64,000 bases of DNA from Lachnospiraceae bacterium (GTDB lineage Bacteria; Bacillota; Clostridia; Lachnospirales; Lachnospiraceae). How positions within the stretch are numbered: the first letter of the stretch is position 1; each line of letters starts with the position of its first letter. Of the stretch, positions 1 to 64,000 are shown piece after piece. The notes under the pieces were generated by a model. The model searched no databases. It was not told the DNA's origin and saw only the letters and a program-made list of their open reading frames with translations. The DNA is taken from NCBI GenBank assembly GCA_030527645.1, contig JAUNAJ010000014.1, positions 1-64,000 on the forward strand, written 5' to 3'. A program made the translations under genes and the position numbers.

Positions 1-56
1 CCGGGTGGATTTGGGACTTTCACCCGTTAGAAACGTGCGCCGCCAGGCACACCGAG
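1..56 (+). other. possible 3' end of a gene entering from the left edge
   Basis: Frame 1 reads PGGFGTFTR and then TAG at 28-30, so this could be the C-terminus of a plus-strand gene that starts outside the window. Nine codons are too few to name a family. The following bases up to the hairpin at 57 hold no other feature I can support. This is a weak inference; noncoding sequence is equally possible. Confidence 0.2.
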
Positions 57-99
57 AAAAAAAGCAAGGTCTGCAGATACCTGCAGACCTTGCTTTTTT
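57..99. terminator. bidirectional intrinsic terminator
   Basis: A perfect 14-bp stem (AGCAAGGTCTGCAG at 63-76, its complement at 81-94) closes on an ATAC loop and is flanked by an A-run on the left and a T-run on the right, so it can terminate in both directions. It lies just after the hisC stop on the minus strand and would end that transcript as well as anything arriving from the left. Confidence 0.8.
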
Positions 100-149
100 C
101 TGTTTTAGGGGATGCTGAAATTTTTACACAGGTACAGCGACAGCGCAGA

Positions 150-1205
150 TCACCCGAGAATCTCCTTCAGTGCAGCAAATAACGCTTCCATCTCATCTCT
201 CGTACCAATGGTAATTCGAAGGTAATTATCGATTCTTTCCTTATTAAAATATCTGACATAAATATGTCTTTCACGCAGAGCCTGATAGATCTCCTTAGCC
301 GCCTTTCTCTCATGAGACACAAATACAAAATTTGCTTTAGAATCCGCAAAGGTAAATCCAAGTCTTCTGAATTCTCCCTTGGCCCATTCTCTGGTCTCAA
401 CGATTGCACCGGTTGTCCTTTTGAAGTAGGCATCATCACGAATGGCAGCCACACCGGTTGCCAGTGTGAGCTGATCCATGGTATAGGAATTAAAGGAATA
501 TTTCACATCATTCAGATAGGAGATCAGCTCTTCGTTGCCGATACAGTATCCGATTCGCATACCGGCCATGGAACGGGATTTGGAATAGGTCTGCACCACC
601 AGAAGATTCTCATATTTTTCCAGCAAAGGGAGTGCAGATTCTGCTCCGAAATCCACATACGCCTCATCAACGATCACAACCACATCGGGATTCTCCTGCA
701 GAATCTCCTCAATCGCACGCTGGGACAACTCTGCTCCTGTGGGAGCGTTGGGATTCGGGAAGATGATACCACCGTTTTTACGTTTATAATCATCCGGCTG
801 AATACAGAAGTTCTCATCCAGAGGAATCCTTGTGTAAGGAATACGGAACTCCTCTGCCCACACATCATAGAAGGAATAAGTAATGTCCGGGAAAAGAATC
901 GGCGTTTCCGAATTAAAAAATGTCATAAAAGCCATTGCAAGAACATCATCAGATCCAACACCTGCAAACACCTGCGCCGGCTTTACTTTATAATAAGAAG
1001 CAATCTCATTCACCAGTACAGCGGCTGTCGGATCCGGATACAGACGCAGACGTTCTGCAGGGAATTGCTTCAGAGCTTCCTGAACCTCCGGAGAAGGAGG
1101 GTAGGGATTCTCATTAGTATTCAGCTTGATCATACTTGGCTGATTAGGCTGCTCCCCGGGAACATAGGGAACTACTTTGCGTACATTATCTCTCCAGTTG
1201 CTCAT
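150..1205 (-). CDS. hisC: histidinol-phosphate aminotransferase
   Basis: A fold-type I PLP aminotransferase that makes L-histidinol phosphate from imidazole-acetol phosphate and glutamate in histidine synthesis; cytosolic. Family landmarks are the N-terminal LNTNENPYPP, the VDEAYVDFG aspartate/tyrosine segment, QTYSKSRSMAG with the Schiff-base lysine, and a C-terminal LRITIGT with the carboxylate-binding arginine. At 351 residues it is normal length. I chose the ATG at 1205 (MSNWRDN) because GGAG sits 6 bases upstream; the ATG 12 bases earlier overlaps that site. No other his gene is adjacent, so the gene stands alone, and a transaminase active on aromatic substrates cannot be excluded. The upstream gap contains a 12-bp AAAAGTACTTTT palindrome near 1248 that could be an operator. 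Confidence 0.93.
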   Translation of the reverse strand: MSNWRDNVRKVVPYVPGEQPNQPSMIKLNTNENPYPPSPEVQEALKQFPAERLRLYPDPTAAVLVNEIASYYKVKPAQVFAGVGSDDVLAMAFMTFFNSETPILFPDITYSFYDVWAEEFRIPYTRIPLDENFCIQPDDYKRKNGGIIFPNPNAPTGAELSQRAIEEILQENPDVVVIVDEAYVDFGAESALPLLEKYENLLVVQTYSKSRSMAGMRIGYCIGNEELISYLNDVKYSFNSYTMDQLTLATGVAAIRDDAYFKRTTGAIVETREWAKGEFRRLGFTFADSKANFVFVSHERKAAKEIYQALRERHIYVRYFNKERIDNYLRITIGTRDEMEALFAALKEILG

Positions 1206-1293
1206 AACAATCTCCATTCCGCCGCTCGTCTGTCAGCGGCACAATTAGTGGTAAAAGTACTTTTATACAGATATCACTGCACCGTGTACCTGT

Positions 1294-2733
1294 TTACTTA
1301 TTTCTCCAGGTGCTGGGAAGCATCAGCAGCAGGATGGGGAACAGTTCCAGCCTTCCTGCCAGCATGTCTATGATCAGAACGATTTTTGAGATCGGACTGA
1401 AAAAAGCATAGTTGCTGATGGGACCTACCAGTCCCAATCCGGGACCAATATTATTCAAAGTAGCGGCCACTGCTGAAAAGTTTGTCTCCAGGTTGAATTC
1501 ATCAAAGCTGATCAGCAGCAGTGAAATCCCGAATATGATCAGATATGTAATGATATACACATTCAGGGTTCGAATTACTTCATGCTCTACTACCTGGCCA
1601 TCCATCTTGATCTTCTTCACTGCCCGCGGATGAGCAATAGACTGTATCTCTTTTCTGACAGTTTTGATCATAAGAATGATTCTGGACACCTTAATACCAC
1701 CGCCGGTACTTCCGGCACAGGCTCCGATCAGCATGAGCATAAGCAGGATCATCTTCGACAGCTCCGGCCAGTTATTAAAATCCACTGTTGAAAAACCGGT
1801 AGTCGTGATAATACTTCCCACCTGAAATGCTGCAGCCCTCAGATTTTCTCCGAAGCCCGGGATCACAACTCTGTTATTCCATACCAGCAGAGCGATGGCA
1901 GCAAGTATAATAAAGAAATACCCTTGTATCTCCTGCATTTTTACTGCAGACTTCAGCTTTTTACAGAGGATCAGGTAATAGAAGGAAAAGTTTACACCAA
2001 AGGCTATCATAAATACAGTGATGATCCACTGCTGCAGTGCAGTATAGTCCCCGCAGCTGGAACTCAGCACACCAAAACCTCCGGTTCCGGCTGTACCAAC
2101 AGAAATACAGATTGCATCGAACCAGTTCATTCTGGTCAGCAGCAGCAGGATCAGCTCCAGCAGAGTCAGCCCCAAATAGATGGTGTAAAGGATTTTTGCA
2201 TTTTCCTTTACCCGTGGAACGAATTTAGAAACAGAGGGGCCCGGGCTTTCAGCTTTCATAAGATTCATTCTGGATCCGGTCTGTCCCGGCATCATGATCA
2301 GAAGAAACACCAGAACACCCATTCCGCCGATCCAATGAGAGAAGCTTCTCCAGAACAGGCTGGTATGAGAAAGACTCTCTACCTGAAACAGGATCGATGC
2401 ACCTGTTGTCGTAAAACCGGAAACGATCTCAAACAGTGCATCGATATAGTTTGGAATCTCACCGGTCAATACAAAGGGAAGCGCTCCAAGCGCACTGAGA
2501 AGCAGCCAGGCCAGAGCCACGGTAACAAATCCGTCCTTGTTATAGATATCAAAATTCTTCGGTTTTTTTGAGGACAGCACAGCACCTACCATCAGGCAGA
2601 TCAGTGCAGCAACAACATAATAAAGCCCCTGTGTTTCCCGAAAGATCAAGGCAAACACACAGGGAAGAAGCATCAGTGCAGCTTCCAGCCGGAGAACCAG
2701 GCTGAGAACGTATCGTATCATTTTATAGTTCAT
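1294..2733 (-). CDS. trkH: TrkH/KtrB-family potassium uptake membrane subunit
   Basis: The K+-translocating subunit of a Trk/Ktr system in the cytoplasmic membrane, working with the RCK protein encoded just upstream. The 479 residues carry four M1-P-M2 repeats whose filter loops are visible in order: SGFTTTGAS, GTAGTGGFG, ITTTGFST and NNIGPGLG, each with the key glycine. The second-to-third linker and the hydrophobic helices are intact. The start ATG at 2733 has GGAGA seven bases upstream. It follows trkA by 14 bp and is surely co-transcribed. Whether it should be called TrkH or KtrB cannot be settled from sequence alone; the pairing with a double-RCK TrkA favours Trk. Confidence 0.92.
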   Translation of the reverse strand: MNYKMIRYVLSLVLRLEAALMLLPCVFALIFRETQGLYYVVAALICLMVGAVLSSKKPKNFDIYNKDGFVTVALAWLLLSALGALPFVLTGEIPNYIDALFEIVSGFTTTGASILFQVESLSHTSLFWRSFSHWIGGMGVLVFLLIMMPGQTGSRMNLMKAESPGPSVSKFVPRVKENAKILYTIYLGLTLLELILLLLTRMNWFDAICISVGTAGTGGFGVLSSSCGDYTALQQWIITVFMIAFGVNFSFYYLILCKKLKSAVKMQEIQGYFFIILAAIALLVWNNRVVIPGFGENLRAAAFQVGSIITTTGFSTVDFNNWPELSKMILLMLMLIGACAGSTGGGIKVSRIILMIKTVRKEIQSIAHPRAVKKIKMDGQVVEHEVIRTLNVYIITYLIIFGISLLLISFDEFNLETNFSAVAATLNNIGPGLGLVGPISNYAFFSPISKIVLIIDMLAGRLELFPILLLMLPSTWRNK

Positions 2734-2747
2734 ACCATGCTCTCCTG

Positions 2748-4103
2748 TTACTTCAGTAAATCATGAAAATCATGACAGCCAAGTTTCTTTGTAATCACTA
2801 CAATAGAATCTCCTACGTGGAATTCATCCTGTCCGCCGGGAATGATCAGCTTGCCCTGTCGTGAGATTCCCGCAATCAGCACATTGCTTTTAAATTTCAT
2901 ATCCATCAGCTTGATGCCGGTCACCTTAGAATCAGCAGTTACAGTAAATTCCAATGCCTCGACCTTACCATCGATCAGGTGATACATGGTCTCGATCTTA
3001 CTTCCCAGCGTATTGCCCATGGCACGGACATAGCGCAGGATATGAACCGCCGCAAGTTTTTTAGGATTGATAACACTTCCAATGTGCATGCTCTTCACCA
3101 CATCGTCGTACTGGACGTGACTCATCTTAGTAATGATCTTGGTTCGCACCTTGTCCTGGGCATACAGAGAAAGAACAAGATTCTGCTCGTCCATGCCTGT
3201 ACAGGTTACAAGACCGTCCATCTGATCCAGATGTTCCTCCTTCAGCAGGTTTACATTGGTTCCATCTCCACAGATAATCGTTGCCCGATCCAGAAACTCA
3301 CTGAGTTCCTCACAGCGCTTTGGATCCTGCTCAATGATCTTTACCTTGCCGCCTGCCTTCAGCAGGATATCTGCCAGATAGTAGGTCAGCTGGCCGCCTC
3401 CTACGATCATTGTGTTCTTTACAGCATTGGTTTTAATTGCAATTTTCTTGAAGAATCCATGGATATCTGCCTGATCTGCAATCACCCCGAGAATATCTCC
3501 CGGCTCCGGTGAGAAATTTCCATCGGGAATAATGATCTCGTCCCCGCGCTGTGCAACACAGATCAGAAAATTTCCCGGGATTTTTTGTGATATATACTTC
3601 AGCTCCAAACCGACCAGAGGTGATTTCTCAGACACTTCAAATCGAAGAAGCTCGATCCTTCCCTTGGAAAAGGTGTCGATCTCAATGGCACTGGGAAAGC
3701 TGAGTCTTCGTACGATCTCTCTTGCTGCCGTCATCTCCGGATTGATGATCATGGAAAGCCCCAGCTCCTTCTGTATAAAGTTTCTCTCTGTGGAATATAT
3801 ATGATTACGAATCCGGGCAATTGTATGGCAGTTTGCGCCCTTTTTGGCAACAACGCAGCATAGAAGATTGACCTCATCGTTCGGGGTAACCGCTATTAAA
3901 ATATCTGTATGCTCAAGATCCGCATCGGAAAGAGTCATATAACTGGTTCCGTTTCCGATCACACCCCTTACATCAAATTCATTGCTTACAGATTTAACAA
4001 GCTCCCCGTTTTTATCAATGACAGTAACATTGTGGTCTTCAGCGGCCAGCTGTCTGACAATCTCTTTGCCCACCTTACCGCAGCCAACAACAATAATCTG
4101 CAT
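2748..4103 (-). CDS. trkA: Trk system regulatory subunit TrkA (two RCK modules)
   Basis: The cytosolic gating ring subunit of the Trk K+ transporter, binding nucleotides and assembling under TrkH. The 451 residues form two tandem RCK units: Rossmann domain 1 starts at MQIIVVGCGKVGKE with the GxGxxG loop, TrkA_C domain 1 at about 145-225, Rossmann domain 2 at about 228-350 (MIVGGGQLTYYLAD), and TrkA_C domain 2 at about 365-450. A consensus AGGAGG lies eight bases ahead of the ATG. First gene of a trkA-trkH operon driven by the promoter at 4168-4195. Loop 2 has GGGQLT rather than a clean GxGxxG, so nucleotide binding may differ between the halves. Confidence 0.93.
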   Translation of the reverse strand: MQIIVVGCGKVGKEIVRQLAAEDHNVTVIDKNGELVKSVSNEFDVRGVIGNGTSYMTLSDADLEHTDILIAVTPNDEVNLLCCVVAKKGANCHTIARIRNHIYSTERNFIQKELGLSMIINPEMTAAREIVRRLSFPSAIEIDTFSKGRIELLRFEVSEKSPLVGLELKYISQKIPGNFLICVAQRGDEIIIPDGNFSPEPGDILGVIADQADIHGFFKKIAIKTNAVKNTMIVGGGQLTYYLADILLKAGGKVKIIEQDPKRCEELSEFLDRATIICGDGTNVNLLKEEHLDQMDGLVTCTGMDEQNLVLSLYAQDKVRTKIITKMSHVQYDDVVKSMHIGSVINPKKLAAVHILRYVRAMGNTLGSKIETMYHLIDGKVEALEFTVTADSKVTGIKLMDMKFKSNVLIAGISRQGKLIIPGGQDEFHVGDSIVVITKKLGCHDFHDLLK

Positions 4104-4167
4104 AGAAGTTCCTCCTCATATGTCAATCAATGGGATAGCAATACACATACTGACCCATTATCTCTAA

Positions 4168-4195
4168 ACTATATCATACCTGCCGAAAAAATCAA
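4168..4195 (-). promoter_or_regulatory. promoter of the trkA-trkH operon
   Basis: On the minus strand TTGATT (4195-4190), a 16-bp spacer and TATAGT (4173-4168) form a plausible sigma-A promoter about 60 bases before the trkA start. Confidence 0.55.
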
Positions 4196-4233
4196 GTGGA
4201 GTGCGTATGGATGGCGATCGTGCGGTCTCCTTT

Positions 4234-4298
4234 GGAACGACGGGGACGGAGGTACCGTTCCACTCAAAGTGGCACGGCACCTCCGTCCCCGTCGTTCC
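4234..4298. repeat. long GC-rich palindrome (REP-like), also transcription barrier
   Basis: Two 31-nt arms (4234-4264 and 4268-4298) are complementary except at two positions and enclose only three loop bases. The arms contain GGAACGACGGGGACGG. There is no T-run directly after it, so it is not a classic terminator, though it separates the DUF1002 gene from the trkA promoter. GGAAC/GGGGAC wording similar to this recurs near 41057-41105, suggesting a dispersed palindromic repeat family. Confidence 0.7.
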
Positions 4299-4305
4299 GA
4301 TCACC

Positions 4306-5271
4306 TTATGAAAAACTGTTGAAGAGTTCGACTAATTTTTCCCAGATTGTTGAAAACCAGGAACCAATCGTTGCCAGTATTCCCTGAACTTTTTCAGAGG
4401 ACAAGTCGATATCCATACTTTCAAGCTTTTCGTAGATTCCTTTCGCCTGCTCCTTCAGCTGATCCACATCCAGATCCAGTTTCGAGATTTTATCCACAAG
4501 AGAGAGGATCTGATTCTTTTCATCCTCAGTCAGAGTAATGTCCATCTGTTCTGCCGCTTCATCCACCAGTTCTGATGCCTCTTCCGTACTGTCGATTCCG
4601 CTTTCGGCAACCGCCTCCTTAATCGCTGCAATCAGTTCGGAAGCCTTTTCCTGATCTCCAAGGGACTCTCCCAGCTGACTGGTTGTGACCAGTTCATCCG
4701 CTGCCGCATCCACGTTTTCGGCATTCAGCTCTGTCTGATTCATATCGGCATAGGCATTCATAATACCGATCAGAGCTGCCGTACCCGAAATCGGCACCGG
4801 TCCTGCAACTACAATTTCTGCATTTTCAACTCCGGCAGTTGCAAGTGCATTCTCATACATTGCAGCAGTACAGTAATTGATATTTCTGGTCGTTACTGCA
4901 ATTCCGCTGCCGGCTTCAGATGCCGTGATTTTAGCCGAGGACCATGCCTGATCCCCAATAATTTCCGGAGTCAGGTATGCATCCAGATACTGGTGCTCCT
5001 GCTCATTGGTTATTTCCATTACTGTGTATCCTGCAAGACTCTCTTCTGTCAGATCCAGCAGCGACAGAACGGCAGCCCTCTGTTCATCTGATAGATCTGC
5101 CCCAAGGGACACATAGGGAGTTGCAATGACACCGCCCGTAGTATCCGCTGCCAATGCACTCTGCACACCTGTACCCAGCACAAGTGCTGCTGTGAGAAAC
5201 AATGCCAGTGTACCTCTGAAACCTGCTCTTCTGCCTTCTCCATGTTTATTCTTTTTTAAAATCATATTCAT
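4306..5271 (-). CDS. secreted DUF1002 family protein
   Basis: An exported protein of unknown function. A signal peptide is visible: basic KKNKHGEGRR, a hydrophobic stretch around residues 19-40 (GTLALFLTAALVLGTG), then SALAADTTGG as a likely cleavage site. The mature part is the acidic, mostly helical DUF1002 fold, including VTTRNINYCTAAMYENAL and GPVPISGTAALIG, which are characteristic of this family. I set the start at 5271 (MNMILKK), where AAAGG lies six bases upstream; the ATG at 5277 abuts that site. The gene is monocistronic, between the palindrome at 4234-4298 and its own promoter, and has an unusually long, foldable leader of about 120 nt. Function unknown; cell-envelope association is inference from export. 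Confidence 0.85.
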   Translation of the reverse strand: MNMILKKNKHGEGRRAGFRGTLALFLTAALVLGTGVQSALAADTTGGVIATPYVSLGADLSDEQRAAVLSLLDLTEESLAGYTVMEITNEQEHQYLDAYLTPEIIGDQAWSSAKITASEAGSGIAVTTRNINYCTAAMYENALATAGVENAEIVVAGPVPISGTAALIGIMNAYADMNQTELNAENVDAAADELVTTSQLGESLGDQEKASELIAAIKEAVAESGIDSTEEASELVDEAAEQMDITLTEDEKNQILSLVDKISKLDLDVDQLKEQAKGIYEKLESMDIDLSSEKVQGILATIGSWFSTIWEKLVELFNSFS

Positions 5272-5392
5272 ATCCATCCTTTCCGGATTCCGTCAGAGCG
5301 GATCCTTTGGTAAAGCAGACATTCGCATCCCCCCGTTACCCCGCCTTCGTCTCGGTGCCTTAGAGACGGGAGATTGCTTATCTGCGTTCAGA
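5272..5392 (-). ncRNA. structured 5' leader of the DUF1002 gene (riboswitch candidate)
   Basis: The region between the predicted transcription start (about 5392) and the DUF1002 ATG can fold into nested helices: TCTGC 5381-5385 with GCAGA 5315-5319, the CGGGAGAT segment at 5367-5374 with ATC-CCCCCG at 5327-5335, and GAGAC 5363-5367 with GTCTC 5349-5353 around a 9-nt loop. A second small hairpin (GGATCCG against CGGAATCC on the minus strand) precedes the ribosome binding site. I could not match it to a riboswitch class; the c-di-AMP (ydaO) consensus was considered and does not fit the order of motifs. Confidence 0.45.
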
Positions 5393-5398
5393 TTCCTT

Positions 5399-5427
5399 AG
5401 GATAGCATATTTCCGTCTGTTTGTATC
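5399..5427 (-). promoter_or_regulatory. promoter of the DUF1002 gene
   Basis: Minus strand: GATACA (5427-5422), 17-bp spacer, TATCCT (5404-5399) preceded by an extended -10 TGC. The predicted start is near 5392. Confidence 0.6.
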
Positions 5428-5457
5428 GTTTTTCACACTCTTTTCACATTATAATGA

Positions 5458-5516
5458 AACAACGCCCTGCTTCATTCTGTCTGCAGATTGCAGAAGCATG
5501 AAGCACGGGCGTTGTT
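5458..5516 (-). terminator. terminator downstream of ksgA
   Basis: Arms AACAACGCCC + TGCTTCAT (5458-5475) and ATGAAGCA + GGGCGTTGTT (5498-5516) pair with one bulged base. It lies 30 bases past the ksgA stop and is followed on the minus strand by TTGTTTCATT, so it is a reasonable intrinsic terminator; the opposite side also ends in a T-rich run. Confidence 0.7.
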
Positions 5517-5546
5517 TTATTTTTACATTACAACAGAATAATTACA

Positions 5547-6437
5547 TTACATTTTTATACGATCAGAGTGATCCGTAAGATAATCGGAAAGCTTCGCAAA
5601 CTCTTCAAGGGTAAGTGCCTCTCCTCGTACACCGGGGGCGAAGCCGCAGTCAGCAATGGCCTGCTCCAGCACTTCCTTCTCAAATGTAATCGATGGGTCG
5701 TTCTTCAGACCGTTCAGCAGTGTCTTTCTTCTCTGATTAAAAGAAGCACGAATCAGGGCAAACAGAAGCGTCTCATCCTGAACCGAAACTCTTTTTTCTT
5801 TCTGACAGTTTAGCCGGATCACTGCACTGCCTACATTTGGTCTCGGCATGAAGCAGTTCGGTGGAACATTTGCCGCCAGATATGGTTCTGAATAAAACTG
5901 AACTGCCAGTGACAATGCACCGTAGTCCTTCGTACCGGGTCCTGCTTCCATCCGGAGAGCGACCTCTTTCTGAATCATTACAGTGATTGATTCCATTGGT
6001 ACATGTTTCTCAAACAGCCCCATGATTATGGGAGTAGTTATATAATAAGGAAGATTTGCCACAATTTTAATAGGCTTTCCCTGATTTCTCTCCCGGGCAA
6101 GTGCATTCAGATCCAATTTCAGCACGTCCTCATGAATAACAGTAACGTTATCCCAGGCCGACAGTGTCTCCTCCAGAATCGGGATCAGATTTCTGTCAAT
6201 TTCCACTGCTGCAACTTCTCTTGCTGCATGAGCAAGATACTGTGTCAGAGTTCCGATTCCCGGACCGATTTCCAGCACAAAATCATCTTCGGTGATCTCC
6301 GCTGCTTCCACAATTTTATCCAGCACATGTTCATCGATCAGAAAATTCTGACCGAATTTTTTCTGAAAGCGAAATCCGTATTTCTGAAGGATTTCGACGG
6401 TTCGCTGCGGATCGCCAAGCCATGGTTCAGCTCTCAT
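5547..6437 (-). CDS. ksgA: 16S rRNA (adenine1518-N6/adenine1519-N6)-dimethyltransferase
   Basis: RsmA/KsgA dimethylates two adjacent adenosines in the 3' terminal helix of 16S rRNA during 30S maturation. Visible motifs: FGQNFLID at the start of the fold, SAM-binding VLEIGPGIGTLT around residue 57, the acidic loop AVEIDRNL, and the catalytic NLPYYITTP. Full length at 296 residues. The ATG overlaps the TGA of the upstream TPR/AAA gene by the ATGA arrangement, so translation is likely coupled; the nearest Shine-Dalgarno (AAAGGA) is about 12 bases away, which is weak by itself. The hairpin at 5458-5516 ends the unit. Confidence 0.95.
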   Translation of the reverse strand: MRAEPWLGDPQRTVEILQKYGFRFQKKFGQNFLIDEHVLDKIVEAAEITEDDFVLEIGPGIGTLTQYLAHAAREVAAVEIDRNLIPILEETLSAWDNVTVIHEDVLKLDLNALARERNQGKPIKIVANLPYYITTPIIMGLFEKHVPMESITVMIQKEVALRMEAGPGTKDYGALSLAVQFYSEPYLAANVPPNCFMPRPNVGSAVIRLNCQKEKRVSVQDETLLFALIRASFNQRRKTLLNGLKNDPSITFEKEVLEQAIADCGFAPGVRGEALTLEEFAKLSDYLTDHSDRIKM

Positions 6438-8776
6438 ACAAGATCAAAGTCCTTTTCATAGAGAATGGTCTGTTTATTTCTATTTCTTCTGCCTCTGCCG
6501 AAACGTTTTCCACTGCTCTGGGCATGAAGAATTGCACTGTCAACCATCTTTTTAACGTCGGCAATCGTTACTGGCTCATCCTCACTTTGATTGTTGCTGA
6601 TCAGAGAATACAGTGCAAGCACGCCTAATTCATCCATCTGGCAGTTATTCTCTTCGCAGTAGGTTCTCGCAAACGTAACCAGCTCGTCATTTGTAAATGC
6701 AGGAATATTGATCCTTGCATTAAATTTCTCTGCAAATGCGGGATTCTCCTTCAAAAGGGCTCGCATCTCTGCTTTTGGTGCCTCCATGATGATGATCATA
6801 CAGTCTGTACGGAATTCCATTGCCTGATTCAATTTCTCGATGGTTTCGGTATTCATCTCACCGGCATCTTCGATGATCAGGAAACCTCCTGACATTTTTC
6901 TTACAAGGGCAGGAATATCACGTTTATTCAGAATATATCCCTTTACACGGGCTACCTTTGCAGCTTCCAGTCCCATGTCCTTGCACATATTAGAAAGGAG
7001 TCCCTGTGTCAACCGGGTTTTTCCAGTCCCTCTTGCTCCCATTATAGCAATATTTCCCTGGCGTGATGTATGCTCTCCGGCATATTTATATACACCGCTG
7101 AGGGCTGAAAGAATCTGCTTGTCCATTCCCGGAATTCTGGCAAAGTAGGTAAAAATCTTTCTCTGATCATCGTTCATACGGGTTGGCTTCGCATCATTCA
7201 GGATACGTATTCTTCTCTCCTCAGGAGTCTCCTGACGAATAACATCCTCAATGGAGATCGGAACTGTATTCTGTCCCAGCTTTGAAAGAGGAATTGTGTG
7301 AGTCTTTCTATCCTCCTCCGACGGTACGGGATCCGGAATCTCCAGTTCCAGATTATACATGGCTATACGTTCTGCCTCTGCTTCTTCCGGTGTTTTCTCT
7401 CTCTTACGATCGGCTGCAGCATCTGCTTCCGGCTCTGTATCAGTCTTTGCTTCCGCAGCCTCGTCAGGTTTTACTTCTGTTTCCGCTTCTGCTACCTCGT
7501 CAGATTTTGTCTCTGCTTCCGCTTCCGCTGCCTCGTCGGATTTTGTCTCTGCTTCCGCTTCCGCTGCCTCGACTGGATCTGCCTCCGAAGTGTTCTCCGG
7601 TTCGATCTCTGCTTCTGCAGCTTTCTCCGGTTCTATATCATTCTCTGACTCTGCAGACTGGACTTTCTCCGACTCTGCTTCAGTCTCTGCCTCAGCAGCC
7701 TTCTCCGGCTCTTCCGCTGCCTCTGCTGACTCAGCTTTATCCGACTCAGCTTCAACCTTTGCTTCTTCAGCCTTCTCCGGCTCTGCCTCTGCTGACTCTT
7801 CCTCGAAGATATCCTCGGTCAGATCTTCCGTCAGATCTTCCGCATCAGGAAAAACGGGCTGCTCCTCTTTATTCTGATTTGCAAAAACTGTACGAATACT
7901 TTTTTCCAGCTCAAGAGACAGATTGGCCGTTTTACCAATAAATTCCTTTGATGTAACGGAGTACTGATCGATGGCTGCATCAGTAAGAGGATTGGTCCGT
8001 TCTCTGTTGTCCACTACCACATCCCGTGTAATAGCCGCACCGGCTTCATCCATCTTTTTCAGCACCATCTTGGAATCCACACGCTCTGCTTTGGCAAAAT
8101 TCGCCTCAACTGCCGCTTTTGTAGCAACAGGCAGCACGATTTTCGGTTCTTCCTTCACCTTTTCCGCAGATGCCTTTTCATAAAGGCGCTGCTGATACGG
8201 TGCAAGTGCTTCATGCTGTTTCTTCAGCTCCATCGCCTTCAGAACATATCGTCCCTCGCTGAACCACAGAATCATATCATCACAGGCATCGATACATTCT
8301 TTATCCATTCCTGCCTTATGGTACAGCTCTGCCAGCTCATATGCCCAGCGCTCTGTATACTCGTACTCTTTGTATGTCTCCAGCACACGGATTCTTTCTT
8401 CAATCGGAGCGTCCTTTGCCTTCAACAGCTTATACTTCAGAAGGTGGCGGGCATTATCGTTCGGAGCGACCTCGAGATACTGTTTATAAAATTTTTCAGC
8501 ATCCTCCATCTCCTTCAGCTTCAGACTGATCTCTGTCAGTCTGAAGAGAAGATTTTTTCCGATTGAGGTCTTTTCGTAGGCAAGCAGAAGGATCCTCTTG
8601 CAATTCCGATAATCTCTGTTTACCTCATAGATATCAGCAACCATACTTAAGGTCCGGATACTCTTGACTCTTTTCCAGTCAATTTCCTCTACGATCTTCA
8701 GTGCGGCTCCATACTCACGATTTTGAACGCAGTCTGTAATCTCATTCAATTTCAGTTGGTATTCTGTCTTATCCAA
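6434..8776 (-). CDS. TPR protein with Glu/Ala-rich linker and C-terminal AAA+ ATPase
   Basis: A 780-residue three-part protein of unknown function. Residues 1 to about 200 are helical TPR-like repeats with paired helices such as AEKFYKQYLEVAPND and RWAYELAELYHKAGM. Residues about 320-470 are an acidic Glu/Ala low-complexity linker. From about 530 comes an ATPase with Walker A MGARGTGKTRL, a Walker B-like GGFLIIEDAGEM and an arginine-rich C-terminal tail (SGKRFGRGRRNRN). The start is TTG at 8776: GAGGTG lies seven bases upstream and no ATG is suitably placed. It is translationally coupled to ksgA by a 4-base overlap and follows glgP by 35 bp. A scaffold or remodelling ATPase is possible, but the substrate is unknown. 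Confidence 0.82.
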   Translation of the reverse strand: MDKTEYQLKLNEITDCVQNREYGAALKIVEEIDWKRVKSIRTLSMVADIYEVNRDYRNCKRILLLAYEKTSIGKNLLFRLTEISLKLKEMEDAEKFYKQYLEVAPNDNARHLLKYKLLKAKDAPIEERIRVLETYKEYEYTERWAYELAELYHKAGMDKECIDACDDMILWFSEGRYVLKAMELKKQHEALAPYQQRLYEKASAEKVKEEPKIVLPVATKAAVEANFAKAERVDSKMVLKKMDEAGAAITRDVVVDNRERTNPLTDAAIDQYSVTSKEFIGKTANLSLELEKSIRTVFANQNKEEQPVFPDAEDLTEDLTEDIFEEESAEAEPEKAEEAKVEAESDKAESAEAAEEPEKAAEAETEAESEKVQSAESENDIEPEKAAEAEIEPENTSEADPVEAAEAEAETKSDEAAEAEAETKSDEVAEAETEVKPDEAAEAKTDTEPEADAAADRKREKTPEEAEAERIAMYNLELEIPDPVPSEEDRKTHTIPLSKLGQNTVPISIEDVIRQETPEERRIRILNDAKPTRMNDDQRKIFTYFARIPGMDKQILSALSGVYKYAGEHTSRQGNIAIMGARGTGKTRLTQGLLSNMCKDMGLEAAKVARVKGYILNKRDIPALVRKMSGGFLIIEDAGEMNTETIEKLNQAMEFRTDCMIIIMEAPKAEMRALLKENPAFAEKFNARINIPAFTNDELVTFARTYCEENNCQMDELGVLALYSLISNNQSEDEPVTIADVKKMVDSAILHAQSSGKRFGRGRRNRNKQTILYEKDFDLV
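7445..7575. repeat. intragenic 36-bp tandem repeats coding the acidic linker
   Basis: Units of about 36 bp coding for EAAEAEAETKSD recur at least three times, two of them nearly identical (7512-7583), with degenerate copies on either side. They encode the Glu/Ala linker of the TPR/AAA protein. Such arrays can vary in copy number by slippage or recombination. Confidence 0.7.
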
Positions 8777-8811
8777 GTTTTTTCACCTCTGCTTATCTAC
8801 AGCTGCCTGAC

Positions 8812-11274
8812 TTATTTTACAGTAATTTTCTCCATATGCCAGATGTCCTCTGCGTACTCCTGGATGGTTCTGTCAGAGCTGAACTTTCCGGCCATTGCAG
8901 TATTAAGGATTGCACTCTTCGCCCACTCAGCCTCTTTGCGGTATTTAGCCTCTACACGCTCCTGTGCTGCAGCATAGGATTTGAAGTCTGCCAGGATGAA
9001 GTACATATCCGGCTGACTGCTGTTCTGTGTGTTCAGAAGAGAATTATACAGATCACGGAACATTTCCATATCGCCGTGTGAATAGGTTCCGTTGATCAGC
9101 TGCATCAGCACCTGACGAATATCTGCATCGTTATTGAAGTAGTACATTGGATCGTATCCGCCGTTCTGCTCGAAGTTCATAACCTCCTCTGCAGACAGAC
9201 CGAAGATAAATGCATTCTCCTCTCCGACCTCTTCAACGATCTCAACATTCGCACCGTCCATAGTACCCAGTGTAAGCGCACCGTTCAGCATGAACTTCAT
9301 GTTTCCGGTTCCGGAAGCCTCGCGGGATGCTGTGGAGATCTGCTCGGAAACATCAGCAGCTGCAAAGATCAGCTCTGCATTGCTTACGCGATAATCTTCA
9401 ATAAATACAACCTTGATCTTTCCATTGATAGAAGCATCATTGTTGATGACCTCTCCCACGTTGTTGATCAGTTTGATGATTGCCTTTGCACGGGCATAGC
9501 CTGCACTTGCCTTAGCACCGAAGATAAATGTTCTCGGATAGAACGGCATCTCCGGATGCTCTTTGATCTTATTGTACAGATACATAACATGGAGAATGTT
9601 CAGCAGCTGACGCTTGTACTCATGAAGTCTCTTAACCTGTACATCAAAGATAGATCTCGGATCCACCTCAATTCCATTGTGCTTCAGGATATAATCTGCC
9701 AGACGAACCTTGTTCTGGTATTTGATATTCATGAACTCGGCCTGTGCCTTCTCGTCATCCGCGTAAACACGAAGTCCTTTGGTCTTTGTCAGATCCACAG
9801 CCCACTCTTTGCCGACATGATCTGTTACCCAGGCAGCCAGCAGCGGATTTCCATGCATCAGGAAACGTCTCTGGGTGATACCGTTGGTTTTGTTATTGAA
9901 CTTATCGGGCATCATCTCATAGAAGTCTTTCAGCTCACGTTTTTTCAGGATATCTGTATGAAGTCTTGCAACACCGTTTACAGAATATCCGCCGACGATC
10001 GCCAGATTTGCCATACGAACCTGTCCGTCATAAACGATGGCCATCTTGCGAACCTTCTCCTCGTTGCCGGGATACTGTGCACGGATCTGCTCGCAGAAGC
10101 GGCGGTTGATCTCTTCAACGATCTGATATACACGGGGAAGCAGGCTGGAGAACAGCTCGATGGGCCATTTCTCAAGTGCCTCTGCCATGATGGTATGGTT
10201 TGTATAAGCACAGGTTCTGGTTGTCAGATCCCATGCATCATCCCACTCAAGGCCTTCCTCATCCATCAGGATCCTCATCAGCTCTGCTACCGCAACGGTG
10301 GGATGGGTATCGTTCATCTGGAATGTAACCTTATCCGGCAGCTGATGAATATCCGTATGGTTCTTTTTGAATTTCTTGATCGCAGTCTGAACAGATGCAG
10401 ATGTAAAGAAATACTGCTGTTTCAGACGAAGCTCCTTACCTGCCATGTGGTTGTCATTGGGGTACAGTACCTCAGTGATGGTGCGGGCAAGGTTCTCCTG
10501 CTCAACTGCCTTGTGATAATCACCCTTATCAAAGGAATCCAGCTGGAAATCATTGATTGCCTCGGCATCCCAGATACGCAGAGTGTTCACCACATTGTTG
10601 TCATATCCTACTACAGGAAGATCGTAAGGTACGGCACGAACGGAAGAATATCCCTCCTGAATGAAGTCATTTCTTCCTGTCTCCTCATTGTAGGATACAC
10701 GAACATAGCCGCCGAACTTGATCTCCTTGGCATATTCCGGTCTCTTCAGCTCGAAGGGATAGCCTCCGTCTGTGAGCCAGTTATCCGGAACCTCAACCTG
10801 ATAGCCGTCTTTGATCTGCTGACGGAACATTCCGTAATGATAACGGATACCGCAGCCGTATGCAGAATAGCCGAGAGTTGCAAGAGAATCCATGAAGCAG
10901 GCAGCAAGACGGCCAAGACCGCCGTTGCCCAGTGCAGGATCTCTTTCCTCATCCTCAATGGCATTGAGATCGATTCCCATCTCATCCAGTGCCTCCTTCA
11001 CCTCACCGTAGGCGGTCAGGTTCAGAAGGTTATTTCCAAGATAACGTCCGGTCAGAAACTCCATAGACATGTAGTACACGATCTTCGGATCCTTCTCGTT
11101 CATTACCTGCTGAGTTTTCATCCAGTTGTCGATGATCACATCCTTTACTGCATAGGCAACCGCCTGATACAGCTGATGCTGGGTGGCATCCTCAACGGTA
11201 GTACGGAACAGATTCTTCACCTCATCGCGCACTGCCTTCTTAAAAGTTTCTTTCTTAAATAACGGATTTAACAT
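8812..11274 (-). CDS. glgP: glycogen/maltodextrin phosphorylase
   Basis: Phosphorolyses alpha-1,4-glucans to glucose-1-phosphate, in glycogen turnover. The 820-residue GT35 enzyme is full length: YMSMEFLTGRYLGNNL near residue 68, GNGGLGRLAACFMDS at the active site, HYGMFRQ, and EASGTGNMKFMLNG with the PLP-binding lysine near residue 665. GAGGAG precedes the ATG by 11 bases. It sits between ileS (32 bp upstream) and the TPR/AAA gene, so it may be read through from the ileS transcript in part. No other glycogen gene is nearby. Substrate preference between glycogen and maltodextrin cannot be read from this sequence. Confidence 0.95.
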   Translation of the reverse strand: MLNPLFKKETFKKAVRDEVKNLFRTTVEDATQHQLYQAVAYAVKDVIIDNWMKTQQVMNEKDPKIVYYMSMEFLTGRYLGNNLLNLTAYGEVKEALDEMGIDLNAIEDEERDPALGNGGLGRLAACFMDSLATLGYSAYGCGIRYHYGMFRQQIKDGYQVEVPDNWLTDGGYPFELKRPEYAKEIKFGGYVRVSYNEETGRNDFIQEGYSSVRAVPYDLPVVGYDNNVVNTLRIWDAEAINDFQLDSFDKGDYHKAVEQENLARTITEVLYPNDNHMAGKELRLKQQYFFTSASVQTAIKKFKKNHTDIHQLPDKVTFQMNDTHPTVAVAELMRILMDEEGLEWDDAWDLTTRTCAYTNHTIMAEALEKWPIELFSSLLPRVYQIVEEINRRFCEQIRAQYPGNEEKVRKMAIVYDGQVRMANLAIVGGYSVNGVARLHTDILKKRELKDFYEMMPDKFNNKTNGITQRRFLMHGNPLLAAWVTDHVGKEWAVDLTKTKGLRVYADDEKAQAEFMNIKYQNKVRLADYILKHNGIEVDPRSIFDVQVKRLHEYKRQLLNILHVMYLYNKIKEHPEMPFYPRTFIFGAKASAGYARAKAIIKLINNVGEVINNDASINGKIKVVFIEDYRVSNAELIFAAADVSEQISTASREASGTGNMKFMLNGALTLGTMDGANVEIVEEVGEENAFIFGLSAEEVMNFEQNGGYDPMYYFNNDADIRQVLMQLINGTYSHGDMEMFRDLYNSLLNTQNSSQPDMYFILADFKSYAAAQERVEAKYRKEAEWAKSAILNTAMAGKFSSDRTIQEYAEDIWHMEKITVK

Positions 11275-11306
11275 ATTTTCTAATACTCCTCAATTTGCTG
11301 CCCGGA

Positions 11307-14300
11307 TTACAGGCGCTCTACTCCCATGGTTACTGCCTCAGAATTGATCTTCCACTCTTTAACGTAGCCTGCAGTCTCTCCGAGAGTCATTTTTTCTGCA
11401 AGAACCTCTGAACAGATCTCCTGCTCATGATCCCTCAGCAGCTGAAGGATCTTCTCATTGTCCTTTGCCGATACGGCGATCTTATCCATCACCTCAAAGC
11501 CGGCCTCTTTTCTCATGGTCTGGATCTTGCTGATAATCTCACGAACAAAGCCTTCTTCAATCAGCTCCGGTGTAAGATTGGTATCCAGCATAACGGTTAC
11601 TCCCTGATCAGATTCAGTTGCGTAGCCCTCCATCTGTGTTGCTTCAATAAGAAGGTCTTCTTCTAATAATACAATTTCACTGCCATCGATGTCAAGTTTC
11701 AGGGATCCTGTGGCTCTGACCTCCTCAACTGCGGCATTTCCATCGATCTCTGCAAGAGCCTTTCTGATGCCGTTTACCTGCTTTCCGAACTTCGGACCCA
11801 CGGTCTTCAGGAACGGCTTGATGGAATACTGTACTTTCTCAGTGAATTCTACCTCCTTCACATTCAGCTCATCGGCAATGATCACGCGATAGAAGTCGGA
11901 AAGATCAAAGCTTGATTTGATATACAGCTTTGCGATCGGCTGGCGGTTCTTGATATTGGTTTTATTTCTGCAGGCACGTCCCAGGAAGACGATCTGGAGC
12001 AGATGTGCCATATTCTCTTCCAGCTCTGCATCGATCCACTCCTCATGCACGGCCGGGAAATCGCACAGGTGAATACTCTCCGGTGCAGTTTTATCCACAG
12101 TGCGGACCAGATTCTGATAGATATCCTCTGTCATGAACGGGATCATCGGGGCAGCTGCCTTACAGAACTCTGTCAGTGCCGTGTAGAGAGTCATGTAAGC
12201 ATTGATCTTATCCTGCTCCATTCCCTTTGCCCAGAAGCGCTGACGGCTGCGGCGAACGTACCAGTTGCTCATATCATCTACAAAGGCTTCCAGGCATCTT
12301 GCAGTCTCCGGAATTCTGTAATTTGCCAGGTTCTCATCCACAGTCTTAATGGTGGTCGCCAGTCTGGAAAGCAGCCAGCGGTCCATAACAGGAAGCTGCT
12401 CAGCCTCCAGCTTGTATGCGGAAGGATCAAACTGATCGATGTTTGCATACAGGGTAAAGAATGCATAGGTATTCCACAGGGTTCCCATGAATCTTCTTGA
12501 ATACTCGCTTACCGCTTTTCCGTGGAAACGATTTGGCAGCCAGGGGGCACTGTTGATATAGAAGTACCAGCGGATCGCATCCGCACCATATTTCTCCAGA
12601 GCATCAAAGGGGTCTACTGCATTGCCCTTGGATTTGGACATCTTCTGTCCGTGCTCATCCTGTACATGTCCGAGAACGATGACATTCTCATAAGGTGCCT
12701 TGTTAAACAGAAGAGTTGAAATTGCCAGCAGAGAATAGAACCAGCCGCGGGTCTGATCCACTGCTTCGGAAATAAACTGCGCCGGGAACTGCTGCTCAAA
12801 CACTTCCTTATTTTCAAAGGGATAATGATGCTGCGCAAAGGGCATGGAACCGGAATCAAACCAGCAGTCGATGACCTCCGGTACACGCCTCATCTCCTTG
12901 CCGCAGTGCGGACACTTGATCGTAACAGCATCAATGTAGGGACGATGCAGTTCGATATCGTCCGGACAGTTGTCAGACAGTTCTTTCAGCTCTGCGATGC
13001 TTCCGATGGAATGCATATGTCCGCAGTCCTCGCAGGTCCAGATATTCAGCGGAGTTCCCCAGTAACGGTTTCTGGAAATTCCCCAGTCCTGTACATTCTC
13101 CAGCCAGTCGCCGAAACGTCCCTTTCCGATGCTTTCCGGAATCCAGTTGATGGTATTATTGTTGCGGATCAGATCCTCTTTTACCTCGGTCATCTTGATA
13201 AACCAGGATTCACGCGCATAATAGATCAGCGGTGTGTCGCATCGCCAGCAATGTGGATACTCATGCTCAAATTTCGGAGCAGAGAACAGCTTTTTCTCCT
13301 TATCCAGATCCACCAGAACCATCGGATCTGCCTTCTTTACAAATACACCTGCATACGGTGTCTCTGCAGTCAGCTCACCTTTTCCGTCAACAAACTGAAC
13401 AAAGGGAAGATCGTATTTTCTTCCTACACGGCCGTCGTCCTCACCGAAGGCCGGTGCAATATGAACGATACCTGTACCATCACTCATGGTTACGTAATTG
13501 TCACAGGTAATAAAGAAACCTTTCTTATGCTGCTTTGCAGCTGCTTCTCCCGCACAGGCAAACAGAGGCTCGTACTCCTTGTATTCCAGATCTGTACCCT
13601 TGTACTCCTCAAGAATCTCATATACCTGCTGTTCCTCTTCCTCAGCCAGAGAGCCGAGAACCTGATCCAGCAAAGCCTTTGCCATGTAGTAGGTAAAGCC
13701 GTCCGCAGCCTTTACTTTGCAGTAGGTTTCCTCCGGATTTACGCAGAGACCGACATTGGAGGGAAGGGTCCAGGGAGTGGTGGTCCATGCCAGGAAGTAT
13801 GCATCCTCTCCAACCACTTTAAAGCGCACAATGGCAGAACGCTCCTTTACAGTTTTATAGCCCTGTGCCACCTCCTGCGCAGAAAGAGGCGTTCCGCAGC
13901 GGGGACAGTAGGGAACGATCTTAAAGCCCTTATACAGAAGCTGTTTATTCCAGATCTCCTTCAGTGCCCACCACTCAGACTCAATGAAATTGTTGTCATA
14001 GGTTACATAGGGGTTGTCCATGTCCGCCCAGAAGCCAACGGTACCGGAGAAATCCTCCCACATGCCCTTGTATTTCCAGACACTTTCCTTACACTCTTTA
14101 ATAAACGGCTCCATGCCGTATTCCTCAATCTGCTCTTTTCCGTTCAGGCCAAGCTTTTTCTCTACTTCCAGCTCTACCGGAAGACCATGAGTATCCCAGC
14201 CGGCCTTTCTTGGCACCTCGTAGCCCTTCATGGTACGGTATCTCGGGATCATATCCTTGATGACACGGGTCAAAACATGTCCGATATGGGGTTTTCCGTT

Positions 14301-14450
14301 TGCAGTCGGAGGTCCGTCATAAAATGTGTACATCGGACTTCCCTCGCGTTCTTTCATGCTCTTTTCGAAAATCTGATTCTCTTTCCAGAATTTCTCAGTC
14401 TTTTTCTCGCGCTCGACAAAATTCAGATTACTGTCGACTTTCTGATACAT
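11307..14450 (-). CDS. ileS: isoleucine--tRNA ligase (type 2-like)
   Basis: Charges tRNA-Ile with isoleucine. Class I signatures are present: HIGH in GKPHIGHVL near residue 55 and KMSKS in GQKMSKSKGN near residue 600, plus the editing (CP1) domain between them and a tRNA-anticodon domain after. At 1047 residues, with EKFWKENQIFEKS and WDTHGLPVELEVEK near the N-terminus, it resembles the longer eukaryote-like type 2 enzymes, which are known in other bacteria to resist mupirocin; that property here is inference. The start at 14450 (MYQKVDSN) has GGAGG seven bases upstream, whereas longer in-frame extension would run into the T-box terminator. Regulated by the T-box at 14500-14745. Confidence 0.95.
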   Translation of the reverse strand: MYQKVDSNLNFVEREKKTEKFWKENQIFEKSMKEREGSPMYTFYDGPPTANGKPHIGHVLTRVIKDMIPRYRTMKGYEVPRKAGWDTHGLPVELEVEKKLGLNGKEQIEEYGMEPFIKECKESVWKYKGMWEDFSGTVGFWADMDNPYVTYDNNFIESEWWALKEIWNKQLLYKGFKIVPYCPRCGTPLSAQEVAQGYKTVKERSAIVRFKVVGEDAYFLAWTTTPWTLPSNVGLCVNPEETYCKVKAADGFTYYMAKALLDQVLGSLAEEEEQQVYEILEEYKGTDLEYKEYEPLFACAGEAAAKQHKKGFFITCDNYVTMSDGTGIVHIAPAFGEDDGRVGRKYDLPFVQFVDGKGELTAETPYAGVFVKKADPMVLVDLDKEKKLFSAPKFEHEYPHCWRCDTPLIYYARESWFIKMTEVKEDLIRNNNTINWIPESIGKGRFGDWLENVQDWGISRNRYWGTPLNIWTCEDCGHMHSIGSIAELKELSDNCPDDIELHRPYIDAVTIKCPHCGKEMRRVPEVIDCWFDSGSMPFAQHHYPFENKEVFEQQFPAQFISEAVDQTRGWFYSLLAISTLLFNKAPYENVIVLGHVQDEHGQKMSKSKGNAVDPFDALEKYGADAIRWYFYINSAPWLPNRFHGKAVSEYSRRFMGTLWNTYAFFTLYANIDQFDPSAYKLEAEQLPVMDRWLLSRLATTIKTVDENLANYRIPETARCLEAFVDDMSNWYVRRSRQRFWAKGMEQDKINAYMTLYTALTEFCKAAAPMIPFMTEDIYQNLVRTVDKTAPESIHLCDFPAVHEEWIDAELEENMAHLLQIVFLGRACRNKTNIKNRQPIAKLYIKSSFDLSDFYRVIIADELNVKEVEFTEKVQYSIKPFLKTVGPKFGKQVNGIRKALAEIDGNAAVEEVRATGSLKLDIDGSEIVLLEEDLLIEATQMEGYATESDQGVTVMLDTNLTPELIEEGFVREIISKIQTMRKEAGFEVMDKIAVSAKDNEKILQLLRDHEQEICSEVLAEKMTLGETAGYVKEWKINSEAVTMGVERL

Positions 14451-14499
14451 AGCTGCCTCCTTTATTGGATACTTGTTACTGTTCGCGTAACGGATAATG

Positions 14500-14745
14500 A
14501 AAACAAAAAAGAGCATTCATCCGTAAAAGGACAAATGCTCAAATCATTCGTTATACCACCTGTTACATACTATCATATGCTGCCCTCTAACGCTGGGCAT
14601 GCGGCCATAGCCTACTCTTATCATTTCAGCCGGCTGCTCAGGAGGGATCTTCCGCTGTTCTTACTGGTTCCGGACTTCCACCTTCTCCGGATCGCTGGGA
14701 CGTTCACATACAGCGTACTGTCTCCGTCATTGCATTTCTACAGTC
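14500..14745 (-). ncRNA. T-box riboswitch controlling ileS
   Basis: A tRNA-sensing leader. In transcript order it has a stem I with the apical AGCGATCCGG...GGTGGAAGTCCGG module, a candidate isoleucine AUC specifier inside GGAAGATCCC (14648-14646), the T-box sequence AACAGGTGGTATAACG (14564-14549) whose GGTGG pairs with the tRNA acceptor end, and a terminator: GAGCATTTGTCC (14540-14529) with GGATGAATGCTC (14522-14511) followed by six T. Uncharged tRNA-Ile would favour the antiterminator and allow ileS expression. The specifier assignment is the least certain part. Confidence 0.9.
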
Positions 14746-14751
14746 CGGTTA

Positions 14752-14780
14752 ATTATACTGATGACAGAAAAGATTGTCAA
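14752..14780 (-). promoter_or_regulatory. consensus sigma-A promoter for the T-box/ileS transcript
   Basis: Minus strand TTGACA (14780-14775), a 17-bp spacer and TATAAT (14757-14752): a perfect match to consensus. Strong constitutive initiation with control left to the T-box is the expected arrangement. Confidence 0.9.
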
Positions 14781-14800
14781 GCTGTTCAGGGAATTTCCCT

Positions 14801-15748
14801 TCATTCATGCCTTTTTTTCCGGCGTTTTTCCCGTAAAAGATCCCGCTTATGCCGGATTTCCGCTGCTTCCATCTCACTGGAGACCTTGATGGTCTTCACC
14901 ACATAGACATTGCCTTCATCGGTTCTCTTCATCCGGATCTTCCCCTTCATGTATCCATGTGTCGGACACATGGATACGCAGTAATAATTCTTCGAATTCA
15001 CAGAAAACCAGCGTATTTTCTTCCGGGAATTCTTGCCGCACAGACAGCAGTGGGTGGCTGCCACCTCGCGATCTGCCATGGCTTCCTCCTTGGCAGTGAA
15101 CTCACGGGAAATAAATTTTGTATATCCGTTATAAACTGCATGGATCTCATCCTTCTTCAGTTTTGGGTTCTGGTATACATCAATGGAATCATATGCCAGT
15201 ACAACCGCCATATCGATCGTCTGAAAGATCTGCGCTGTATACATAGCATCGGACAGGGCTCTGTGAAAATCCAGATCCTTCTCCAGGTGCAGATAATCAA
15301 TTCCGTATTCAAGAGAACGCCTGCTCTTCATCGTCTCGTAGCTGATGGCAAACAGCTTCTGCACATCATAATAATGAAGCGGACCCTTTAAAAGATTCAG
15401 GCATCGGTAATACTTCATATTTCTCTGCAGCTCTACCAGATCGATGGTTCCCCAGGTACAGAAAAGAGAATCCGGTCCGCACCAGGTAAGAAATTCCCGG
15501 ACTGCCTCCTTAAAGGGCATTCCGCTCTGCAGCGTTGCTTTATCCATGTGAACAATTTCTTTCGTTCTGTAATGCAGAGTGGGATACACGGCCGGCCGGA
15601 TCACCCGGTGAAACTGATCCACAATCTCTCTCTCTGTATTCAGTTTTACAGCTCCGATTTCGATTATCTCAAAAGGAAGACTCTTTACTTCCCGATGCTT
15701 TCCATAGGGACATTGATTCCATTCAAGATCAAACACAACATAATTCAT
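14801..15748 (-). CDS. DEDDh 3'-5' exonuclease (KapD/ERI-1-like)
   Basis: An RNase T-superfamily exonuclease acting on nucleic acid 3' ends. The first Asp/Glu pair is in VFDLEWNQ directly at the N-terminus, the second acidic site near CTWGTIDLVEL, and the HRALSDAMYTA segment supplies the catalytic His and last Asp of the DEDDh set. The C-terminal 100 residues contain a CCLCGKNSRKK pair of cysteines and a basic KRRKKRHE tail. I start at MNYVVFDLEW (15748), where the domain begins; upstream Shine-Dalgarno support is weak, so translation may depend on the DUF1846 gene that ends 28 bp before. KapD-like proteins have been tied to sporulation control in Bacillus, but no such role is shown here. Confidence 0.82.
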   Translation of the reverse strand: MNYVVFDLEWNQCPYGKHREVKSLPFEIIEIGAVKLNTEREIVDQFHRVIRPAVYPTLHYRTKEIVHMDKATLQSGMPFKEAVREFLTWCGPDSLFCTWGTIDLVELQRNMKYYRCLNLLKGPLHYYDVQKLFAISYETMKSRRSLEYGIDYLHLEKDLDFHRALSDAMYTAQIFQTIDMAVVLAYDSIDVYQNPKLKKDEIHAVYNGYTKFISREFTAKEEAMADREVAATHCCLCGKNSRKKIRWFSVNSKNYYCVSMCPTHGYMKGKIRMKRTDEGNVYVVKTIKVSSEMEAAEIRHKRDLLREKRRKKRHE

Positions 15749-15776
15749 GAAAACAGTCAACACTTTCGAATCCAAA

Positions 15777-17264
15777 TTAATGTTTATGATATTTTCTTCC
15801 GTCTTCCTCGTATTTCGGTTCACAGGTCAGATTCAATCCAAGACGCTTAAACATGCTCTCATCCACCGAAGACAGAAGAACCGTGGAATGTGCTTCACAG
15901 CCTTTCAGATTTGCAATCTGATCCATTGCCAGTTTCGCAAGCTCATCCTCCGATACGGAAGAGGAAAGGGCGATCAGGATCTCATCAATATGAAGACGGG
16001 GATTGCGGCTTCCAAGATACTCTGTTTTCAGAGTCTGGATCGGCTGGATCGCATGGGGAGATACCAGATCCCTCTCATGGTCAATGTCTGCCAGAGTTTT
16101 CAGTGCATTCAGAATGCAGGCAGCTGATGCTCCCAGCAGATCGCTGGTCTTTCCTGTAACGATTCTGCCGTCCCCAAGCTCTATTGCAGCTGCCGGGTGA
16201 CCGGTCTCACGTTCTCTCTTCAGAGCTTTCACTGCAACTCTTCTGTCACCAACCTGTACCCCTACTTCACTAAGAAGCGACTCCAGCTTTTCTTTGCTGT
16301 CCTGCGTCTCTCCCGTACGTTTCAGATCACAGATACACTTATAATACCTGCGGATGATCTCCTGCTTGGAGGCAGCACAGCAGGCTTCATCATCGTAGAT
16401 GCAGTTGCCTGCCATATTCACACCCATATCTGTCGGTGATTTGTATGGGCTCTTTCCTGCGATCAGCTCAAACATAGCGTTAACAACAGGGAAAATCTCA
16501 ATGTCTCGATTATAGTTAACGGTAGTTTCTCCGTAGGCATTCAAATGGAAGGGATCCACCATATTCAGATCATTCAGATCCGCTGTGGCAGCCTCATAGG
16601 CCAGATTCACCGGATGCTTCAGCGGAAGATTCCAGATTGGGAAGGTCTCGAACTTGGCATAGCCTGCCTTGACCCCTCTCTTATATTCATGATACAGCTG
16701 AGAAAGGCAGGTCGCCATTTTTCCCGATCCCGGTCCCGGTGCTGTAATGACCACCAGAGGACGCTCCGTCTCAATATATTCATTCTTTCCATAGCCTTCA
16801 TCGCTGACGATCCGCACTACATCCGTTGGGTAGCCGGGAATACTGTAGTGACGATAGGACCGGATTCCCATCTGCTGCAGCCTCTTTCTGAACAGCTCGG
16901 CGGAAGGCTGGTTCGCATAGCGTGTCAGACAGACGCTTCCCACAAACAGTCCTTCCTCCTGAAAAGCATCGATCAGGCGGAGCACATCCATATCATAGGT
17001 AATTCCGTAATCGCCCCGGATCTTGTTCGTTTCAATGTCTTCTGCATTGATCACCACTACAATCTCAGCCTGATCCTTCAGCTGCAGAAGCATCTGAAGC
17101 TTAGAGTCCGGCTCAAATCCGGGAAGAACGCGTGACGCATGATAATCATCAAAAAGCTTTCCTCCGAACTCAAGATACAGCTTATTGTCAAACTGTGAGA
17201 TTCTCTCTTTAATATGTTCAGACTGCATTTTCAGATATTTTTCATTATCAAATCCCTTTTTCAC
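15777..17264 (-). CDS. DUF1846 family protein
   Basis: A conserved Firmicute protein of about 500 residues with no established biochemical function. It shows the family opening KKGFDNEKYLKMQSEHIKER, the FDDYHASRVLPGF segment and a P-loop-like GPGSGKMATCL around residue 180, suggesting nucleotide binding. I choose the GTG at 17264: GAGGAG lies seven bases upstream and the protein then starts at the family's usual point; the ATGs at 17279 and 17270 lie on or too close to the ribosome binding site. Likely first gene of a unit with the exonuclease, from the promoter at 17404-17432 with a leader of about 130 nt. Confidence 0.88.
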   Translation of the reverse strand: MKKGFDNEKYLKMQSEHIKERISQFDNKLYLEFGGKLFDDYHASRVLPGFEPDSKLQMLLQLKDQAEIVVVINAEDIETNKIRGDYGITYDMDVLRLIDAFQEEGLFVGSVCLTRYANQPSAELFRKRLQQMGIRSYRHYSIPGYPTDVVRIVSDEGYGKNEYIETERPLVVITAPGPGSGKMATCLSQLYHEYKRGVKAGYAKFETFPIWNLPLKHPVNLAYEAATADLNDLNMVDPFHLNAYGETTVNYNRDIEIFPVVNAMFELIAGKSPYKSPTDMGVNMAGNCIYDDEACCAASKQEIIRRYYKCICDLKRTGETQDSKEKLESLLSEVGVQVGDRRVAVKALKRERETGHPAAAIELGDGRIVTGKTSDLLGASAACILNALKTLADIDHERDLVSPHAIQPIQTLKTEYLGSRNPRLHIDEILIALSSSVSEDELAKLAMDQIANLKGCEAHSTVLLSSVDESMFKRLGLNLTCEPKYEEDGRKYHKH

Positions 17265-17403
17265 GTTCATTCTCCTCATCTTCTGCCGGCAGCCGCTTTT
17301 AGGTCGGGCTCCGATCTCCGTTTCATTCCATCACGGCCTGTGAAGGCGAATCCGTCCTCACATACTCCATAGCATTTCTGTCTTCGCAAATAATAACGGA
17401 AAG

Positions 17404-17432
17404 ATTATACAATTTCCCGATGCAGATGTCTA
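17404..17432 (-). promoter_or_regulatory. promoter of DUF1846 gene
   Basis: Minus strand TAGACA (17432-17427), 17-bp spacer, TATAAT (17409-17404). The -35 element lies in ATTCCAAGTAGACA, a 14-mer that occurs identically at the promoter of the sugar-binding lipoprotein (44923-44936). Confidence 0.75.
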
Positions 17433-17498
17433 CTTGGAATTTGATTTCTCCGTTCTTTTCTGCTCCTGCTTTTTCTTTTTCCACTTCATGATCCATTC

Positions 17499-19313
17499 CT
17501 ATACCCGCTCCCGGCCGACAGGATCTTCATCAGGCTCCTGATCCAGCCGATCCAGCGCCTGAAGCCCCATTTCAAACAGAAGCAGGTAGCTCAGTACAGG
17601 AAATGCCACAGCAATACTGAACAGTGCTGCAATCACAATAGGACCTGACAGACCTGCTGCCTCAACCAGCACTCCTGCAAAAAACGCAGCTGCTGCCGGG
17701 AGCAGCCGGACTGCCGGTTTTCCCTGCCCGCGTTTCTTTTTCAGAAGATCCTTGTAGTTCTTCCACTCCCTGATCGGATGCCTGACATCTCTGATCACCA
17801 GCCACACAGTCAGGGCAGCAGCCACCAGTACATGCAAAAGCAGGGCGGGCAGAAATCCCCATGCCGGGATCCTGTCATTTAATGAAAGCCAGAGTGCAAG
17901 GAACAGGACAAATGGCAATCCCCCCGATATGCCGCCGCATACAGAAAAGAGAAGTTTTTTCTGCAGGAGCATATCCCATCCTGCAGGAATCAGTTTTAAA
18001 GCATCTCTCGATGCATAATCTCTTGAAAAGGCAGTAGCCGCGGTCATGTTCCAAAGAGCGGGAAGTATAGAGAGGGGCAGAAAATCCCTCAGAAGGACAG
18101 CAGCCAGATACTGCACCCTGTCAGCTTCCTGAGGAAACAGCCTGCTGTGCAGTCCTTCCGTCAGGATACACAGCACCAGCAGTCCTGCCGGAAGCAGGAC
18201 ATGGGAAAACAGCACCGGAAAACGGTACGCCTTCATCCCCCGGGCAGTACGAAATTCCCTCAGAAACAGTGCTCTTCCCAGCCCGTGCTTCTTTCTGACC
18301 CTGCCAAGATCCGTCTTTTTCATTCTGCGGTCATCCGCCAGATCCCAGCGTTGAAGAATAGAGGGACGATACAGCCGCCTGCAGATTCGTCCATAAGCGA
18401 TCCAGATTACGACATTCCAACCGATCAACAGCAGCGCAGGTACGAGCCGGAACCCCTGAATGAGCAGTCCCAGCGGATAATTAAAGGCCAGTATCTCAAG
18501 CAGGAGCCATGCCGGCCACGCTGTGGTTTTTCCCCCTGTCAGGAATACCGGCACCAGCGCAGCAAAAAAAAGGAACAGCAAAACAACCGCAGGAAGCAGC
18601 AGACCCGCTCTTCTTCTCTCCGGCAGCAGCAGGCGTGTATAGGAATGGAACAAAATAATGATCAGAAAGTCTGTCAGAAGAACCGACTGAGGTATCAGAA
18701 GCAGTCCCAGCAGGACCGCTGCCGTGAGGAAGCGATCTGTACCTCCTGTCACGACATATCCCAGCCACAGCGGCAGAAAAACAATCGTCGTTCGCAAATA
18801 GACTCCAGCTGTAAGCCGCAGAAATTCTGCCAGAAGGAACTCTGTCGAGGTAAACGGCATGGTCAGATAATAAGGAAGATTCTCTTCCCTGTACAGTGCA
18901 AATTCCACCGGATAGAGCATACGGATCAGAAGCAGGACCGCCCCTGCTGCAAATATGCTCTTCCAGACAAAAACCGGCAGCCCATGTCTCGGAAAAAGAA
19001 GTCCGAGGACAACACCTGCTGTCAGAAAAAAGAGAATTTCTATAAGAGAAGAAGTCAGTCCCGGTAAGGACTGATACAGTACCCGGGGTAAGGACTGTTC
19101 CTCTGTTTCCACTGCATTTTTCTCCTTCTGCTCGATCCAGGGAACCCATTCAGCCAGATTATTTCTCCGGTTCGCTCTTTTTTCTTCTCTTTCGCTCTTA
19201 GCGGATTGAATCCGGAACTTTTCACAGAGTATCAGAACATTCAGGAGTCTGAGAATCCTTCTTACCGGGTTCAGAACATCCAAAGGTCTGAGAATCCTTC
19301 TTACCGGGTTCAT
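17499..19313 (-). CDS. polytopic membrane protein, putative ABC permease partner
   Basis: A 604-residue integral membrane protein. After a basic N-terminal 75 residues, hydrophobic segments follow throughout (for example LIEILFFLTAGVVLGLLF, LLPAVVLLFLFFAALVPVFL, FPVLSYLLLFEMGLQAL), at least ten in all. I do not recognise the family. The ATG overlaps the stop of the ABC ATPase gene as ATGA, so the two are made together and the protein is probably its membrane partner. The N-terminus carries a 13-residue duplication, NPVRRILR followed by four residues, twice, encoded by a 39-bp tandem repeat; an internal start beyond it is possible. No substrate can be suggested. Confidence 0.72.
   Translation of the reverse strand: MNPVRRILRPLDVLNPVRRILRLLNVLILCEKFRIQSAKSEREEKRANRRNNLAEWVPWIEQKEKNAVETEEQSLPRVLYQSLPGLTSSLIEILFFLTAGVVLGLLFPRHGLPVFVWKSIFAAGAVLLLIRMLYPVEFALYREENLPYYLTMPFTSTEFLLAEFLRLTAGVYLRTTIVFLPLWLGYVVTGGTDRFLTAAVLLGLLLIPQSVLLTDFLIIILFHSYTRLLLPERRRAGLLLPAVVLLFLFFAALVPVFLTGGKTTAWPAWLLLEILAFNYPLGLLIQGFRLVPALLLIGWNVVIWIAYGRICRRLYRPSILQRWDLADDRRMKKTDLGRVRKKHGLGRALFLREFRTARGMKAYRFPVLFSHVLLPAGLLVLCILTEGLHSRLFPQEADRVQYLAAVLLRDFLPLSILPALWNMTAATAFSRDYASRDALKLIPAGWDMLLQKKLLFSVCGGISGGLPFVLFLALWLSLNDRIPAWGFLPALLLHVLVAAALTVWLVIRDVRHPIREWKNYKDLLKKKRGQGKPAVRLLPAAAAFFAGVLVEAAGLSGPIVIAALFSIAVAFPVLSYLLLFEMGLQALDRLDQEPDEDPVGRERV
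19232..19312. repeat. 39-bp tandem duplication at the 5' end of the membrane-protein gene
   Basis: Positions 19232-19273 and 19271-19312 are copies at a 39-bp offset; the last 27 bases of each copy are identical and the rest differ at only a few positions. The reading frame is kept, giving two copies of a 13-residue NPVRRILR unit. Confidence 0.85.
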
Positions 19314-20113
19314 CTTCTCATCCTCCCGAATAGTCGAAGCCCAAATTCCTCTGTATTCTGTTCCTCTGCTCTTTTTCTCTCAAACTCGTCCGACAGCATA
19401 CGGTCAATGGCATCCAGCGAACCTGCCTCCCGATACTTCTCCAGCATACTCGCGCAGGAACCTTTAAACCGAACTCTTCCGTTCACCAGATAGATGATAT
19501 GATCACAGAAATTCTCCGCGATCCGCAGACGGTCATCCGCCAGAAATACCGTCTTCCCCTTTCTTGCATACTCACGCAGAATCTCCTTAACAGACTCCAT
19601 ATCCTGCAGCTCCAGTCCTTCAAGAATATTATCCAGGATCAGATTATTCGGCTCATAGATCATCGCTCCCAGAAGGAGCATTTTTTTATAATTACCCTTT
19701 GTATATCCTGCCATTCTGTCCTTCAGGATCAGATCCAGATTCAGCTTCGGAAGCCATGTTTTCAGGAAACTTTCCCTGCTGTCTTCATCCACTCCGTAGA
19801 CATCCGACATAAAATTCAGATACTGCTCTCCGGTAAGAGCACGGAACTGATCCATTGTATCCGGCACATAACCGAAGGTACTCCTCGCATCCTCGAACTC
19901 CTCCGTAATATCCCTGGAATCGATCAGCACCTGGCCGTGCCGAAAGCTCTGAATTCCGGTAAGTACTCGAAGAGCAACTGTTTTACCGGATTTTTTTCTT
20001 CCGAACAGACCCGTGATCATTCCGTTCGATGCAGTCCAGCTGACATTATTCAGTACAATCGTTCTATTATTTTCCCTTCCAAAATCCTTCGATAACTCAT
20101 TGACATAGATCAT
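19310..20113 (-). CDS. degenerate ABC-transporter ATPase
   Basis: An ABC nucleotide-binding domain of 267 residues. Walker A is present as GRKKSGKT around residue 38, but later motifs are eroded: the signature position reads YTKGNYKK instead of LSGGQ, the Walker B region reads LILDNILEG where LILDEP is usual (catalytic Glu replaced by Asn), and the H-loop region reads LADDRLR with no His. It may bind ATP without efficient hydrolysis (inference). GGAGG lies nine bases before the ATG; the stop overlaps the start of the membrane protein. The cytidylate-kinase-like gene is 59 bp upstream. Confidence 0.8.
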   Translation of the reverse strand: MIYVNELSKDFGRENNRTIVLNNVSWTASNGMITGLFGRKKSGKTVALRVLTGIQSFRHGQVLIDSRDITEEFEDARSTFGYVPDTMDQFRALTGEQYLNFMSDVYGVDEDSRESFLKTWLPKLNLDLILKDRMAGYTKGNYKKMLLLGAMIYEPNNLILDNILEGLELQDMESVKEILREYARKGKTVFLADDRLRIAENFCDHIIYLVNGRVRFKGSCASMLEKYREAGSLDAIDRMLSDEFERKRAEEQNTEEFGLRLFGRMRR

Positions 20114-20172
20114 ACCGCAATTCCTCCGAATGCATACGGTCAGCCCTGCATTGCAGATCCGCTTCCGAACAC

Positions 20173-20775
20173 TTACTGCATCTTAATATTAAGAAGCTGT
20201 GTCAGAATTTCTGCGCAGCCCTCATATCCATAGGTGCTGCTATTGAGAAGAATATCGTAATTCTCCTTTGAACCCCATTTCTGATCGGTGTAATACTGAT
20301 AATTAAGAGCACGCTTCTTATCCATTTCCCTGATCAGTGCGATGGATTCCCTGTCTGATCTTGTGCCGCAGAAATCCTTGCAGTACTGAATTTTTTCCGG
20401 CATATCTCCGTAGATAAACACATGCATGGTATCCGGATTTTCCTTCAGGATGTAATCGGAGTTTCTTCCGATGATCACACAGTTACCCTGCTCAGCTATT
20501 TCCCGGATAACCTTCTGCTGTGCATTGAACACCACATCATCCACAGACTGCCCATCCATCGTTCTTCCGGCAAATGCAAAGGAAAATACACTTTTCGAAG
20601 CTGCTCTCTCTCCCTGCATTTCGATAAACTCCACGTCCAGTCCGGAAAGCTCAGCCACCCGAAGGCTGATCTCTCTGTCATAAAGCTGATACCCCATCTT
20701 TTCAGCCAGCAGCTCACCGATATATTTACCGCGGCTTCCGAATTCGCGGCTGACCGTAATAATGCCTTTTTTCAT
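20173..20775 (-). CDS. cytidylate kinase-like family protein
   Basis: A 200-residue P-loop protein of the cytidylate-kinase-like group. It begins MKKGIITVSREFGSRGKYIG, where GSRGKYIG takes the place of a classical P-loop, and has the mobile-lid feature RSDRESIALIREMDKKRALNYQYYT that binds phosphates. These proteins are common in Clostridia and are distinct from the housekeeping cmk; their substrate is unknown. GGAGG is ten bases from the ATG. It heads a probable three-gene unit with the degenerate ATPase and the membrane protein. Confidence 0.82.
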   Translation of the reverse strand: MKKGIITVSREFGSRGKYIGELLAEKMGYQLYDREISLRVAELSGLDVEFIEMQGERAASKSVFSFAFAGRTMDGQSVDDVVFNAQQKVIREIAEQGNCVIIGRNSDYILKENPDTMHVFIYGDMPEKIQYCKDFCGTRSDRESIALIREMDKKRALNYQYYTDQKWGSKENYDILLNSSTYGYEGCAEILTQLLNIKMQ

Positions 20776-20975
20776 ATTCCAAATGCCTCCTTTTCCCAGG
20801 TTTGCAATTCCACTTTACGGGCAGAGACGCCCCCGGAATCATCCGGTTCAAACGAAGATTGTTCACCTGTGTTCGTCATGGTTACAGTATAGCATCATTC
20901 ATCCTGCGATTCCAGTGAGACATGACGCAACTTCTTTTGCGTGCAGCTGCTGACGTTACTGTTCATGATCACCTC

Positions 20976-21004
20976 TTGACAACTATAGCGAAGTATACTA
21001 GAAT
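20976..21004 (+). promoter_or_regulatory. promoter of the sodium:solute symporter gene
   Basis: TTGACA (20976-20981), 17-bp spacer, TAGAAT (20999-21004), giving an expected start close to 21011. Confidence 0.8.
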
Positions 21005-21009
21005 ACTCT

Positions 21010-21037
21010 TTGACGCTTTAATTTTTTAAAGCGTCAA
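21010..21037 (+). promoter_or_regulatory. operator: perfect 12-bp inverted repeat at the transcription start
   Basis: TTGACGCTTTAA (21010-21021) and its exact complement (21026-21037) are separated by four T. The site covers the predicted +1 to +27, where a bound repressor would block initiation. It has no T-run suited to termination on this strand and lies upstream of the gene, so an operator is more likely than a terminator. No regulator gene is adjacent. Confidence 0.65.
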
Positions 21038-21068
21038 CTCACAAAATATTAAAAGAGGGGACAAAACA

Positions 21069-22601
21069 ATGAAATTAGTGATTCTCATTCTCTACTTTGC
21101 ACTTCTGGTTTACATCGGCATTCGCTGCAGAAAGCATGCCACTGATGTAAACGGATTCGTTCTCGGCGGTCGGAGCGTCGGCCCCTGGCTGACAGCATTT
21201 GCCTACGGTACCTCGTACTTTTCTGCGGTTGTATTTGTCGGCTACGCAGGCCAGTTTGGATGGAGATACGGTATCTCCGCTACATGGGCAGGTATCGGAA
21301 ACTGTATCATCGGCTCGCTGCTTTCCTGGGTAGTTCTGGGAAGAAGAACCCGTGTCATGACACAGCATCTGGAATCCGCTACAATGCCCCAGTTCTTCGG
21401 TGAGCGTTATCACAGCAGGTCCCTGAAGCTGGCAGCATCCGTGATCATCTTTATCTTCCTGATCCCGTATACAGCTTCTCTGTACAATGGACTTTCCCGT
21501 CTGTTTGGAATGGCCTTCAATATTGATTACTCTGTGTGTATCGTTCTCATGGCTGTCCTTACTGCCATCTACGTAATCGCAGGCGGCTACATGGCAACTG
21601 CCATCAATGACTTTATTCAGGGAATCATCATGCTGTTCGGAATTGTGATCATCATTGCAGCAGTACTCATGAGCAAAGGCGGCTTCATGGCAGCCCTGGA
21701 TGGTCTGGCACAGATAACGGATGAAACCGTTTCCACTACTCCCGGTGTGTTTGCTTCCTTCTTTGGCCCGGATCCGCTGAACCTGATGTTTGTCGTAATC
21801 CTGACCTCTCTCGGCACCTGGGGACTTCCTCAGATGGTTCAGAAATTCTATGCCATCACCGATGAGCATGCAATCAAAAAAGGCACCATTATCTCTACCC
21901 TGTTTGCACTGGTTGTTGCAGGCGGATGCTACTTCCTGGGAGGCTTCGGTCGTCTGTTCTCTGATCAGATCGATGTTGCTGCCAATGGTTACGATTCCAT
22001 TATTCCGACCATGCTGCAGAATCTGAGTCCCGGCCTGATCGCACTTGTAGTAATTCTGGTTCTTTCCGCATCCATGTCTACTCTGTCTTCTCTGGTAATC
22101 GCTTCCAGCTCCACGCTGACCATCGATTTCCTGAAAGACACCATTATTAAGGATATGAAAGAAAAATCCCAGCTGCTGATGATTCGTGCACTGATCGTTG
22201 TCTTCATTGCAATTTCAGCTATCATTGCTCTGATCCAGTATAAGAGTTCTGTTACCTTTATTGCACAGCTGATGGGTATTTCCTGGGGTGCACTTGCCGG
22301 GGCATTCCTGGCACCCTTCCTGTACTCTCTGTACTGGAAAGGAACTACAAAAATTGCCTGCTGGGTGTCTTTCCTGTTCGGTTCTATTCTGATGATCGTG
22401 AACATGCTGGCAAGAACCTCTCTTCCGGCAATCATCCAGTCACCGATCAACTGCGGAGCCATTGCAATGCTTGCGGGCCTTGTAATCGTTCCTGTCGTAA
22501 GCTGGATCACACCGAAACAGGATAAAGCAGATCTTGATCGTATCTTCTCCTGCTATGAAAAGACAACTACCGTAAAGCAGAAAACAAGTCTGAACGACTA
22601 A
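21069..22601 (+). CDS. sodium:solute symporter (SSS family)
   Basis: A Na+-coupled uptake protein in the cytoplasmic membrane, 510 residues with about 13 hydrophobic segments. The family features are FVLGGRSVGPWLTAFAYGTSYFS near residue 35, the TASLYNGLSRLF helix, and GTWGLPQMVQKFYA in the middle, as in PutP/PanF-type carriers. AGAGGGG precedes the ATG. It is monocistronic on the plus strand, ended by the hairpins at 22627-22711. Control is probably through the inverted repeat at 21010-21037. The substrate (amino acid, pantothenate, sugar or other) cannot be told; the convergent aryl-acid operon next door hints at an organic acid but this is weak. Confidence 0.88.
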   Translation: MKLVILILYFALLVYIGIRCRKHATDVNGFVLGGRSVGPWLTAFAYGTSYFSAVVFVGYAGQFGWRYGISATWAGIGNCIIGSLLSWVVLGRRTRVMTQHLESATMPQFFGERYHSRSLKLAASVIIFIFLIPYTASLYNGLSRLFGMAFNIDYSVCIVLMAVLTAIYVIAGGYMATAINDFIQGIIMLFGIVIIIAAVLMSKGGFMAALDGLAQITDETVSTTPGVFASFFGPDPLNLMFVVILTSLGTWGLPQMVQKFYAITDEHAIKKGTIISTLFALVVAGGCYFLGGFGRLFSDQIDVAANGYDSIIPTMLQNLSPGLIALVVILVLSASMSTLSSLVIASSSTLTIDFLKDTIIKDMKEKSQLLMIRALIVVFIAISAIIALIQYKSSVTFIAQLMGISWGALAGAFLAPFLYSLYWKGTTKIACWVSFLFGSILMIVNMLARTSLPAIIQSPINCGAIAMLAGLVIVPVVSWITPKQDKADLDRIFSCYEKTTTVKQKTSLND

Positions 22602-22626
22602 ACCTCGCTGCTGAAATATGTTTTCC

Positions 22627-22670
22627 GGCACAAAAGAGCCCGTCGCGTAAGCGGCGGGCTCTTTTGTGCC
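22627..22670. terminator. terminator of the symporter gene
   Basis: A 20-bp stem (22627-22646 with 22651-22670, one G-T pair) closes on GTAA; CTTTTGTGCC forms the 3' arm. It is placed 25 bp beyond the stop codon and can also stop the convergent operon. Confidence 0.8.
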
Positions 22671-22682
22671 TGTCATACATAC

Positions 22683-22711
22683 AAAGAGAACGTCCGATGG
22701 ACGTTCTCTTT
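22683..22711. terminator. second hairpin between convergent genes
   Basis: AAAGAGAACGTCC (22683-22695), loop GAT, and its exact complement (22699-22711), followed by TTGC. The A-run before it gives a T-run on the minus strand, so it probably terminates the acyl-CoA ligase operon. A close relative of this hairpin is found at 47672-47708. Confidence 0.75.
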
Positions 22712-22766
22712 TGCTGTCTCGTTCCGATTTATCGAATCGGAAGAACAGCTCCCCCTATTCTGCTGA

Positions 22767-24401
22767 TCAGCCCTCATTCTGCGCTGCAACCAGCTTTTCA
22801 GCACCATATTTTTTACGAAGTGCAGGTTTCTCGATCTTGCCTGTGGCATTTCTCGGAACCTCTGCAAAGATAATCTTCTTCGGACGTTTATACCGGGGAA
22901 GATCCTTGCAGAAATTGTTGATTTCCTCCTCTGTGCATTCCATTCCCTCCTTGATAGAGATAATGGCACCGGTGATCTCACCCAGACGTTCATCAGGAAG
23001 ACCGATACAGGCCACATCCAGAATCTTTGGATGATTGCTCAGGAAGTTTTCGATCTGAACCGGATAGATGTTCTCTCCGCCTGAGATGATTACATCCTTC
23101 TTTCGGTCAACCAGGAAATAGAAGCCGTCCTCATCCTGCATCGCCATGTCACCGGTACGGAGCCAGCCGTTCACCAGAGTCTCAGCAGTAGCAGCCGGAT
23201 CATTGTAATAGCAGGTCATAAGACCGGGGCCCTTGATGTACAGCTCACCTACTTCTCCCTGCTGTACCTCTTTTCCCTGATCATTCATGATCTTGCATTT
23301 CCATCTGTAGCCGGGAACTCCAATGGCACCTACCTTATGGATGTTTTCCACTCCCAGATGGACACAGCCCGGTCCTGTGGATTCAGACAAACCATAGTTG
23401 GTGTCATAGAGATGATGAGGGAAATATTCCTTCCAGCGTTTTACCAGCGATTTCGGCACCGGCTGTGCACCGATATGCATCAGTCTCCACTGATCCAGCT
23501 CATAATCCTCAAGCTTCAGCGCTCCGCTGTCCAGAGCAGCAAGAATCTCCTGAGCCCAGGGCACCAGCAGCCAGACGATGGTACAATGTTCTCTGGAAAC
23601 TGCATCCAGTATGATCTCAGGCGTCGTGCCGGTAAGAAGTACTGCCTTACTTCCTGCACACAAACTTCCCATCCAATGGAATTTTGCTCCGGTGTGATAC
23701 AGTGGGGGAATGCACAGGAAGCAGTCCTCTCTGCCGGTCAGATGGTGTTTCTGCTCCATCTGAGCTGCCTGCATCAGACTTTCATGGTTGTGAAGGATTG
23801 CCTTGGGGAATCCCGTGGTACCTGAAGAAAAATAGATCGCTGCATCGTCATCTTCGTCCAGCAGGATCAGCGGCGGCTGACTGGAACAGTCAGCTACCAG
23901 CTCACGATAGCTTTCAGCGAATGTAGGACAGCCGTCTCCCACATAGATCATCAGACGACCGCGGCAGATATCTTCTGCAATACTTTCCAGACGTCCGATG
24001 AACTGCGGTCCGAAGAACAGCACCTGGATCTCTGCAAGATCCGCACAATACTTGATTTCCTTGGCATCGAAGCGGAAATTAAAGGGCACTGCGATGGCCC
24101 CGGTTTTCAGAATTCCGAAATAGATCGGCAGCCACTCCAGACAGTTGAACATCAGGATAGCCACTCGATCCCCCTTCTGTACACCTCTGCTCAGCAGCAT
24201 GTTCGCTACGCGGTTTGCTTTCTCATCAAAGACGCTCCAGGTGATTTCTCTTCTGTAAGGATTATGATCCACCTGCTGAACCAGGTCGAACTCCTTCCAG
24301 GTTGTTTTTCTGTTGTCGCTGATGGAAGGATTCAGCTCTACAAGAGCCACCTCATCTCCATACAGCTTATGATTTCGTTCCAGTAAATCTGTAACAGGCA
24401 T
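22767..24401 (-). CDS. AMP-forming acyl-CoA synthetase / acid-thiol ligase
   Basis: Activates a carboxylic acid as an acyl-adenylate and transfers it to CoA. The 544 residues carry the ANL-superfamily core motifs: YFSSGTTGFPKA (P-loop-like A3), YGLSESTGPG, WLRTGDMAMQDEDGF, the hinge VDRKKDVIISGGENI, and NATGKIEKPALRKKY with the C-terminal catalytic lysine. Start at 24401 (MPVTDLLERN), preceded by AAGGAA. Two bases separate it from the yerC-like stop, so it belongs to the ior-paaK operon and probably acts on an acid related to aromatic catabolism. The exact substrate is not readable; long-chain fatty acids remain possible. Confidence 0.88.
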   Translation of the reverse strand: MPVTDLLERNHKLYGDEVALVELNPSISDNRKTTWKEFDLVQQVDHNPYRREITWSVFDEKANRVANMLLSRGVQKGDRVAILMFNCLEWLPIYFGILKTGAIAVPFNFRFDAKEIKYCADLAEIQVLFFGPQFIGRLESIAEDICRGRLMIYVGDGCPTFAESYRELVADCSSQPPLILLDEDDDAAIYFSSGTTGFPKAILHNHESLMQAAQMEQKHHLTGREDCFLCIPPLYHTGAKFHWMGSLCAGSKAVLLTGTTPEIILDAVSREHCTIVWLLVPWAQEILAALDSGALKLEDYELDQWRLMHIGAQPVPKSLVKRWKEYFPHHLYDTNYGLSESTGPGCVHLGVENIHKVGAIGVPGYRWKCKIMNDQGKEVQQGEVGELYIKGPGLMTCYYNDPAATAETLVNGWLRTGDMAMQDEDGFYFLVDRKKDVIISGGENIYPVQIENFLSNHPKILDVACIGLPDERLGEITGAIISIKEGMECTEEEINNFCKDLPRYKRPKKIIFAEVPRNATGKIEKPALRKKYGAEKLVAAQNEG

Positions 24402-24403
24402 GA

Positions 24404-24703
24404 TTATATGTTTCCTTTCTCTTTCATCCGGTCCAGTACGGAAACAAGACATCCGGTGCCGGAATGCAGCATACGGTTCACGCGGCTGATAGTGGCCGTA
24501 CTGGCATTGGTCTTCTCCATAATTTCTGTATAGACCTTATTATCATTGAGCATATGTGCCACCTCAAAGCGCTGCTCCATAGACTGAAGCTCTGTCAGGG
24601 CGCAGATATCCTCAAAGAAATCCATGCATTCCTGCAGATCCTTCAGTTCCAGAATCGCCTTGTACAGATCATTTCTCCGTTCTTTCATTACATTTCTTGC
24701 CAT
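24404..24703 (-). CDS. YerC/YecD-type TrpR-related DNA-binding protein
   Basis: A 99-residue all-helical protein of the Trp-repressor superfamily. The helix-turn-helix segment NASTATISRVNRMLHSG is clear near residues 66-82, preceded by EQRFEVAHMLNDNKVYTEI. YerC/YecD proteins are small presumed regulators that share the TrpR fold. Its position inside an operon for aromatic 2-oxo acid oxidation suggests local regulation by an aromatic amino acid or metabolite; this is inference. The ribosome binding site is AAAGGA, 11 bases from the ATG. Confidence 0.88.
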   Translation of the reverse strand: MARNVMKERRNDLYKAILELKDLQECMDFFEDICALTELQSMEQRFEVAHMLNDNKVYTEIMEKTNASTATISRVNRMLHSGTGCLVSVLDRMKEKGNI

Positions 24704-24816
24704 TGTCTTTTTGTTCCTTTTCTTTACTGTCCGAATCCGAACAAGACTCCCGTATACCGGCGGAGGAAATCAATCCTCCACTGATATACACTCCGCGAAG
24801 CTGCGGTTTTATTCAA

Positions 24817-25233
24817 TCAGAGTCTGTCCGGTGTAAGTAATTTCACTCCTTTTTCAAGCAGTACTTTCTCACACAGTGTATTGTCGTCCACTCGGAGGAT
24901 TGCGTAGGCTTCCTTCTTTCCGGCAAATGCATACATATATTTAATTCCGATTCCGGCTTCAGACAGCGCTGCAAACAATTCACCTGCTGCTCCCGGCTTA
25001 TCTGTCATTACGCATCCCACTACATCTGTCATATTCACCACAAAGCCGTTATCCTTCAGAGCGGTTACAGCTGCATAGGTGTTATTTACGATGATTCTCA
25101 GAATTCCGAAATCTCTGGTATCTGCAATGGACATTGCCCGCAGATCTACTCCGGCCTCTGCCAGAATTTCTGTACATTTTACAAGGGATCCTGTTTTATT
25201 CTCAACAAAGATAGAAAGCTGTTTAATTGCCAT
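24817..25233 (-). CDS. tandem ACT-domain protein
   Basis: A 138-residue protein consisting of two ACT domains (about 3-68 and 72-135): QLSIFVENKTGSLVKCTEIL opens the first and KPGAAGELFAALSEAGIGI the second. ACT domains bind amino acids. Genes like this are commonly next to phenylacetate-CoA ligase/IOR genes in anaerobes, where they may sense the aromatic substrate. GGAGG lies nine bases upstream. It has no catalytic or DNA-binding domain, so it must act through a partner; the neighbouring YerC-like protein or the ligase are candidates (inference). Confidence 0.88.
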   Translation of the reverse strand: MAIKQLSIFVENKTGSLVKCTEILAEAGVDLRAMSIADTRDFGILRIIVNNTYAAVTALKDNGFVVNMTDVVGCVMTDKPGAAGELFAALSEAGIGIKYMYAFAGKKEAYAILRVDDNTLCEKVLLEKGVKLLTPDRL

Positions 25234-25254
25234 ATATTTAGACCTCCTGATTCA

Positions 25255-26571
25255 TCAACCCTGTTTGTACAGGTTTCTTCTGTCAATTACACGAACCGCT
25301 TTTCCCTCGCTTCGAACGATGGATTTCGGCTCTACAATACGTACCTTCGCATAGATTCCCAGCATAGATTTCAGTCCTGCAACAACCTCGCTCTCCTTCG
25401 CAGACAGATCCATTACGGAATCGGAGAACAGTTCAGGAGTCATCTCAACCAGTACCTCGATGGTATCACTGTATTTCTCACGATCAACAATGATCTGGTA
25501 GTTAGATGTAAGTCCCTGCTGCAGCAGTACCTGCTCGATCTGAGACGGGAATACATTGACACCCTTAACGATCAGCATGTCATCGCTGCGGCCCATCGGT
25601 TTAGACATACGCACATGGGTACGACCGCAGGAGCATGGCTTACGGGACAGAACACAGATATCCTTTGTACGATAACGGAGAAGCGGGAATGCTTCTTTAT
25701 CAATGCTTGTGAATACCAGCTCGCCTACTTCTCCCTCCGGAAGAACCTCTCCTGTCTTCGGATCAATGATCTCTGCAATGAAGTGATCCTCATTGATATG
25801 CATGCCCTGCTGTTCCTCACACTCGAAGGAAACACCGGGTCCTGAGATCTCCGTCAGTCCATAGATATCAAAGGCTTTGATACCAAGGCGCTTTTCAATA
25901 TCACGGCGCATTTCCTCGGTCCATGCCTCCGCACCGAAGATTCCTGCTTTCAGCTTGATCTGATCGCGGAAGCCCTTCTCCTCAATACTCTCAGCAAGAT
26001 AGGCAGCGTAGGAAGGCGTACAGCAGAGGATCGTTGCCTCCAGATCTACCATGAACTGGATCTGACGGTCCGTATTTCCGGAGGACATGGGCAGAGTCAG
26101 ACAGCCAACCTTATGGGAGCCGCCGTTCAGTCCCGGACCTCCTGTAAACAGACCGTATCCGTAGCATACCTGGCACACATCCTTCTTGGTTCCGCCGGCT
26201 GCCATGATGGCACGGGCACAGCACTCCTCCCACATGTCAATATCTGACTGGGTATAGAAAGCCACTACTCTTCGTCCGGTGGTTCCTGAGGTAGACTGGA
26301 TTCTGACACAGTTCTCCAGCGGCTCTGCCATCAGTCCGTAGGGATAGGCATCCCGCAGATCATCCTTGGTCAGGAACGGAAGCTTGTGAAGATCGTCAAT
26401 GGATTTAATATCCTCAGGCTTTACCCCTGCAGCATCCATTTTATTGCGGTAATACTCCACGTTCTCATAAACCTTCTTTACGGTTTTCACCAGCTTCTCA
26501 TTCTGAATGGCAACAATGGTCTCCCGTGATGCACACTCCAGTTCTTCCTGATAATAATTTCCCATTTGCAT
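25255..26571 (-). CDS. paaK: phenylacetate/arylacetate--CoA ligase
   Basis: An AMP-forming ligase of the PaaK type, 438 residues. Motifs: IQSTSGTTGRRVVAFYT for ATP binding, DIYGLTEISGPGVSFEC, RYRTKDICVLSRKPCSCGRTH, and GRSDDMLIVKGVNVFPSQIE. In IOR-containing organisms it can link arylacetates and arylacetyl-CoA. The ATG at 26571 has AAAGGAAAT directly upstream. It follows iorB by 99 bp and precedes the ACT gene by 21 bp. Whether phenylacetate, indoleacetate or 4-hydroxyphenylacetate is preferred cannot be told. Confidence 0.92.
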   Translation of the reverse strand: MQMGNYYQEELECASRETIVAIQNEKLVKTVKKVYENVEYYRNKMDAAGVKPEDIKSIDDLHKLPFLTKDDLRDAYPYGLMAEPLENCVRIQSTSGTTGRRVVAFYTQSDIDMWEECCARAIMAAGGTKKDVCQVCYGYGLFTGGPGLNGGSHKVGCLTLPMSSGNTDRQIQFMVDLEATILCCTPSYAAYLAESIEEKGFRDQIKLKAGIFGAEAWTEEMRRDIEKRLGIKAFDIYGLTEISGPGVSFECEEQQGMHINEDHFIAEIIDPKTGEVLPEGEVGELVFTSIDKEAFPLLRYRTKDICVLSRKPCSCGRTHVRMSKPMGRSDDMLIVKGVNVFPSQIEQVLLQQGLTSNYQIIVDREKYSDTIEVLVEMTPELFSDSVMDLSAKESEVVAGLKSMLGIYAKVRIVEPKSIVRSEGKAVRVIDRRNLYKQG

Positions 26572-26670
26572 TATTTCCTTTCTTATTTTTCCTATCGATC
26601 CCTCTAACGAGATCTTCAGGTTAAATCCAGCCCTGTCTCTCAGGAGGCAGAGCCGGTCTCATACTGCTTA

Positions 26671-27249
26671 TTACTCCCCGTAGTGAAAGCCCAGATCAAA
26701 GGCTTTCTTGTTCATGTCAATGAACTTTGGTTTTACTACCTGTTCAATGGCAGTCATCCACTTCTCTTCATCAAAGCCGAAGTATTTTGCCAGACGGCCC
26801 ATCAGAACAAGATTGGTTGCCTTGGCAGATCCTGCTTCCACAGCCAGGGACAGAGCATCGATTCCATCCACATCCGCTCCGTTCTTCTTTACCTCCTCCA
26901 GAATATCATGGGGATACTCTGCGGCACCGGTGATCACCGGCATCGGATCGATCTCCTGGGTGTTGACGATGATCTTTCCGCCCTTTTTCAGGCAGTCCAC
27001 ATATCTTGCACCCTCCAGTTTTTCAAAGGATACGATAAAGTCCGCTTCACCCTTTGCAATAACAGGTGAATAGACCTTCTCGCCGCAGCGTACATAGGTA
27101 ACAACAGAGCCGCCTCTCTGGCTCATTCCGTGCACCTCTGATACCTTCACATCATAGCCCTCATTCATCAGAAGACGGCCAAGCAGCTTGCTGGCAAGCA
27201 GAGAGCCCTGTCCACCAACACCAACGATCATAATACTTGTTGTGTTCAT
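26671..27249 (-). CDS. iorB: indolepyruvate:ferredoxin oxidoreductase, beta subunit
   Basis: The small gamma-type domain subunit of IOR, 192 residues. It begins with MIVGVGGQGSLLASKLLG, the conserved glycine-rich stretch of this domain, then VSEVHGMSQRGGSVVTYVR. With IorA it oxidatively decarboxylates arylpyruvates made from Trp, Phe and Tyr, forming arylacetyl-CoA and reducing ferredoxin. Its ATG follows the iorA TAA with no gap, so translation is coupled and the 1:1 complex is expected. Confidence 0.95.
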   Translation of the reverse strand: MNTTSIMIVGVGGQGSLLASKLLGRLLMNEGYDVKVSEVHGMSQRGGSVVTYVRCGEKVYSPVIAKGEADFIVSFEKLEGARYVDCLKKGGKIIVNTQEIDPMPVITGAAEYPHDILEEVKKNGADVDGIDALSLAVEAGSAKATNLVLMGRLAKYFGFDEEKWMTAIEQVVKPKFIDMNKKAFDLGFHYGE

Positions 27250-28986
27250 TTATCTCTCCTCGCTTTCTAATGCTTCGAATTTACACAGCTGTTTGCACAC
27301 ATCACAGCCAACACACTGCGTCGGATCGATCTGCGCCTTCTTATCCTTGATAGAAATTGCAGGACATCCCAGAGTCATACACTTCTTGCAGCCGACGCAG
27401 TTGTCTCTGTTTACAGAAACAGGACTCTTCGGTTTCACATACTTCAGCAGCATGCAGGGACGTCTGGATATGATAACGGACGGCTCATCTGCTGCCAGCT
27501 CCTCCTTCAGCACCCGGTCGCACTGCTCAAGATCATAGGGATCTACTACAGTAACACGCTTAATACCGATGGCATGACACAGTTCTTCCAGATTGACAGC
27601 TGCCGCCGGATCACCCTTGATGTTATAACCGGTCGTAGGATTCTGCTGATGACCTGTCATACCCGTGATGGAATTATCCAGGATACAAACGGTAGAGGCG
27701 GAATTGTTGTAGGCAATATTGACAAGGCCTGTCATTCCGGAATGCATGAAGGTAGAATCTCCGATCACCGCTACTGTATGGGATGCACTCTCGCCCTCGG
27801 ATGCCTTATTGAATCCGTGGATTCCTGAGATAGACGCACCCATGCAGAGGGTGGAATCCATGGCATTCAGCGGTGCTGCGGAACCAAGGGTATAGCAGCC
27901 GATATCGCCGATCACCGTGCATTTATTCTTTTTCAGGGTGTGATACAGTCCACGGTGGGGACAGCCGGCGCACATTACCGGAGGACGAACCGGAACAGCC
28001 GTCTCCAGGGATACGCTTTCCTTCTCCTGCACACCCATCACGGATGCGATGTAGGCCTGATTGAATTCACCGATATTGGTAAAGAGCTCCTTGCCCTCCA
28101 CTGCAACACCGATGGCCTTGCAGTGATTCTCAATGACAGGATCCAGCTCCTCGATGACAACAAGACGTTTTACCTTTGCTGCAAAGGCTTTGATCCGCTC
28201 AACAGGAAGAGGGTTTACCAGACCAAGCTTCAGGATGCTGACGGAATCACCGTACACCTCCTTCACATACTGGTAACAGGTTCCGGAGCAGATAATTCCC
28301 AGGTCCTCAGAACCATATTCTTCTCTGTTCAGATCCGTGGTCTCTGCAAAAGCAGTCAGCTTTGCTGTCCGTTCCTCAACGACAGGATGACGGCGTTTTG
28401 CGTTGGCCGGCACCATGATATACTTCTGAGGATTTTTCTCATAAGGAATCAGCGGCTTCTCTACTCGCTCGCTGAGTTCCACCAGGCTCTGGGAATGTGC
28501 GATTCTGGTGCACATACGCATGATCATCGGTGTGTCATATTCCTCAGACAGATCAAATGCTCTCTTTGCAAAATCCAGTGCTTCCTGAGAATCCGCCGGC
28601 TCCAGCATCGGAACCTTAGCTGCGATTGCATGATGGCGGGAATCCTGCTCATTCTGGGAAGAGTGCATGCCCGGATCATCGGCAACCGCAATCACAACAC
28701 CTCCGTTTACACCGGTGTAAGACATAGTGTACAGCGGATCCGCTGCCACATTCAGTCCCACATGCTTCATTCCGCAGAAGGCTCTTGCTCCCTGCAGAGA
28801 TGCACCAAAGGCCACCTCCATGGCAACCTTTTCATTGGGTGCCCATTCACAATACATCTCGTCGTACTCGGCAGCACATTCCGTGATCTCTGTTGAGGGT
28901 GTTCCCGGATAGCTGGATACGATCCGGCATCCTGCCTCATACAGACCTCTGGCGAAGGCTGCATTTCCAATCATCAGTTCTTTCAC
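27250..28986 (-). CDS. iorA: indolepyruvate:ferredoxin oxidoreductase, alpha subunit
   Basis: The 578-residue catalytic subunit. In order: the pyrimidine-binding domain (GCRIVSSYPGTPSTEITECAA), the TPP-binding domain with GDIGCYTLG and VIGDSTFMHSGMTGL...NNSASTVCILDN, and a C-terminal two-cluster ferredoxin domain with CVGCKKCMTLGCP and CVGCDVCKQLC for [4Fe-4S] centres. The start is GTG at 28986 with GGAGG eight bases upstream. First gene of the operon; the AT-rich gap at 28990-29150 must hold its promoter, but I see no single clear one. Confidence 0.95.
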   Translation of the reverse strand: MKELMIGNAAFARGLYEAGCRIVSSYPGTPSTEITECAAEYDEMYCEWAPNEKVAMEVAFGASLQGARAFCGMKHVGLNVAADPLYTMSYTGVNGGVVIAVADDPGMHSSQNEQDSRHHAIAAKVPMLEPADSQEALDFAKRAFDLSEEYDTPMIMRMCTRIAHSQSLVELSERVEKPLIPYEKNPQKYIMVPANAKRRHPVVEERTAKLTAFAETTDLNREEYGSEDLGIICSGTCYQYVKEVYGDSVSILKLGLVNPLPVERIKAFAAKVKRLVVIEELDPVIENHCKAIGVAVEGKELFTNIGEFNQAYIASVMGVQEKESVSLETAVPVRPPVMCAGCPHRGLYHTLKKNKCTVIGDIGCYTLGSAAPLNAMDSTLCMGASISGIHGFNKASEGESASHTVAVIGDSTFMHSGMTGLVNIAYNNSASTVCILDNSITGMTGHQQNPTTGYNIKGDPAAAVNLEELCHAIGIKRVTVVDPYDLEQCDRVLKEELAADEPSVIISRRPCMLLKYVKPKSPVSVNRDNCVGCKKCMTLGCPAISIKDKKAQIDPTQCVGCDVCKQLCKFEALESEER

Positions 28987-29156
28987 AATCCTTTCCTCCT
29001 TATTATTAAATTGAAATAAATGAAATAATCTTTTCTCCTCGCGAACCTTACATAATAAAAAGTCCTTAAAGCAGTTTGAAAAAATCCTTAAATTATTGTA
29101 TACATATATGTGGCATCACTCATGGATACTTGACATAAAGCACGGAGGTTCTTCCA

Positions 29157-29978
29157 ATGATCATTGATCTTCACACACATATATTTCCTGACAAAATCGC
29201 TTCTGCCACCATCCGGGAGCTGGAATCCCATCTGCCTGACGGTCAGAAGGCTCATTCCGACGGCACCCTGGCGGGACTGCTGTCCACTGCCCGGGCAGGA
29301 GAAGTGGCTTACAGCGTTCTGCTGCCCGTTGTCACGGCTCCGAAACAGTTTGATTCCATCAATCGTTTTGCAGAAAAAGCTGCAGAAACAAAAGGAATCC
29401 TTGCCTTCGGCGGTATCCACCCGGACAATGACCGGATAGAAGAACGGCTGCAGTCTCTGAAAGACCGGGGATTCCCGGGAATCAAGCTGCATCCCGATTA
29501 TCAGCACTGCTATATCAACGATCCCCGCTATGTGCGGATCATCCGCACCTGCGTGGAGCTGGACCTGATGGTCTCCATCCATGCCGGTGTAGACATCGGC
29601 TACCCGGATCCTGTCCACTGCCCGCCGGAGCTGACTGCAGAAATGCTGGATCAGGTCTATGAAAACCGGGAACCGGAAAAAGCGAATATTATTCTGGCTC
29701 ACCTGGGCGGTCATGATATGTACAGGGATGTTGAACGATATCTTGCAGGCAGAAATCTCTATCTGGATACGGCCTACTCCGTCGATCAGCTTCCTGTGGA
29801 AGATCTGATGCGCCTGATCCGTAAGCACGGAACCGATAAGATCGTGTTCGGTACCGATTCACCCTGGACACTACAGAAGCAGCAGGCTGACTATATCCGT
29901 TCCCTCCCCCTCACCGAGGAGGAAAAAGAGCAGATCTTCTGGAAGAACGCCGCAAGCTTCCTTCCCGTCAACTCCTAA
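29157..29978 (+). CDS. amidohydrolase family protein (Amidohydro_2 type)
   Basis: A metal-dependent TIM-barrel hydrolase or decarboxylase, 273 residues. Metal ligands are visible: HTH in MIIDLHTHIFPDK at the N-terminus, HPDYQH near residue 120, HAGVDIG, LAHLGGHD and the late aspartate in FGTDSPW. These define the amidohydrolase_2 group, whose members include decarboxylases and lactonases as well as amidases. GGAGG stands eight bases before the ATG. It is divergent from iorA and ends at strong hairpins. The reaction is unknown; a role with aromatic acids is only a neighbourhood guess. Confidence 0.85.
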   Translation: MIIDLHTHIFPDKIASATIRELESHLPDGQKAHSDGTLAGLLSTARAGEVAYSVLLPVVTAPKQFDSINRFAEKAAETKGILAFGGIHPDNDRIEERLQSLKDRGFPGIKLHPDYQHCYINDPRYVRIIRTCVELDLMVSIHAGVDIGYPDPVHCPPELTAEMLDQVYENREPEKANIILAHLGGHDMYRDVERYLAGRNLYLDTAYSVDQLPVEDLMRLIRKHGTDKIVFGTDSPWTLQKQQADYIRSLPLTEEEKEQIFWKNAASFLPVNS

Positions 29979-30108
29979 ACATAACTATTCAGAGTCTGCG
30001 CAAACAGCTGGTACCTGTCCACGTGACAACAGTTATATTTTAGCAAACCTTATGTCAGATAACAAGGAAGAATTGCATTAAAGCTGTAAAGCGTGAAATT
30101 TTTACATT

Positions 30109-30157
30109 GAAAAAGTGCAGGGAACACGTTACTCTTACGTGTTCCCTGCACTTTTTC
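30109..30157. terminator. strong hairpin terminator after the amidohydrolase gene
   Basis: A perfect 21-bp stem (30109-30129 with 30137-30157) with a 7-nt loop; the arms begin and end in A/T runs, so termination in either direction is possible. Confidence 0.8.
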
Positions 30158-30196
30158 AGTTCACAGCATGTGTCGAACTGCCTCTTTCCGAAACAG

Positions 30197-30254
30197 AAAA
30201 GTCCCGCCGACGTGATGGCACTGATTTCAATGCCGTCACGTCGACGGGACTTTT
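30197..30254. terminator. second long hairpin in the 29979-30571 gap
   Basis: A 24-bp stem (30197-30220 with 30231-30254, two G-T type mismatches) carrying AAAAGTCCCG arms. Together with the hairpin 40 bp before, it insulates the following ABC operon. Confidence 0.75.
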
Positions 30255-30344
30255 AAAAAGAAGGAAGGATTTATCAAATAATGAAACTAATTGTCTTTTT
30301 ATCAGCAAGCAAGAAACAATAATCAGATGAGGGGGGAAAGACTG

Positions 30345-30410
30345 ATGTCTGCGTCTCTCGCTTGCTATGTTTGTATTCTATCTGCTAATTGTGACCTGTG
30401 TGTGTCCTAA
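30345..30410 (+). CDS. candidate 21-residue peptide with two CxxC motifs
   Basis: An ATG at 30345 lies eight bases after a GGGGGG tract within AGATGAGGGGGG and opens a 21-codon frame ending in TAA at 30408-30410. The peptide has Cys at 7, 10, 16 and 19, arranged CYVC and CDLC, separated by ILSAN. The ribosome binding region can fold: AGCAAGC near 30304 with GCTTGCT near 30359, and ATCAG with CTGAT around the G-run, which would present the G-run in a loop. It stands alone in a 590-bp gap after two terminators. It may be a real metal-binding or signalling micropeptide, a leader peptide for the ABC operon 160 bp downstream, or chance. Confidence 0.35.
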   Translation: MSASLACYVCILSANCDLCVS

Positions 30411-30571
30411 TTCGTAAAGAACTGTGAAAAATCTTAAGGAAAAATGAAATCCCCGTTTTCACAAAAATGAAATTCCTGTCTTCACAAATTGTACATACAA
30501 CAAACACAATTTCACCACTTCCTTATCACATTTTCCAACTAATCTATGAAAAAAAATACCAGGAGGAACCT

Positions 30572-31558
30572 ATGATTACAGTTGAGAACCTGACAAAGTA
30601 TTACGGTCCTGTCAAGGCAGTCTCTGATCTGTCCTTCACGATTGAAGAAGGACAGGTCTATGGTCTGCTGGGACCTAACGGTGCAGGAAAATCCACCACC
30701 ATGAATATCATGACCGGCTGCCTGTCCCCTACCTCCGGATCGATCCATATCAATGGAATCGATCTGTTCGAGGAACCGGAGAAAGCCAAGAAGCTGATCG
30801 GCTACCTGCCGGAGCAGCCGCCCTTGTATATGAACGAAACGCCCCTTGAATACCTTCGGTTTGTGGGACAGGCAAAGGGACTGAAGGGGGCAGAGTTGTC
30901 CGGGCAGATCCGGGATGTGATCGCGCAGACCGGTCTGGAGCATATGAAAAACCGATTGATCTCACAGCTTTCCAAAGGCTACCGCCAGCGTGTAGGTATT
31001 GCTCAGGCATTGTTGGGAAATCCCGCTATCGTAATCCTGGATGAACCGACAGTGGGACTGGACCCCATTCAGATCGTAGAGATCCGAACACTGATCCGGG
31101 ATCTGGGAAAAACCCATACCGTCATCATCAGTTCTCACATTCTGTCCGAAATGCAGGCTGTGTGCGACAAGGTGCTGATCATCTCCAACGGAACCCTTGC
31201 AGCCTTCGATACCCCAAACCATCTGGAAAGCATTCTGTCCGGTTCCGATGAGATCACGATCCGCACTCTTGCATCGGAGGAACAGGCCGACGCACTTCTT
31301 TCATCCATGCAGGATGTGGACTCCTTCGAATGTACAAAAGAAGAGGATTCCCTGCTGCTGCGCATCCGTACATCTGCAGAAGATCTCCGTCAGTTTTCCT
31401 GCTCCCTGTTCTTTGCATTTGCGAAAGAGCAGCTTCCGGTATTTGAGCTGACTGCCCATAAGGGAAGTCTCGAGGATGTCTTCATGGAACTGACAGAACA
31501 GACCGGAACAGCCGGGGACGAAACAGCCGATTCCGGAGAAAGTGAGGAAATAAACTGA
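30572..31558 (+). CDS. ABC transporter ATPase (GldA-like)
   Basis: The nucleotide-binding subunit of an ABC-2 type system, 328 residues with intact motifs: Walker A GPNGAGKST, signature LSKGYRQR, Walker B VILDEPTVGLDP and switch His in ISSHIL. A C-terminal extension of about 100 residues follows the core, as in GldA/CcmA-type ATPases. I start at 30572 (MITVENLTKYYG), preceded by AGGAGGAACCT. First gene of a four-gene operon; stop and next start overlap as TGATG. Confidence 0.92.
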   Translation: MITVENLTKYYGPVKAVSDLSFTIEEGQVYGLLGPNGAGKSTTMNIMTGCLSPTSGSIHINGIDLFEEPEKAKKLIGYLPEQPPLYMNETPLEYLRFVGQAKGLKGAELSGQIRDVIAQTGLEHMKNRLISQLSKGYRQRVGIAQALLGNPAIVILDEPTVGLDPIQIVEIRTLIRDLGKTHTVIISSHILSEMQAVCDKVLIISNGTLAAFDTPNHLESILSGSDEITIRTLASEEQADALLSSMQDVDSFECTKEEDSLLLRIRTSAEDLRQFSCSLFFAFAKEQLPVFELTAHKGSLEDVFMELTEQTGTAGDETADSGESEEIN

Positions 31559-32421
31559 TGCTTGCTGTGTTGAAACATGAACTGCGGGGATATTTCCATT
31601 CCCTGGTCGCTTATATCTACTGCGCCTTCATGCTGATCTTTATCGGCATCGGCGCAATGCTGTACAATATTCAGGCCTCCGTTGCCAACTTCGAATATGT
31701 TCTCCAGTTTGTCTCTGTGGGACTGGTGGTAATTATCCCGGTACTCACCATGCGTATTCTGGCAGAGGAAAAGAGGCAGAAAACAGACCAGCTGCTATAC
31801 TCTCTCCCTCTTTCCTCTACGGACATCATTCTGGGAAAATATTTTGCGCTTCTGATCATCTATCTGATCCCTATGGTCATTGCAGCCTTTTATCCACTGA
31901 TATTTTCCCGATTCGGCGATGTATATCTGAAAACCTCCTACGGTGCTCTGATCGGATTTATCCTTCTGGGAGCCGCTCTGATCGCAGCCGGCTGCTTTAT
32001 TTCATCACTGACTGAGAATCAGGGCTTTGCAGCAGGAATTGCAATTCCGCTGTTTCTTCTGAATTATTTCAGCGTTACTCTTGCAGAATACATTTCCGCC
32101 ACCTCCCTGGGAGGTGCCGCTGCGATGCTGGTTCTGGTATTCCTGGCAGCCTTTCTTGCAGGACATCTGACAAAAAGCTCTGCCATCAGAAGCTGCTGTG
32201 CCATCGGCGGATGGGCAGTCATATTGGCAGCCTATGTGATCAACAGCTCCCTGTTCGAAAATCTTCTTCCGAATCTGATGAAAAAGCTGTCCCTGTTCAA
32301 TCGTTTCAATGCATTTGTAAACGGAGTATTTGATCTTACCAATGTAGTGTTCTACCTTACAGTGATCATATTCTTTCTGTTTTTATGTGTACAGTCTCTT
32401 GAAAAAAGGAGGTACAACTGA
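31558..32421 (+). CDS. ABC-2 type permease (GldF-like)
   Basis: The membrane subunit, 287 residues with six hydrophobic helices (for example ILGKYFALLIIYLIPMVIAAFYPLIF) and the ABC-2 hallmark ILAEEKRQKTDQLLYSLPLSSTDIILGKY in its first cytoplasmic loop. It overlaps the ATPase stop and the next start by one base each (TGATG), implying tight coupling. Confidence 0.92.
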   Translation: MLAVLKHELRGYFHSLVAYIYCAFMLIFIGIGAMLYNIQASVANFEYVLQFVSVGLVVIIPVLTMRILAEEKRQKTDQLLYSLPLSSTDIILGKYFALLIIYLIPMVIAAFYPLIFSRFGDVYLKTSYGALIGFILLGAALIAAGCFISSLTENQGFAAGIAIPLFLLNYFSVTLAEYISATSLGGAAAMLVLVFLAAFLAGHLTKSSAIRSCCAIGGWAVILAAYVINSSLFENLLPNLMKKLSLFNRFNAFVNGVFDLTNVVFYLTVIIFFLFLCVQSLEKRRYN

Positions 32422-33863
32422 TGAATTTCAGATTTCCTGATAAAAAACCGAAGCAGGAGAACGGCTTTGCTGTCCGGGGTGGTTCCTACTCCATATTGAT
32501 CACAGCAGTTGTTCTCGCCCTTCTGATCGCAGTCAATGTACTGGTCTCTGTTCTTCCCTCCGGTATGACCCGGCTGGACATCAGTGCCGCGAATCTCTAT
32601 TCTGTCACAAGCCAGACAAAATCCGTTGTAAACAATCTGGATCAGGATGTCACGATCTACTGGATCGTTCAGGCCAATCAGGAGGACAGCGTCATCGAGA
32701 ACCTGCTGAGCAAATATGAGTCCCTGTCTGAGCATCTTACAGTTGTAAAGAAAAATCCTGATACATATCCGACATTCACAGCAGAATACACGGATGAGAC
32801 GGTGGCCAATAACAGTCTTATCGTAGAAAGCGGAGATAAGAGCAGATACATTGCCTACAGCTCTATTTATCTGACAGAAGCAGATTACACCACCTATTCC
32901 TACAGCTATTCCTTTGACGGGGAGGGTGCCATTACCTCTGCCATCGGCTATGTAACCTCAGAGGAGCTTCCGAAGATCTATACTCTGTCCGGACACGGCG
33001 AGTCTGATCTTCCTTCCTCCTTCTCCTCTCAGCTGACAAGAGAAAATTATGAGACAGAAAGTTTTTCCCTGCTGAATGAGGATACCATACCGGAGGATGC
33101 GGCAGCGATCCTGATCTACGCTCCAACCTCTGATATTTCCGATAAAGAAGCAGAGCTGCTGCTAGAATATGTGAACAACGGCGGCAAACTTCTCGTCTTT
33201 GCAGGACCGGTTCAGGACAGCGAACTGAATAATCTGTACAGCCTTCTTTCCTCCTATGGAGTGGAGCGGGCAGAGGGAATCACCGTGGAGGGCGACCGTG
33301 ATCATTATGCATTCCAGTCTCCCTATATCCTGCTTCCAGAGATTGAAAGCTCCGATATTACAGATCCGCTGATCAGCGGAAATTATAATGTTCTGGTACC
33401 GCTGGCACAGGGTCTGATCGTGGCAGAGGACGCATCCAACGCTGCTGCTCTCCTGACCACCTCTGACTCCTCTTATTCCAAAGCAGCAGGATACTCCATG
33501 GAAACCTATGAGAAAGAGGAGGGGGATACAGACGGTTCCTTCACTGTGGGCGTATCTGTTACCAACAGTACCGGCGGCTCCATGATCTGGTATGGCTCTT
33601 CCCTGATGCTGGAGGATGAATACAACTCCTATTCCTCCGGAGCCAATCTGGATCTGGCCATGAACAGTCTTTCCTCCCTTGTGGGTGAAACGGAAAGTGT
33701 TTCTATCAGAAGCAAATCTCTGAGCTACAACTATCTGACGATCAGCGATTCCACCGCCTCTGTCCTGAAGGTTATTATGATCGGAGTTCTTCCTGCTGCC
33801 TTCCTGATTTTCGGAATCTGTGTCATTATCGTAAGGAGACAAAGAAACTATGAAGAAAAATAA
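32421..33863 (+). CDS. GldG-family membrane-anchored protein
   Basis: A 480-residue protein with a TM helix near residues 24-46, a large extracytoplasmic domain, and a second TM near 450-472 followed by a short RRQRNYEEK tail. The exterior part has the GldG/IFT52-like sequence: LDISAANLYSVTSQTKSVVNNL after the first helix, then IYTLSGHGESDLPSSF. In gliding Bacteroidetes GldA-GldF-GldG form an ABC system; in Gram-positive bacteria the same trio has no assigned function. Overlaps the DUF4340 gene by 14 bp. Confidence 0.88.
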   Translation: MNFRFPDKKPKQENGFAVRGGSYSILITAVVLALLIAVNVLVSVLPSGMTRLDISAANLYSVTSQTKSVVNNLDQDVTIYWIVQANQEDSVIENLLSKYESLSEHLTVVKKNPDTYPTFTAEYTDETVANNSLIVESGDKSRYIAYSSIYLTEADYTTYSYSYSFDGEGAITSAIGYVTSEELPKIYTLSGHGESDLPSSFSSQLTRENYETESFSLLNEDTIPEDAAAILIYAPTSDISDKEAELLLEYVNNGGKLLVFAGPVQDSELNNLYSLLSSYGVERAEGITVEGDRDHYAFQSPYILLPEIESSDITDPLISGNYNVLVPLAQGLIVAEDASNAAALLTTSDSSYSKAAGYSMETYEKEEGDTDGSFTVGVSVTNSTGGSMIWYGSSLMLEDEYNSYSSGANLDLAMNSLSSLVGETESVSIRSKSLSYNYLTISDSTASVLKVIMIGVLPAAFLIFGICVIIVRRQRNYEEK

Positions 33864-35313
33864 AAAACTGCAGATTCTCTGCGGGGCGCTGGTGGTTGTC
33901 AGTGCTGCTGCCTTTGGAATCAGCCGCATTCAGATCAAAAAAGAAAAAATCCAGAGCGGAGAGTCCGTGCTCCTCAGCATTGCTGAGGACACAGCCACCT
34001 CTCTTTCCTGGACAACCGACACGAATGAATTTGCTTTCACCAAAAATGAAGACGGCAGCTGGACCTATTCCGGTGACGAAGCCTTCCCGGTCAGTACAAC
34101 CGGGATCGAGACCCTTCTGGCTTCCTTTACAAGCCTGGAATCCTCCTACACCATTGAGGAGGCAGAGGATACTTCCCAGTACGGTCTCGATCAGCCGGTG
34201 TGCACCATCAGCCTGACGGCCGATGATACCGATTACACCATCGAGCTTGGCACCTACAGCACCATGGATTCCCAGCGCTATGCATCCATTGGCGACGGAA
34301 ATGTCTACCTGCTGAAAAATGATCTGTACGAAACCTTCGATACAGAACTCTCAGCTCTGATCCAGAACGACCATCTTCCTTCCTTTGACAGTGTTTCTGC
34401 AGGTACCTTTACAGGCGCAGCGAACTATACCTTCACAAAGGAGGAGGATGACACGTTGTCCTACAATACGTCTGATACCTATTATACAGAGGGCAAAGCA
34501 TTGGATACCGACAATGTCAATTCCTACATCAGCACCATCCGCTATCTTGGCTTATCAGAATATGCAAGCTACAATGTGTCCGAAGAGGAGCTTCAGACCT
34601 ACGGACTGGATGATCCTGCTCTTACTGTTGAAATTGCATATGCCGATGAGGATGAAGACGGCAATGCAGTGGAAGACACCTTTACTCTGGAGCTCGGTGT
34701 GAATCAGGAGGAACTGGCAGCTGCCGTAAAGGCGGGCACCTGGAATGAGGATGGTACTCCGGCAGTCAATGCCGATTCGTCCGATGAGACAGACGGATCG
34801 GATACAGCTGAGACAGAGGCAGAAACAGTTCCCACCTTTTACGGAAGGATCAACGGTTCTCAGATTATTTACGTACTGTCTGAATCCACCTATCAATCGC
34901 TGATTGCAGCGGACTATGATGATCTGCGCCACAGTGAGGTATTAACTGCCTCCTTTGACGATATCACCTCTATTGATATATCACTGGAGGGCCAGGTCTA
35001 CACCCTTACCTCTGATGGTGAGGAGGACGATAAAATCTGGAGCTTCAATGAGGAGGAAATCGAGATCGACAACTTCAAGAGCACCTTCGAAGCAATAGAA
35101 GCCGCCTCCTTTACTGCCGGAAATCCTTCCGATACAGAGGAGATTTCCTTTACACTGCATCTGGACAACGAACACTTCCCGGAGGTAACGATCTCCTTCT
35201 ACCGCTATGACGGAAATTACATGATTTCCGAAGTAGACGGAGAACCGGTAAGTCTGGTTAGCAGAAGCTCCGTTGTAGACCTGATCGAAGCAGTCCATGC
35301 GATCGTGCTTTGA
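33850..35313 (+). CDS. DUF4340 membrane-anchored protein
   Basis: A 487-residue protein with an N-terminal TM helix (residues 7-25) and a long extracytoplasmic part built of repeated DUF4340 modules; GLDQPVCTISLTAD and GLDDPALTVEIAYAD mark two repeats of a GLDxP-type motif. It is strongly acidic (ADEDEDGNAVED). DUF4340 proteins consistently follow GldG-like genes, so it is probably part of the same complex on the outer face of the membrane. Last gene of the operon, ended by the hairpin at 35384-35415. Confidence 0.85.
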   Translation: MKKNKKLQILCGALVVVSAAAFGISRIQIKKEKIQSGESVLLSIAEDTATSLSWTTDTNEFAFTKNEDGSWTYSGDEAFPVSTTGIETLLASFTSLESSYTIEEAEDTSQYGLDQPVCTISLTADDTDYTIELGTYSTMDSQRYASIGDGNVYLLKNDLYETFDTELSALIQNDHLPSFDSVSAGTFTGAANYTFTKEEDDTLSYNTSDTYYTEGKALDTDNVNSYISTIRYLGLSEYASYNVSEEELQTYGLDDPALTVEIAYADEDEDGNAVEDTFTLELGVNQEELAAAVKAGTWNEDGTPAVNADSSDETDGSDTAETEAETVPTFYGRINGSQIIYVLSESTYQSLIAADYDDLRHSEVLTASFDDITSIDISLEGQVYTLTSDGEEDDKIWSFNEEEIEIDNFKSTFEAIEAASFTAGNPSDTEEISFTLHLDNEHFPEVTISFYRYDGNYMISEVDGEPVSLVSRSSVVDLIEAVHAIVL

Positions 35314-35383
35314 TCCTTATATATCAGGCTGTTGATATAAGTCTATATGGCTCCTCAATAGTGACAGCAACTCAGGTTATTAA

Positions 35384-35415
35384 TGCCGCGGCGGAATTCA
35401 CTTTCCGCCGCGGCA
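35384..35415. terminator. terminator between the DUF4340 and WYL genes
   Basis: A 13-bp GC-rich stem (TGCCGCGGCGGAA at 35384-35396 with its complement at 35403-35415) is followed by CTTTTTCTG. It serves the plus operon; the A-poor left side makes it weaker for the convergent gene. Confidence 0.8.
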
Positions 35416-35430
35416 CTTTTTCTGCAGTAA

Positions 35431-36423
35431 CTATTTACCTCGGTAATTTTGAAGGATTTTTTCCAGAAACAGCTGATATTCTGCCTTCACCTCCTCCGGT
35501 CCTTCAATTCGTATCCCCGCACCCAGACCTGCTGTCCAGCCAAAAAACTGAGGACTGACAGAAATCACTGCTCGCGTCCGGAAATGCTCCTCATCAGCCG
35601 GAATCATGGGGATTTCCCTGCCGAACCGATCCAGCATAACCCCCGCCAGTGTATTTTCACAACAGAAGCTTACCTCAATATCTCTTCCGCCAAACATTCC
35701 GAAGGTCTTTTTGGAAAATTCCGCCAGATCAAAATTCCTGAAGGTTTCACGTCCTCTTCTCTCTGTCTCCAAAATCTTCGTACGCTGCATCTTATCCACA
35801 CGATAATGCTTGATTTTTTCTGCCTCTGCGTCATAGGCGATCAGGTAATAATTATCGCTGTTCCAGGTCAGAGCCCAGGGACTCATCACATAGGATGCAC
35901 CTTCTCTTCTGAGACGAAACCTTTTTTGAGGCGTCCACTCTGCATATTGAAAGGCTATCTCCCTGTTTTTTTCAATCGCATTATGAATGGTATCCACCTG
36001 ATAATAGATGGTCTCATTCTCTGCCTTGGATCTGTTGACAATAAACACCTCGTGCTGCAGAGCAGCCGCCTGACTTCTGCTGCAAAGCTTCTCCAGCTTC
36101 CGGATCAGTTCCCGGGATTTCTGTCCGGTAATAAACCGGGAGGACTGCACAGCATCCACAAGAAGACGCAGCTCCGGCAGCTCATATTCTCTGCCGCCTA
36201 TAAAATAGCCCGGCTCCTTGCCTTTCTTCTGTACAATATCCAGACCATATTGACTCAGTGTCTCAATACCCGTATATACAGTTCTGCGGTCGGTAGGAAT
36301 ATCATATTCCTGCTCCAGGATCCTGCACAGCTCCATAGCATTCAGAAGATGCTCCTCGTCGGTTCTCTCCAGAAGAATGTCCATCAGATACAGGATGCGA
36401 AGTTTCTGATTTGATACAGCCAT
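35431..36423 (-). CDS. WYL-domain transcriptional regulator
   Basis: A 330-residue regulator. The N-terminal winged helix spans about 7-70 (LRILYLMDILLERTDEEHLLNAMELCRIL, then DRRTVYTGIETLSQYG as recognition helix). The WYL domain follows at about 130-215 with SPWALTWNSDNYYLIAYD, and a WCX extension completes the protein. WYL domains bind nucleic-acid or nucleotide-type ligands. The start is the ATG at 36423 with GGAAGGTG six bases upstream; a GTG nine bases earlier overlaps it. Divergent from nudC across a 255-bp gap, so it may regulate nudC or itself (inference). Confidence 0.9.
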   Translation of the reverse strand: MAVSNQKLRILYLMDILLERTDEEHLLNAMELCRILEQEYDIPTDRRTVYTGIETLSQYGLDIVQKKGKEPGYFIGGREYELPELRLLVDAVQSSRFITGQKSRELIRKLEKLCSRSQAAALQHEVFIVNRSKAENETIYYQVDTIHNAIEKNREIAFQYAEWTPQKRFRLRREGASYVMSPWALTWNSDNYYLIAYDAEAEKIKHYRVDKMQRTKILETERRGRETFRNFDLAEFSKKTFGMFGGRDIEVSFCCENTLAGVMLDRFGREIPMIPADEEHFRTRAVISVSPQFFGWTAGLGAGIRIEGPEEVKAEYQLFLEKILQNYRGK

Positions 36424-36503
36424 ATGGTTCACCTTCCTTTTCTTACAACGATTTCATTTCTATCAGAGATTTGACTCCCACTGAGACAGACTTCAAATTT
36501 TCC

Positions 36504-36532
36504 TTGTTAGTCATCCTTGAGTTTCTTATAAT
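36504..36532 (+). promoter_or_regulatory. promoter of nudC
   Basis: TTGTTA (36504-36509), 17-bp spacer, TATAAT (36527-36532), with an expected start at about 36539. The resulting leader is about 140 nt. Confidence 0.75.
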
Positions 36533-36545
36533 AGTAAGTAATGAT

Positions 36546-36615
36546 CAGAGCCATATGGCAGGAAGCCGCATAGCGTGAATTCAAGGCAATTGATTTCCTT
36601 CTCATGCAGGCTCTG
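36546..36615 (+). ncRNA. three-way-junction leader RNA upstream of nudC
   Basis: Seven bases after the predicted transcription start, CAGAGCC (36546-36552) pairs with GGCTCTG (36609-36615). Between them are two hairpins: TATG-GC (36554-36559) with GC-CGCATA (36565-36572), and AAGGCAAT (36583-36590) with ATTTCCTT (36593-36600, one mismatch). The layout is that of a compact three-way junction of 70 nt. I do not recognise a known riboswitch class. Confidence 0.45.
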
Positions 36616-36678
36616 AATAGTTACACTGTTATATTATTATAAAACGCAATCACCAATCAACGAAAGGAGATTCTACCA

Positions 36679-37545
36679 ATGATTCAGGATATCGCACCTA
36701 TGCAGCTTCATTTGGACTATTCACAGAAACAGCCCCGGGACGGAGACACCGTGTTTGTATTCCGCGGCAGCACCAAAAGAGAGGATCGGGCTCTGGTTCA
36801 CATGGATCCGGAGCACCAGCCGCATATTCCCTCCTATAAAGAGCTTTCTGATGCCGGATATATTACAGAAGCTGCTCCGGTTCAGTTTCTTTTTTCCATT
36901 GATGATAAGGATTATTTTCTGCTGAACAACGGAGGCAAGGACGACGTTCAGCTTCCCGGATATGAATATACTCCCATCCGTACCTTCTGCGACCGTACCG
37001 TCCTGCCCGGTCTTCCCCTTGCCGGTCTGACCGCCTATCATCTGTTCTTCTGGTACAGAGACAATACCTGCTGCGGACGCTGCGGCCACAGGATGATTCC
37101 CTTTGAAACCGAGCGTGCAGTCATCTGTCCGGAATGTAAAAATCTTGTTTTCCCGAAGCTGATGCCTGCAGTAATTATCGGTGTCCGCAACGGAAATAAA
37201 ATCCTCTGTTCCAGATACGCCGGCCGCGAGTATAAGGGAGTGGCACTTCTTGCCGGCTTCTGTGAGATCGGTGAATCACTGGAGCAGACCGTGGCAAGAG
37301 AGGTAGAGGAAGAAGTGAACTGCAGGGTAAAGAATATTACCTACTTCGGTTCTCAGCCCTGGGGGCTGGATTCCAATCTTCTGGCAGGCTTCTTCTGTGA
37401 TCTGGCTGATGATGACAGTATCACTATAGACGAGCATGAGCTGGCCAGCGCAGGCTGGGTAGACCGGTCCGAACTGGAACCAATGCCCAATGTAATGAGC
37501 CTGACTGCCACCATGATCGAAGCCTTCCGTAAGGGAGATGTCTGA
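36679..37545 (+). CDS. nudC: NAD(H) pyrophosphatase / NAD-capped RNA decapping Nudix hydrolase
   Basis: Cleaves NAD(H) to nicotinamide mononucleotide and AMP, and in characterised bacteria removes NAD caps from RNA. The 288 residues contain an N-terminal domain, a zinc ribbon with CCGRCGHR and CPECKN around residues 133-155, and the Nudix box GFCEIGESLEQTVAREVEEEV near 195-217 with all catalytic glutamates. The usual box glycine after EEV is Asn, a small deviation. After the box comes YFGSQPWGLDSNLLAGF, which matches the SQPWPFPxS motif of the NudC subgroup only partly. GAAAGGAG precedes the ATG by nine bases. Has its own promoter and a structured leader. Confidence 0.9.
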   Translation: MIQDIAPMQLHLDYSQKQPRDGDTVFVFRGSTKREDRALVHMDPEHQPHIPSYKELSDAGYITEAAPVQFLFSIDDKDYFLLNNGGKDDVQLPGYEYTPIRTFCDRTVLPGLPLAGLTAYHLFFWYRDNTCCGRCGHRMIPFETERAVICPECKNLVFPKLMPAVIIGVRNGNKILCSRYAGREYKGVALLAGFCEIGESLEQTVAREVEEEVNCRVKNITYFGSQPWGLDSNLLAGFFCDLADDDSITIDEHELASAGWVDRSELEPMPNVMSLTATMIEAFRKGDV

Positions 37546-37606
37546 TTCGGGACTCGTGTTTTCAAATTCAGGCAGGTCGACGAGACCAGGCTTGACATTC
37601 AAATAC

Positions 37607-37650
37607 AACAACAGCAGCAGACGTTCTTAGATATGTCTGCTGCTGTTGTT
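37607..37650 (+). terminator. terminator of nudC
   Basis: A perfect 16-bp stem (37607-37622 with 37635-37650) rich in CAG/CTG triplets, followed by TATTT. Confidence 0.75.
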
Positions 37651-37724
37651 TATTTCAGACCTTCCAGATATCGAAGGCACCGCAAAGTCCTGCCTCAGCT
37701 ATGGAGAATTGCCTGTATTCCTTC

Positions 37725-38321
37725 TTATCCTTCTGTCTTCTCCAGAATTTCATCTTCGCACTCCGCCATTGCCTGAAGAGTCATCTCCATCAGTTTGTTC
37801 AGATCCCAGCCCAGCTGGTCCGCTCCTCTGGAAATCACCTCCCGGGAGCATCCGGCAGCGAAATTTTTACTCTTGTATTTTTTCTTCAGAGATTTCAGTT
37901 CCATGTCTTTACAGCTTTTTGACGGCCGCATCAGCGCAGCAGCCCAGATCAGCCCGGTCAGCTCATCCGCGGCAAATAGAACCTTCTCCATCTCCTTTAC
38001 CGGCTCCACATCGATCACGGCTCCGCAGCCCACCTGAATTCCGTATCCATGGGATACTACTGCATGGATCAGTTCTTCATCCGCACCGCCTTCCCGAAGC
38101 AGCTCCGGTGCCTTCAGACAATGCTCCTCCGGAAACTCCTCAAAGTCAATATCATGCAGAAGGCCCACATTGCCCCAGAAGTCCTCCTCCGCACCATAGC
38201 CAAGCTCTCTGGCATACCATTTCATTACCGCCTCCACTGTCACCGCATGCTGCAGATGAAATGGATCCTTGTTGTGTTTCTTCAGTAAGGAATACGCTTC
38301 CTCTCTACTCAATACTGCCAT
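37725..38321 (-). CDS. HD-domain protein
   Basis: A 198-residue HD-superfamily metal-dependent hydrolase. It opens with MAVLSREEAYSLLKKH, has the first His in FHLQHAVTVEAVM and the HD pair in LLHDIDFEEFPEEH near residue 55, followed by AVVSHGYG. HD proteins of this compact type hydrolyse phosphoesters of nucleotides, but the substrate is unassigned. GGAGC precedes the ATG. It is transcribed alone towards nudC. Confidence 0.85.
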   Translation of the reverse strand: MAVLSREEAYSLLKKHNKDPFHLQHAVTVEAVMKWYARELGYGAEEDFWGNVGLLHDIDFEEFPEEHCLKAPELLREGGADEELIHAVVSHGYGIQVGCGAVIDVEPVKEMEKVLFAADELTGLIWAAALMRPSKSCKDMELKSLKKKYKSKNFAAGCSREVISRGADQLGWDLNKLMEMTLQAMAECEDEILEKTEG

Positions 38322-38349
38322 TGTTAGCTCCTGTTCCCGACCTCAAAAA

Positions 38350-38382
38350 ATGAGGATCGACTGTTATTTTATCGATCCTCAT
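38350..38382 (-). terminator. terminator of the PBP gene
   Basis: ATGAGGATCGA (38350-38360) pairs exactly with 38372-38382; on the minus strand it is followed by TTTTTTGAGG. Confidence 0.85.
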
Positions 38383-38442
38383 TCTACCACAGATTTTCAT
38401 TTCTGTGAAATCCACTATAGAAGTGAAGCCTCACAGATCATT

Positions 38443-40869
38443 TTAATTCATCGGGAACAGATCAGACCAGTTCCAGCCGGAGCCATTCGAAGAATGTTCT
38501 TCGGACGAATGCTCCTGCTCTCCGGCATCATCAGACTCCCGATCGTCCTCCTCTTCAGATCCATTCTCATCCTGATCTGAATCATTATCGGCATCCTCAT
38601 CTCTTCCGTCCTCATTGTTCATCAGCTTATCCCACAGCTTCTTCCAGCTGCTGGTGTGTGTGCTGCAGCTGTCATAATCAAGCCAGTCTGCAGTATATGC
38701 TTCATCTGCAGTTCCTGCCGATGCATTCTTCAGGAAAATGCAGTCATAGGTGGCAGATTCCGGGCAATAGGATCCGGCACGCATGCTGCTGTCCGAGCAA
38801 AGTGTGATCCGTTCATGACAGTTACAGGTTTCATTGTAGGCTGGCTCTGTCCCTGAAGCATAATACTCTACTGCTGTTATATCTCCCTGCATGGTCTGAT
38901 CGCACAGACCGGTTACTGCCCGCCTGCCGCATTTTGTGCAGATGGTTACTTCTGTCAGATTACTGGTATCCACCAATGGATTACTTCCGACAGATTCAAC
39001 AGCTGCGGTCTGCTCCATAATGGTTTTCCAGATTTCCTTTGCATGGCTGCTGTTTTCCAGGGGAATATTGTCATCATTGCCTTTCCACACGCCGCAGGTA
39101 TAGGCGGAGGAAAATCCTACGAACCAGGAGTCCCGGTAATCATTGGTGGTGCCGCTTTTTCCTGCAAGCTCCAGATATTCTACCGCAGCATCCCATCCGG
39201 TGCCGCTGCGAAGTACCTCCTCCATAGCCAGAGTCAGCAGCTTTGCTGCATCAGAGCTGACAGCCGTGGTCTTTTCTCCTGTGTTTTCGAGAATGACATT
39301 CCCGTCATGATCTGTGATCCTTGTATAGTAATAAGGACGGATGTACTGACCGTCTGCAGCGATGGCATTGTAGGCACCGGTCAATTCCAGATTCGTCAGA
39401 CCGTTGTAGGTGCCGCCGATCGCAAGTGCTTCCTGATGATCCTCCTCCGTCAGTGTGGTGATTCCAAACCGCTCCAGACAGGAAACAGTTCTGCCAAGAC
39501 CGATTCTCTGAAACGTTTTCAGGGCAATCACATTACAGGAGGAGCTGATGGCCTGCCTGATAGTGGTCATTCCGCCGTAGGTCTCATTGGCATTATGGAT
39601 CTCCGTACCGTCTGAATAGGAATAGGGTGCATCGTCTACTGCTGTGCCGAGAGTAAAGATCCCTGCATCCAGAGCCGCTGCATACTCCCCGATGATCTTG
39701 ATCGTCGAACCGGGCTGACGGATAGAATCAGTCGCCCTGTTGTATATAAGGCTGGCTTCTTTTTCTCCTCTGCCTCCCACTATGGCTGCAACAGCACCTG
39801 TCTCCACATCAGTAACCACCACGGAAACCTGCTCCGTATTCTGCTCATAATTTTGACTGTTCACTGCCTGCTCACTGATAAACTGGATTGCAGAATCCTG
39901 TGTAGAATAGATCGTCAGGCCTCCGGTATAGATCAGATCCCAGGCTTCCTCCTCTGTCATTCCCTTCTGTGTCATCAGATCCTCGACTACCGATACCAGC
40001 AAAGCATCCTCAAACCAGGACAGCACATTGTTCGCAGAGGAGCCGTCGTACACCAGATGTCCGATCACATCCTCTTCCAGTGCGCTTGCTTTCTCCTCTG
40101 AAGAAATATATCCCTGCTCCTCCATGGCATTCAGTACCAGATGCTGCCGCTCCAGACTTTTCTCCGGATATTCCTTCGGATTGTAGGCAGAAGGGTTCTT
40201 TGTAATTCCAGCGATCAGCGCACTTTCTGCCAGCGTCAGCTCGGATACATCCTTACCGAAATAATATTGTGAAGCAGTCTGCACGCCTCTGGTTCCGCCT
40301 CCGAGATTGATCGTATTCAGATAATTCTCCAGTATCCAGTCCTTGGAATATTTTCTTTCAATCACAAGCGCCAGATACTGCTCCTGAATCTTTCTGCTGA
40401 CCTTGCTCTCAAAGGTGGATTCCGCCATCCATCCCTCAAACACATTATTTTTCAATAACTGCTGCGTGATCGTGCTGGCTCCCTCTGTTGTTCGTCCGCC
40501 GGAGGTAATTCCCTTCACGATTGCTCTGGCTATTCCTCTCAGATCAATTCCATGGTGGGTCCGGAATCTGGAGTCTTCAATAGCAATGAATGCGTTCTGC
40601 AGATCATCCGGTGCCGCATTCAGGGGTACATAGATTCTGTTGGATTCCGAATTATACAGGGAATGCGTCTTCTCTCCATTGACATCTTCAATAACCGACA
40701 GATAGCCGTCCGGTGTAATATCCACAGCTCCGGCATCCGGTGCTTTCATAATCTGAATGCCAATGTAGATCATGCCGGCAGCAATCACGCAGAGCAGCAG
40801 ACAAAGCAGCGTGATCCCTGCATAGAGAACTGTTCTTTTCCAGTTGCTTTTTCCTTTCATATGTTCCAT
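38443..40869 (-). CDS. class A penicillin-binding protein (bifunctional transglycosylase/transpeptidase)
   Basis: Polymerises and cross-links peptidoglycan at the outer face of the membrane. Domains: short cytoplasmic head, one TM helix near residues 10-35, GT51 transglycosylase with IEDSRFRTHHGIDLRGIARA and TEGASTITQQLLKN, then the transpeptidase with the SxxK nucleophile in PGSTIKIIGE, the SSCN motif and KSGTTNDYRDSWF. The C-terminal 130 residues hold several cysteines (CTKCGRRAVTGLC, CNCHER) and end in a long Asp/Glu-rich tail. The start is either 40869 (MEHMKGK) or 40860 (MKGKSN); a GGAAAGGGGG tract lies close in both cases. Monocistronic. Confidence 0.93.
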   Translation of the reverse strand: MEHMKGKSNWKRTVLYAGITLLCLLLCVIAAGMIYIGIQIMKAPDAGAVDITPDGYLSVIEDVNGEKTHSLYNSESNRIYVPLNAAPDDLQNAFIAIEDSRFRTHHGIDLRGIARAIVKGITSGGRTTEGASTITQQLLKNNVFEGWMAESTFESKVSRKIQEQYLALVIERKYSKDWILENYLNTINLGGGTRGVQTASQYYFGKDVSELTLAESALIAGITKNPSAYNPKEYPEKSLERQHLVLNAMEEQGYISSEEKASALEEDVIGHLVYDGSSANNVLSWFEDALLVSVVEDLMTQKGMTEEEAWDLIYTGGLTIYSTQDSAIQFISEQAVNSQNYEQNTEQVSVVVTDVETGAVAAIVGGRGEKEASLIYNRATDSIRQPGSTIKIIGEYAAALDAGIFTLGTAVDDAPYSYSDGTEIHNANETYGGMTTIRQAISSSCNVIALKTFQRIGLGRTVSCLERFGITTLTEEDHQEALAIGGTYNGLTNLELTGAYNAIAADGQYIRPYYYTRITDHDGNVILENTGEKTTAVSSDAAKLLTLAMEEVLRSGTGWDAAVEYLELAGKSGTTNDYRDSWFVGFSSAYTCGVWKGNDDNIPLENSSHAKEIWKTIMEQTAAVESVGSNPLVDTSNLTEVTICTKCGRRAVTGLCDQTMQGDITAVEYYASGTEPAYNETCNCHERITLCSDSSMRAGSYCPESATYDCIFLKNASAGTADEAYTADWLDYDSCSTHTSSWKKLWDKLMNNEDGRDEDADNDSDQDENGSEEEDDRESDDAGEQEHSSEEHSSNGSGWNWSDLFPMN

Positions 40870-41056
40870 ACCCCCTTTCCAGAATGATTCAGGTCCCATT
40901 ATTGCAGCCGAACAGCAGCAGGAACGGTCTTCAGATCCGATTCGTTTTCCCGCACAGCTGTCCCATTCCATATCAAGAATAGCAGACCACTGTTATGATT
41001 CACACCTCCCATTCAGCGAATTAAAGGCAGTTTTTCCGATTTCCATGGAATAAAAC

Positions 41057-41105
41057 CGGAACACCGCGACGTTCCCTCAACCGGAACGCGGGGACGTTCC
41101 CTCGG
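41057..41105. repeat. tandem GC-rich direct repeat, REP-like
   Basis: Two adjoining units of about 24 bp, CCGGAACACCGCGACGTTCC and CCGGAACGCGGGGACGTTCC, each followed by CTC. The GGAAC...GTTCC ends make each unit self-complementary. It lies in the 411-bp gap between the PBP and fructokinase genes, whose remaining sequence shows no gene. Its wording resembles the palindrome at 4234-4298. Confidence 0.65.
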
Positions 41106-41129
41106 TTCCACCTTTCGCTGCATAGAAGC

Positions 41130-41161
41130 AAAAAACGGTTCATGTCCCGGGACATGAACCG
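41130..41161 (-). terminator. terminator of the fructokinase gene, a 26-bp perfect palindrome
   Basis: Positions 41136-41161 are a perfect loopless palindrome centred on CCCGGG. The A-run at 41130-41135 becomes TTTTTT on the minus strand right after the stem, as in an intrinsic terminator for the fructokinase transcript. Confidence 0.75.
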
Positions 41162-41280
41162 CCTGTAACTTATTATTACTCATCACCTGCAGAGGTGGGA
41201 GGTCTTCTCGACTGAGATAAACAGCAGCGCTGATTTGCTCCTGACACATCTGCTGACTCTGCTGATCTGCACGATGCTGA

Positions 41281-42234
41281 TCAGGAATGTTCAATTTCCT
41301 CTTTCGTAGGCATAACGCGAAGCGCACCCTTTCTGGTGGTGATCAGGGACGCAGCCTTGTTTGCAAAGGTCAGCATCTCCTTCAGCTCTGCCTCTGTATA
41401 GTCCTTCAATCCATTCTCAAGGATGTAGTGCAGCACACATCCGCAGAAGGTATCACCTGCTCCTGTGGTCTCAATAGTATTCTCACGAAGCACTGCCGGA
41501 ACAAATGTCTTTGCAGAGGCGGAAAATGCAAGACTGCCCTCTTTGCCAAGAGATACAAGGATCAGCTTCAGGTCATACTTCTCCTGCAGTATACGTACAC
41601 CTGCCTCATAATCCTGCTCACCTGTAAACCACTGGATCTCATTGTCAGATATCTTCAGAACATCTGCCAGTTTCATTCCCTGGTCGATCTTTTCAGCTGC
41701 CTGCTCAAGAGACTCCCACAGCGGCTCTCTCAGATTCGGATCAAAGGTGATCACCGCGCCGCTGTCCTTTGCTTTTTTTACAGCATAAAGCGTTGCTTCC
41801 TCACAGACAGGATCCGTCATAGACAGGGAACCAAAATGGAAGATTTTTGAATTCGTACAGAGCTCATCCTTTACATCTGCAGTGGAAAGCATCATATCTG
41901 CACCCGGTTTGCGATAGAAGGAGAAATCACGGTCACCGCCCGGGAGAGTATGAACAAATGCCAGAGTCGTATGAACCTCGGGATCCTTTACCAGTCCCTC
42001 AGTGGAGATTCCCACCTCCTTCAGGGCATCCTCCAGCTGTGTTCCGAACATATCATCACCGACTTTTCCGATAAATGCGGTAGAATGTCCCAGTCTCTTC
42101 AGCATTGCGAGCACATTGCAGGGAGCCCCGCCCGGATTAGCCTCCATGATCGGATTACCCTGTCCGCTGGTTCCGTTCTCTGTAAAATCAATCAGCAGCT
42201 CTCCTAATGCTGTAACATCAATCGTTTTGCTCAT
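41281..42234 (-). CDS. fructokinase (PfkB/ribokinase family)
   Basis: Phosphorylates fructose to fructose-6-phosphate. The 317 residues show the PfkB fold: ALGELLIDFTENG at the N-terminus, NPGGAPCNVLAMLKRLG substrate loop, FIGKVGDDMFG, and ETTGAGDTFCGCVLHYIL with the catalytic Asp. The PGGAPCNVA-type loop with GKPGADMMLS-like SFYRKPGADMML is typical of bacterial fructokinases (ScrK group). AGGAGG lies ten bases before the ATG. It stands alone between hairpin-rich gaps; functionally it fits with the mannitol and sugar genes to the right. Confidence 0.9.
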   Translation of the reverse strand: MSKTIDVTALGELLIDFTENGTSGQGNPIMEANPGGAPCNVLAMLKRLGHSTAFIGKVGDDMFGTQLEDALKEVGISTEGLVKDPEVHTTLAFVHTLPGGDRDFSFYRKPGADMMLSTADVKDELCTNSKIFHFGSLSMTDPVCEEATLYAVKKAKDSGAVITFDPNLREPLWESLEQAAEKIDQGMKLADVLKISDNEIQWFTGEQDYEAGVRILQEKYDLKLILVSLGKEGSLAFSASAKTFVPAVLRENTIETTGAGDTFCGCVLHYILENGLKDYTEAELKEMLTFANKAASLITTRKGALRVMPTKEEIEHS

Positions 42235-42372
42235 CGTAAGTATTCCTCCTGTTTAGTATTGCTGTCATGGATAGATCTCTGTCAGAAATCTTTCTTAAGA
42301 CATAATTATACTATGAATACCTGCATCTGAAAAGTATTTCCCCCTTTTTCTGCGTTTAAGGCTCTATTACGG

Positions 42373-42568
42373 GTTACAGTTCACGGGGAACCTCCCATTC
42401 ATGCGCAGTCCCCGCCGTTACACGGCGGGGGCTGCTGCAGACGCAGCCTGACTGCTTATGAATGGGAGGTTCCTCGATCCCGAGACAGCAGGAGATACGC
42501 ATGCAGTCTCTTACATGCCAGCATGACGAGCCAGCATGCGTATCTCCTGCTGCCCCGTGAACAGTAAC
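42373..42568. repeat. 196-nt nested palindrome forming a three-way junction
   Basis: Outer arms GTTACAGTTCACGGGG (42373-42388) and CCCCGTGAACAGTAAC (42553-42568) pair with one mismatch. Directly inside are two complete hairpins with no spacing: arm pair 42389-42402/42458-42471 (14 bp, perfect), which itself holds CCCCGCCG/CGGCGGGG and GCTGC/GCAGC stems, and arm pair 42486-42503/42535-42552 (18 bp, perfect). No reading frame fits. The outer arms and right flank are repeated at 58561-58604 without the inside. It occupies the gap between fructokinase and degV; 42235-42372 otherwise holds only the fructokinase upstream region. Confidence 0.85.
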
Positions 42569-42587
42569 TATTGCGGTACTGTTCATT

Positions 42588-43421
42588 TTATGCCCTGAAA
42601 TACGCTGCCCCGATCGCTCCCGGTCCGATATGCGTTCCAACTACTGTGCAGAGCTGCACCGCCTCCAGGGGATCCACCTTATTTTCCCAAAGAGTCCTGC
42701 TGTTCTCTACATAGGTCTGCAGACGTTCATCCGAGGTTCCGGAATAGACAAGCAGAATGGGCAGATCATAGTTCACGCCTGTTTCTTCAATTTTCTTCAT
42801 CAGGAAATTATCTGCCTTTTTTGCCCCGCGGACCTGACCCAGGAATTCCACCGTACCATTTTCAATGCTGATTGCAGGCTTCACATTCAGCATCCCTCCG
42901 GCAATTGCCTTTGTTCTGGATATTCTGCCGCCCTTCTGCAGAAATTTCAGGGTATCCAGCATAGCAACCAGACAGACATCCTCCCTCTTTTGCTCCACAG
43001 CAGCTGCCAGTTCCTCCAGATTCATTCCCTTATCCCTGCAATTCATGGCATACTCTGCCAGAATTCCGCCTCCCGCAGTAGCATTCCTCGTATCCACTAC
43101 CCGTATGTTATCGAAATCCTGCGCGGCCAGACAGGCACTCTGGTATGTTCCGGACAGTTCGGACGAAATTGTCAACACAAGTGCACTGTCTCCGCACCGT
43201 GTCACCTCCTCAAATACTTCTGTAAATCTTACCGGAGAAATCTGACTGGTCACTGGCAGTTCCCGGCAGCTGTCTAATCTGGTATAAAATTCATTTTTTT
43301 CCAGATCCACACCATCCAGATATTCCTCGTCCCCAAAGGAAACGAGCATAGGAATCTGCTGGATCCTGTCCTTCAATGACGGCCTGATATCGATTGCTGA
43401 GTCTGTAATTATTCTGATCAT
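42588..43421 (-). CDS. DegV family fatty-acid-binding protein
   Basis: A 277-residue DegV protein; characterised members bind fatty acids, and some (FakB) present them to fatty-acid kinase. It begins MIRIITDSAIDI with the D-S pair, has VTSQISPVRFTEVFEEV and LTISSELSGTYQSA (the binding motif with Ser/Thr and Gly), then RVVDTRNATAGGGIL. Start at 43421, with GGAG five bases upstream; a longer frame would begin inside the promoter. Ends 20 bp from the palindromic element at 42568. Which lipid it binds and whether it serves FakA is not shown here. Confidence 0.92.
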   Translation of the reverse strand: MIRIITDSAIDIRPSLKDRIQQIPMLVSFGDEEYLDGVDLEKNEFYTRLDSCRELPVTSQISPVRFTEVFEEVTRCGDSALVLTISSELSGTYQSACLAAQDFDNIRVVDTRNATAGGGILAEYAMNCRDKGMNLEELAAAVEQKREDVCLVAMLDTLKFLQKGGRISRTKAIAGGMLNVKPAISIENGTVEFLGQVRGAKKADNFLMKKIEETGVNYDLPILLVYSGTSDERLQTYVENSRTLWENKVDPLEAVQLCTVVGTHIGPGAIGAAYFRA

Positions 43422-43477
43422 AGGATTCTCCTCAATAATTCTAATATATTTTATTTTGATATTCAAATTATTTGTAA

Positions 43478-43506
43478 ACCTTATCACTTCCGGTTTTATT
43501 TGTCAA
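43478..43506 (-). promoter_or_regulatory. promoter of the degV gene
   Basis: Minus strand TTGACA (43506-43501), 17-bp spacer, TAAGGT (43483-43478), start near 43470, leader about 50 nt. Confidence 0.6.
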
Positions 43507-43528
43507 CTGCCAGTGCAGAATCACACGA

Positions 43529-43558
43529 CAGTCACGAGAATATGTCGGTTTTTTTCAA
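43529..43558. repeat. 30-bp dispersed repeat, copy 1
   Basis: CAGTCACGAGAATATGTCGG plus ten more bases matches 53722-53751 at 26 of 30 positions, all four differences being transitions. It adjoins the terminator at 43563-43588. Confidence 0.65.
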
Positions 43559-43562
43559 AAAA

Positions 43563-43588
43563 AGAGACAGGCATCGCTGCCTGTCTCT
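43563..43588 (-). terminator. terminator of the sugar-binding lipoprotein gene
   Basis: AGAGACAGGCA and its complement around a TCGC loop; on the minus strand the stem is followed by TTTTTTTGAAAAAAA. Placed 80 bp after the lipoprotein stop. Confidence 0.9.
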
Positions 43589-43671
43589 AAACTTTCTTAG
43601 GAGTCAAAAGTTTTTATTTCATCGGAATTATGTGGCGGGTGTTCCGATTGATTCGTGTTTATCTGTCTGAA

Positions 43672-44721
43672 TTATTCATCCCAAACATTGATATCTTTCA
43701 TAGTCTGGATGTACTCTTCTACGTTGTCGCCGTTAACCAGAGTAGCACCGGAATCGATGTAGCTGTCAATCTCTTTTCCTTCCAGAACATCAACCAGAGC
43801 CTGAATGGTCAGGTATCCCATCTGGTATCCTTCCTGTGCAACAGTCATGTACAGGCCACCGGACTGAACGGACTCAAGTGCGGAACGTGTTCCGTCGAAT
43901 CCACAAACCATGGTATCATTGTAGGACTCCATGCCTGTGTCCTCAATAACCTTTACTGCTGCAAGAGCAATCTCATCACCGATTGCCAGAACACAGTCAA
44001 CACCATCCTGATATTTCTGCATTACACCTTCCATAGCTACTGCAGATTTGTCTGCTGTTGCATCAGTGTACTGAATCTCGATTACTTCTCCGCCGGCTTC
44101 CTCAGCACCTCTGATGTAACCATTCATACGTGCTTCGTGAGTCTCATCACCCTGGATACCTGTCAGAATTACAACAGTTGGAGTCTCGATTCCCTTTGCA
44201 ACAGCTGCCTCAACAGTTGCTTTTCCGCCTTCATAAGCTGCAGTCTCATTACCTGTACCGATGAAGGAGGATTTCTTGTCTGACTCAAAGTCTGTATCGA
44301 ATGCAACGATCGGTTTGTCAGTGTCTGCTACCAGAGTAGCTGCTGTATCAGACATCAGAGGAGCAATTGCTACTGCATCTACAGCATCTGTGCTGAGTGC
44401 GGTCTCGATCATGTTGATCTGCTCATCATACATGGACTGTGCAGTAGGAGATACGAAGTTGATCTCTACATTGCCGTGCTCATCCTGATAAGCCTGCGCA
44501 CCGGCCATAACCTTTTTAAAGTGTGCATCCGTATGTTTTACGATGAAGGAAATGTTGTAAACATCATCAGAGGAGGTCTCTGCTGCACTTGAGGATGCTG
44601 CCTCAGATGCTGCTCCGGAAGATGCTGCCTCAGAGGATGAATCGGAAGAGCTTCCGCATCCTGCCAGCATTCCCATGGTCATAACGCCTGCCATTGTCAT
44701 TGCTAAAATTCTTTTTTTCAT
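43672..44721 (-). CDS. sugar-binding lipoprotein (ribose/inositol-type periplasmic-binding fold)
   Basis: A substrate-binding protein for an ABC importer, anchored outside the cell by a lipid. The signal is KKRILAMTMAGVMTMGMLAGC with the lipobox LAGC at about residues 19-22, followed by a Ser/Ala/Glu linker (SSSEAASSGAAS). The type I binding fold spans about 55-345 with FIVKHTDAHFKKVMAGAQAY, PIVAFDTDF, ILTGIQGDE and VCGFDGT. Start at 44721 (MKKRIL). No permease or ATPase gene is in the window beside it, which is unusual. It has its own terminator, and a promoter/operator layout shared with the dehydrogenase operon, so the two act together. Confidence 0.9.
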   Translation of the reverse strand: MKKRILAMTMAGVMTMGMLAGCGSSSDSSSEAASSGAASEAASSSAAETSSDDVYNISFIVKHTDAHFKKVMAGAQAYQDEHGNVEINFVSPTAQSMYDEQINMIETALSTDAVDAVAIAPLMSDTAATLVADTDKPIVAFDTDFESDKKSSFIGTGNETAAYEGGKATVEAAVAKGIETPTVVILTGIQGDETHEARMNGYIRGAEEAGGEVIEIQYTDATADKSAVAMEGVMQKYQDGVDCVLAIGDEIALAAVKVIEDTGMESYNDTMVCGFDGTRSALESVQSGGLYMTVAQEGYQMGYLTIQALVDVLEGKEIDSYIDSGATLVNGDNVEEYIQTMKDINVWDE

Positions 44722-44799
44722 TTTTCTTTTCCTTTCCTTTTTTTCTGATTCTTTCCGATCAGAATGATTTACCCCATTTTGTTTCGTTATTAGTTTCAC

Positions 44800-44813
44800 G
44801 AGTCCGGTCTCTC
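44800..44813 (-). promoter_or_regulatory. operator, downstream copy, lipoprotein gene
   Basis: GAGTCCGGTCTCTC, one mismatch in the left half relative to the palindrome GAGACCGGTCTC. It lies 74 bp from the promoter-proximal copy, inside the 5' untranslated region. Confidence 0.6.
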
Positions 44814-44873
44814 AAATGATCAAAAAAAATATTTCTCATTTTCCTAAGAGAATTATTATTTCTGCTCCGTTAC

Positions 44874-44887
44874 GATACCGGTCTCTC
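44874..44887 (-). promoter_or_regulatory. operator, promoter-proximal copy, lipoprotein gene
   Basis: GATACCGGTCTCTC, 12 bp beyond the -10 element and so covering the transcription start. The right half GGTCTCT is identical in all four copies in the window. Confidence 0.7.
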
Positions 44888-44899
44888 TTCTATGTCTAT

Positions 44900-44928
44900 A
44901 TAGTAACAGTTCATTCAAAAATTGTCTA
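44900..44928 (-). promoter_or_regulatory. promoter of the lipoprotein gene
   Basis: Minus strand TAGACA (44928-44923), 17-bp spacer, TACTAT (44905-44900) with an extended TGT. It aligns base for base in layout with the promoter at 47482-47510. Confidence 0.75.
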
Positions 44929-45138
44929 CTTGGAATAATTCCCAAATCTGCATTCGGAAATTTATTACATTTGCCAAACCATGTATCCCCGCTGCAAATC
45001 GAACTGCTCCGATCCCGCCCGGACTCCAACTGAAACGGGACAGCAAATTGATATGCTCTGATCTGCACCGGCCAGCTCCATAAAACTATGAGAAACACGC
45101 TTTGCGAGTTTCTCACGTTGTCGCGACAGTCGCCATAT

Positions 45139-45210
45139 GGACATGCAGGCATGTCCGCATGGCTCGTTGTTCGCGCAAAACACAGACAGCCATGCTGGCA
45201 TGGCTGTCTG
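45139..45210. repeat. cluster of perfect hairpins after the isomerase gene
   Basis: GGACATGC/GCATGTCC (45139-45146/45149-45156) and CAGACAGCCATGC with its exact complement (45183-45195/45198-45210) lie in the 370-bp gap between the lipoprotein promoter and the isomerase stop. The rest of the gap (44929-45138, 45211-45299) shows no supported gene. ACGAGCCA...ATGCG words are shared with the element at 42373-42568. The second hairpin may stop the isomerase transcript, though it lacks a T-run. Confidence 0.6.
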
Positions 45211-45299
45211 CGCGCCCGTAATCCGGGACCTTATAGAAAATAATATGGGATAACAAATTTTAGTTCCTGTGTACGGGACTGCAAATCTGCTGCACCGAT

Positions 45300-46265
45300 T
45301 TATCTGCTGATCGTTGCCTTCAACGCATCGATGGATGTCTCAAGACCGGCTTCTACGCTCATGGTCAGATCCTCCATCTCAAGAGAAACATAGCCGTCAT
45401 AGCCCATCATATGGCATACAGAGAAGAATTCCTTCCACCATTTCAGATTACGGCCGCAGCCTACTGCTACATAGTTCCAGGTACGCTCTTTTGAGCACTC
45501 TACCGGCAGATTCTCCAGCAGTCCGTCGATATCAACGTTGTACTGTTCCGGACGGGCATCCTTTCCGTGTACATAGAAGATCTTGTCACCCAGTGCACGG
45601 GCAGCTGCGATGGGCTCTGCTCCCTGGATCATCAGGTGAGAGGGATCCAGATTCAGTCCGAGAACATCGGAATCTGGTCCAACAACCTCACAGAGTTTAT
45701 TAAATGTACGAACATTATGAACCAGCGCACCGGGGAACTCCTCGATCGCGATCTTCTTCACGCCGTTCTCCTTGGCGATCTTACAGGTCTCCCTCCACCA
45801 CTCGGCAGCAACCTCCCACTGGTATTTTACACCTTCAGCCATGTAGTTGAAGCCGTCATACTCCGGCCAGGAGATGGTTGATACAAACCAGTTCGGAGTC
45901 TTGTCTCCGGGAGCTCCTGCAGGAAGTCCGGACATGGTTACGACTGTATCAACACCAAGCTTACCTGCCAGCACGAAGGTATCACGCATGGTCTTGCTGT
46001 GTGCATGTCCCATTGGAGTATCGATCAGCGGGTTTCCGGAGCAGTTCAGAGCAGAGATTGCCAGACCTCTTTTATCGATCTCAGCCTTAAATGCCTCGCG
46101 TTTTGCATCATCCTTGATCAGCTCCTCAGCAGAAGGGATGAAATTGCAGCCACCCCAGCCGCCAGCTGTCATCTCGATGGCATCCAGACCGTAAGCAGCT
46201 ACCTTGTCCAGCATCTCTGTAAAAGGGATCTTACCGAATACATCGGTACAGATAGAAAGTTTCAT
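45300..46265 (-). CDS. sugar phosphate isomerase/epimerase-like TIM-barrel protein
   Basis: A 321-residue AP-endonuclease-2-type TIM barrel, the fold of IolE, IolI and sugar isomerases. Metal-site features: GLDAIEM at strand 2, IAIEEFPG (Glu), GLNLDPSHL (Asp/His), YVHGKDA (His) and YVSLEMED (Glu). GGAGGAACC precedes the ATG. It follows the Gfo/Idh dehydrogenase by 17 bp and is co-transcribed with it. Such pairs act in inositol catabolism and in oxidation-based opening of glycosides; which applies here is unknown. Confidence 0.88.
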   Translation of the reverse strand: MKLSICTDVFGKIPFTEMLDKVAAYGLDAIEMTAGGWGGCNFIPSAEELIKDDAKREAFKAEIDKRGLAISALNCSGNPLIDTPMGHAHSKTMRDTFVLAGKLGVDTVVTMSGLPAGAPGDKTPNWFVSTISWPEYDGFNYMAEGVKYQWEVAAEWWRETCKIAKENGVKKIAIEEFPGALVHNVRTFNKLCEVVGPDSDVLGLNLDPSHLMIQGAEPIAAARALGDKIFYVHGKDARPEQYNVDIDGLLENLPVECSKERTWNYVAVGCGRNLKWWKEFFSVCHMMGYDGYVSLEMEDLTMSVEAGLETSIDALKATISR

Positions 46266-46282
46266 TGTGGTTCCTCCTCTTT

Positions 46283-47293
46283 TTACTTTTTATAGAAATC
46301 AGGCATCTCGTCGTAAACAACCGGCTGAATGGTCTGTGTCTCACGGGCAAGTGATGCAGCAGCGGCTGCCACCTGACAGCAATAGCCGTCCCATGCATTC
46401 GGCCCGTCTACATAGCCTGCTTTAGAAGCATTGATCCATGTCTGGATCTCTGTATCATAAGCTGCTCCGAAGCGCTCTGCATAGTCTGCATGCTCCTTAC
46501 GGAAGGATTTTGTTCCGGCACTTACCTGGATATATCCCGGCTGCGGCATATTCAGAATCGCATCCTCGCATACGATCTCGCATTTGATCTCATAGGCATT
46601 GTGAGTGTTTACAAAGGATTCTACATCAATACGAACACCGGATTTTGTTGTCAGGATCATGATCTGCGGATCCTGCACGCCATCCAGGCCCTTTGTAGTA
46701 CATTTTCCGTAACGAACCTCAGCAGTAGCATAATCCTCTCCAAGCAGCCAGCGCAGGGTATCGATCTCATGAACCATGGAGTTCTCTACTGCAGAGCTGT
46801 TGTCCCATCCGGAGACAACGTCAGGGTTCCTGTGTGCACAGTGAAGAAGAAGTGCTTCTCCGTACTGCTTGCTGTCCAGTGCCTCCTTCAGCTGAAGATA
46901 TCCATAATCGTATCTTCTCATGAAGCCAACCTGAACCAGCTGTTTTCCGCCGGCGATCTCAGCCTCAACAATTCGCTTGCAGGCATCAGCCTTTGGAGCC
47001 AGCGGTTTCTCACAGAAAACATATTTGCCTTCCTTGATGGAAGCCATTACATATTCCTCGTGATAAGGATCTGCTGTTGTACACATAACGGCATCGATTT
47101 CAGGATCCCGGATCATATCGATAGGATTCTCATATCCCTTAATTCCATACTTCTCTGCAACGGACAGTCCGAATGCAGCTGCCGGATCTGCACAGGCAAC
47201 AACCTTTCCTCCCTGCAGTCTGCTGTTGATTCTCTCGATATGTGTCCGTCCGATTCCACCTGTTCCTACCAGTCCGATTCTCAGTTCGCTCAT
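46283..47293 (-). CDS. Gfo/Idh/MocA oxidoreductase, inositol 2-dehydrogenase-like
   Basis: An NAD(P)-dependent sugar or inositol dehydrogenase, 336 residues. The Rossmann loop is in LRIGLVGTGGIGRTH at the N-terminus, the catalytic lysine in FCEKPLAP near residue 95, and GFMRRYDYGY plus MVHEIDTLRWLLG match IolG-type enzymes. Start at 47293 (MSELRIG), with GGAG six bases away. First gene of the two-gene operon with the TIM-barrel protein. The operator pair and promoter upstream are shared in design with the lipoprotein gene, pointing to one catabolic pathway for an imported polyol or sugar. Confidence 0.9.
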   Translation of the reverse strand: MSELRIGLVGTGGIGRTHIERINSRLQGGKVVACADPAAAFGLSVAEKYGIKGYENPIDMIRDPEIDAVMCTTADPYHEEYVMASIKEGKYVFCEKPLAPKADACKRIVEAEIAGGKQLVQVGFMRRYDYGYLQLKEALDSKQYGEALLLHCAHRNPDVVSGWDNSSAVENSMVHEIDTLRWLLGEDYATAEVRYGKCTTKGLDGVQDPQIMILTTKSGVRIDVESFVNTHNAYEIKCEIVCEDAILNMPQPGYIQVSAGTKSFRKEHADYAERFGAAYDTEIQTWINASKAGYVDGPNAWDGYCCQVAAAAASLARETQTIQPVVYDEMPDFYKK

Positions 47294-47394
47294 TCTGTTC
47301 TCCTTTTCTGAAGCAGTGCTTCTTCTGTAATTATGATCTGTTACAACTGTCACTGGTTCATTCGTAATCCCACATTATTCATTTCCCAGTTTGA

Positions 47395-47406
47395 GAGACC
47401 GGTCTC
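47395..47406 (-). promoter_or_regulatory. operator, downstream copy, dehydrogenase operon
   Basis: A perfect palindrome GAGACCGGTCTC (14 bp when the flanking A and T are included). A central CG in a short palindrome is typical of LacI-family operators. Confidence 0.75.
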
Positions 47407-47458
47407 TTTACGTCGCAAAAAAATTTGCCTTATTCACGAAAATTCGAACTCGCGTAAC

Positions 47459-47470
47459 GAGACCGGTCTC
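47459..47470 (-). promoter_or_regulatory. operator, promoter-proximal copy, dehydrogenase operon
   Basis: Identical perfect palindrome, 11 bp beyond the -10 element and 64 bp from the other copy. Two spaced copies allow cooperative or looped repression. Confidence 0.8.
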
Positions 47471-47481
47471 TTTATGTATTT

Positions 47482-47510
47482 ATAATAACAAATCCTGTAT
47501 TTTATGTCTA
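47482..47510 (-). promoter_or_regulatory. promoter of the dehydrogenase-isomerase operon
   Basis: Minus strand TAGACA (47510-47505), 17-bp spacer, TATTAT (47487-47482) with extended TGT. Upstream TTCCAA also matches the lipoprotein promoter. Confidence 0.75.
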
Positions 47511-47671
47511 TTGGAAATAATATACAAAAAATACGCTTCAAAATTGTTGTTCCTGTTCACGGGAACGCAGTTCTGATCAGTTGGCGGAAATCGAGTACGG
47601 TCAGCACCTCCCGGGAGAGCAGTCAGCACCTTCCGGCTGCTCTACCGGAAGGCAGGAACACCGCTTCTGCT

Positions 47672-47750
47672 GCAAAGTAAAAGAACGTCCACCGGACGTT
47701 CTCTTTGCATGCATGGCAGCAAAAGCCCCGCCGCAAAAGCGGCGGGGGCT
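47672..47750 (-). terminator. double hairpin terminator of the mannitol operon
   Basis: AGCCCCGCCGC (47724-47734) pairs with 47739-47750 around AAAA, followed on the minus strand by TTTTGCTGCC; 15 bp further is a hairpin with AGAACGTCC/GGACGTTCT arms (47672-47708). The remaining gap 47511-47671 holds a CCTTCCGG/CCGGAAGG stem near 47630-47653 and no gene. Confidence 0.75.
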
Positions 47751-47811
47751 CCCGAATCTGCGGTTCCTTTCGGAATGCAGATTTTATGATTCAGTTTTGA
47801 TCAGACCGGAA

Positions 47812-48057
47812 TCAGATGTTCTCCTCAAGAACCTTCTTGAATGCTTCAGCTGCTGCATCATCATCGCAGGAAACGGTGATTGTCTCGCCGCATTTTACTC
47901 CAAGTCCCATCAGAGCAAAGAGCTTTTTAGCCTCGATGGTTTTGTCGCCCTTTGTGATTTTGATCGGCACGCCTGCTGCCTTTGCTGCTGCAACGATTAC
48001 GCCAGCCGGACGAGCGTGGATACCCTCAGCATCTTTTACAGTGTACTCAAATGTCAT
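47812..48057 (-). CDS. HPr-family phosphocarrier protein (Ser46 replaced by Lys)
   Basis: An 81-residue HPr-fold PTS phosphocarrier passing phosphate from EI to EIIA. The active His is in GIHARPAG (residue 14). At the regulatory site, where Gram-positive HPr has a serine phosphorylated by HPr kinase, it reads IEAKKLFALMGLG, so Lys replaces Ser46. Start at 48057 with GGAGG eight bases upstream. Last gene of the mannitol operon, 5 bp after a second HPr-like gene. It likely supplies the mannitol PTS while escaping HPr-kinase control (inference). Confidence 0.9.
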   Translation of the reverse strand: MTFEYTVKDAEGIHARPAGVIVAAAKAAGVPIKITKGDKTIEAKKLFALMGLGVKCGETITVSCDDDAAAEAFKKVLEENI

Positions 48058-48062
48058 AGTTG

Positions 48063-48326
48063 CTACCTCCAATACATGTTTTTGATAATATATTCGATTT
48101 CAGACATTGCGTCCCGCTCATCAGAGCCTTCGGTCACAATCTCCAATATCCCAGTAGAGGGAACCCGGATCTTCATTACAGAAAGGAACTTTTTACAGTC
48201 TGCAAAGACCCCTTCTCCTTCTATACAGATCATGGATTCAAACTTCTGTGCAGCCTCTGCGATCAAAGCTGCCGGCCGTGCGTGAAACCGGGCGGTTTCA
48301 TCAAGAATGATCTCTGCTCTTAACAT
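48063..48326 (-). CDS. second HPr-like protein (Ser46 replaced by Lys)
   Basis: An 87-residue HPr-fold protein. The His is kept in RFHARPAALI (residue 15), but the loop differs from true HPr: CKKFLSVMKIRVPS has Lys at the Ser46 position and lacks the usual MGLGV/MSLGV. Its ATG overlaps the mtlD stop by 7 bp (ATGTTAA), so translation is coupled. It is only distantly similar to the HPr downstream. It could be a phosphoacceptor or a regulator of MtlR rather than a general carrier. Confidence 0.85.
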   Translation of the reverse strand: MLRAEIILDETARFHARPAALIAEAAQKFESMICIEGEGVFADCKKFLSVMKIRVPSTGILEIVTEGSDERDAMSEIEYIIKNMYWR

Positions 48327-49456
48327 CCGTATGCTTCAGCTACCTGACTGAGGATCGCTTCATCCTCCACACCGGACAGCTCTTTGAAGGCTTCTTTCGC
48401 ACCCTTCTCGGCAACAAGAGCCTGCACCTCAACGCTCTGAGGATCCTCCGGATTGTTGTAATGGAGGGCTGCACCGATACCAACGATCAGCTTGTCTACA
48501 GGGAAGCCGTAGCCGGCTGCTGTCATAGTCGGTTTTACGAGACGATCCGTTGCACTGAGCTTTCTCTTTGGCTCACGTCCTACACGGGTGCACTCATCCA
48601 CAAGATACGGATTCTTGAATCGTTTGATGATCTTCTCGATGTAGGCTGCATGTGCCTCTGCATCGAAGGAATGCTTCTTCACAAGACCTGCTCCGGACTG
48701 CTCCATTGCCTCGTGAACGATTGCATAGATCTCCGGATCCTCAATGGATTCCTTAATGGTCTTATAACCCTTCTGCACACCAAGATATGCAGTAATGCAG
48801 TGTCCTGTATTCAGGGTGAACAGCTTTCTCTCAATGTATGCCTCCAGATTATCTGCCAGGTTCATTCCTTCGATCTGAGGGATCTCACCCTTGAAGGAAG
48901 CCTTCTCCACGTTCCACTCATAGTAGCTCTCCACTACTACATCTGTAGGAATCTCATTTCTTACAGGAGGAACGATACGGTCAACGGAGCAATCCGGGAA
49001 TCCCACATAGGAATCACAGTACGCCTTTTCCTCATCATTCAGAAGCGCATATACATGCTCCTTCAGCTGAGAGGATGCACGGATCGCATTCTCGCAGGCA
49101 ATAATATTCAGTGCCTCCTTTGAACCGTTGGCAATACGTTTTTTAATACCATCAGCGATTGTAGGGGCGATTCTCGGAAGGATCACAAGACCGACTGCTG
49201 TGGTAAGCACCTCAGCGGCAGCGATCTCATCGATGATCTCAGTTCCGGTGGACAGGACACCTGTTACATTCTCGATGCGGTAATCCTTCTTATCCACATC
49301 CATAATGTGTACGGTATATGCCTGATCCTCTGCAAGACGATTGATGATCATCTCATTCACATCTGCAAAAACAACCTTGTAATCTGCCTGAGCCAGAAGC
49401 ATACCGATAAATCCGCGGCCGATATTGCCGGCTCCAAACATAATAGCAGTTTTCAT
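48320..49456 (-). CDS. mtlD: mannitol-1-phosphate 5-dehydrogenase
   Basis: Oxidises mannitol-1-phosphate to fructose-6-phosphate with NAD+. The 378 residues have MFGAGNIGRGFIGMLL at the N-terminus for NAD binding, FPDCSVDRIVPP, and LNTGHCITAYLG with the catalytic-site residues. 24 bp follow mtlA. The product feeds glycolysis directly, alongside the fructokinase product. Confidence 0.95.
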   Translation of the reverse strand: MKTAIMFGAGNIGRGFIGMLLAQADYKVVFADVNEMIINRLAEDQAYTVHIMDVDKKDYRIENVTGVLSTGTEIIDEIAAAEVLTTAVGLVILPRIAPTIADGIKKRIANGSKEALNIIACENAIRASSQLKEHVYALLNDEEKAYCDSYVGFPDCSVDRIVPPVRNEIPTDVVVESYYEWNVEKASFKGEIPQIEGMNLADNLEAYIERKLFTLNTGHCITAYLGVQKGYKTIKESIEDPEIYAIVHEAMEQSGAGLVKKHSFDAEAHAAYIEKIIKRFKNPYLVDECTRVGREPKRKLSATDRLVKPTMTAAGYGFPVDKLIVGIGAALHYNNPEDPQSVEVQALVAEKGAKEAFKELSGVEDEAILSQVAEAYGC

Positions 49457-49480
49457 ATTCTTACGCCTTTCTATATTGTA

Positions 49481-51337
49481 TCACTGAAGATGCTTCAGCA
49501 CAACCTCGGGATCCTTTGCAGTCAGTAAATCGTTCATTACATCCTCATCCTCAAGGGCGGTACAGATGTTAGCCAGGATATCCAGATGCTCATCGCCTAC
49601 ACCGGCAATACCGAATACAAGGTTAGCCTTCTCATCACCGAACGGCACACCGTCCGGATACTGAAGAACAACGATACCGGATTTTTTCACAGTTCCCTTT
49701 GCCTGTGAGGTTCCGTGAGGAATTGCGATTCCCATTCCCATATAGGTGGTTGCCAGCTTCTCACGCTCAAGCATAGCCGGAATATAGGACTCATCCGCAT
49801 AACCAAGGGATACAAGAAGCTCACCGGCTGCCTTGATTGCCTCTTCCTTTGTGGCTGCCTTCTGACCCAGTTTTACGCCTTCTTTTTTCAGAAGATCCTT
49901 GTTTGCTGTTTTTTTCACTTCCTCAACTGCCGGAGCTGCTGCAGGAGCCTCAGCTTTTGCAGTTACCTGCTCAAACAGTCCGTCCAGTGCCGGATCTGCC
50001 AGGAAGTTTCCGATTGTTACCAGCTGTGCCTGCGGTGCAGATTTACGTGCACGGTCAGCCAGGATTGTCTGCACTACAGCAATATCGCAGTTTGCAGGAA
50101 TGTTGTCTACAGAAGTATTGATGACAGTGATGTCAGGGCGGATCTGTTTGATTCTGTTGCGGAATTTTGTAGCTCCCATTGCGGAGGATCCCATTCCTGC
50201 GTCACAGGCAAATACGATCAGATTCACTGCATCGCTTGCTTTTTTCTCGCCTGCATCCACGGTGATGCCCTTGGACTCTGCCTTCATGGCATCCTTCTTA
50301 GCCTGTGCCTCTTCCAGACTCTTGTCTCCGGACATCTTAACAATCGGAGCAGCGATCAGGAAGGAGATTGCTGTTGCAATCAGAACACCGATGATTGCCA
50401 TTACAGTTCCCATTCCCTTCTCAGTCATGGAGAGGAATGCAATAATGGATCCCGGAGATGCCGGTCCAACAAGACCTGTATTAGTAATAGAATAGAAGAA
50501 AATAGCTGCAATATTACCAACGATCGGAGCGATGATAATGATCGGGTTCATAAGAATGTACGGGAAGTAGATCTCATGAATACCACCCAGGAAGTGAATG
50601 ATCACAGCACCCGGTGCAGAGCTCTTCGTTGCTTTATCCTTGCTGAATGCCCAGTATGCAAGCAGAACACCAAGTCCCGGTCCCGGGTTTGTCTCCAGCA
50701 TGTACATAATGGATTTTCCAGCCTCCTGTGCCTGTACGGAAGCGATCGGTGTAAAGATACCATGATTGATCGCATTGTTCAGGAACAGTACCTTTGCAGG
50801 CTCAATAAAGATTGCAGAGAACGGAAGCAGGTTATTGTTAACAAGAACATTTACACCGGCAGTCAGGACAGCCAGTACAGCCGCCATGAAAGGTCCGATG
50901 AGGTAATAGCCAATGATTACAAGGATCAGACCGATGATACCAACGGAGAAGTTGTTGATCAGCATCTCGAAGCCGGCCGGCATATGGCCGTCCATCGCCT
51001 GATCAAATTTTTTGATCACGAAGCCGCCGAGAGGACCCATCACCATGGCACCCATCAGCATCGGGTAATCCGGTGCACCAACAATTACACCGACTACAGC
51101 AATGGCACCGGTAACGGCACCGCGGTCGCCGCCTACTAGCTTACCGCCTGTATATCCGATCAGCAGCGGAAGCAGATAGTTCAGCATTGGTGAAACAAGT
51201 GTTGCCAGTCTCTCGTTTGGAATCCATCCTGATGCGATGAATAATGCGGTAATGAAGCCCCATGCAATGAACGCACCGATATTCGGCATAACCATTGCGC
51301 TGAGGAACTTACCAAATCTCTGAATACCGTTTTTCAT
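49481..51337 (-). CDS. mtlA: PTS mannitol transporter subunit IICBA
   Basis: Imports and phosphorylates mannitol. A 618-residue fusion: EIIC membrane domain at about 1-345 with the conserved GGIHEIYFPYIL loop, EIIB at about 370-455 with the phospho-Cys in VFACDAGMGSSAMG, an Ala/Pro/Glu linker (AEAPAAAPAVEEVKK), and EIIA at about 480-618 with the phospho-His in GIAIPHGTSQ. The CBA fusion is the E. coli-type layout; many Firmicutes encode EIIA separately as MtlF. GGAGGG lies 11 bases upstream. 16 bp after mtlR. Confidence 0.95.
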   Translation of the reverse strand: MKNGIQRFGKFLSAMVMPNIGAFIAWGFITALFIASGWIPNERLATLVSPMLNYLLPLLIGYTGGKLVGGDRGAVTGAIAVVGVIVGAPDYPMLMGAMVMGPLGGFVIKKFDQAMDGHMPAGFEMLINNFSVGIIGLILVIIGYYLIGPFMAAVLAVLTAGVNVLVNNNLLPFSAIFIEPAKVLFLNNAINHGIFTPIASVQAQEAGKSIMYMLETNPGPGLGVLLAYWAFSKDKATKSSAPGAVIIHFLGGIHEIYFPYILMNPIIIIAPIVGNIAAIFFYSITNTGLVGPASPGSIIAFLSMTEKGMGTVMAIIGVLIATAISFLIAAPIVKMSGDKSLEEAQAKKDAMKAESKGITVDAGEKKASDAVNLIVFACDAGMGSSAMGATKFRNRIKQIRPDITVINTSVDNIPANCDIAVVQTILADRARKSAPQAQLVTIGNFLADPALDGLFEQVTAKAEAPAAAPAVEEVKKTANKDLLKKEGVKLGQKAATKEEAIKAAGELLVSLGYADESYIPAMLEREKLATTYMGMGIAIPHGTSQAKGTVKKSGIVVLQYPDGVPFGDEKANLVFGIAGVGDEHLDILANICTALEDEDVMNDLLTAKDPEVVLKHLQ

Positions 51338-51353
51338 AACTCTTAAGCCCTCC

Positions 51354-53489
51354 TTATATGATTGAGTTATTGCAGTATTTCACAAGCTCTGCTTCAGCAA
51401 TAGCTGCACCCGAGGAGGTGTCACCGTTCTGAAGAGCCTGTAAAAATCCAGGTTCCTCGATCAGCAGCGCACTGAGCCTGCTGACCGGTTCCAGACATTC
51501 GAAAGTAAATCGTTCCGGTGCGATCATGACAACCGCACCTGCGACAGGTCCCTCCTTAGTCTGAAGTGGCTGTTCCAGCCGTATATATCCAAATCTGCTG
51601 TGTTTCGCAGAAGTAGATTTACAGTGAAGAAGAGAGATATGCATCTCTTCTATATAAGTACTTCCGTTCTGCTCCCTCTTTCGGAAGCTGTCCAGGAATT
51701 CTGCCTTTTCCAGGTCACTGCCTGCAAACAGAAGCGCTGCCTGCTCCAGCAGTGTTTGAAAATCAGGAATCGACAGCAGCTGAAGGATACGGAAGTGATC
51801 AATCAGCTCCAGGACTTCCCTTGTAATTCCCGCGATCCGCCGGATATCAGCCAGTCCGGCTTTTGCAGGACGTGCGGCTGTTTTCTTCAGCTTCCCGGAT
51901 ATTCTGGAGGTATTGATCTGATCGATCCGATCCTGGAGACTGACCCGGTCTCCGGTCTTCAGCACCTTTCCGATCCGTACGTAGGGGAAGTCTGTATTCA
52001 GGTCTGTCGTAGAAACAATCAGATCCACCCCTTCTTTTCTAAGCTCGTCCGCATCCAGATCAAAGGCTGACACAGTTCGCAGGATCTCCACATTATGAAG
52101 ATTTCTGGAGAGTGAAGATGCCAGCATGCGGGAGGCACCGATTCCAAGCGGACAGACAACTACGATTGTTACCCTTTCGTTCTCTGTCAGCAGTCTCTCC
52201 GCGGAAGCTGCAAAATGCATAGCCGCGAAGCCTGCATCCTCCTTCATGATATTTCTGGTGGAAAAGGTATCGCTGAGCATCTCCATGGCAGTTTCTGCTG
52301 CTGAGAAGATCTCAGGATATTCCTTCTGGATCGGCTCCATCTGCATGGATGCAGGAAACATGTCCTTCTTGTTCTGCTCCAGTACAGAGGAAAAATGATT
52401 CACCAGATCTTCCATCAGAATCGGATCCTCATGGAACTCCAGCCCTGTCATATTCTGCACAATTCCCACAAGGGATGTAACGAACTGCCGGATATTAATG
52501 GATCTGACCGGATCTGATATCGCTGATGCATCCGCCCATATTCTGGCAGAGGAAAGATGCTCCGCCATATTCTGAACTTCGGCTTCATTCATATCCAGAT
52601 GATAGCTTTCTGCAAGTTTACGCGACACTTTTTTTACAGCCTGGTATTCCCGATGCTCCTGCAGCAGCTCCGGATCCTGCGGAGCATCCTGTATGCTGCA
52701 GCCGGAAGAGATTCGATAGATCGCCAGAGCGATCCGAATGTACAGTCCCACCATGGCACTGTCCCGAAACCGGACATCCAGCGAGAGTCTGAATTCCTCC
52801 AGAATCTTGCCTGCAAGGAATCGCTCCTCTCCGCTTAAAAAGACCAGAAGCGGCGGAAGCTCTGACTCCGTCAGATCGATCGGTTCCTGACTCCCGGAAT
52901 CATTGCCGATTGGAAGAAGTCCAACGATCTGATTGATGTCGTACAGATCAAATACAGCACTCACGACTGCCTGCCGAATTGCTTTTTCATCACCCTGAAT
53001 GAAGATCCCCACGCCCTGTCTTCTCACCAGTTCCACCTGATGATCCATCAGCCAGGCATCCAGATGATCCAGATCCCCGAACAGGGTTCCCTCGGAAATG
53101 CCGTATTCGGATGTAAAGCTGTAGGCTTTTACAGGTTCTGTGTGAAACAGCAGTTCCCCGATCAGGCGCCTGCGGCGTTCCTCTTTTCCAAGTACCATTG
53201 CTGTCTTCTCAAGAGATAAAAGTTCCCGGATCAGCTCCAGGTTCTCCTGATGTTCCGCAATCTGCAGCCCTACCCCCGTCTTTCGGATGAACTGAAAATC
53301 ATTCTCATTCATCCAGTTTTCAATCAGCGGCAGTTCCCGCAAAATCGTTCGGGATGAAACCTTCAGCCTTTCTGCTATGGCTGTGACCGTCACCGGCTTT
53401 TCAGCGGACTGCAGAAGGATCTGAATGATCTGTTTCTGTCTTCTGGACAAGGATGTTTTGGTTTTTTTAGGTTTGTTAAAATTGTCCAT
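51354..53489 (-). CDS. mtlR: PRD-containing transcriptional activator of mannitol genes
   Basis: A 711-residue PTS-controlled regulator. Order: HTH with VTAIAERLKVSSRTILRELP near residue 40, a second Mga-type HTH, two PRD domains (about 190-405) with phosphorylatable His in HLSSARIWADA, an EIIB-Gat-like domain with Cys in VVCPLGIGASRM near 435, and an EIIA-like domain at about 560-711 with HISLLHCKS. The ATG at 53489 has GGGAGG six bases upstream; a TTG six bases earlier sits on it. It is the first gene of the operon and would activate mtlA-mtlD-HPr when EIIs are dephosphorylated. Confidence 0.93.
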   Translation of the reverse strand: MDNFNKPKKTKTSLSRRQKQIIQILLQSAEKPVTVTAIAERLKVSSRTILRELPLIENWMNENDFQFIRKTGVGLQIAEHQENLELIRELLSLEKTAMVLGKEERRRRLIGELLFHTEPVKAYSFTSEYGISEGTLFGDLDHLDAWLMDHQVELVRRQGVGIFIQGDEKAIRQAVVSAVFDLYDINQIVGLLPIGNDSGSQEPIDLTESELPPLLVFLSGEERFLAGKILEEFRLSLDVRFRDSAMVGLYIRIALAIYRISSGCSIQDAPQDPELLQEHREYQAVKKVSRKLAESYHLDMNEAEVQNMAEHLSSARIWADASAISDPVRSINIRQFVTSLVGIVQNMTGLEFHEDPILMEDLVNHFSSVLEQNKKDMFPASMQMEPIQKEYPEIFSAAETAMEMLSDTFSTRNIMKEDAGFAAMHFAASAERLLTENERVTIVVVCPLGIGASRMLASSLSRNLHNVEILRTVSAFDLDADELRKEGVDLIVSTTDLNTDFPYVRIGKVLKTGDRVSLQDRIDQINTSRISGKLKKTAARPAKAGLADIRRIAGITREVLELIDHFRILQLLSIPDFQTLLEQAALLFAGSDLEKAEFLDSFRKREQNGSTYIEEMHISLLHCKSTSAKHSRFGYIRLEQPLQTKEGPVAGAVVMIAPERFTFECLEPVSRLSALLIEEPGFLQALQNGDTSSGAAIAEAELVKYCNNSII

Positions 53490-53528
53490 AAACAACCTCC
53501 CGATGCTTGTATTTTATACTTTTTTTAT

Positions 53529-53558
53529 AAGTGACACCACCCCTAAAAAATGTCACTT
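53529..53558 (-). promoter_or_regulatory. MtlR-type operator, inverted repeat 1
   Basis: AAGTGACA (53529-53536) and TGTCACTT (53551-53558) form a perfect inverted repeat with 14 bp between. It lies 40 bp upstream of the mtlR start. The TGTCA core with wide spacing is like known MtlR sites. Confidence 0.7.
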
Positions 53559-53570
53559 TTGTCGCAATAA

Positions 53571-53605
53571 AATAGTGACATGCATCTTTTGTACATGTCA
53601 CTATT
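53571..53605 (-). promoter_or_regulatory. MtlR-type operator, inverted repeat 2
   Basis: AATAGTGACATG (53571-53582) and its exact complement (53594-53605), 11 bp between. It repeats the GTGACA core of the first site, giving four half-sites in all ahead of mtlR. Confidence 0.75.
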
Positions 53606-53721
53606 TTAGCATTTTGCATAATTATTTCAATGGATTTTACAATTTATTATATATTTTTTGTCTTTACTGGTAAACCTGCACAAAAGCCTTTCACCTCTAT
53701 TGGTGAAGCCTCACAAGACTG

Positions 53722-53751
53722 CAGTCACGAGAATACATCGGCCTTTTTCAA
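53722..53751. repeat. 30-bp dispersed repeat, copy 2
   Basis: CAGTCACGAGAATACATCGG plus ten bases, matching 43529-43558 with four transitions. It stands between the PfkB kinase stop and the mtlR operators. A GTGAAGCCTCAC near-palindrome precedes it (53703-53714), and the same 12-mer occurs at 38421-38432. Confidence 0.6.
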
Positions 53752-53817
53752 CCGGTACAGCCGAAAACAGGATGCTCGATGCAGCTTAATTCAAGTCGAG
53801 GCAGCGCAGGCAGACGA

Positions 53818-54732
53818 TTATAATCCCAGCTCCTCCGGAAGAAATCTCGGACAGACATTTTCCATGGAATAGATCACCGAGGATGCAAGCTTTGTACCGA
53901 TTCCGCAGGCCTCCCGCAGAGTCTTTCCATAGGTCAGGCCGATGGTAACCCCGGAGAAAAATGCATCTCCCGCACCGGTGGTATCTCTCACCTCGACCTT
54001 GTTCGCAGGTACTGTTCCGGATTCTCCGCCGGCTTCCGCAAACACAGCTCCGTCCGCTCCCATGGTGACCACCATGCTCCTGTATCCGGCATTTCTGCTT
54101 TTCTCTGCAATAATCGGCTGCAGCTGCTGCGGGGTGAGCTCCATATAATTCTCGGAAAACAGAACGCCTGCCTCCTGCTGGTTGCAGATGATACACCGGC
54201 TTCTCTTCAGCAGATCCCTGCGCTTCAACGCAATGGCCATATTAGACACCACTACATATACGTCCTTTTCATACTTTTCAGCAAGGGCAAAGACTTTTTT
54301 TACAAGCTCCGTACCCATGTCGATCTCTACTACCACACTGTCAGCATTGGCGATCAATTCGTCTCCATGCTCATCCAGTACCGCACACAGAGGCTCCATA
54401 TTCGGTCTCTGGGAAATATTGGCAACAACATCTCCGCTGTTGTCAAAGATTGCCAGCCAGGTGCCCATTCCATCATCGGTTTTAAGACAGTGCTCCACAT
54501 TCACCTTATGACGGCGCAGCTTGCTCAGCACGCTTTCCCCGATACCGGTTCTGTCTACAATGCTGACAAATACCGGCTGCAGCTCACAGTTGGCAATATC
54601 CTCCACCACGTTACGTCCCACACCGCCGTGCATCTGCTCAATGGTGCCGGCATTCCTTCCATCGGGCACGAACAAACCGGAGGGATATCCCTTAATATCT
54701 ACAAATACACTTCCAAACACTACGATACTCAT
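53818..54732 (-). CDS. PfkB-family carbohydrate or nucleoside kinase
   Basis: A 304-residue kinase: FGSVFVDIKGYPSG at the N-terminus, HGGVGRNVVEDIA, and VEVRDTTGAGDAFFSG with the catalytic Asp. The substrate loop GGVGRNVA-type and overall length resemble pseudouridine/nucleoside kinases more than fructokinases, but I cannot be certain. GAGAGGA precedes the ATG. It follows the GYF_2 gene by 10 bp and ends 330 bp before mtlR. Confidence 0.82.
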   Translation of the reverse strand: MSIVVFGSVFVDIKGYPSGLFVPDGRNAGTIEQMHGGVGRNVVEDIANCELQPVFVSIVDRTGIGESVLSKLRRHKVNVEHCLKTDDGMGTWLAIFDNSGDVVANISQRPNMEPLCAVLDEHGDELIANADSVVVEIDMGTELVKKVFALAEKYEKDVYVVVSNMAIALKRRDLLKRSRCIICNQQEAGVLFSENYMELTPQQLQPIIAEKSRNAGYRSMVVTMGADGAVFAEAGGESGTVPANKVEVRDTTGAGDAFFSGVTIGLTYGKTLREACGIGTKLASSVIYSMENVCPRFLPEELGL

Positions 54733-54742
54733 ATAATTCCTC

Positions 54743-55453
54743 TCATTTCTGCTTATACTCCGGCGGAATCGACTCTGCTATCTTACGAAGCCCGCCAATC
54801 TCCTCCAACGGACGCCACTCTGCCATTCCTCTTGTCCACGCAGGGGTTCTGCGATCGATCTGCCCGGACTCGGCAAGCCGCATCATCTCCGAAAGAGAAA
54901 GCGGACCCGTCTTTGAACCGCCGATTACCAGATAATATCTGTCTTCAATTTTCTTTTCAGGTTCTGTCATACGTTCAATTTTTTCGTACAGCACCTTGGA
55001 TCCTGCATCGATCAGCGTTCCGACACTGTCCAGTACATCGCCTGCCAGATCGGACAGCCGCTCTCTGCTGCGTTCCTTCTGCAGTGTAGTGAGATCCGGC
55101 ACTCCCAGAAGACTCCTGAAACAGGCAAGGAATTCATCCAGCTTTTTTTTCGGTGCACGCTGAAAGGAAAAATGCTCCATTCCGTGGAGGAATTCAATCT
55201 GAAGACAGCGCTGCTCCTTAATTTTTACCTGCTCAATATGTGAAGCCATCTCATCCGTCACAATGTCTGTTATCTCAAAGCGGTAGATCATCTCTTCTGG
55301 CTTAGCAAATAAACCCGCCTTTTCTTTATAGCAGCAGTACAGTCCCTTGTCCGTCAGCACAAAATCCTCCAGTTTTCGCCCCTTGTCAGAGATCCACAGA
55401 ATACTGCCGGAACTGATGAGTACCTTCTCGTTTTCTTCTAAATGTAAATTCAT
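54743..55453 (-). CDS. GYF_2 (DUF4339) domain protein
   Basis: A 236-residue protein. Residues 1-110 form a predominantly beta segment (ENEKVLISSGSILWI, DKGLYCCYKEKAG) that resembles a pleckstrin-like or membrane-associated domain. The C-terminal 55 residues are a GYF_2 domain: YYLVIGGSKTGPLSLSEMMRLAESGQIDRR then W-x-RGMAEW. These domains bind protein partners. Start at 55453 (MNLHLEENE), GGGAG eight bases upstream. Function unknown. Confidence 0.78.
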   Translation of the reverse strand: MNLHLEENEKVLISSGSILWISDKGRKLEDFVLTDKGLYCCYKEKAGLFAKPEEMIYRFEITDIVTDEMASHIEQVKIKEQRCLQIEFLHGMEHFSFQRAPKKKLDEFLACFRSLLGVPDLTTLQKERSRERLSDLAGDVLDSVGTLIDAGSKVLYEKIERMTEPEKKIEDRYYLVIGGSKTGPLSLSEMMRLAESGQIDRRTPAWTRGMAEWRPLEEIGGLRKIAESIPPEYKQK

Positions 55454-55586
55454 GATCATGTCTCCCTGCAGGTATTCAGTACTCCTGCCTTGCGGGCATT
55501 TTCTGAATAGTTTTAACATTATATAAATCGCCCGTCAGAATAACGGGAGACTTTTTTAATTGAAATAAGTATAGCAGAAAACGAAA

Positions 55587-55612
55587 GAAAAGGCATCCTT
55601 CGATACCTTCTC
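55587..55612 (-). terminator. terminator of the first Bax-inhibitor-like gene
   Basis: An 11-bp stem (55587-55597 with 55602-55612, two wobble pairs) and CTTC loop, followed on the minus strand by CTTTCGTTTTC. Confidence 0.5.
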
Positions 55613-55697
55613 TTCTGCTTTAATATTTTTCTGCACCTGTTTCCGGGGAATTATATGATACCTTCCTTTCGAAATATCTATGCTTTTTTCTGATCGA

Positions 55698-56498
55698 TTA
55701 TTTTTTGTTTGACGCAAGCCCTACAAGTCTCCATAATCTTAAGAACAGCCAGACTACAGAAAACATAATGCTGAGTGCACAGAACCACTCGTACTCCTTC
55801 GCAAGCTGAGCTTCCTCGGCCTTAGCAACGTTATCAAGGTCTACCAGGAAGAATGCTGCTGCAAGGATCACACCAAATACTGCTGCTGCAATACCGATGA
55901 TTCCATATCCAAGGAACACTTCCGGAATGAAGTGAAGACCTGGAATAAAATTGCTGATTACAAGTCCCGCACTGCCCATAAAGAATACGATTAAAGATGT
56001 GTATACAATGTTTCTCATTTTACTTGTCACTGTGAATCTGCCGCTGCGATACAGAAGAGTCAGTGCAAGGCAAACCAGAACGGTAAGTGCTGCTGCAATT
56101 GTAATCTCAGCTCTGTACTCATCTATTGCAGTAGCTGCAAAGCCGATAAAATTACCAAAGCAGATACAATAAATGGTTCCGATCACTGCGGATGTTCTTC
56201 TGATCAGCAGAGCGATAAACGGAACGATAAGCATTAATACTCCGGAAGAGACACCTGTGATTGCTCCGATCTGGGAACTGAACACCACTCCGGTATCTTC
56301 ATTCACGATCAATGTTCCCACATTTCGAAGAACAAGTGAAAGAATCACTCCTGCCAGGATCGTCAGAATAAAATACAGACATTTGTTGGCAACTCCCCGA
56401 TGTGTTACATGATTCTCCTCGCCGGTTCTGGCCTTGGCGAGTTTTTTGATCATTGGGTTTGCCGTAATTAAATTTGCGCTCTTACTTGTTGTCATCAT
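55698..56498 (-). CDS. Bax inhibitor-1-like membrane protein (copy 1)
   Basis: A 266-residue seven-helix membrane protein of the Bax1-I_1 group. It begins MMTTSKSANLITANPMIKKL, then CLYFILTILAGVILSLVL, SGVLMLIVPFIALLIRR, and IYCICFGNFIGFAATAID. Relatives form pH-sensitive Ca2+ leak channels; bacterial role is open. GGAGG is eight bases before the ATG. A paralogue lies at 58738-59628 with the HerA-like gene between. Confidence 0.85.
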   Translation of the reverse strand: MMTTSKSANLITANPMIKKLAKARTGEENHVTHRGVANKCLYFILTILAGVILSLVLRNVGTLIVNEDTGVVFSSQIGAITGVSSGVLMLIVPFIALLIRRTSAVIGTIYCICFGNFIGFAATAIDEYRAEITIAAALTVLVCLALTLLYRSGRFTVTSKMRNIVYTSLIVFFMGSAGLVISNFIPGLHFIPEVFLGYGIIGIAAAVFGVILAAAFFLVDLDNVAKAEEAQLAKEYEWFCALSIMFSVVWLFLRLWRLVGLASNKK

Positions 56499-56741
56499 GG
56501 TGTTATCCTCCTCTTCTTTCTCTACCGCCCGTCTGCGGTGTTCCTTGTTTTGATGATGTAAGCATACCAATGCTTCCTTTCAGAAAAACAGGATAAACCT
56601 TAATGATTTCTTAATTCATATGAACTTCTGCAGCTGCCTGCGAAAGCTTCTCGCCTGCAGCAGATCTGTTCTCCCGGGTAAGCTTAGACGCCCCGGCAGG
56701 AATTCGGTGCTCTACCTCCACGAGTTTTCAGCAGGAGCCCG

Positions 56742-58379
56742 TTATTTTCTTCCGAAAACCGATTCGATCAGATCCCCCACAATACTGCTGGCAAAGTTTC
56801 CGGCAATTCTCTCAGCGGTTTTATTGCTGTTGCCCAGAAGACCCCGGGTGATATTTTTCGCTGTGCTCCGACCCACACTCCTTGCCTGATTCTTCACAGT
56901 ACTCTTCGCAGCTCTTTCAATACTCTGCTGCATCTTCGTGCGGCCGTACTTATCGCGGCCTTCTGCTTTATACTGCTCCTGAAGAGCCCGCTCGGCTTCT
57001 CTTTCTGCTTTTGCAGCCTCCTTTGCCTCGATTTTTTCCAGCTTTTCCCTGGCCTTCTCCTGTTCCAGAGCTTCCTGCTGTGCTGCAGCCTCCTGAGCTG
57101 ACTCTTCCAGTATCTCGTAAGCAGAACGGTTGTCTACCGGATCCTTGTATTTGGGATACAGGGGATCATTGCAGACCACCATTGCTCTGGCCGGACCGGT
57201 AAGCGCAGTAAAGCTGCACTGGGGCGGGGCAATGGTCGCCCATTCCACCGGATTCGGTGCTCCGCTTCCATCCAGCATGGAGACCAGGGCTTCCCCGGTA
57301 CCCAGGGAAGCAATTGCATCGGCAGTTTTAAATGCCGGATTCGGCCGGAAACTCATCACCGCAGCTTTTACAGCCCTTTGCTCCGCCGGTGTGTAGGCGT
57401 GCAGTGCATGCTGGATTCGATTATTCAGCTGTGAAAGCACTGCATCCGGAATATCCGCAGGACTCTGTGAGATAAAGAAGATCCCTACGCCCTTGCTTCG
57501 GATCAGCTTCACTACCTGAGTGATCTTCTCCAGCAGGGCCTTTGGTGCATCCTGAAACAGCATGTGGGCTTCATCAAAGAAGAAGACCAGCTTCGGTTTC
57601 TCCAGATCTCCCACCTCCGGAAGACTCTCATACAATTCACTGAGCAGCCACAGCATGAAGGTCGAATACAGCAGAGGATTCTGTGCCAGTTTTTCGCAAT
57701 GAAGAATATTCACTGTTCCTCTTCCATCTGCCTCCTTCCGGAACAGATCTTCAATCTGAAAATCCGGTTCTCCGAGAAACAGATCGGCTCCCTGATCCTC
57801 GAAGGCCAGCAGAGCACGCTGGATCGCTCCCACACTCTGGGGACTCACGTTTCCGTAGGTGCTCGTCAGCTCGTTTCTGATTTCTCCCACATAGGTCAGT
57901 ATCGCCTTCAGATCCTTAAAATCAATCAGCTCCAGCCCGTCATCATCCGCCAGACGGAAGGCAATATTCAGCACCCCTGTCTGAGCCGGTGTCAGGCTTA
58001 ATAAACGGCTCAGAAGAGACGGACCGATATCACTGACAGTCGCCCGAACCGGGATTCCGCCGCTGCCGTATACATCCAGAAAGCGAACCGGGAAAGCCTT
58101 CGGGCTGAATGCATCAGGACTTACCCCGATTTTCTCAAGCCTGGCAGCGATCTTCTCTGTTTTTTCTCCGGCAAGGGACATGCTGCTCACATCCCCCTTC
58201 ACATCCGCAAGAAAAACCGGCACTCCCAGCTCGGACAGACCCTCTGCCAGCACCTTCATAGTCACCGTTTTTCCTGTTCCCGTCGCTCCTGCGATCAGAC
58301 CGTGACGGTTTGCCATCTCCGGAAGAAGGTACACCGGGTGATCTCCTGCTCCAATTAGTATCTTATTGTCAATTATCAT
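56742..58379 (-). CDS. HerA/DUF853-family ATPase
   Basis: A 545-residue P-loop ATPase of the HerA-FtsK superfamily. Walker A is GATGTGKT (31-38), Walker B VFFFDEAHMLF near residue 265, followed by IFFISQSPADIP (sensor) and ALHAYTPAEQRA with the Arg finger. After residue 420 comes a charged coiled coil (EQEKAREKLEKIEAKEAAKAE) and a helix-forming tail. DUF853 proteins translocate nucleic acid or remodel partners; the target is unknown. It lies between two Bax-inhibitor-like genes. Confidence 0.88.
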   Translation of the reverse strand: MIIDNKILIGAGDHPVYLLPEMANRHGLIAGATGTGKTVTMKVLAEGLSELGVPVFLADVKGDVSSMSLAGEKTEKIAARLEKIGVSPDAFSPKAFPVRFLDVYGSGGIPVRATVSDIGPSLLSRLLSLTPAQTGVLNIAFRLADDDGLELIDFKDLKAILTYVGEIRNELTSTYGNVSPQSVGAIQRALLAFEDQGADLFLGEPDFQIEDLFRKEADGRGTVNILHCEKLAQNPLLYSTFMLWLLSELYESLPEVGDLEKPKLVFFFDEAHMLFQDAPKALLEKITQVVKLIRSKGVGIFFISQSPADIPDAVLSQLNNRIQHALHAYTPAEQRAVKAAVMSFRPNPAFKTADAIASLGTGEALVSMLDGSGAPNPVEWATIAPPQCSFTALTGPARAMVVCNDPLYPKYKDPVDNRSAYEILEESAQEAAAQQEALEQEKAREKLEKIEAKEAAKAEREAERALQEQYKAEGRDKYGRTKMQQSIERAAKSTVKNQARSVGRSTAKNITRGLLGNSNKTAERIAGNFASSIVGDLIESVFGRK

Positions 58380-58560
58380 ATTCCACCATCCTGAACTTTA
58401 TTTAAATGCACTTCAGTCACCTGCAGCACTAACCTGCATTCGCTTCCGGGTCATAATTCACTACCTGGAAGAAATGGAGTAACTCAAGCTGAGGTACAGC
58501 TATCTTTAGTGTAACACAGAAAACCATGATACGCGTATCCGGTTTCAGATTGTTCGATTA

Positions 58561-58604
58561 TTACAGTTCACGAGGTGAACAGTAGCTGTTCGATACCGTT
58601 CACT
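58561..58604. repeat. short copy of the 42373 element
   Basis: TTACAGTTCACGAGGTGAAC is a hairpin of the same outer arms as 42373-42568, and the next 24 bases (AGTAGCTGTTCGATACCGTT then CACT) match the right flank of that element. The long inner part is absent here. Confidence 0.7.
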
Positions 58605-58611
58605 TATTAGA

Positions 58612-58662
58612 AAAAGAGTACGGAAGCAGGATGTGCAGACACTCTGTCTTCTGTACTCTTTT
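58612..58662 (-). terminator. terminator of the second Bax-inhibitor-like gene
   Basis: AAAAGAGTACGGAAG (58612-58626) pairs with CTTCTGTACTCTTTT (58648-58662). The 3' side on the minus strand continues CTAATAAG; A/T-rich stem ends support termination. It shares the 358-bp gap with the short repeat and the HerA-like upstream region. Confidence 0.65.
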
Positions 58663-58737
58663 AAGTTATTAAGTATCTTTCCCAGTGTTCACCCTATACC
58701 GCCCGGTTCAAGCACCCGGCAGATGCTCAACAATTTT

Positions 58738-59628
58738 TCAAAAAGTCGGTCGCATAGGATTTCTGGAATTTTTCATGATTTTTAAAACAAGATTCAAAAC
58801 TCTTCCAAACAGCCAGATTACAGAGAAGGCAAGGCTGAATGCACAGTACCATTCATATTCTTTCGGAATCTCATTCTCAACCGCTTTTGCCACTGCATCA
58901 AAATCGATCAGCAGGAACAGGCAGCCGATAACAATGCTAACTGCAGAGAGTACAAGAGTAATCATACTGTTTCCCATAAAGAACTCAATTACAAAATGCA
59001 GTGACGGAATAAATGCACATACAGCAATAAACACCGTTGCAAGAATGCTTGTCAGAAACAGTGTGCTGACAACTGTTCTGAATCTGTTCGTAACAGTAAC
59101 CTTTCCGGAGCGAACCAGAAGAAACATTGCTGTGCATAAGAGGACTGTAATCGCAGCCGCGATTCCTACAGCTGCTCTGTAATCTTCAATAAGCATTGTC
59201 AGGAATGTGTAAACATATCCGATACTGATACAGTAGATTGTTCCTAATACTGCCGATGATCTTCTCATAAAAAATGCAAGAAACGGAACTACCAGAGTAA
59301 TGATTCCCGCTGCCGCAATGCCATACAGACTTACTATTGAAACTGTTGAAAGAGCAATCACAGTATCATCAATTTCAAAGCCTTCAAGAGGAATCATTGT
59401 TCCCACATGCTGCAGGCCCACTGCCAGAAGAATTCCGATGATCAGTGTCAGCATGAAATAAAGACATTTGTTTGAGATTCCCCTGAAGGTAACATGTTCT
59501 TTACTTTTCTCATCGATACGGCTGATTTTTCTGACCATTGGATTGGAACCGTATGCCGGTTTTACAGGTTTCTTAGTTTTCTTTTTTTTGAATAGTGTTC
59601 CTGTTGGATTCGATAATGCTGTTCTCAT
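58738..59628 (-). CDS. Bax inhibitor-1-like membrane protein (copy 2)
   Basis: A 296-residue paralogue of the 55698 gene: MRTALSNPTGTLFKKKKTKK forms a basic N-terminus, then YGSNPMVRKISRIDE and the shared pattern CLYFMLTLIIGILLAVGL, ITLVVPFLAFFMRRSSAVLGTIYCISIGY. Its C-terminal AKAVENEIPKEYEWYCAFSLAFSVIWLF matches the last helix of copy 1. GGAGGG is seven bases before the ATG. Both copies have the same fold and conserved loops but differ in their N-termini. Confidence 0.85.
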   Translation of the reverse strand: MRTALSNPTGTLFKKKKTKKPVKPAYGSNPMVRKISRIDEKSKEHVTFRGISNKCLYFMLTLIIGILLAVGLQHVGTMIPLEGFEIDDTVIALSTVSIVSLYGIAAAGIITLVVPFLAFFMRRSSAVLGTIYCISIGYVYTFLTMLIEDYRAAVGIAAAITVLLCTAMFLLVRSGKVTVTNRFRTVVSTLFLTSILATVFIAVCAFIPSLHFVIEFFMGNSMITLVLSAVSIVIGCLFLLIDFDAVAKAVENEIPKEYEWYCAFSLAFSVIWLFGRVLNLVLKIMKNSRNPMRPTF

Positions 59629-59793
59629 ATGCTTCCCTCCTGTTCTGTAAATAGGATTTGTGTTTCCTTATCTGATAATATAATCCTATCACCCTTTTCT
59701 TTCCGGAAAATACAGAGAAGCTTAACAGCTTCTTAAGACGGATCGGACTTCCGTTCCATAAATCATAATATAGTTTTTTTCTCAGAACTATGC

Positions 59794-59896
59794 GATAATG
59801 GACACAACCTGAAACATAAAGGAATAAGTAATTTAGCCGGAAAGCAGCCGTAAGGGCTTTGCCCCCGGAAGCCTTGAAAGGAGTTATCAGAAAATT
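59794..59896 (+). promoter_or_regulatory. promoter and leader of pyrC
   Basis: GATAAT (59794-59799) with the extended TGC element is a likely -10; the -35 is poor. The 90-nt leader can form a small hairpin near 59850-59875 (GCCG...CCCCCGG region). I did not find a PyrR-binding or attenuator structure. Confidence 0.4.
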
Positions 59897-61159
59897 ATGA
59901 TCTTAATTAAAAACGGCCGCATTGTGGATCCTGTCACCCAAACAGACGCTGTTCTGGACATCCTTCTTGACGGACCTGTGATTAAAGAAGTCGGTGAAAA
60001 TCTTACTTATGAAGAAGCTGATGTACTGGATGCCACCGATCTTGTGGTTGCCCCCGGTCTGATGGATGCCCATGTGCATTTTCGCGATCCGGGGCAGACC
60101 TGGAAAGAGGATATCAATACCGGAGCTGCCGCAGCTGCCAGAGGAGGATTTACTACTGTGGTATGTATGGCTAATACAGTGCCAACCGTAGATAATCCGG
60201 ATACTCTGCGCGATATCCAGCGACGAGGAGAAGAAACCGGTATTCACATTCTTCAGGCTGCCTGCATCACCAAGGGGATGCAAGGCAGGGAACTGACTGA
60301 TATGGAAGTGCTCTCTGATGCGGGTGCTGCCGGCTTTACCGATGACGGCAAGCCCATTCTGTGTGAGAAAACACTTGTTGAAGCAATGAACAGGGCAAAA
60401 AAACTGGATCTTCCCATTGCTCTTCACGAAGAAGACCCGCTCTTTATTAAAGAAGCCGGAGTCAATCAGGGCGAAGTATCCGAGGAGTTGGACTACGGCG
60501 GTGCCTCTCGCACAGCCGAGGATGTGATGGTTGCCAGAGACATGATCCTGGCTCTTCATACGGGAGCATCTGTCTGCATCCAGCATATCAGCTCCGGAAA
60601 TTCTGTGGACCTGGTCCGTCTCGGGAAGAAACTGGGAGCAGATATCCATGCAGAGGCGACCCCCCATCATTTTACACTGACAGAGAAAGCTGTTCTGAAG
60701 TATGGAACACTGGCCCGGATGAATCCGCCTCTCCGTACAGAGTCAGACCGCCAGCGTATCATCGAGGGTCTGAAGGACGGCACGATCGATATGATCGTAA
60801 CAGACCATGCTCCGCACACCACAGAAGAAAAATCGAAGTCTATGGAAAAAGCCCCCAGCGGCATCACCGGTCTGGAGACTTCTCTCGGTCTTGGAATACT
60901 TTCTCTGGTGCAGCCCGGACATATCACACTGATGAAGCTGATGGAGCTCATGAGTAAAAATCCGGCGGAATTCTACCGTATGATTCCGGGAAGTATTCAG
61001 CCCGGTGCGCCTGCTGATCTTGTGATCTTCGGTGAGAATGAAACCTGGACGGTAAAAGACTATGCCTCCAAGGCGGAAAATTCTCCCTTCACCGGCTGGG
61101 AGCTGCCCGGAAAAGTACACTTCACCATCTGCAGCGGAACTGTCGTATATAACGGATAA
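59897..61159 (+). CDS. pyrC: dihydroorotase
   Basis: Third step of pyrimidine synthesis: cyclises carbamoyl-aspartate to dihydroorotate. 420 residues, class I. Motifs: HVHFRDPGQTWKED (zinc His and substrate Arg), NTVPTVDNPDT, LHEEDP, and TDHAPHTTEEK with the catalytic Asp near residue 300. The carboxylated lysine seen in class I enzymes appears absent as a simple match, consistent with the two-zinc class I variants. The start is ATG at 59897; GGAG is 13 bases upstream, longer than usual. Confidence 0.95.
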   Translation: MILIKNGRIVDPVTQTDAVLDILLDGPVIKEVGENLTYEEADVLDATDLVVAPGLMDAHVHFRDPGQTWKEDINTGAAAAARGGFTTVVCMANTVPTVDNPDTLRDIQRRGEETGIHILQAACITKGMQGRELTDMEVLSDAGAAGFTDDGKPILCEKTLVEAMNRAKKLDLPIALHEEDPLFIKEAGVNQGEVSEELDYGGASRTAEDVMVARDMILALHTGASVCIQHISSGNSVDLVRLGKKLGADIHAEATPHHFTLTEKAVLKYGTLARMNPPLRTESDRQRIIEGLKDGTIDMIVTDHAPHTTEEKSKSMEKAPSGITGLETSLGLGILSLVQPGHITLMKLMELMSKNPAEFYRMIPGSIQPGAPADLVIFGENETWTVKDYASKAENSPFTGWELPGKVHFTICSGTVVYNG

Positions 61160-61167
61160 TACAAAGC

Positions 61168-61220
61168 AGACCAGTATCCCGAAGAGAACCTTCCTTCTGT
61201 TCTCCTCGGGATACTGGTCT
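61168..61220. terminator. terminator between pyrC and sbcC
   Basis: AGACCAGTATCCCGA (61168-61182) pairs with 61206-61220, and GAGAAC/GTTCTC extend the stem inward. T-run is short (TTTG), so efficiency is uncertain; it lies between convergent genes. Confidence 0.75.
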
Positions 61221-61293
61221 TTGCCGTTGTCATTTATCAGTTGTTTTTGCTTCCCTAAATTAGTGTCGCTATTCGTAAAACAAATGCATGCCG

Positions 61294-64000
61294 TCAACTG
61301 ATCTGCCAGGCAGCATGGCTTCCGCTTTCATTCTTTTTGATGATCAGCTGGTCATCAATTTCCTGCTTCAGCTCTGATACATGCGAGATGATGCCGATCA
61401 GCCTGGAGCCCTGAGCCATCTGCTGCAGCACCTTTACCGCCTGACCCCTGGAATGATCATCCAGGGAGCCGAAGCCTTCATCAATAAACATGATGTCCAG
61501 ATTGATGGCTGCAGACTGCTCCTGGATCTGATCAGCCATTCCCAGGGCCATGGCCAGCGCAGCCATAAAGGACTCTCCTCCGGACAGGGTTCTGATTCCG
61601 CGCACTCGGCCTGTTACGTTGGAATAGACTGTCAGGTCCAGTCCTCTGTTCTTTCCATGCCCGGCTTCCTCATCCTCAACCATCCGAAGTTCATACTGCC
61701 CGGCAGACATCCGGAAGAAATGCCTGTTTGCAGCCAGAAGAATCCTCTGCAGATAATACCGCTGCACATAGGTCTCGATATCCATACGGGAATCCTTTAT
61801 TTTACCGGCAAGACGATTGTAAAGAGATTCTACCCGGTTGTACTCCCTGGCAATGGCTCCGCTCTGCTCCATCAGGCGGACAAGAGAATCCTTTACCTTT
61901 CTATTCTGATATGCCTGCCGGTTCAGTTCCTCGAACGCTTCTGAAGCCTGTCGATGCTGGTTTTCAGCCACTTCTCTTTCCCGCTCCAACCGGATCATAT
62001 CCGGTTTTTCTGCATCCCGGATCAGTCGAAAAGCTGCCTCTTTGCTGCCTTTCGCCTTCGCCTTTCGCTCATTGAATGTCTTTACTTCCTTCTGCAAATC
62101 CACTGCTGCGGTATTGGTGTAAGCAGACACCGTATTCTCCCACTCTGTCTCGGAGAGCTGTTTTTCCTTCAGCGTCTTCTCATATTGATGCCGTGCGGTC
62201 TGCATTTTCTCTTTTTTGACCGGCAGTTCACCTGTGCACTTCTCAATGATCGTCTCGGCCTTTTCCCGGTCTGATTTTATTTTTTTATATTGATGGTCTG
62301 CTTTCTGCCAGATTGTCTGCTTTGCAGCAAATGCTTCCTCCCGAGCCTTCTCTGCCGCAAGGGCTGCACTTTCTGACTCAAATTCCTTCTGTTCAAGCAA
62401 AACTGCCAGGGACTTTTCACACCCTGTTCTCTGCTCTGCCGCTGTGTGTTCAGCTGCTTTTGCATCCTCAGCTGCTCTGCTGAGGGTTTCTGCCTCTGCC
62501 TGTGCCTGTGACAGATGCTTCTGCAGATATTGAAAACGATCCGCATCCCTCTGTACCTGGCTTCCGCGTTCCTCCACTCTGCCTTTCCAGTCCTGAAGCA
62601 GCTGTGCTGCATCATCCGCCGTCAAATGTTCGGTTACTCCTTCCAGCTCTTCAGAAAGACGCCGCCGAAGATTCACTGATTTTTCTTCCGTCTGCCGCTC
62701 TCGATCCTCATATTTCTGCTTCGCTTCTCCTGAAGCTTTCGATTTCCCGGCAGCCTCGTCATTCAATTTCTGAACAGCTTCAGACAACTGCTCTAACTCT
62801 TCTCGTGAGAGATTTTGATCTTCTTCCTGCAGTTTACATGGATTCGGGTGACTTGGTGAACCGCAGACAGGACAGGGCTTTCCGTTCTCCAGTGTTCCGG
62901 CAATAAAGCCTGCCTGTGCGTCCAGATATCTCTGATTGTATTCCATGTATTCTGCATTCTTTTCCGTGAAGCTGCGGAATGACAGCTGATAAGCTGCAGC
63001 CGCTTTTTCTGCCTCTCTCTTTGCTTTTTTACAGGAAAGAACAGATGCTTTTAATTCAGAAAGCAGTTCTTCCGCACTTTCAATCTTCCGCTTTTCCTGT
63101 TTCCATCTCTCCAGAATTACATTTGCTTCAGTGAGGCTTTCTGACTCCTCTCTCCATGCTGCCACAGTTCTTTCGAAGTTACGCTGCTCTTCAGCTGCCC
63201 GCTGTCTTCCATGTTCTGCTTTTTGCAGAGTCTCGTTGTACACAGCTAAGTCCGCTTCCGTCTCATTAATTTTCCTGAAGAGAGTCCGTGCCTTCTTTAC
63301 CTTTTCCTGCTCCGCCGCAAGCTTTGCTGCTGCAGCATCACGTACCGTTCTTGCTTCAGCTTCTGCTCCGGCTGCAGCTTCCTCCTGCTCCTTTAGCTCC
63401 GGAAGCAGTTTCCGATATTGATCCATCGTTGCTTCTGTGGCACTGACATCCTGCGCAGCCTGCAGTACCAGCTGATGTACGGTTTGTAATTCATAGGAAG
63501 AACGGATTCGCTCCGAAAGAACGTCCTTCTGCCGAACCGCCGGCTCCATCTCTTCACAGACAGCAAGCTCCGCTTCCGCTGCTGCAAAAGCCGCGAAGTT
63601 TGTCTGCAGATTCTCTCCCTTTGTACAGGCCCCTCTTGCTGCCTGCAGGTTCTGCTCCGTTTTACCTTTTTCATCCCTGACAAGCCGAAGCTCCTGCTCC
63701 TGTAATTTGCAGAATTCTTTCAGCTTTTCCAGCAGCTCTTCCACCTCCGCAATATTCACTGCTTTCCGGATCGCTTTTTTCAGATCAGCCAGCTCTGACA
63801 GATTCTGTTTTTCTGTCTCTGTCTTTCCGGCGGCCGGCAGCTCCAGATGTGCAATTTCTGTCTGACAGCTGTTCTTCAGTTTGTCGATCTCTGCACTCTT
63901 GTCCTTTTTCTGTTCTGCCAGCCTGTCCACGATTTTCTGATACAGCTCCGTACCGAACAGCTTCCGGAAGATCAGCTTTTTCTCATCGGATTTTGCACGC
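61294..64000 (-). CDS. sbcC: nuclease SbcCD subunit C, C-terminal part (5' end beyond the right edge)
   Basis: The ATPase/coiled-coil subunit of the SbcCD (Mre11-Rad50) nuclease that cuts hairpins and DNA ends. The frame is open to position 63999 and continues outside: the edge reads RAKSDEKKLIFRKLFGTELYQKI, typical of the region after the SbcC N-terminal ATPase half. Within: long coiled coils, the zinc hook CPVCGSPSHPNP near the middle, and at the C-terminus the ABC signature LSGGESFMAALAM with Walker B IMFIDEGFGSLDD. The palindrome-rich window is noteworthy, since SbcCD limits long palindromes. No start codon is in the window. Confidence 0.93.
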   Translation of the reverse strand, partial: RAKSDEKKLIFRKLFGTELYQKIVDRLAEQKKDKSAEIDKLKNSCQTEIAHLELPAAGKTETEKQNLSELADLKKAIRKAVNIAEVEELLEKLKEFCKLQEQELRLVRDEKGKTEQNLQAARGACTKGENLQTNFAAFAAAEAELAVCEEMEPAVRQKDVLSERIRSSYELQTVHQLVLQAAQDVSATEATMDQYRKLLPELKEQEEAAAGAEAEARTVRDAAAAKLAAEQEKVKKARTLFRKINETEADLAVYNETLQKAEHGRQRAAEEQRNFERTVAAWREESESLTEANVILERWKQEKRKIESAEELLSELKASVLSCKKAKREAEKAAAAYQLSFRSFTEKNAEYMEYNQRYLDAQAGFIAGTLENGKPCPVCGSPSHPNPCKLQEEDQNLSREELEQLSEAVQKLNDEAAGKSKASGEAKQKYEDRERQTEEKSVNLRRRLSEELEGVTEHLTADDAAQLLQDWKGRVEERGSQVQRDADRFQYLQKHLSQAQAEAETLSRAAEDAKAAEHTAAEQRTGCEKSLAVLLEQKEFESESAALAAEKAREEAFAAKQTIWQKADHQYKKIKSDREKAETIIEKCTGELPVKKEKMQTARHQYEKTLKEKQLSETEWENTVSAYTNTAAVDLQKEVKTFNERKAKAKGSKEAAFRLIRDAEKPDMIRLEREREVAENQHRQASEAFEELNRQAYQNRKVKDSLVRLMEQSGAIAREYNRVESLYNRLAGKIKDSRMDIETYVQRYYLQRILLAANRHFFRMSAGQYELRMVEDEEAGHGKNRGLDLTVYSNVTGRVRGIRTLSGGESFMAALAMALGMADQIQEQSAAINLDIMFIDEGFGSLDDHSRGQAVKVLQQMAQGSRLIGIISHVSELKQEIDDQLIIKKNESGSHAAWQIS

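Follow-up and report, generated by a model that had tools for sequence, protein, structure and literature searches.

Structure of the palindromic element and its short copy

The window, a stretch of 64,000 nucleotides from a Lachnospiraceae genome, contains a 196-bp palindrome at 42373-42568 and a matching short copy at 58559-58586. The palindrome was confirmed as real by sequence reading and folding. Folding of both strands gave -81 and -86 kcal/mol (z = -14 and -13), and no shuffled sequence folded as well. The outer arms (42373-42388 and 42553-42568) are 16 nt each with 94% complementarity. In stem A positions 42387-42402 pair with 42458-42473, whereas the perfect 18-bp stem B is formed by 42487-42504 and 42534-42551. 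A sequence-only reading of this DNA had described a three-way junction; the palindrome and its stems were indeed found, but the junction has four arms, since a small hairpin sits between stems A and B. The same reading held that nothing in the element reads as protein, in agreement with the lack of protein signs in a mechanical 88-aa ORF that spans it. An Rfam scan of the window gave no match at the cut-off, and the element's weak matches to microRNAs and speF were discarded as hairpin noise. The features of the two copies are as follows.

42365-42372, no strand: left target-site duplication TATTACGG, matching 42569-42576 at 7 of 8 positions (duplications of the family are exactly 8 bp)
42373-42388, plus strand: left terminal inverted repeat GTTACAGTTCACGGGG
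42387-42473, minus strand: hairpin A, a long stem with two sub-hairpins (folding; conserved in other genera)
42389-42552, minus strand: interior as a single structured unit (covariance model R1)
42473-42484, minus strand: small 4-bp hairpin CTCG-ATCC-CGAG between A and B (folding)
42487-42551, minus strand: hairpin B, an 18-bp perfect stem under a conserved apex (folding; covariation)
42508-42530, minus strand: conserved apex of hairpin B, CTCGTCATGCTGGCATGTAAGAG on this strand
42553-42568, minus strand: right terminal inverted repeat (arm complementarity)
42569-42576, no strand: right target-site duplication TATTGCGG (direct-repeat comparison)
42577-42585, plus strand: TACTGTTCA, read as the remnant of a neighbouring element end
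58551-58558, no strand: left target-site duplication of the short copy, TGTTCGAT
58559-58586, no strand: short copy, the two inverted repeats separated by no more than GAG
58587-58594, no strand: right target-site duplication of the short copy, TGTTCGAT
58594-58603, plus strand: TACCGTTCAC, read as the remnant of a neighbouring element end and sharing 1 base with the duplication

The internal loop of hairpin A reads ATAAGCA/TGCGCAT on the window minus strand and ATGAGCA/TGCGAAT in other genera and in RF01699 (Clostridiales-1 RNA). In many relatives the small hairpin between A and B reads CTGCGAAGCAG.

Copies, ends and target-site duplications in the host genome

The recurrence of the element was determined by BLAST against its own genome (2.46 Mb, 46 contigs). 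This gave 59 matches at 70-97% identity, about 10 of them full-length; some of the 59 are one place matched again on the opposite strand via the palindromes, and all told the genome holds about 10 complete copies and some 30 partial ones. The same search of two congeners revealed no match at the DNA level. The terminal inverted repeats, GTTACWGTTCACGGG, are roughly 15 bp long, and the end sequence GTTACNGTTCACGGG was present at 111 sites (59+52) with at most one mismatch, compared to none (0+0) for the reversed control. The expectation that the element recurs elsewhere in the genome was thus borne out by full-length copies, truncated copies and end sites. At L086, a locus of the own genome, a truncated copy is adjoined by a run of N, either a gap or withheld sequence.

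The target-site duplication is exactly 8 bp. It was identical in 13 of the 24 copies with paired ends and matched in at least 7 of 8 positions in 18 of them, while shuffling of the partners gave 0.7 on average; exact direct repeats of 5, 6, 7 or 9-12 bp were not found among the 24. Internally shortened copies of 24, 80 and 81 bp kept intact ends and exact duplications, and others had one duplication mismatch (27 and 77 bp) or two (54 bp). Two interiors with no relation to this one (142 and 235 bp) also lie between the same ends and duplications of this kind. The element therefore has terminal inverted repeats and a fixed-length target duplication, and it is short (196 bp), multicopy and free of a transposase gene, as is characteristic of miniature inverted-repeat transposable elements (MITEs). 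In keeping with the earlier suggestion of a miniature mobile element, it is very likely that 42373-42568 is a copy of such a non-autonomous transposable element.

The 142-bp copies form a subfamily of near-identical sequences with the same ends and, for the most part, exact 8-bp duplications. Their interior, also made of hairpins but a different one, holds a nested 27-bp end-to-end palindrome. The copies were located in L023 (1352-1493), L063 (283-424), L064 (309-450), L067 (299-440), L068 (306-447), L069 (326-467) and L091 (199-340), and are probably the most recently active group. The 235-bp copy (L094, 317-551) is flanked by an 8-bp duplication without mismatch and contains repeats of GCACAGG; similar internal repeats occur in L087.

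Copies were intergenic in 36 of 37 cases and showed no orientation preference relative to the neighbouring genes, an observation that makes a role as a leader or as a dedicated 3' tail less likely; cis-regulation was rejected for the lack of orientation bias. The gene order of this locus is not kept in the congener, which thus offered no orthologous empty site for comparison.

The sequence-only reading had also proposed that the long form arose when a 160-nt module was inserted between the arms of a short base repeat. The two forms do have end sequences and the adjoining TACYGTTCA in common, and the right flank noted earlier as shared is real; it consists, however, of TACYGTTCA preceded by the right target-site duplication, whose sequence is not the same at the two sites. 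The TACYGTTCA motif is read as the remnant of another element end, and the same type of arrangement beside a duplication was seen at loci L064 and L091. Since the window copy is flanked by TATTACGG/TATTGCGG and the short copy by TGTTCGAT/TGTTCGAT, the two copies inserted independently. Moreover, the ladder of 24, 27, 54, 77, 80 and 81 bp consists of graded internal deletions with intact ends, and no duplication was seen at the inner boundary. Insertion of a module is therefore most improbable, and the ladder indicates that the short copy is probably an internal-deletion derivative rather than a base form that received a module. The same inverted repeat is also left as a single end at three more places in the window (14474-14490, 20954-20965 and 47549-47563).

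A derivation from REP sequences had been offered as well. Candidates of this kind are a REP/BIME mobilised by the Y1 transposase RAYT and a palindrome derived from IS200/IS605. The element is palindromic, intergenic and multicopy, as this would predict, but it has 8-bp target duplications. REP/RAYT repeats and Y1 transposase chemistry are not known to make target-site duplications; the REP reading is thus not supported and its probability is close to negligible.

As a MITE, the element would be mobilised by a transposase supplied from elsewhere that recognises the roughly 15-bp terminal inverted repeats, makes an 8-bp staggered cut in the target and inserts the element into intergenic DNA. The 8-bp stagger, the single feature bearing on the type of enzyme, suggests a DDE-type transposase acting in trans. 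Replication through the palindromes may then delete interiors and leave short copies such as that at 58559-58586. TIR-pair scans revealed no autonomous copy with the same ends in the own genome, genomes G272 and G199 and 0.92 Mb of other loci. A 4.4-kb TIR pair on contig C2 (locus L179) was rejected as an autonomous element because the pair scan gave no matching duplication. A cognate insertion sequence would be defined by the ends GTTACWRTTCAC or GATACCAGGGTCAAAAG together with 7-8-bp duplications. The 15-base end gave 17 scattered matches on viral contigs, and a scan of genome contigs with the own-type sequence gave no match.

The interior and its relation to Clostridiales-1 RNA

The conservation of the interior was analysed in 397 genomes of one family, which is Lachnospiraceae judging by the named matches. 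The apex of hairpin B, CTCTTACNTGCNNGCATGACGA, was found with at most two mismatches in 25 of these genomes, in several of them repeatedly, and a control pattern gave few matches. Its commonest variant, the AA form, occurs in named Lachnospiraceae, for example Pseudobutyrivibrio xylanivorans MZ8, Blautia schinkii and Coprococcus MAGs. The same-apex elements of relatives have a like arrangement and similar ends (GTTACTATTCAC) with different stems. Loci L150 and L186 were not counted as elements, since the DNA at the position concerned looked like normal flanking or coding sequence.

The covariance model R1 was built from seven elements of other genera after removal of their inverted repeats, and this genome contributed nothing to it. 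R1 found the window interior on the minus strand with 90.4 bits (E 4.5e-21). In a ten-sequence alignment 89% of the cells pair, and 35 of the 46 pairs have changed on both sides; none of 500 shuffles scored as high, and the score of 0.535 fell to at most 0.13 when the structure was slid. Among 392 genomes of the order, interior matches were nearly all within the same family, with two weak ones outside. The possibility that the inner hairpins vary as single units was confirmed in part: in L008 and L018 the whole of stem B has been exchanged, yet the changes are compensatory and the apex above it is constant.

The RF01699 model matched the same-apex elements of relatives with 63-133 bits; a tandem array of a congener is among these matches. 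It scored above the cut-off in 177 of the 397 genomes of the family, and all 14 control genomes were without such a score. On the other hand, the best score of the window family in its genome was 23.4 bits, compared to a gathering cut-off of 48 bits, and the window copy itself gave no match at E up to 10. R1 links the two, since it matches both the window copy (90 bits) and the RF01699 members L113 and L126 (31-46 bits); these matches show that hairpins A and B are homologous between the window family and RF01699. Members of RF01699 resemble the window element in the ATGAGCA/TGCGAAT internal-loop hairpin, in the CGTCATGCTTGCATGTAAG apex hairpin of some members and in length, and differ in their ends (GATACCAGGGTCAAAAGG) and in an extra hairpin, P4, on the 3' side, which is absent from the window family. 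Scoring below the Rfam cut-off and lacking P4, the window family is thus a relative of RF01699 and not a member.

Like the window element, RF01699 copies have inverted-repeat ends and 7-8-bp direct repeats. Among 33 copies with the paired ends GATACCAGGGTCAAAAGG/GATGTTGGGGTCAAAAG, exact direct repeats of 7 bp were found in 14 and of 8 bp in 7, and none of 4, 6, 9, 10 or 11 bp; these copies, too, look like transposable elements. The accessible literature that was searched contained no link between RF01699 and transposition.

In L112, L118, L189, L192, L196, L198 and L200 the arrangement is permuted, with B inside the arms of A and an GGGCGAAGCCC hairpin. Related elements also occur in tandem arrays at L165 (G272), L113 (G002), L223 and L225. 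What separates neighbouring elements is either one target duplication or a unit with a constant length of about 184-191 bp; the array at L165 shows the full element-duplication-element order. These arrays look as if dimers or circles had inserted.

Maintenance of the interior and comparison with known elements

The interior is a module of several hairpins, conserved between genera and related to RF01699, and it would evolve in the form of a folded RNA from the window minus strand. The noncoding RNA suggested earlier is supported in part, on sequence grounds, by the covariation, the covariance-model link to Clostridiales-1 and a wobble bias. The stems covary while the loops stay fixed. The hairpin-B-first strand, which is the window minus strand, folded better in 44 of 44 elements, and wobble pairs in the variable stem B favoured it by 55 to 22 (p = 2e-4 by distinct events); these counts, and those of the covariation, overstate independence because the copies are related and share loops, and by genome the bias was 16 to 6 with p = 0.05 only. 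On balance we lean towards maintenance of the interior as an RNA read from this strand. The module is presumed to be transcribed, and a function of its RNA is equally putative.

It is also conceivable, if somewhat doubtful, that the element is a plain MITE with no RNA function, its hairpins being kept at the DNA level by replicative template switching and its apices binding the transposase or a host protein. Whole stems are replaced between copies and are still perfect, neighbouring genes impose no orientation bias, and internally deleted copies persist with ends and duplications intact, all as this would predict; the preference of folding and wobble pairs for one strand argues against it, as do the apex and internal-loop motifs common to element families with unrelated ends. 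A chromosomal family of noncoding RNA genes of the Clostridiales-1 type, spread by ordinary duplication with incidental flanking repeats, would agree with the strong covariation and with the catalogued status of RF01699, which Weinberg et al. 2010 list as a candidate or probable RNA, probably not cis-regulatory (PMC2864571). It is nevertheless very unlikely, given the exact 8-bp direct repeats that abut the inverted repeats at unrelated sites, the corresponding 7- and 8-bp repeats of RF01699 copies and the unrelated 142- and 235-bp interiors with the same ends and duplications.

Returning to an RNA-bearing MITE, a broader proposal, which we put forward tentatively, is a Lachnospiraceae superfamily of such elements with different ends and one conserved functional RNA that includes Clostridiales-1. 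If so, the RNA would be functional and not incidental, for example in controlling transposition or in adapting insertions to host transcripts. The present findings offer a mobile-element explanation for RF01699, an orphan Rfam RNA. They also raise the question why the folded RNA of a transposable element should be conserved from genus to genus when the ends of the element are not. Both matters are testable in culturable gut species.

Bacterial MITEs in general (reviewed in PMC10969869) are likewise short, gene-free, intergenic and highly folded, with inverted-repeat ends and direct repeats. The present family differs in its interior, a G+C-rich structured module that is conserved between genera, and in that no parent insertion sequence was found in the genomes and loci scanned. 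The pneumococcal BOX, RUP and SPRITE repeats, too, are small, interspersed and predicted to form extensive RNA structure; mobilisation in trans is assumed for BOX and RUP, and BOX is modular and expressed in places (PMC3049150). The window element resembles them in size, dispersal and predicted structure and differs in sequence, ends and hosts. Furthermore, BOX varies in the number of tandem boxB units (PMC3049150), whereas the window family varies by stem replacement and internal deletion.
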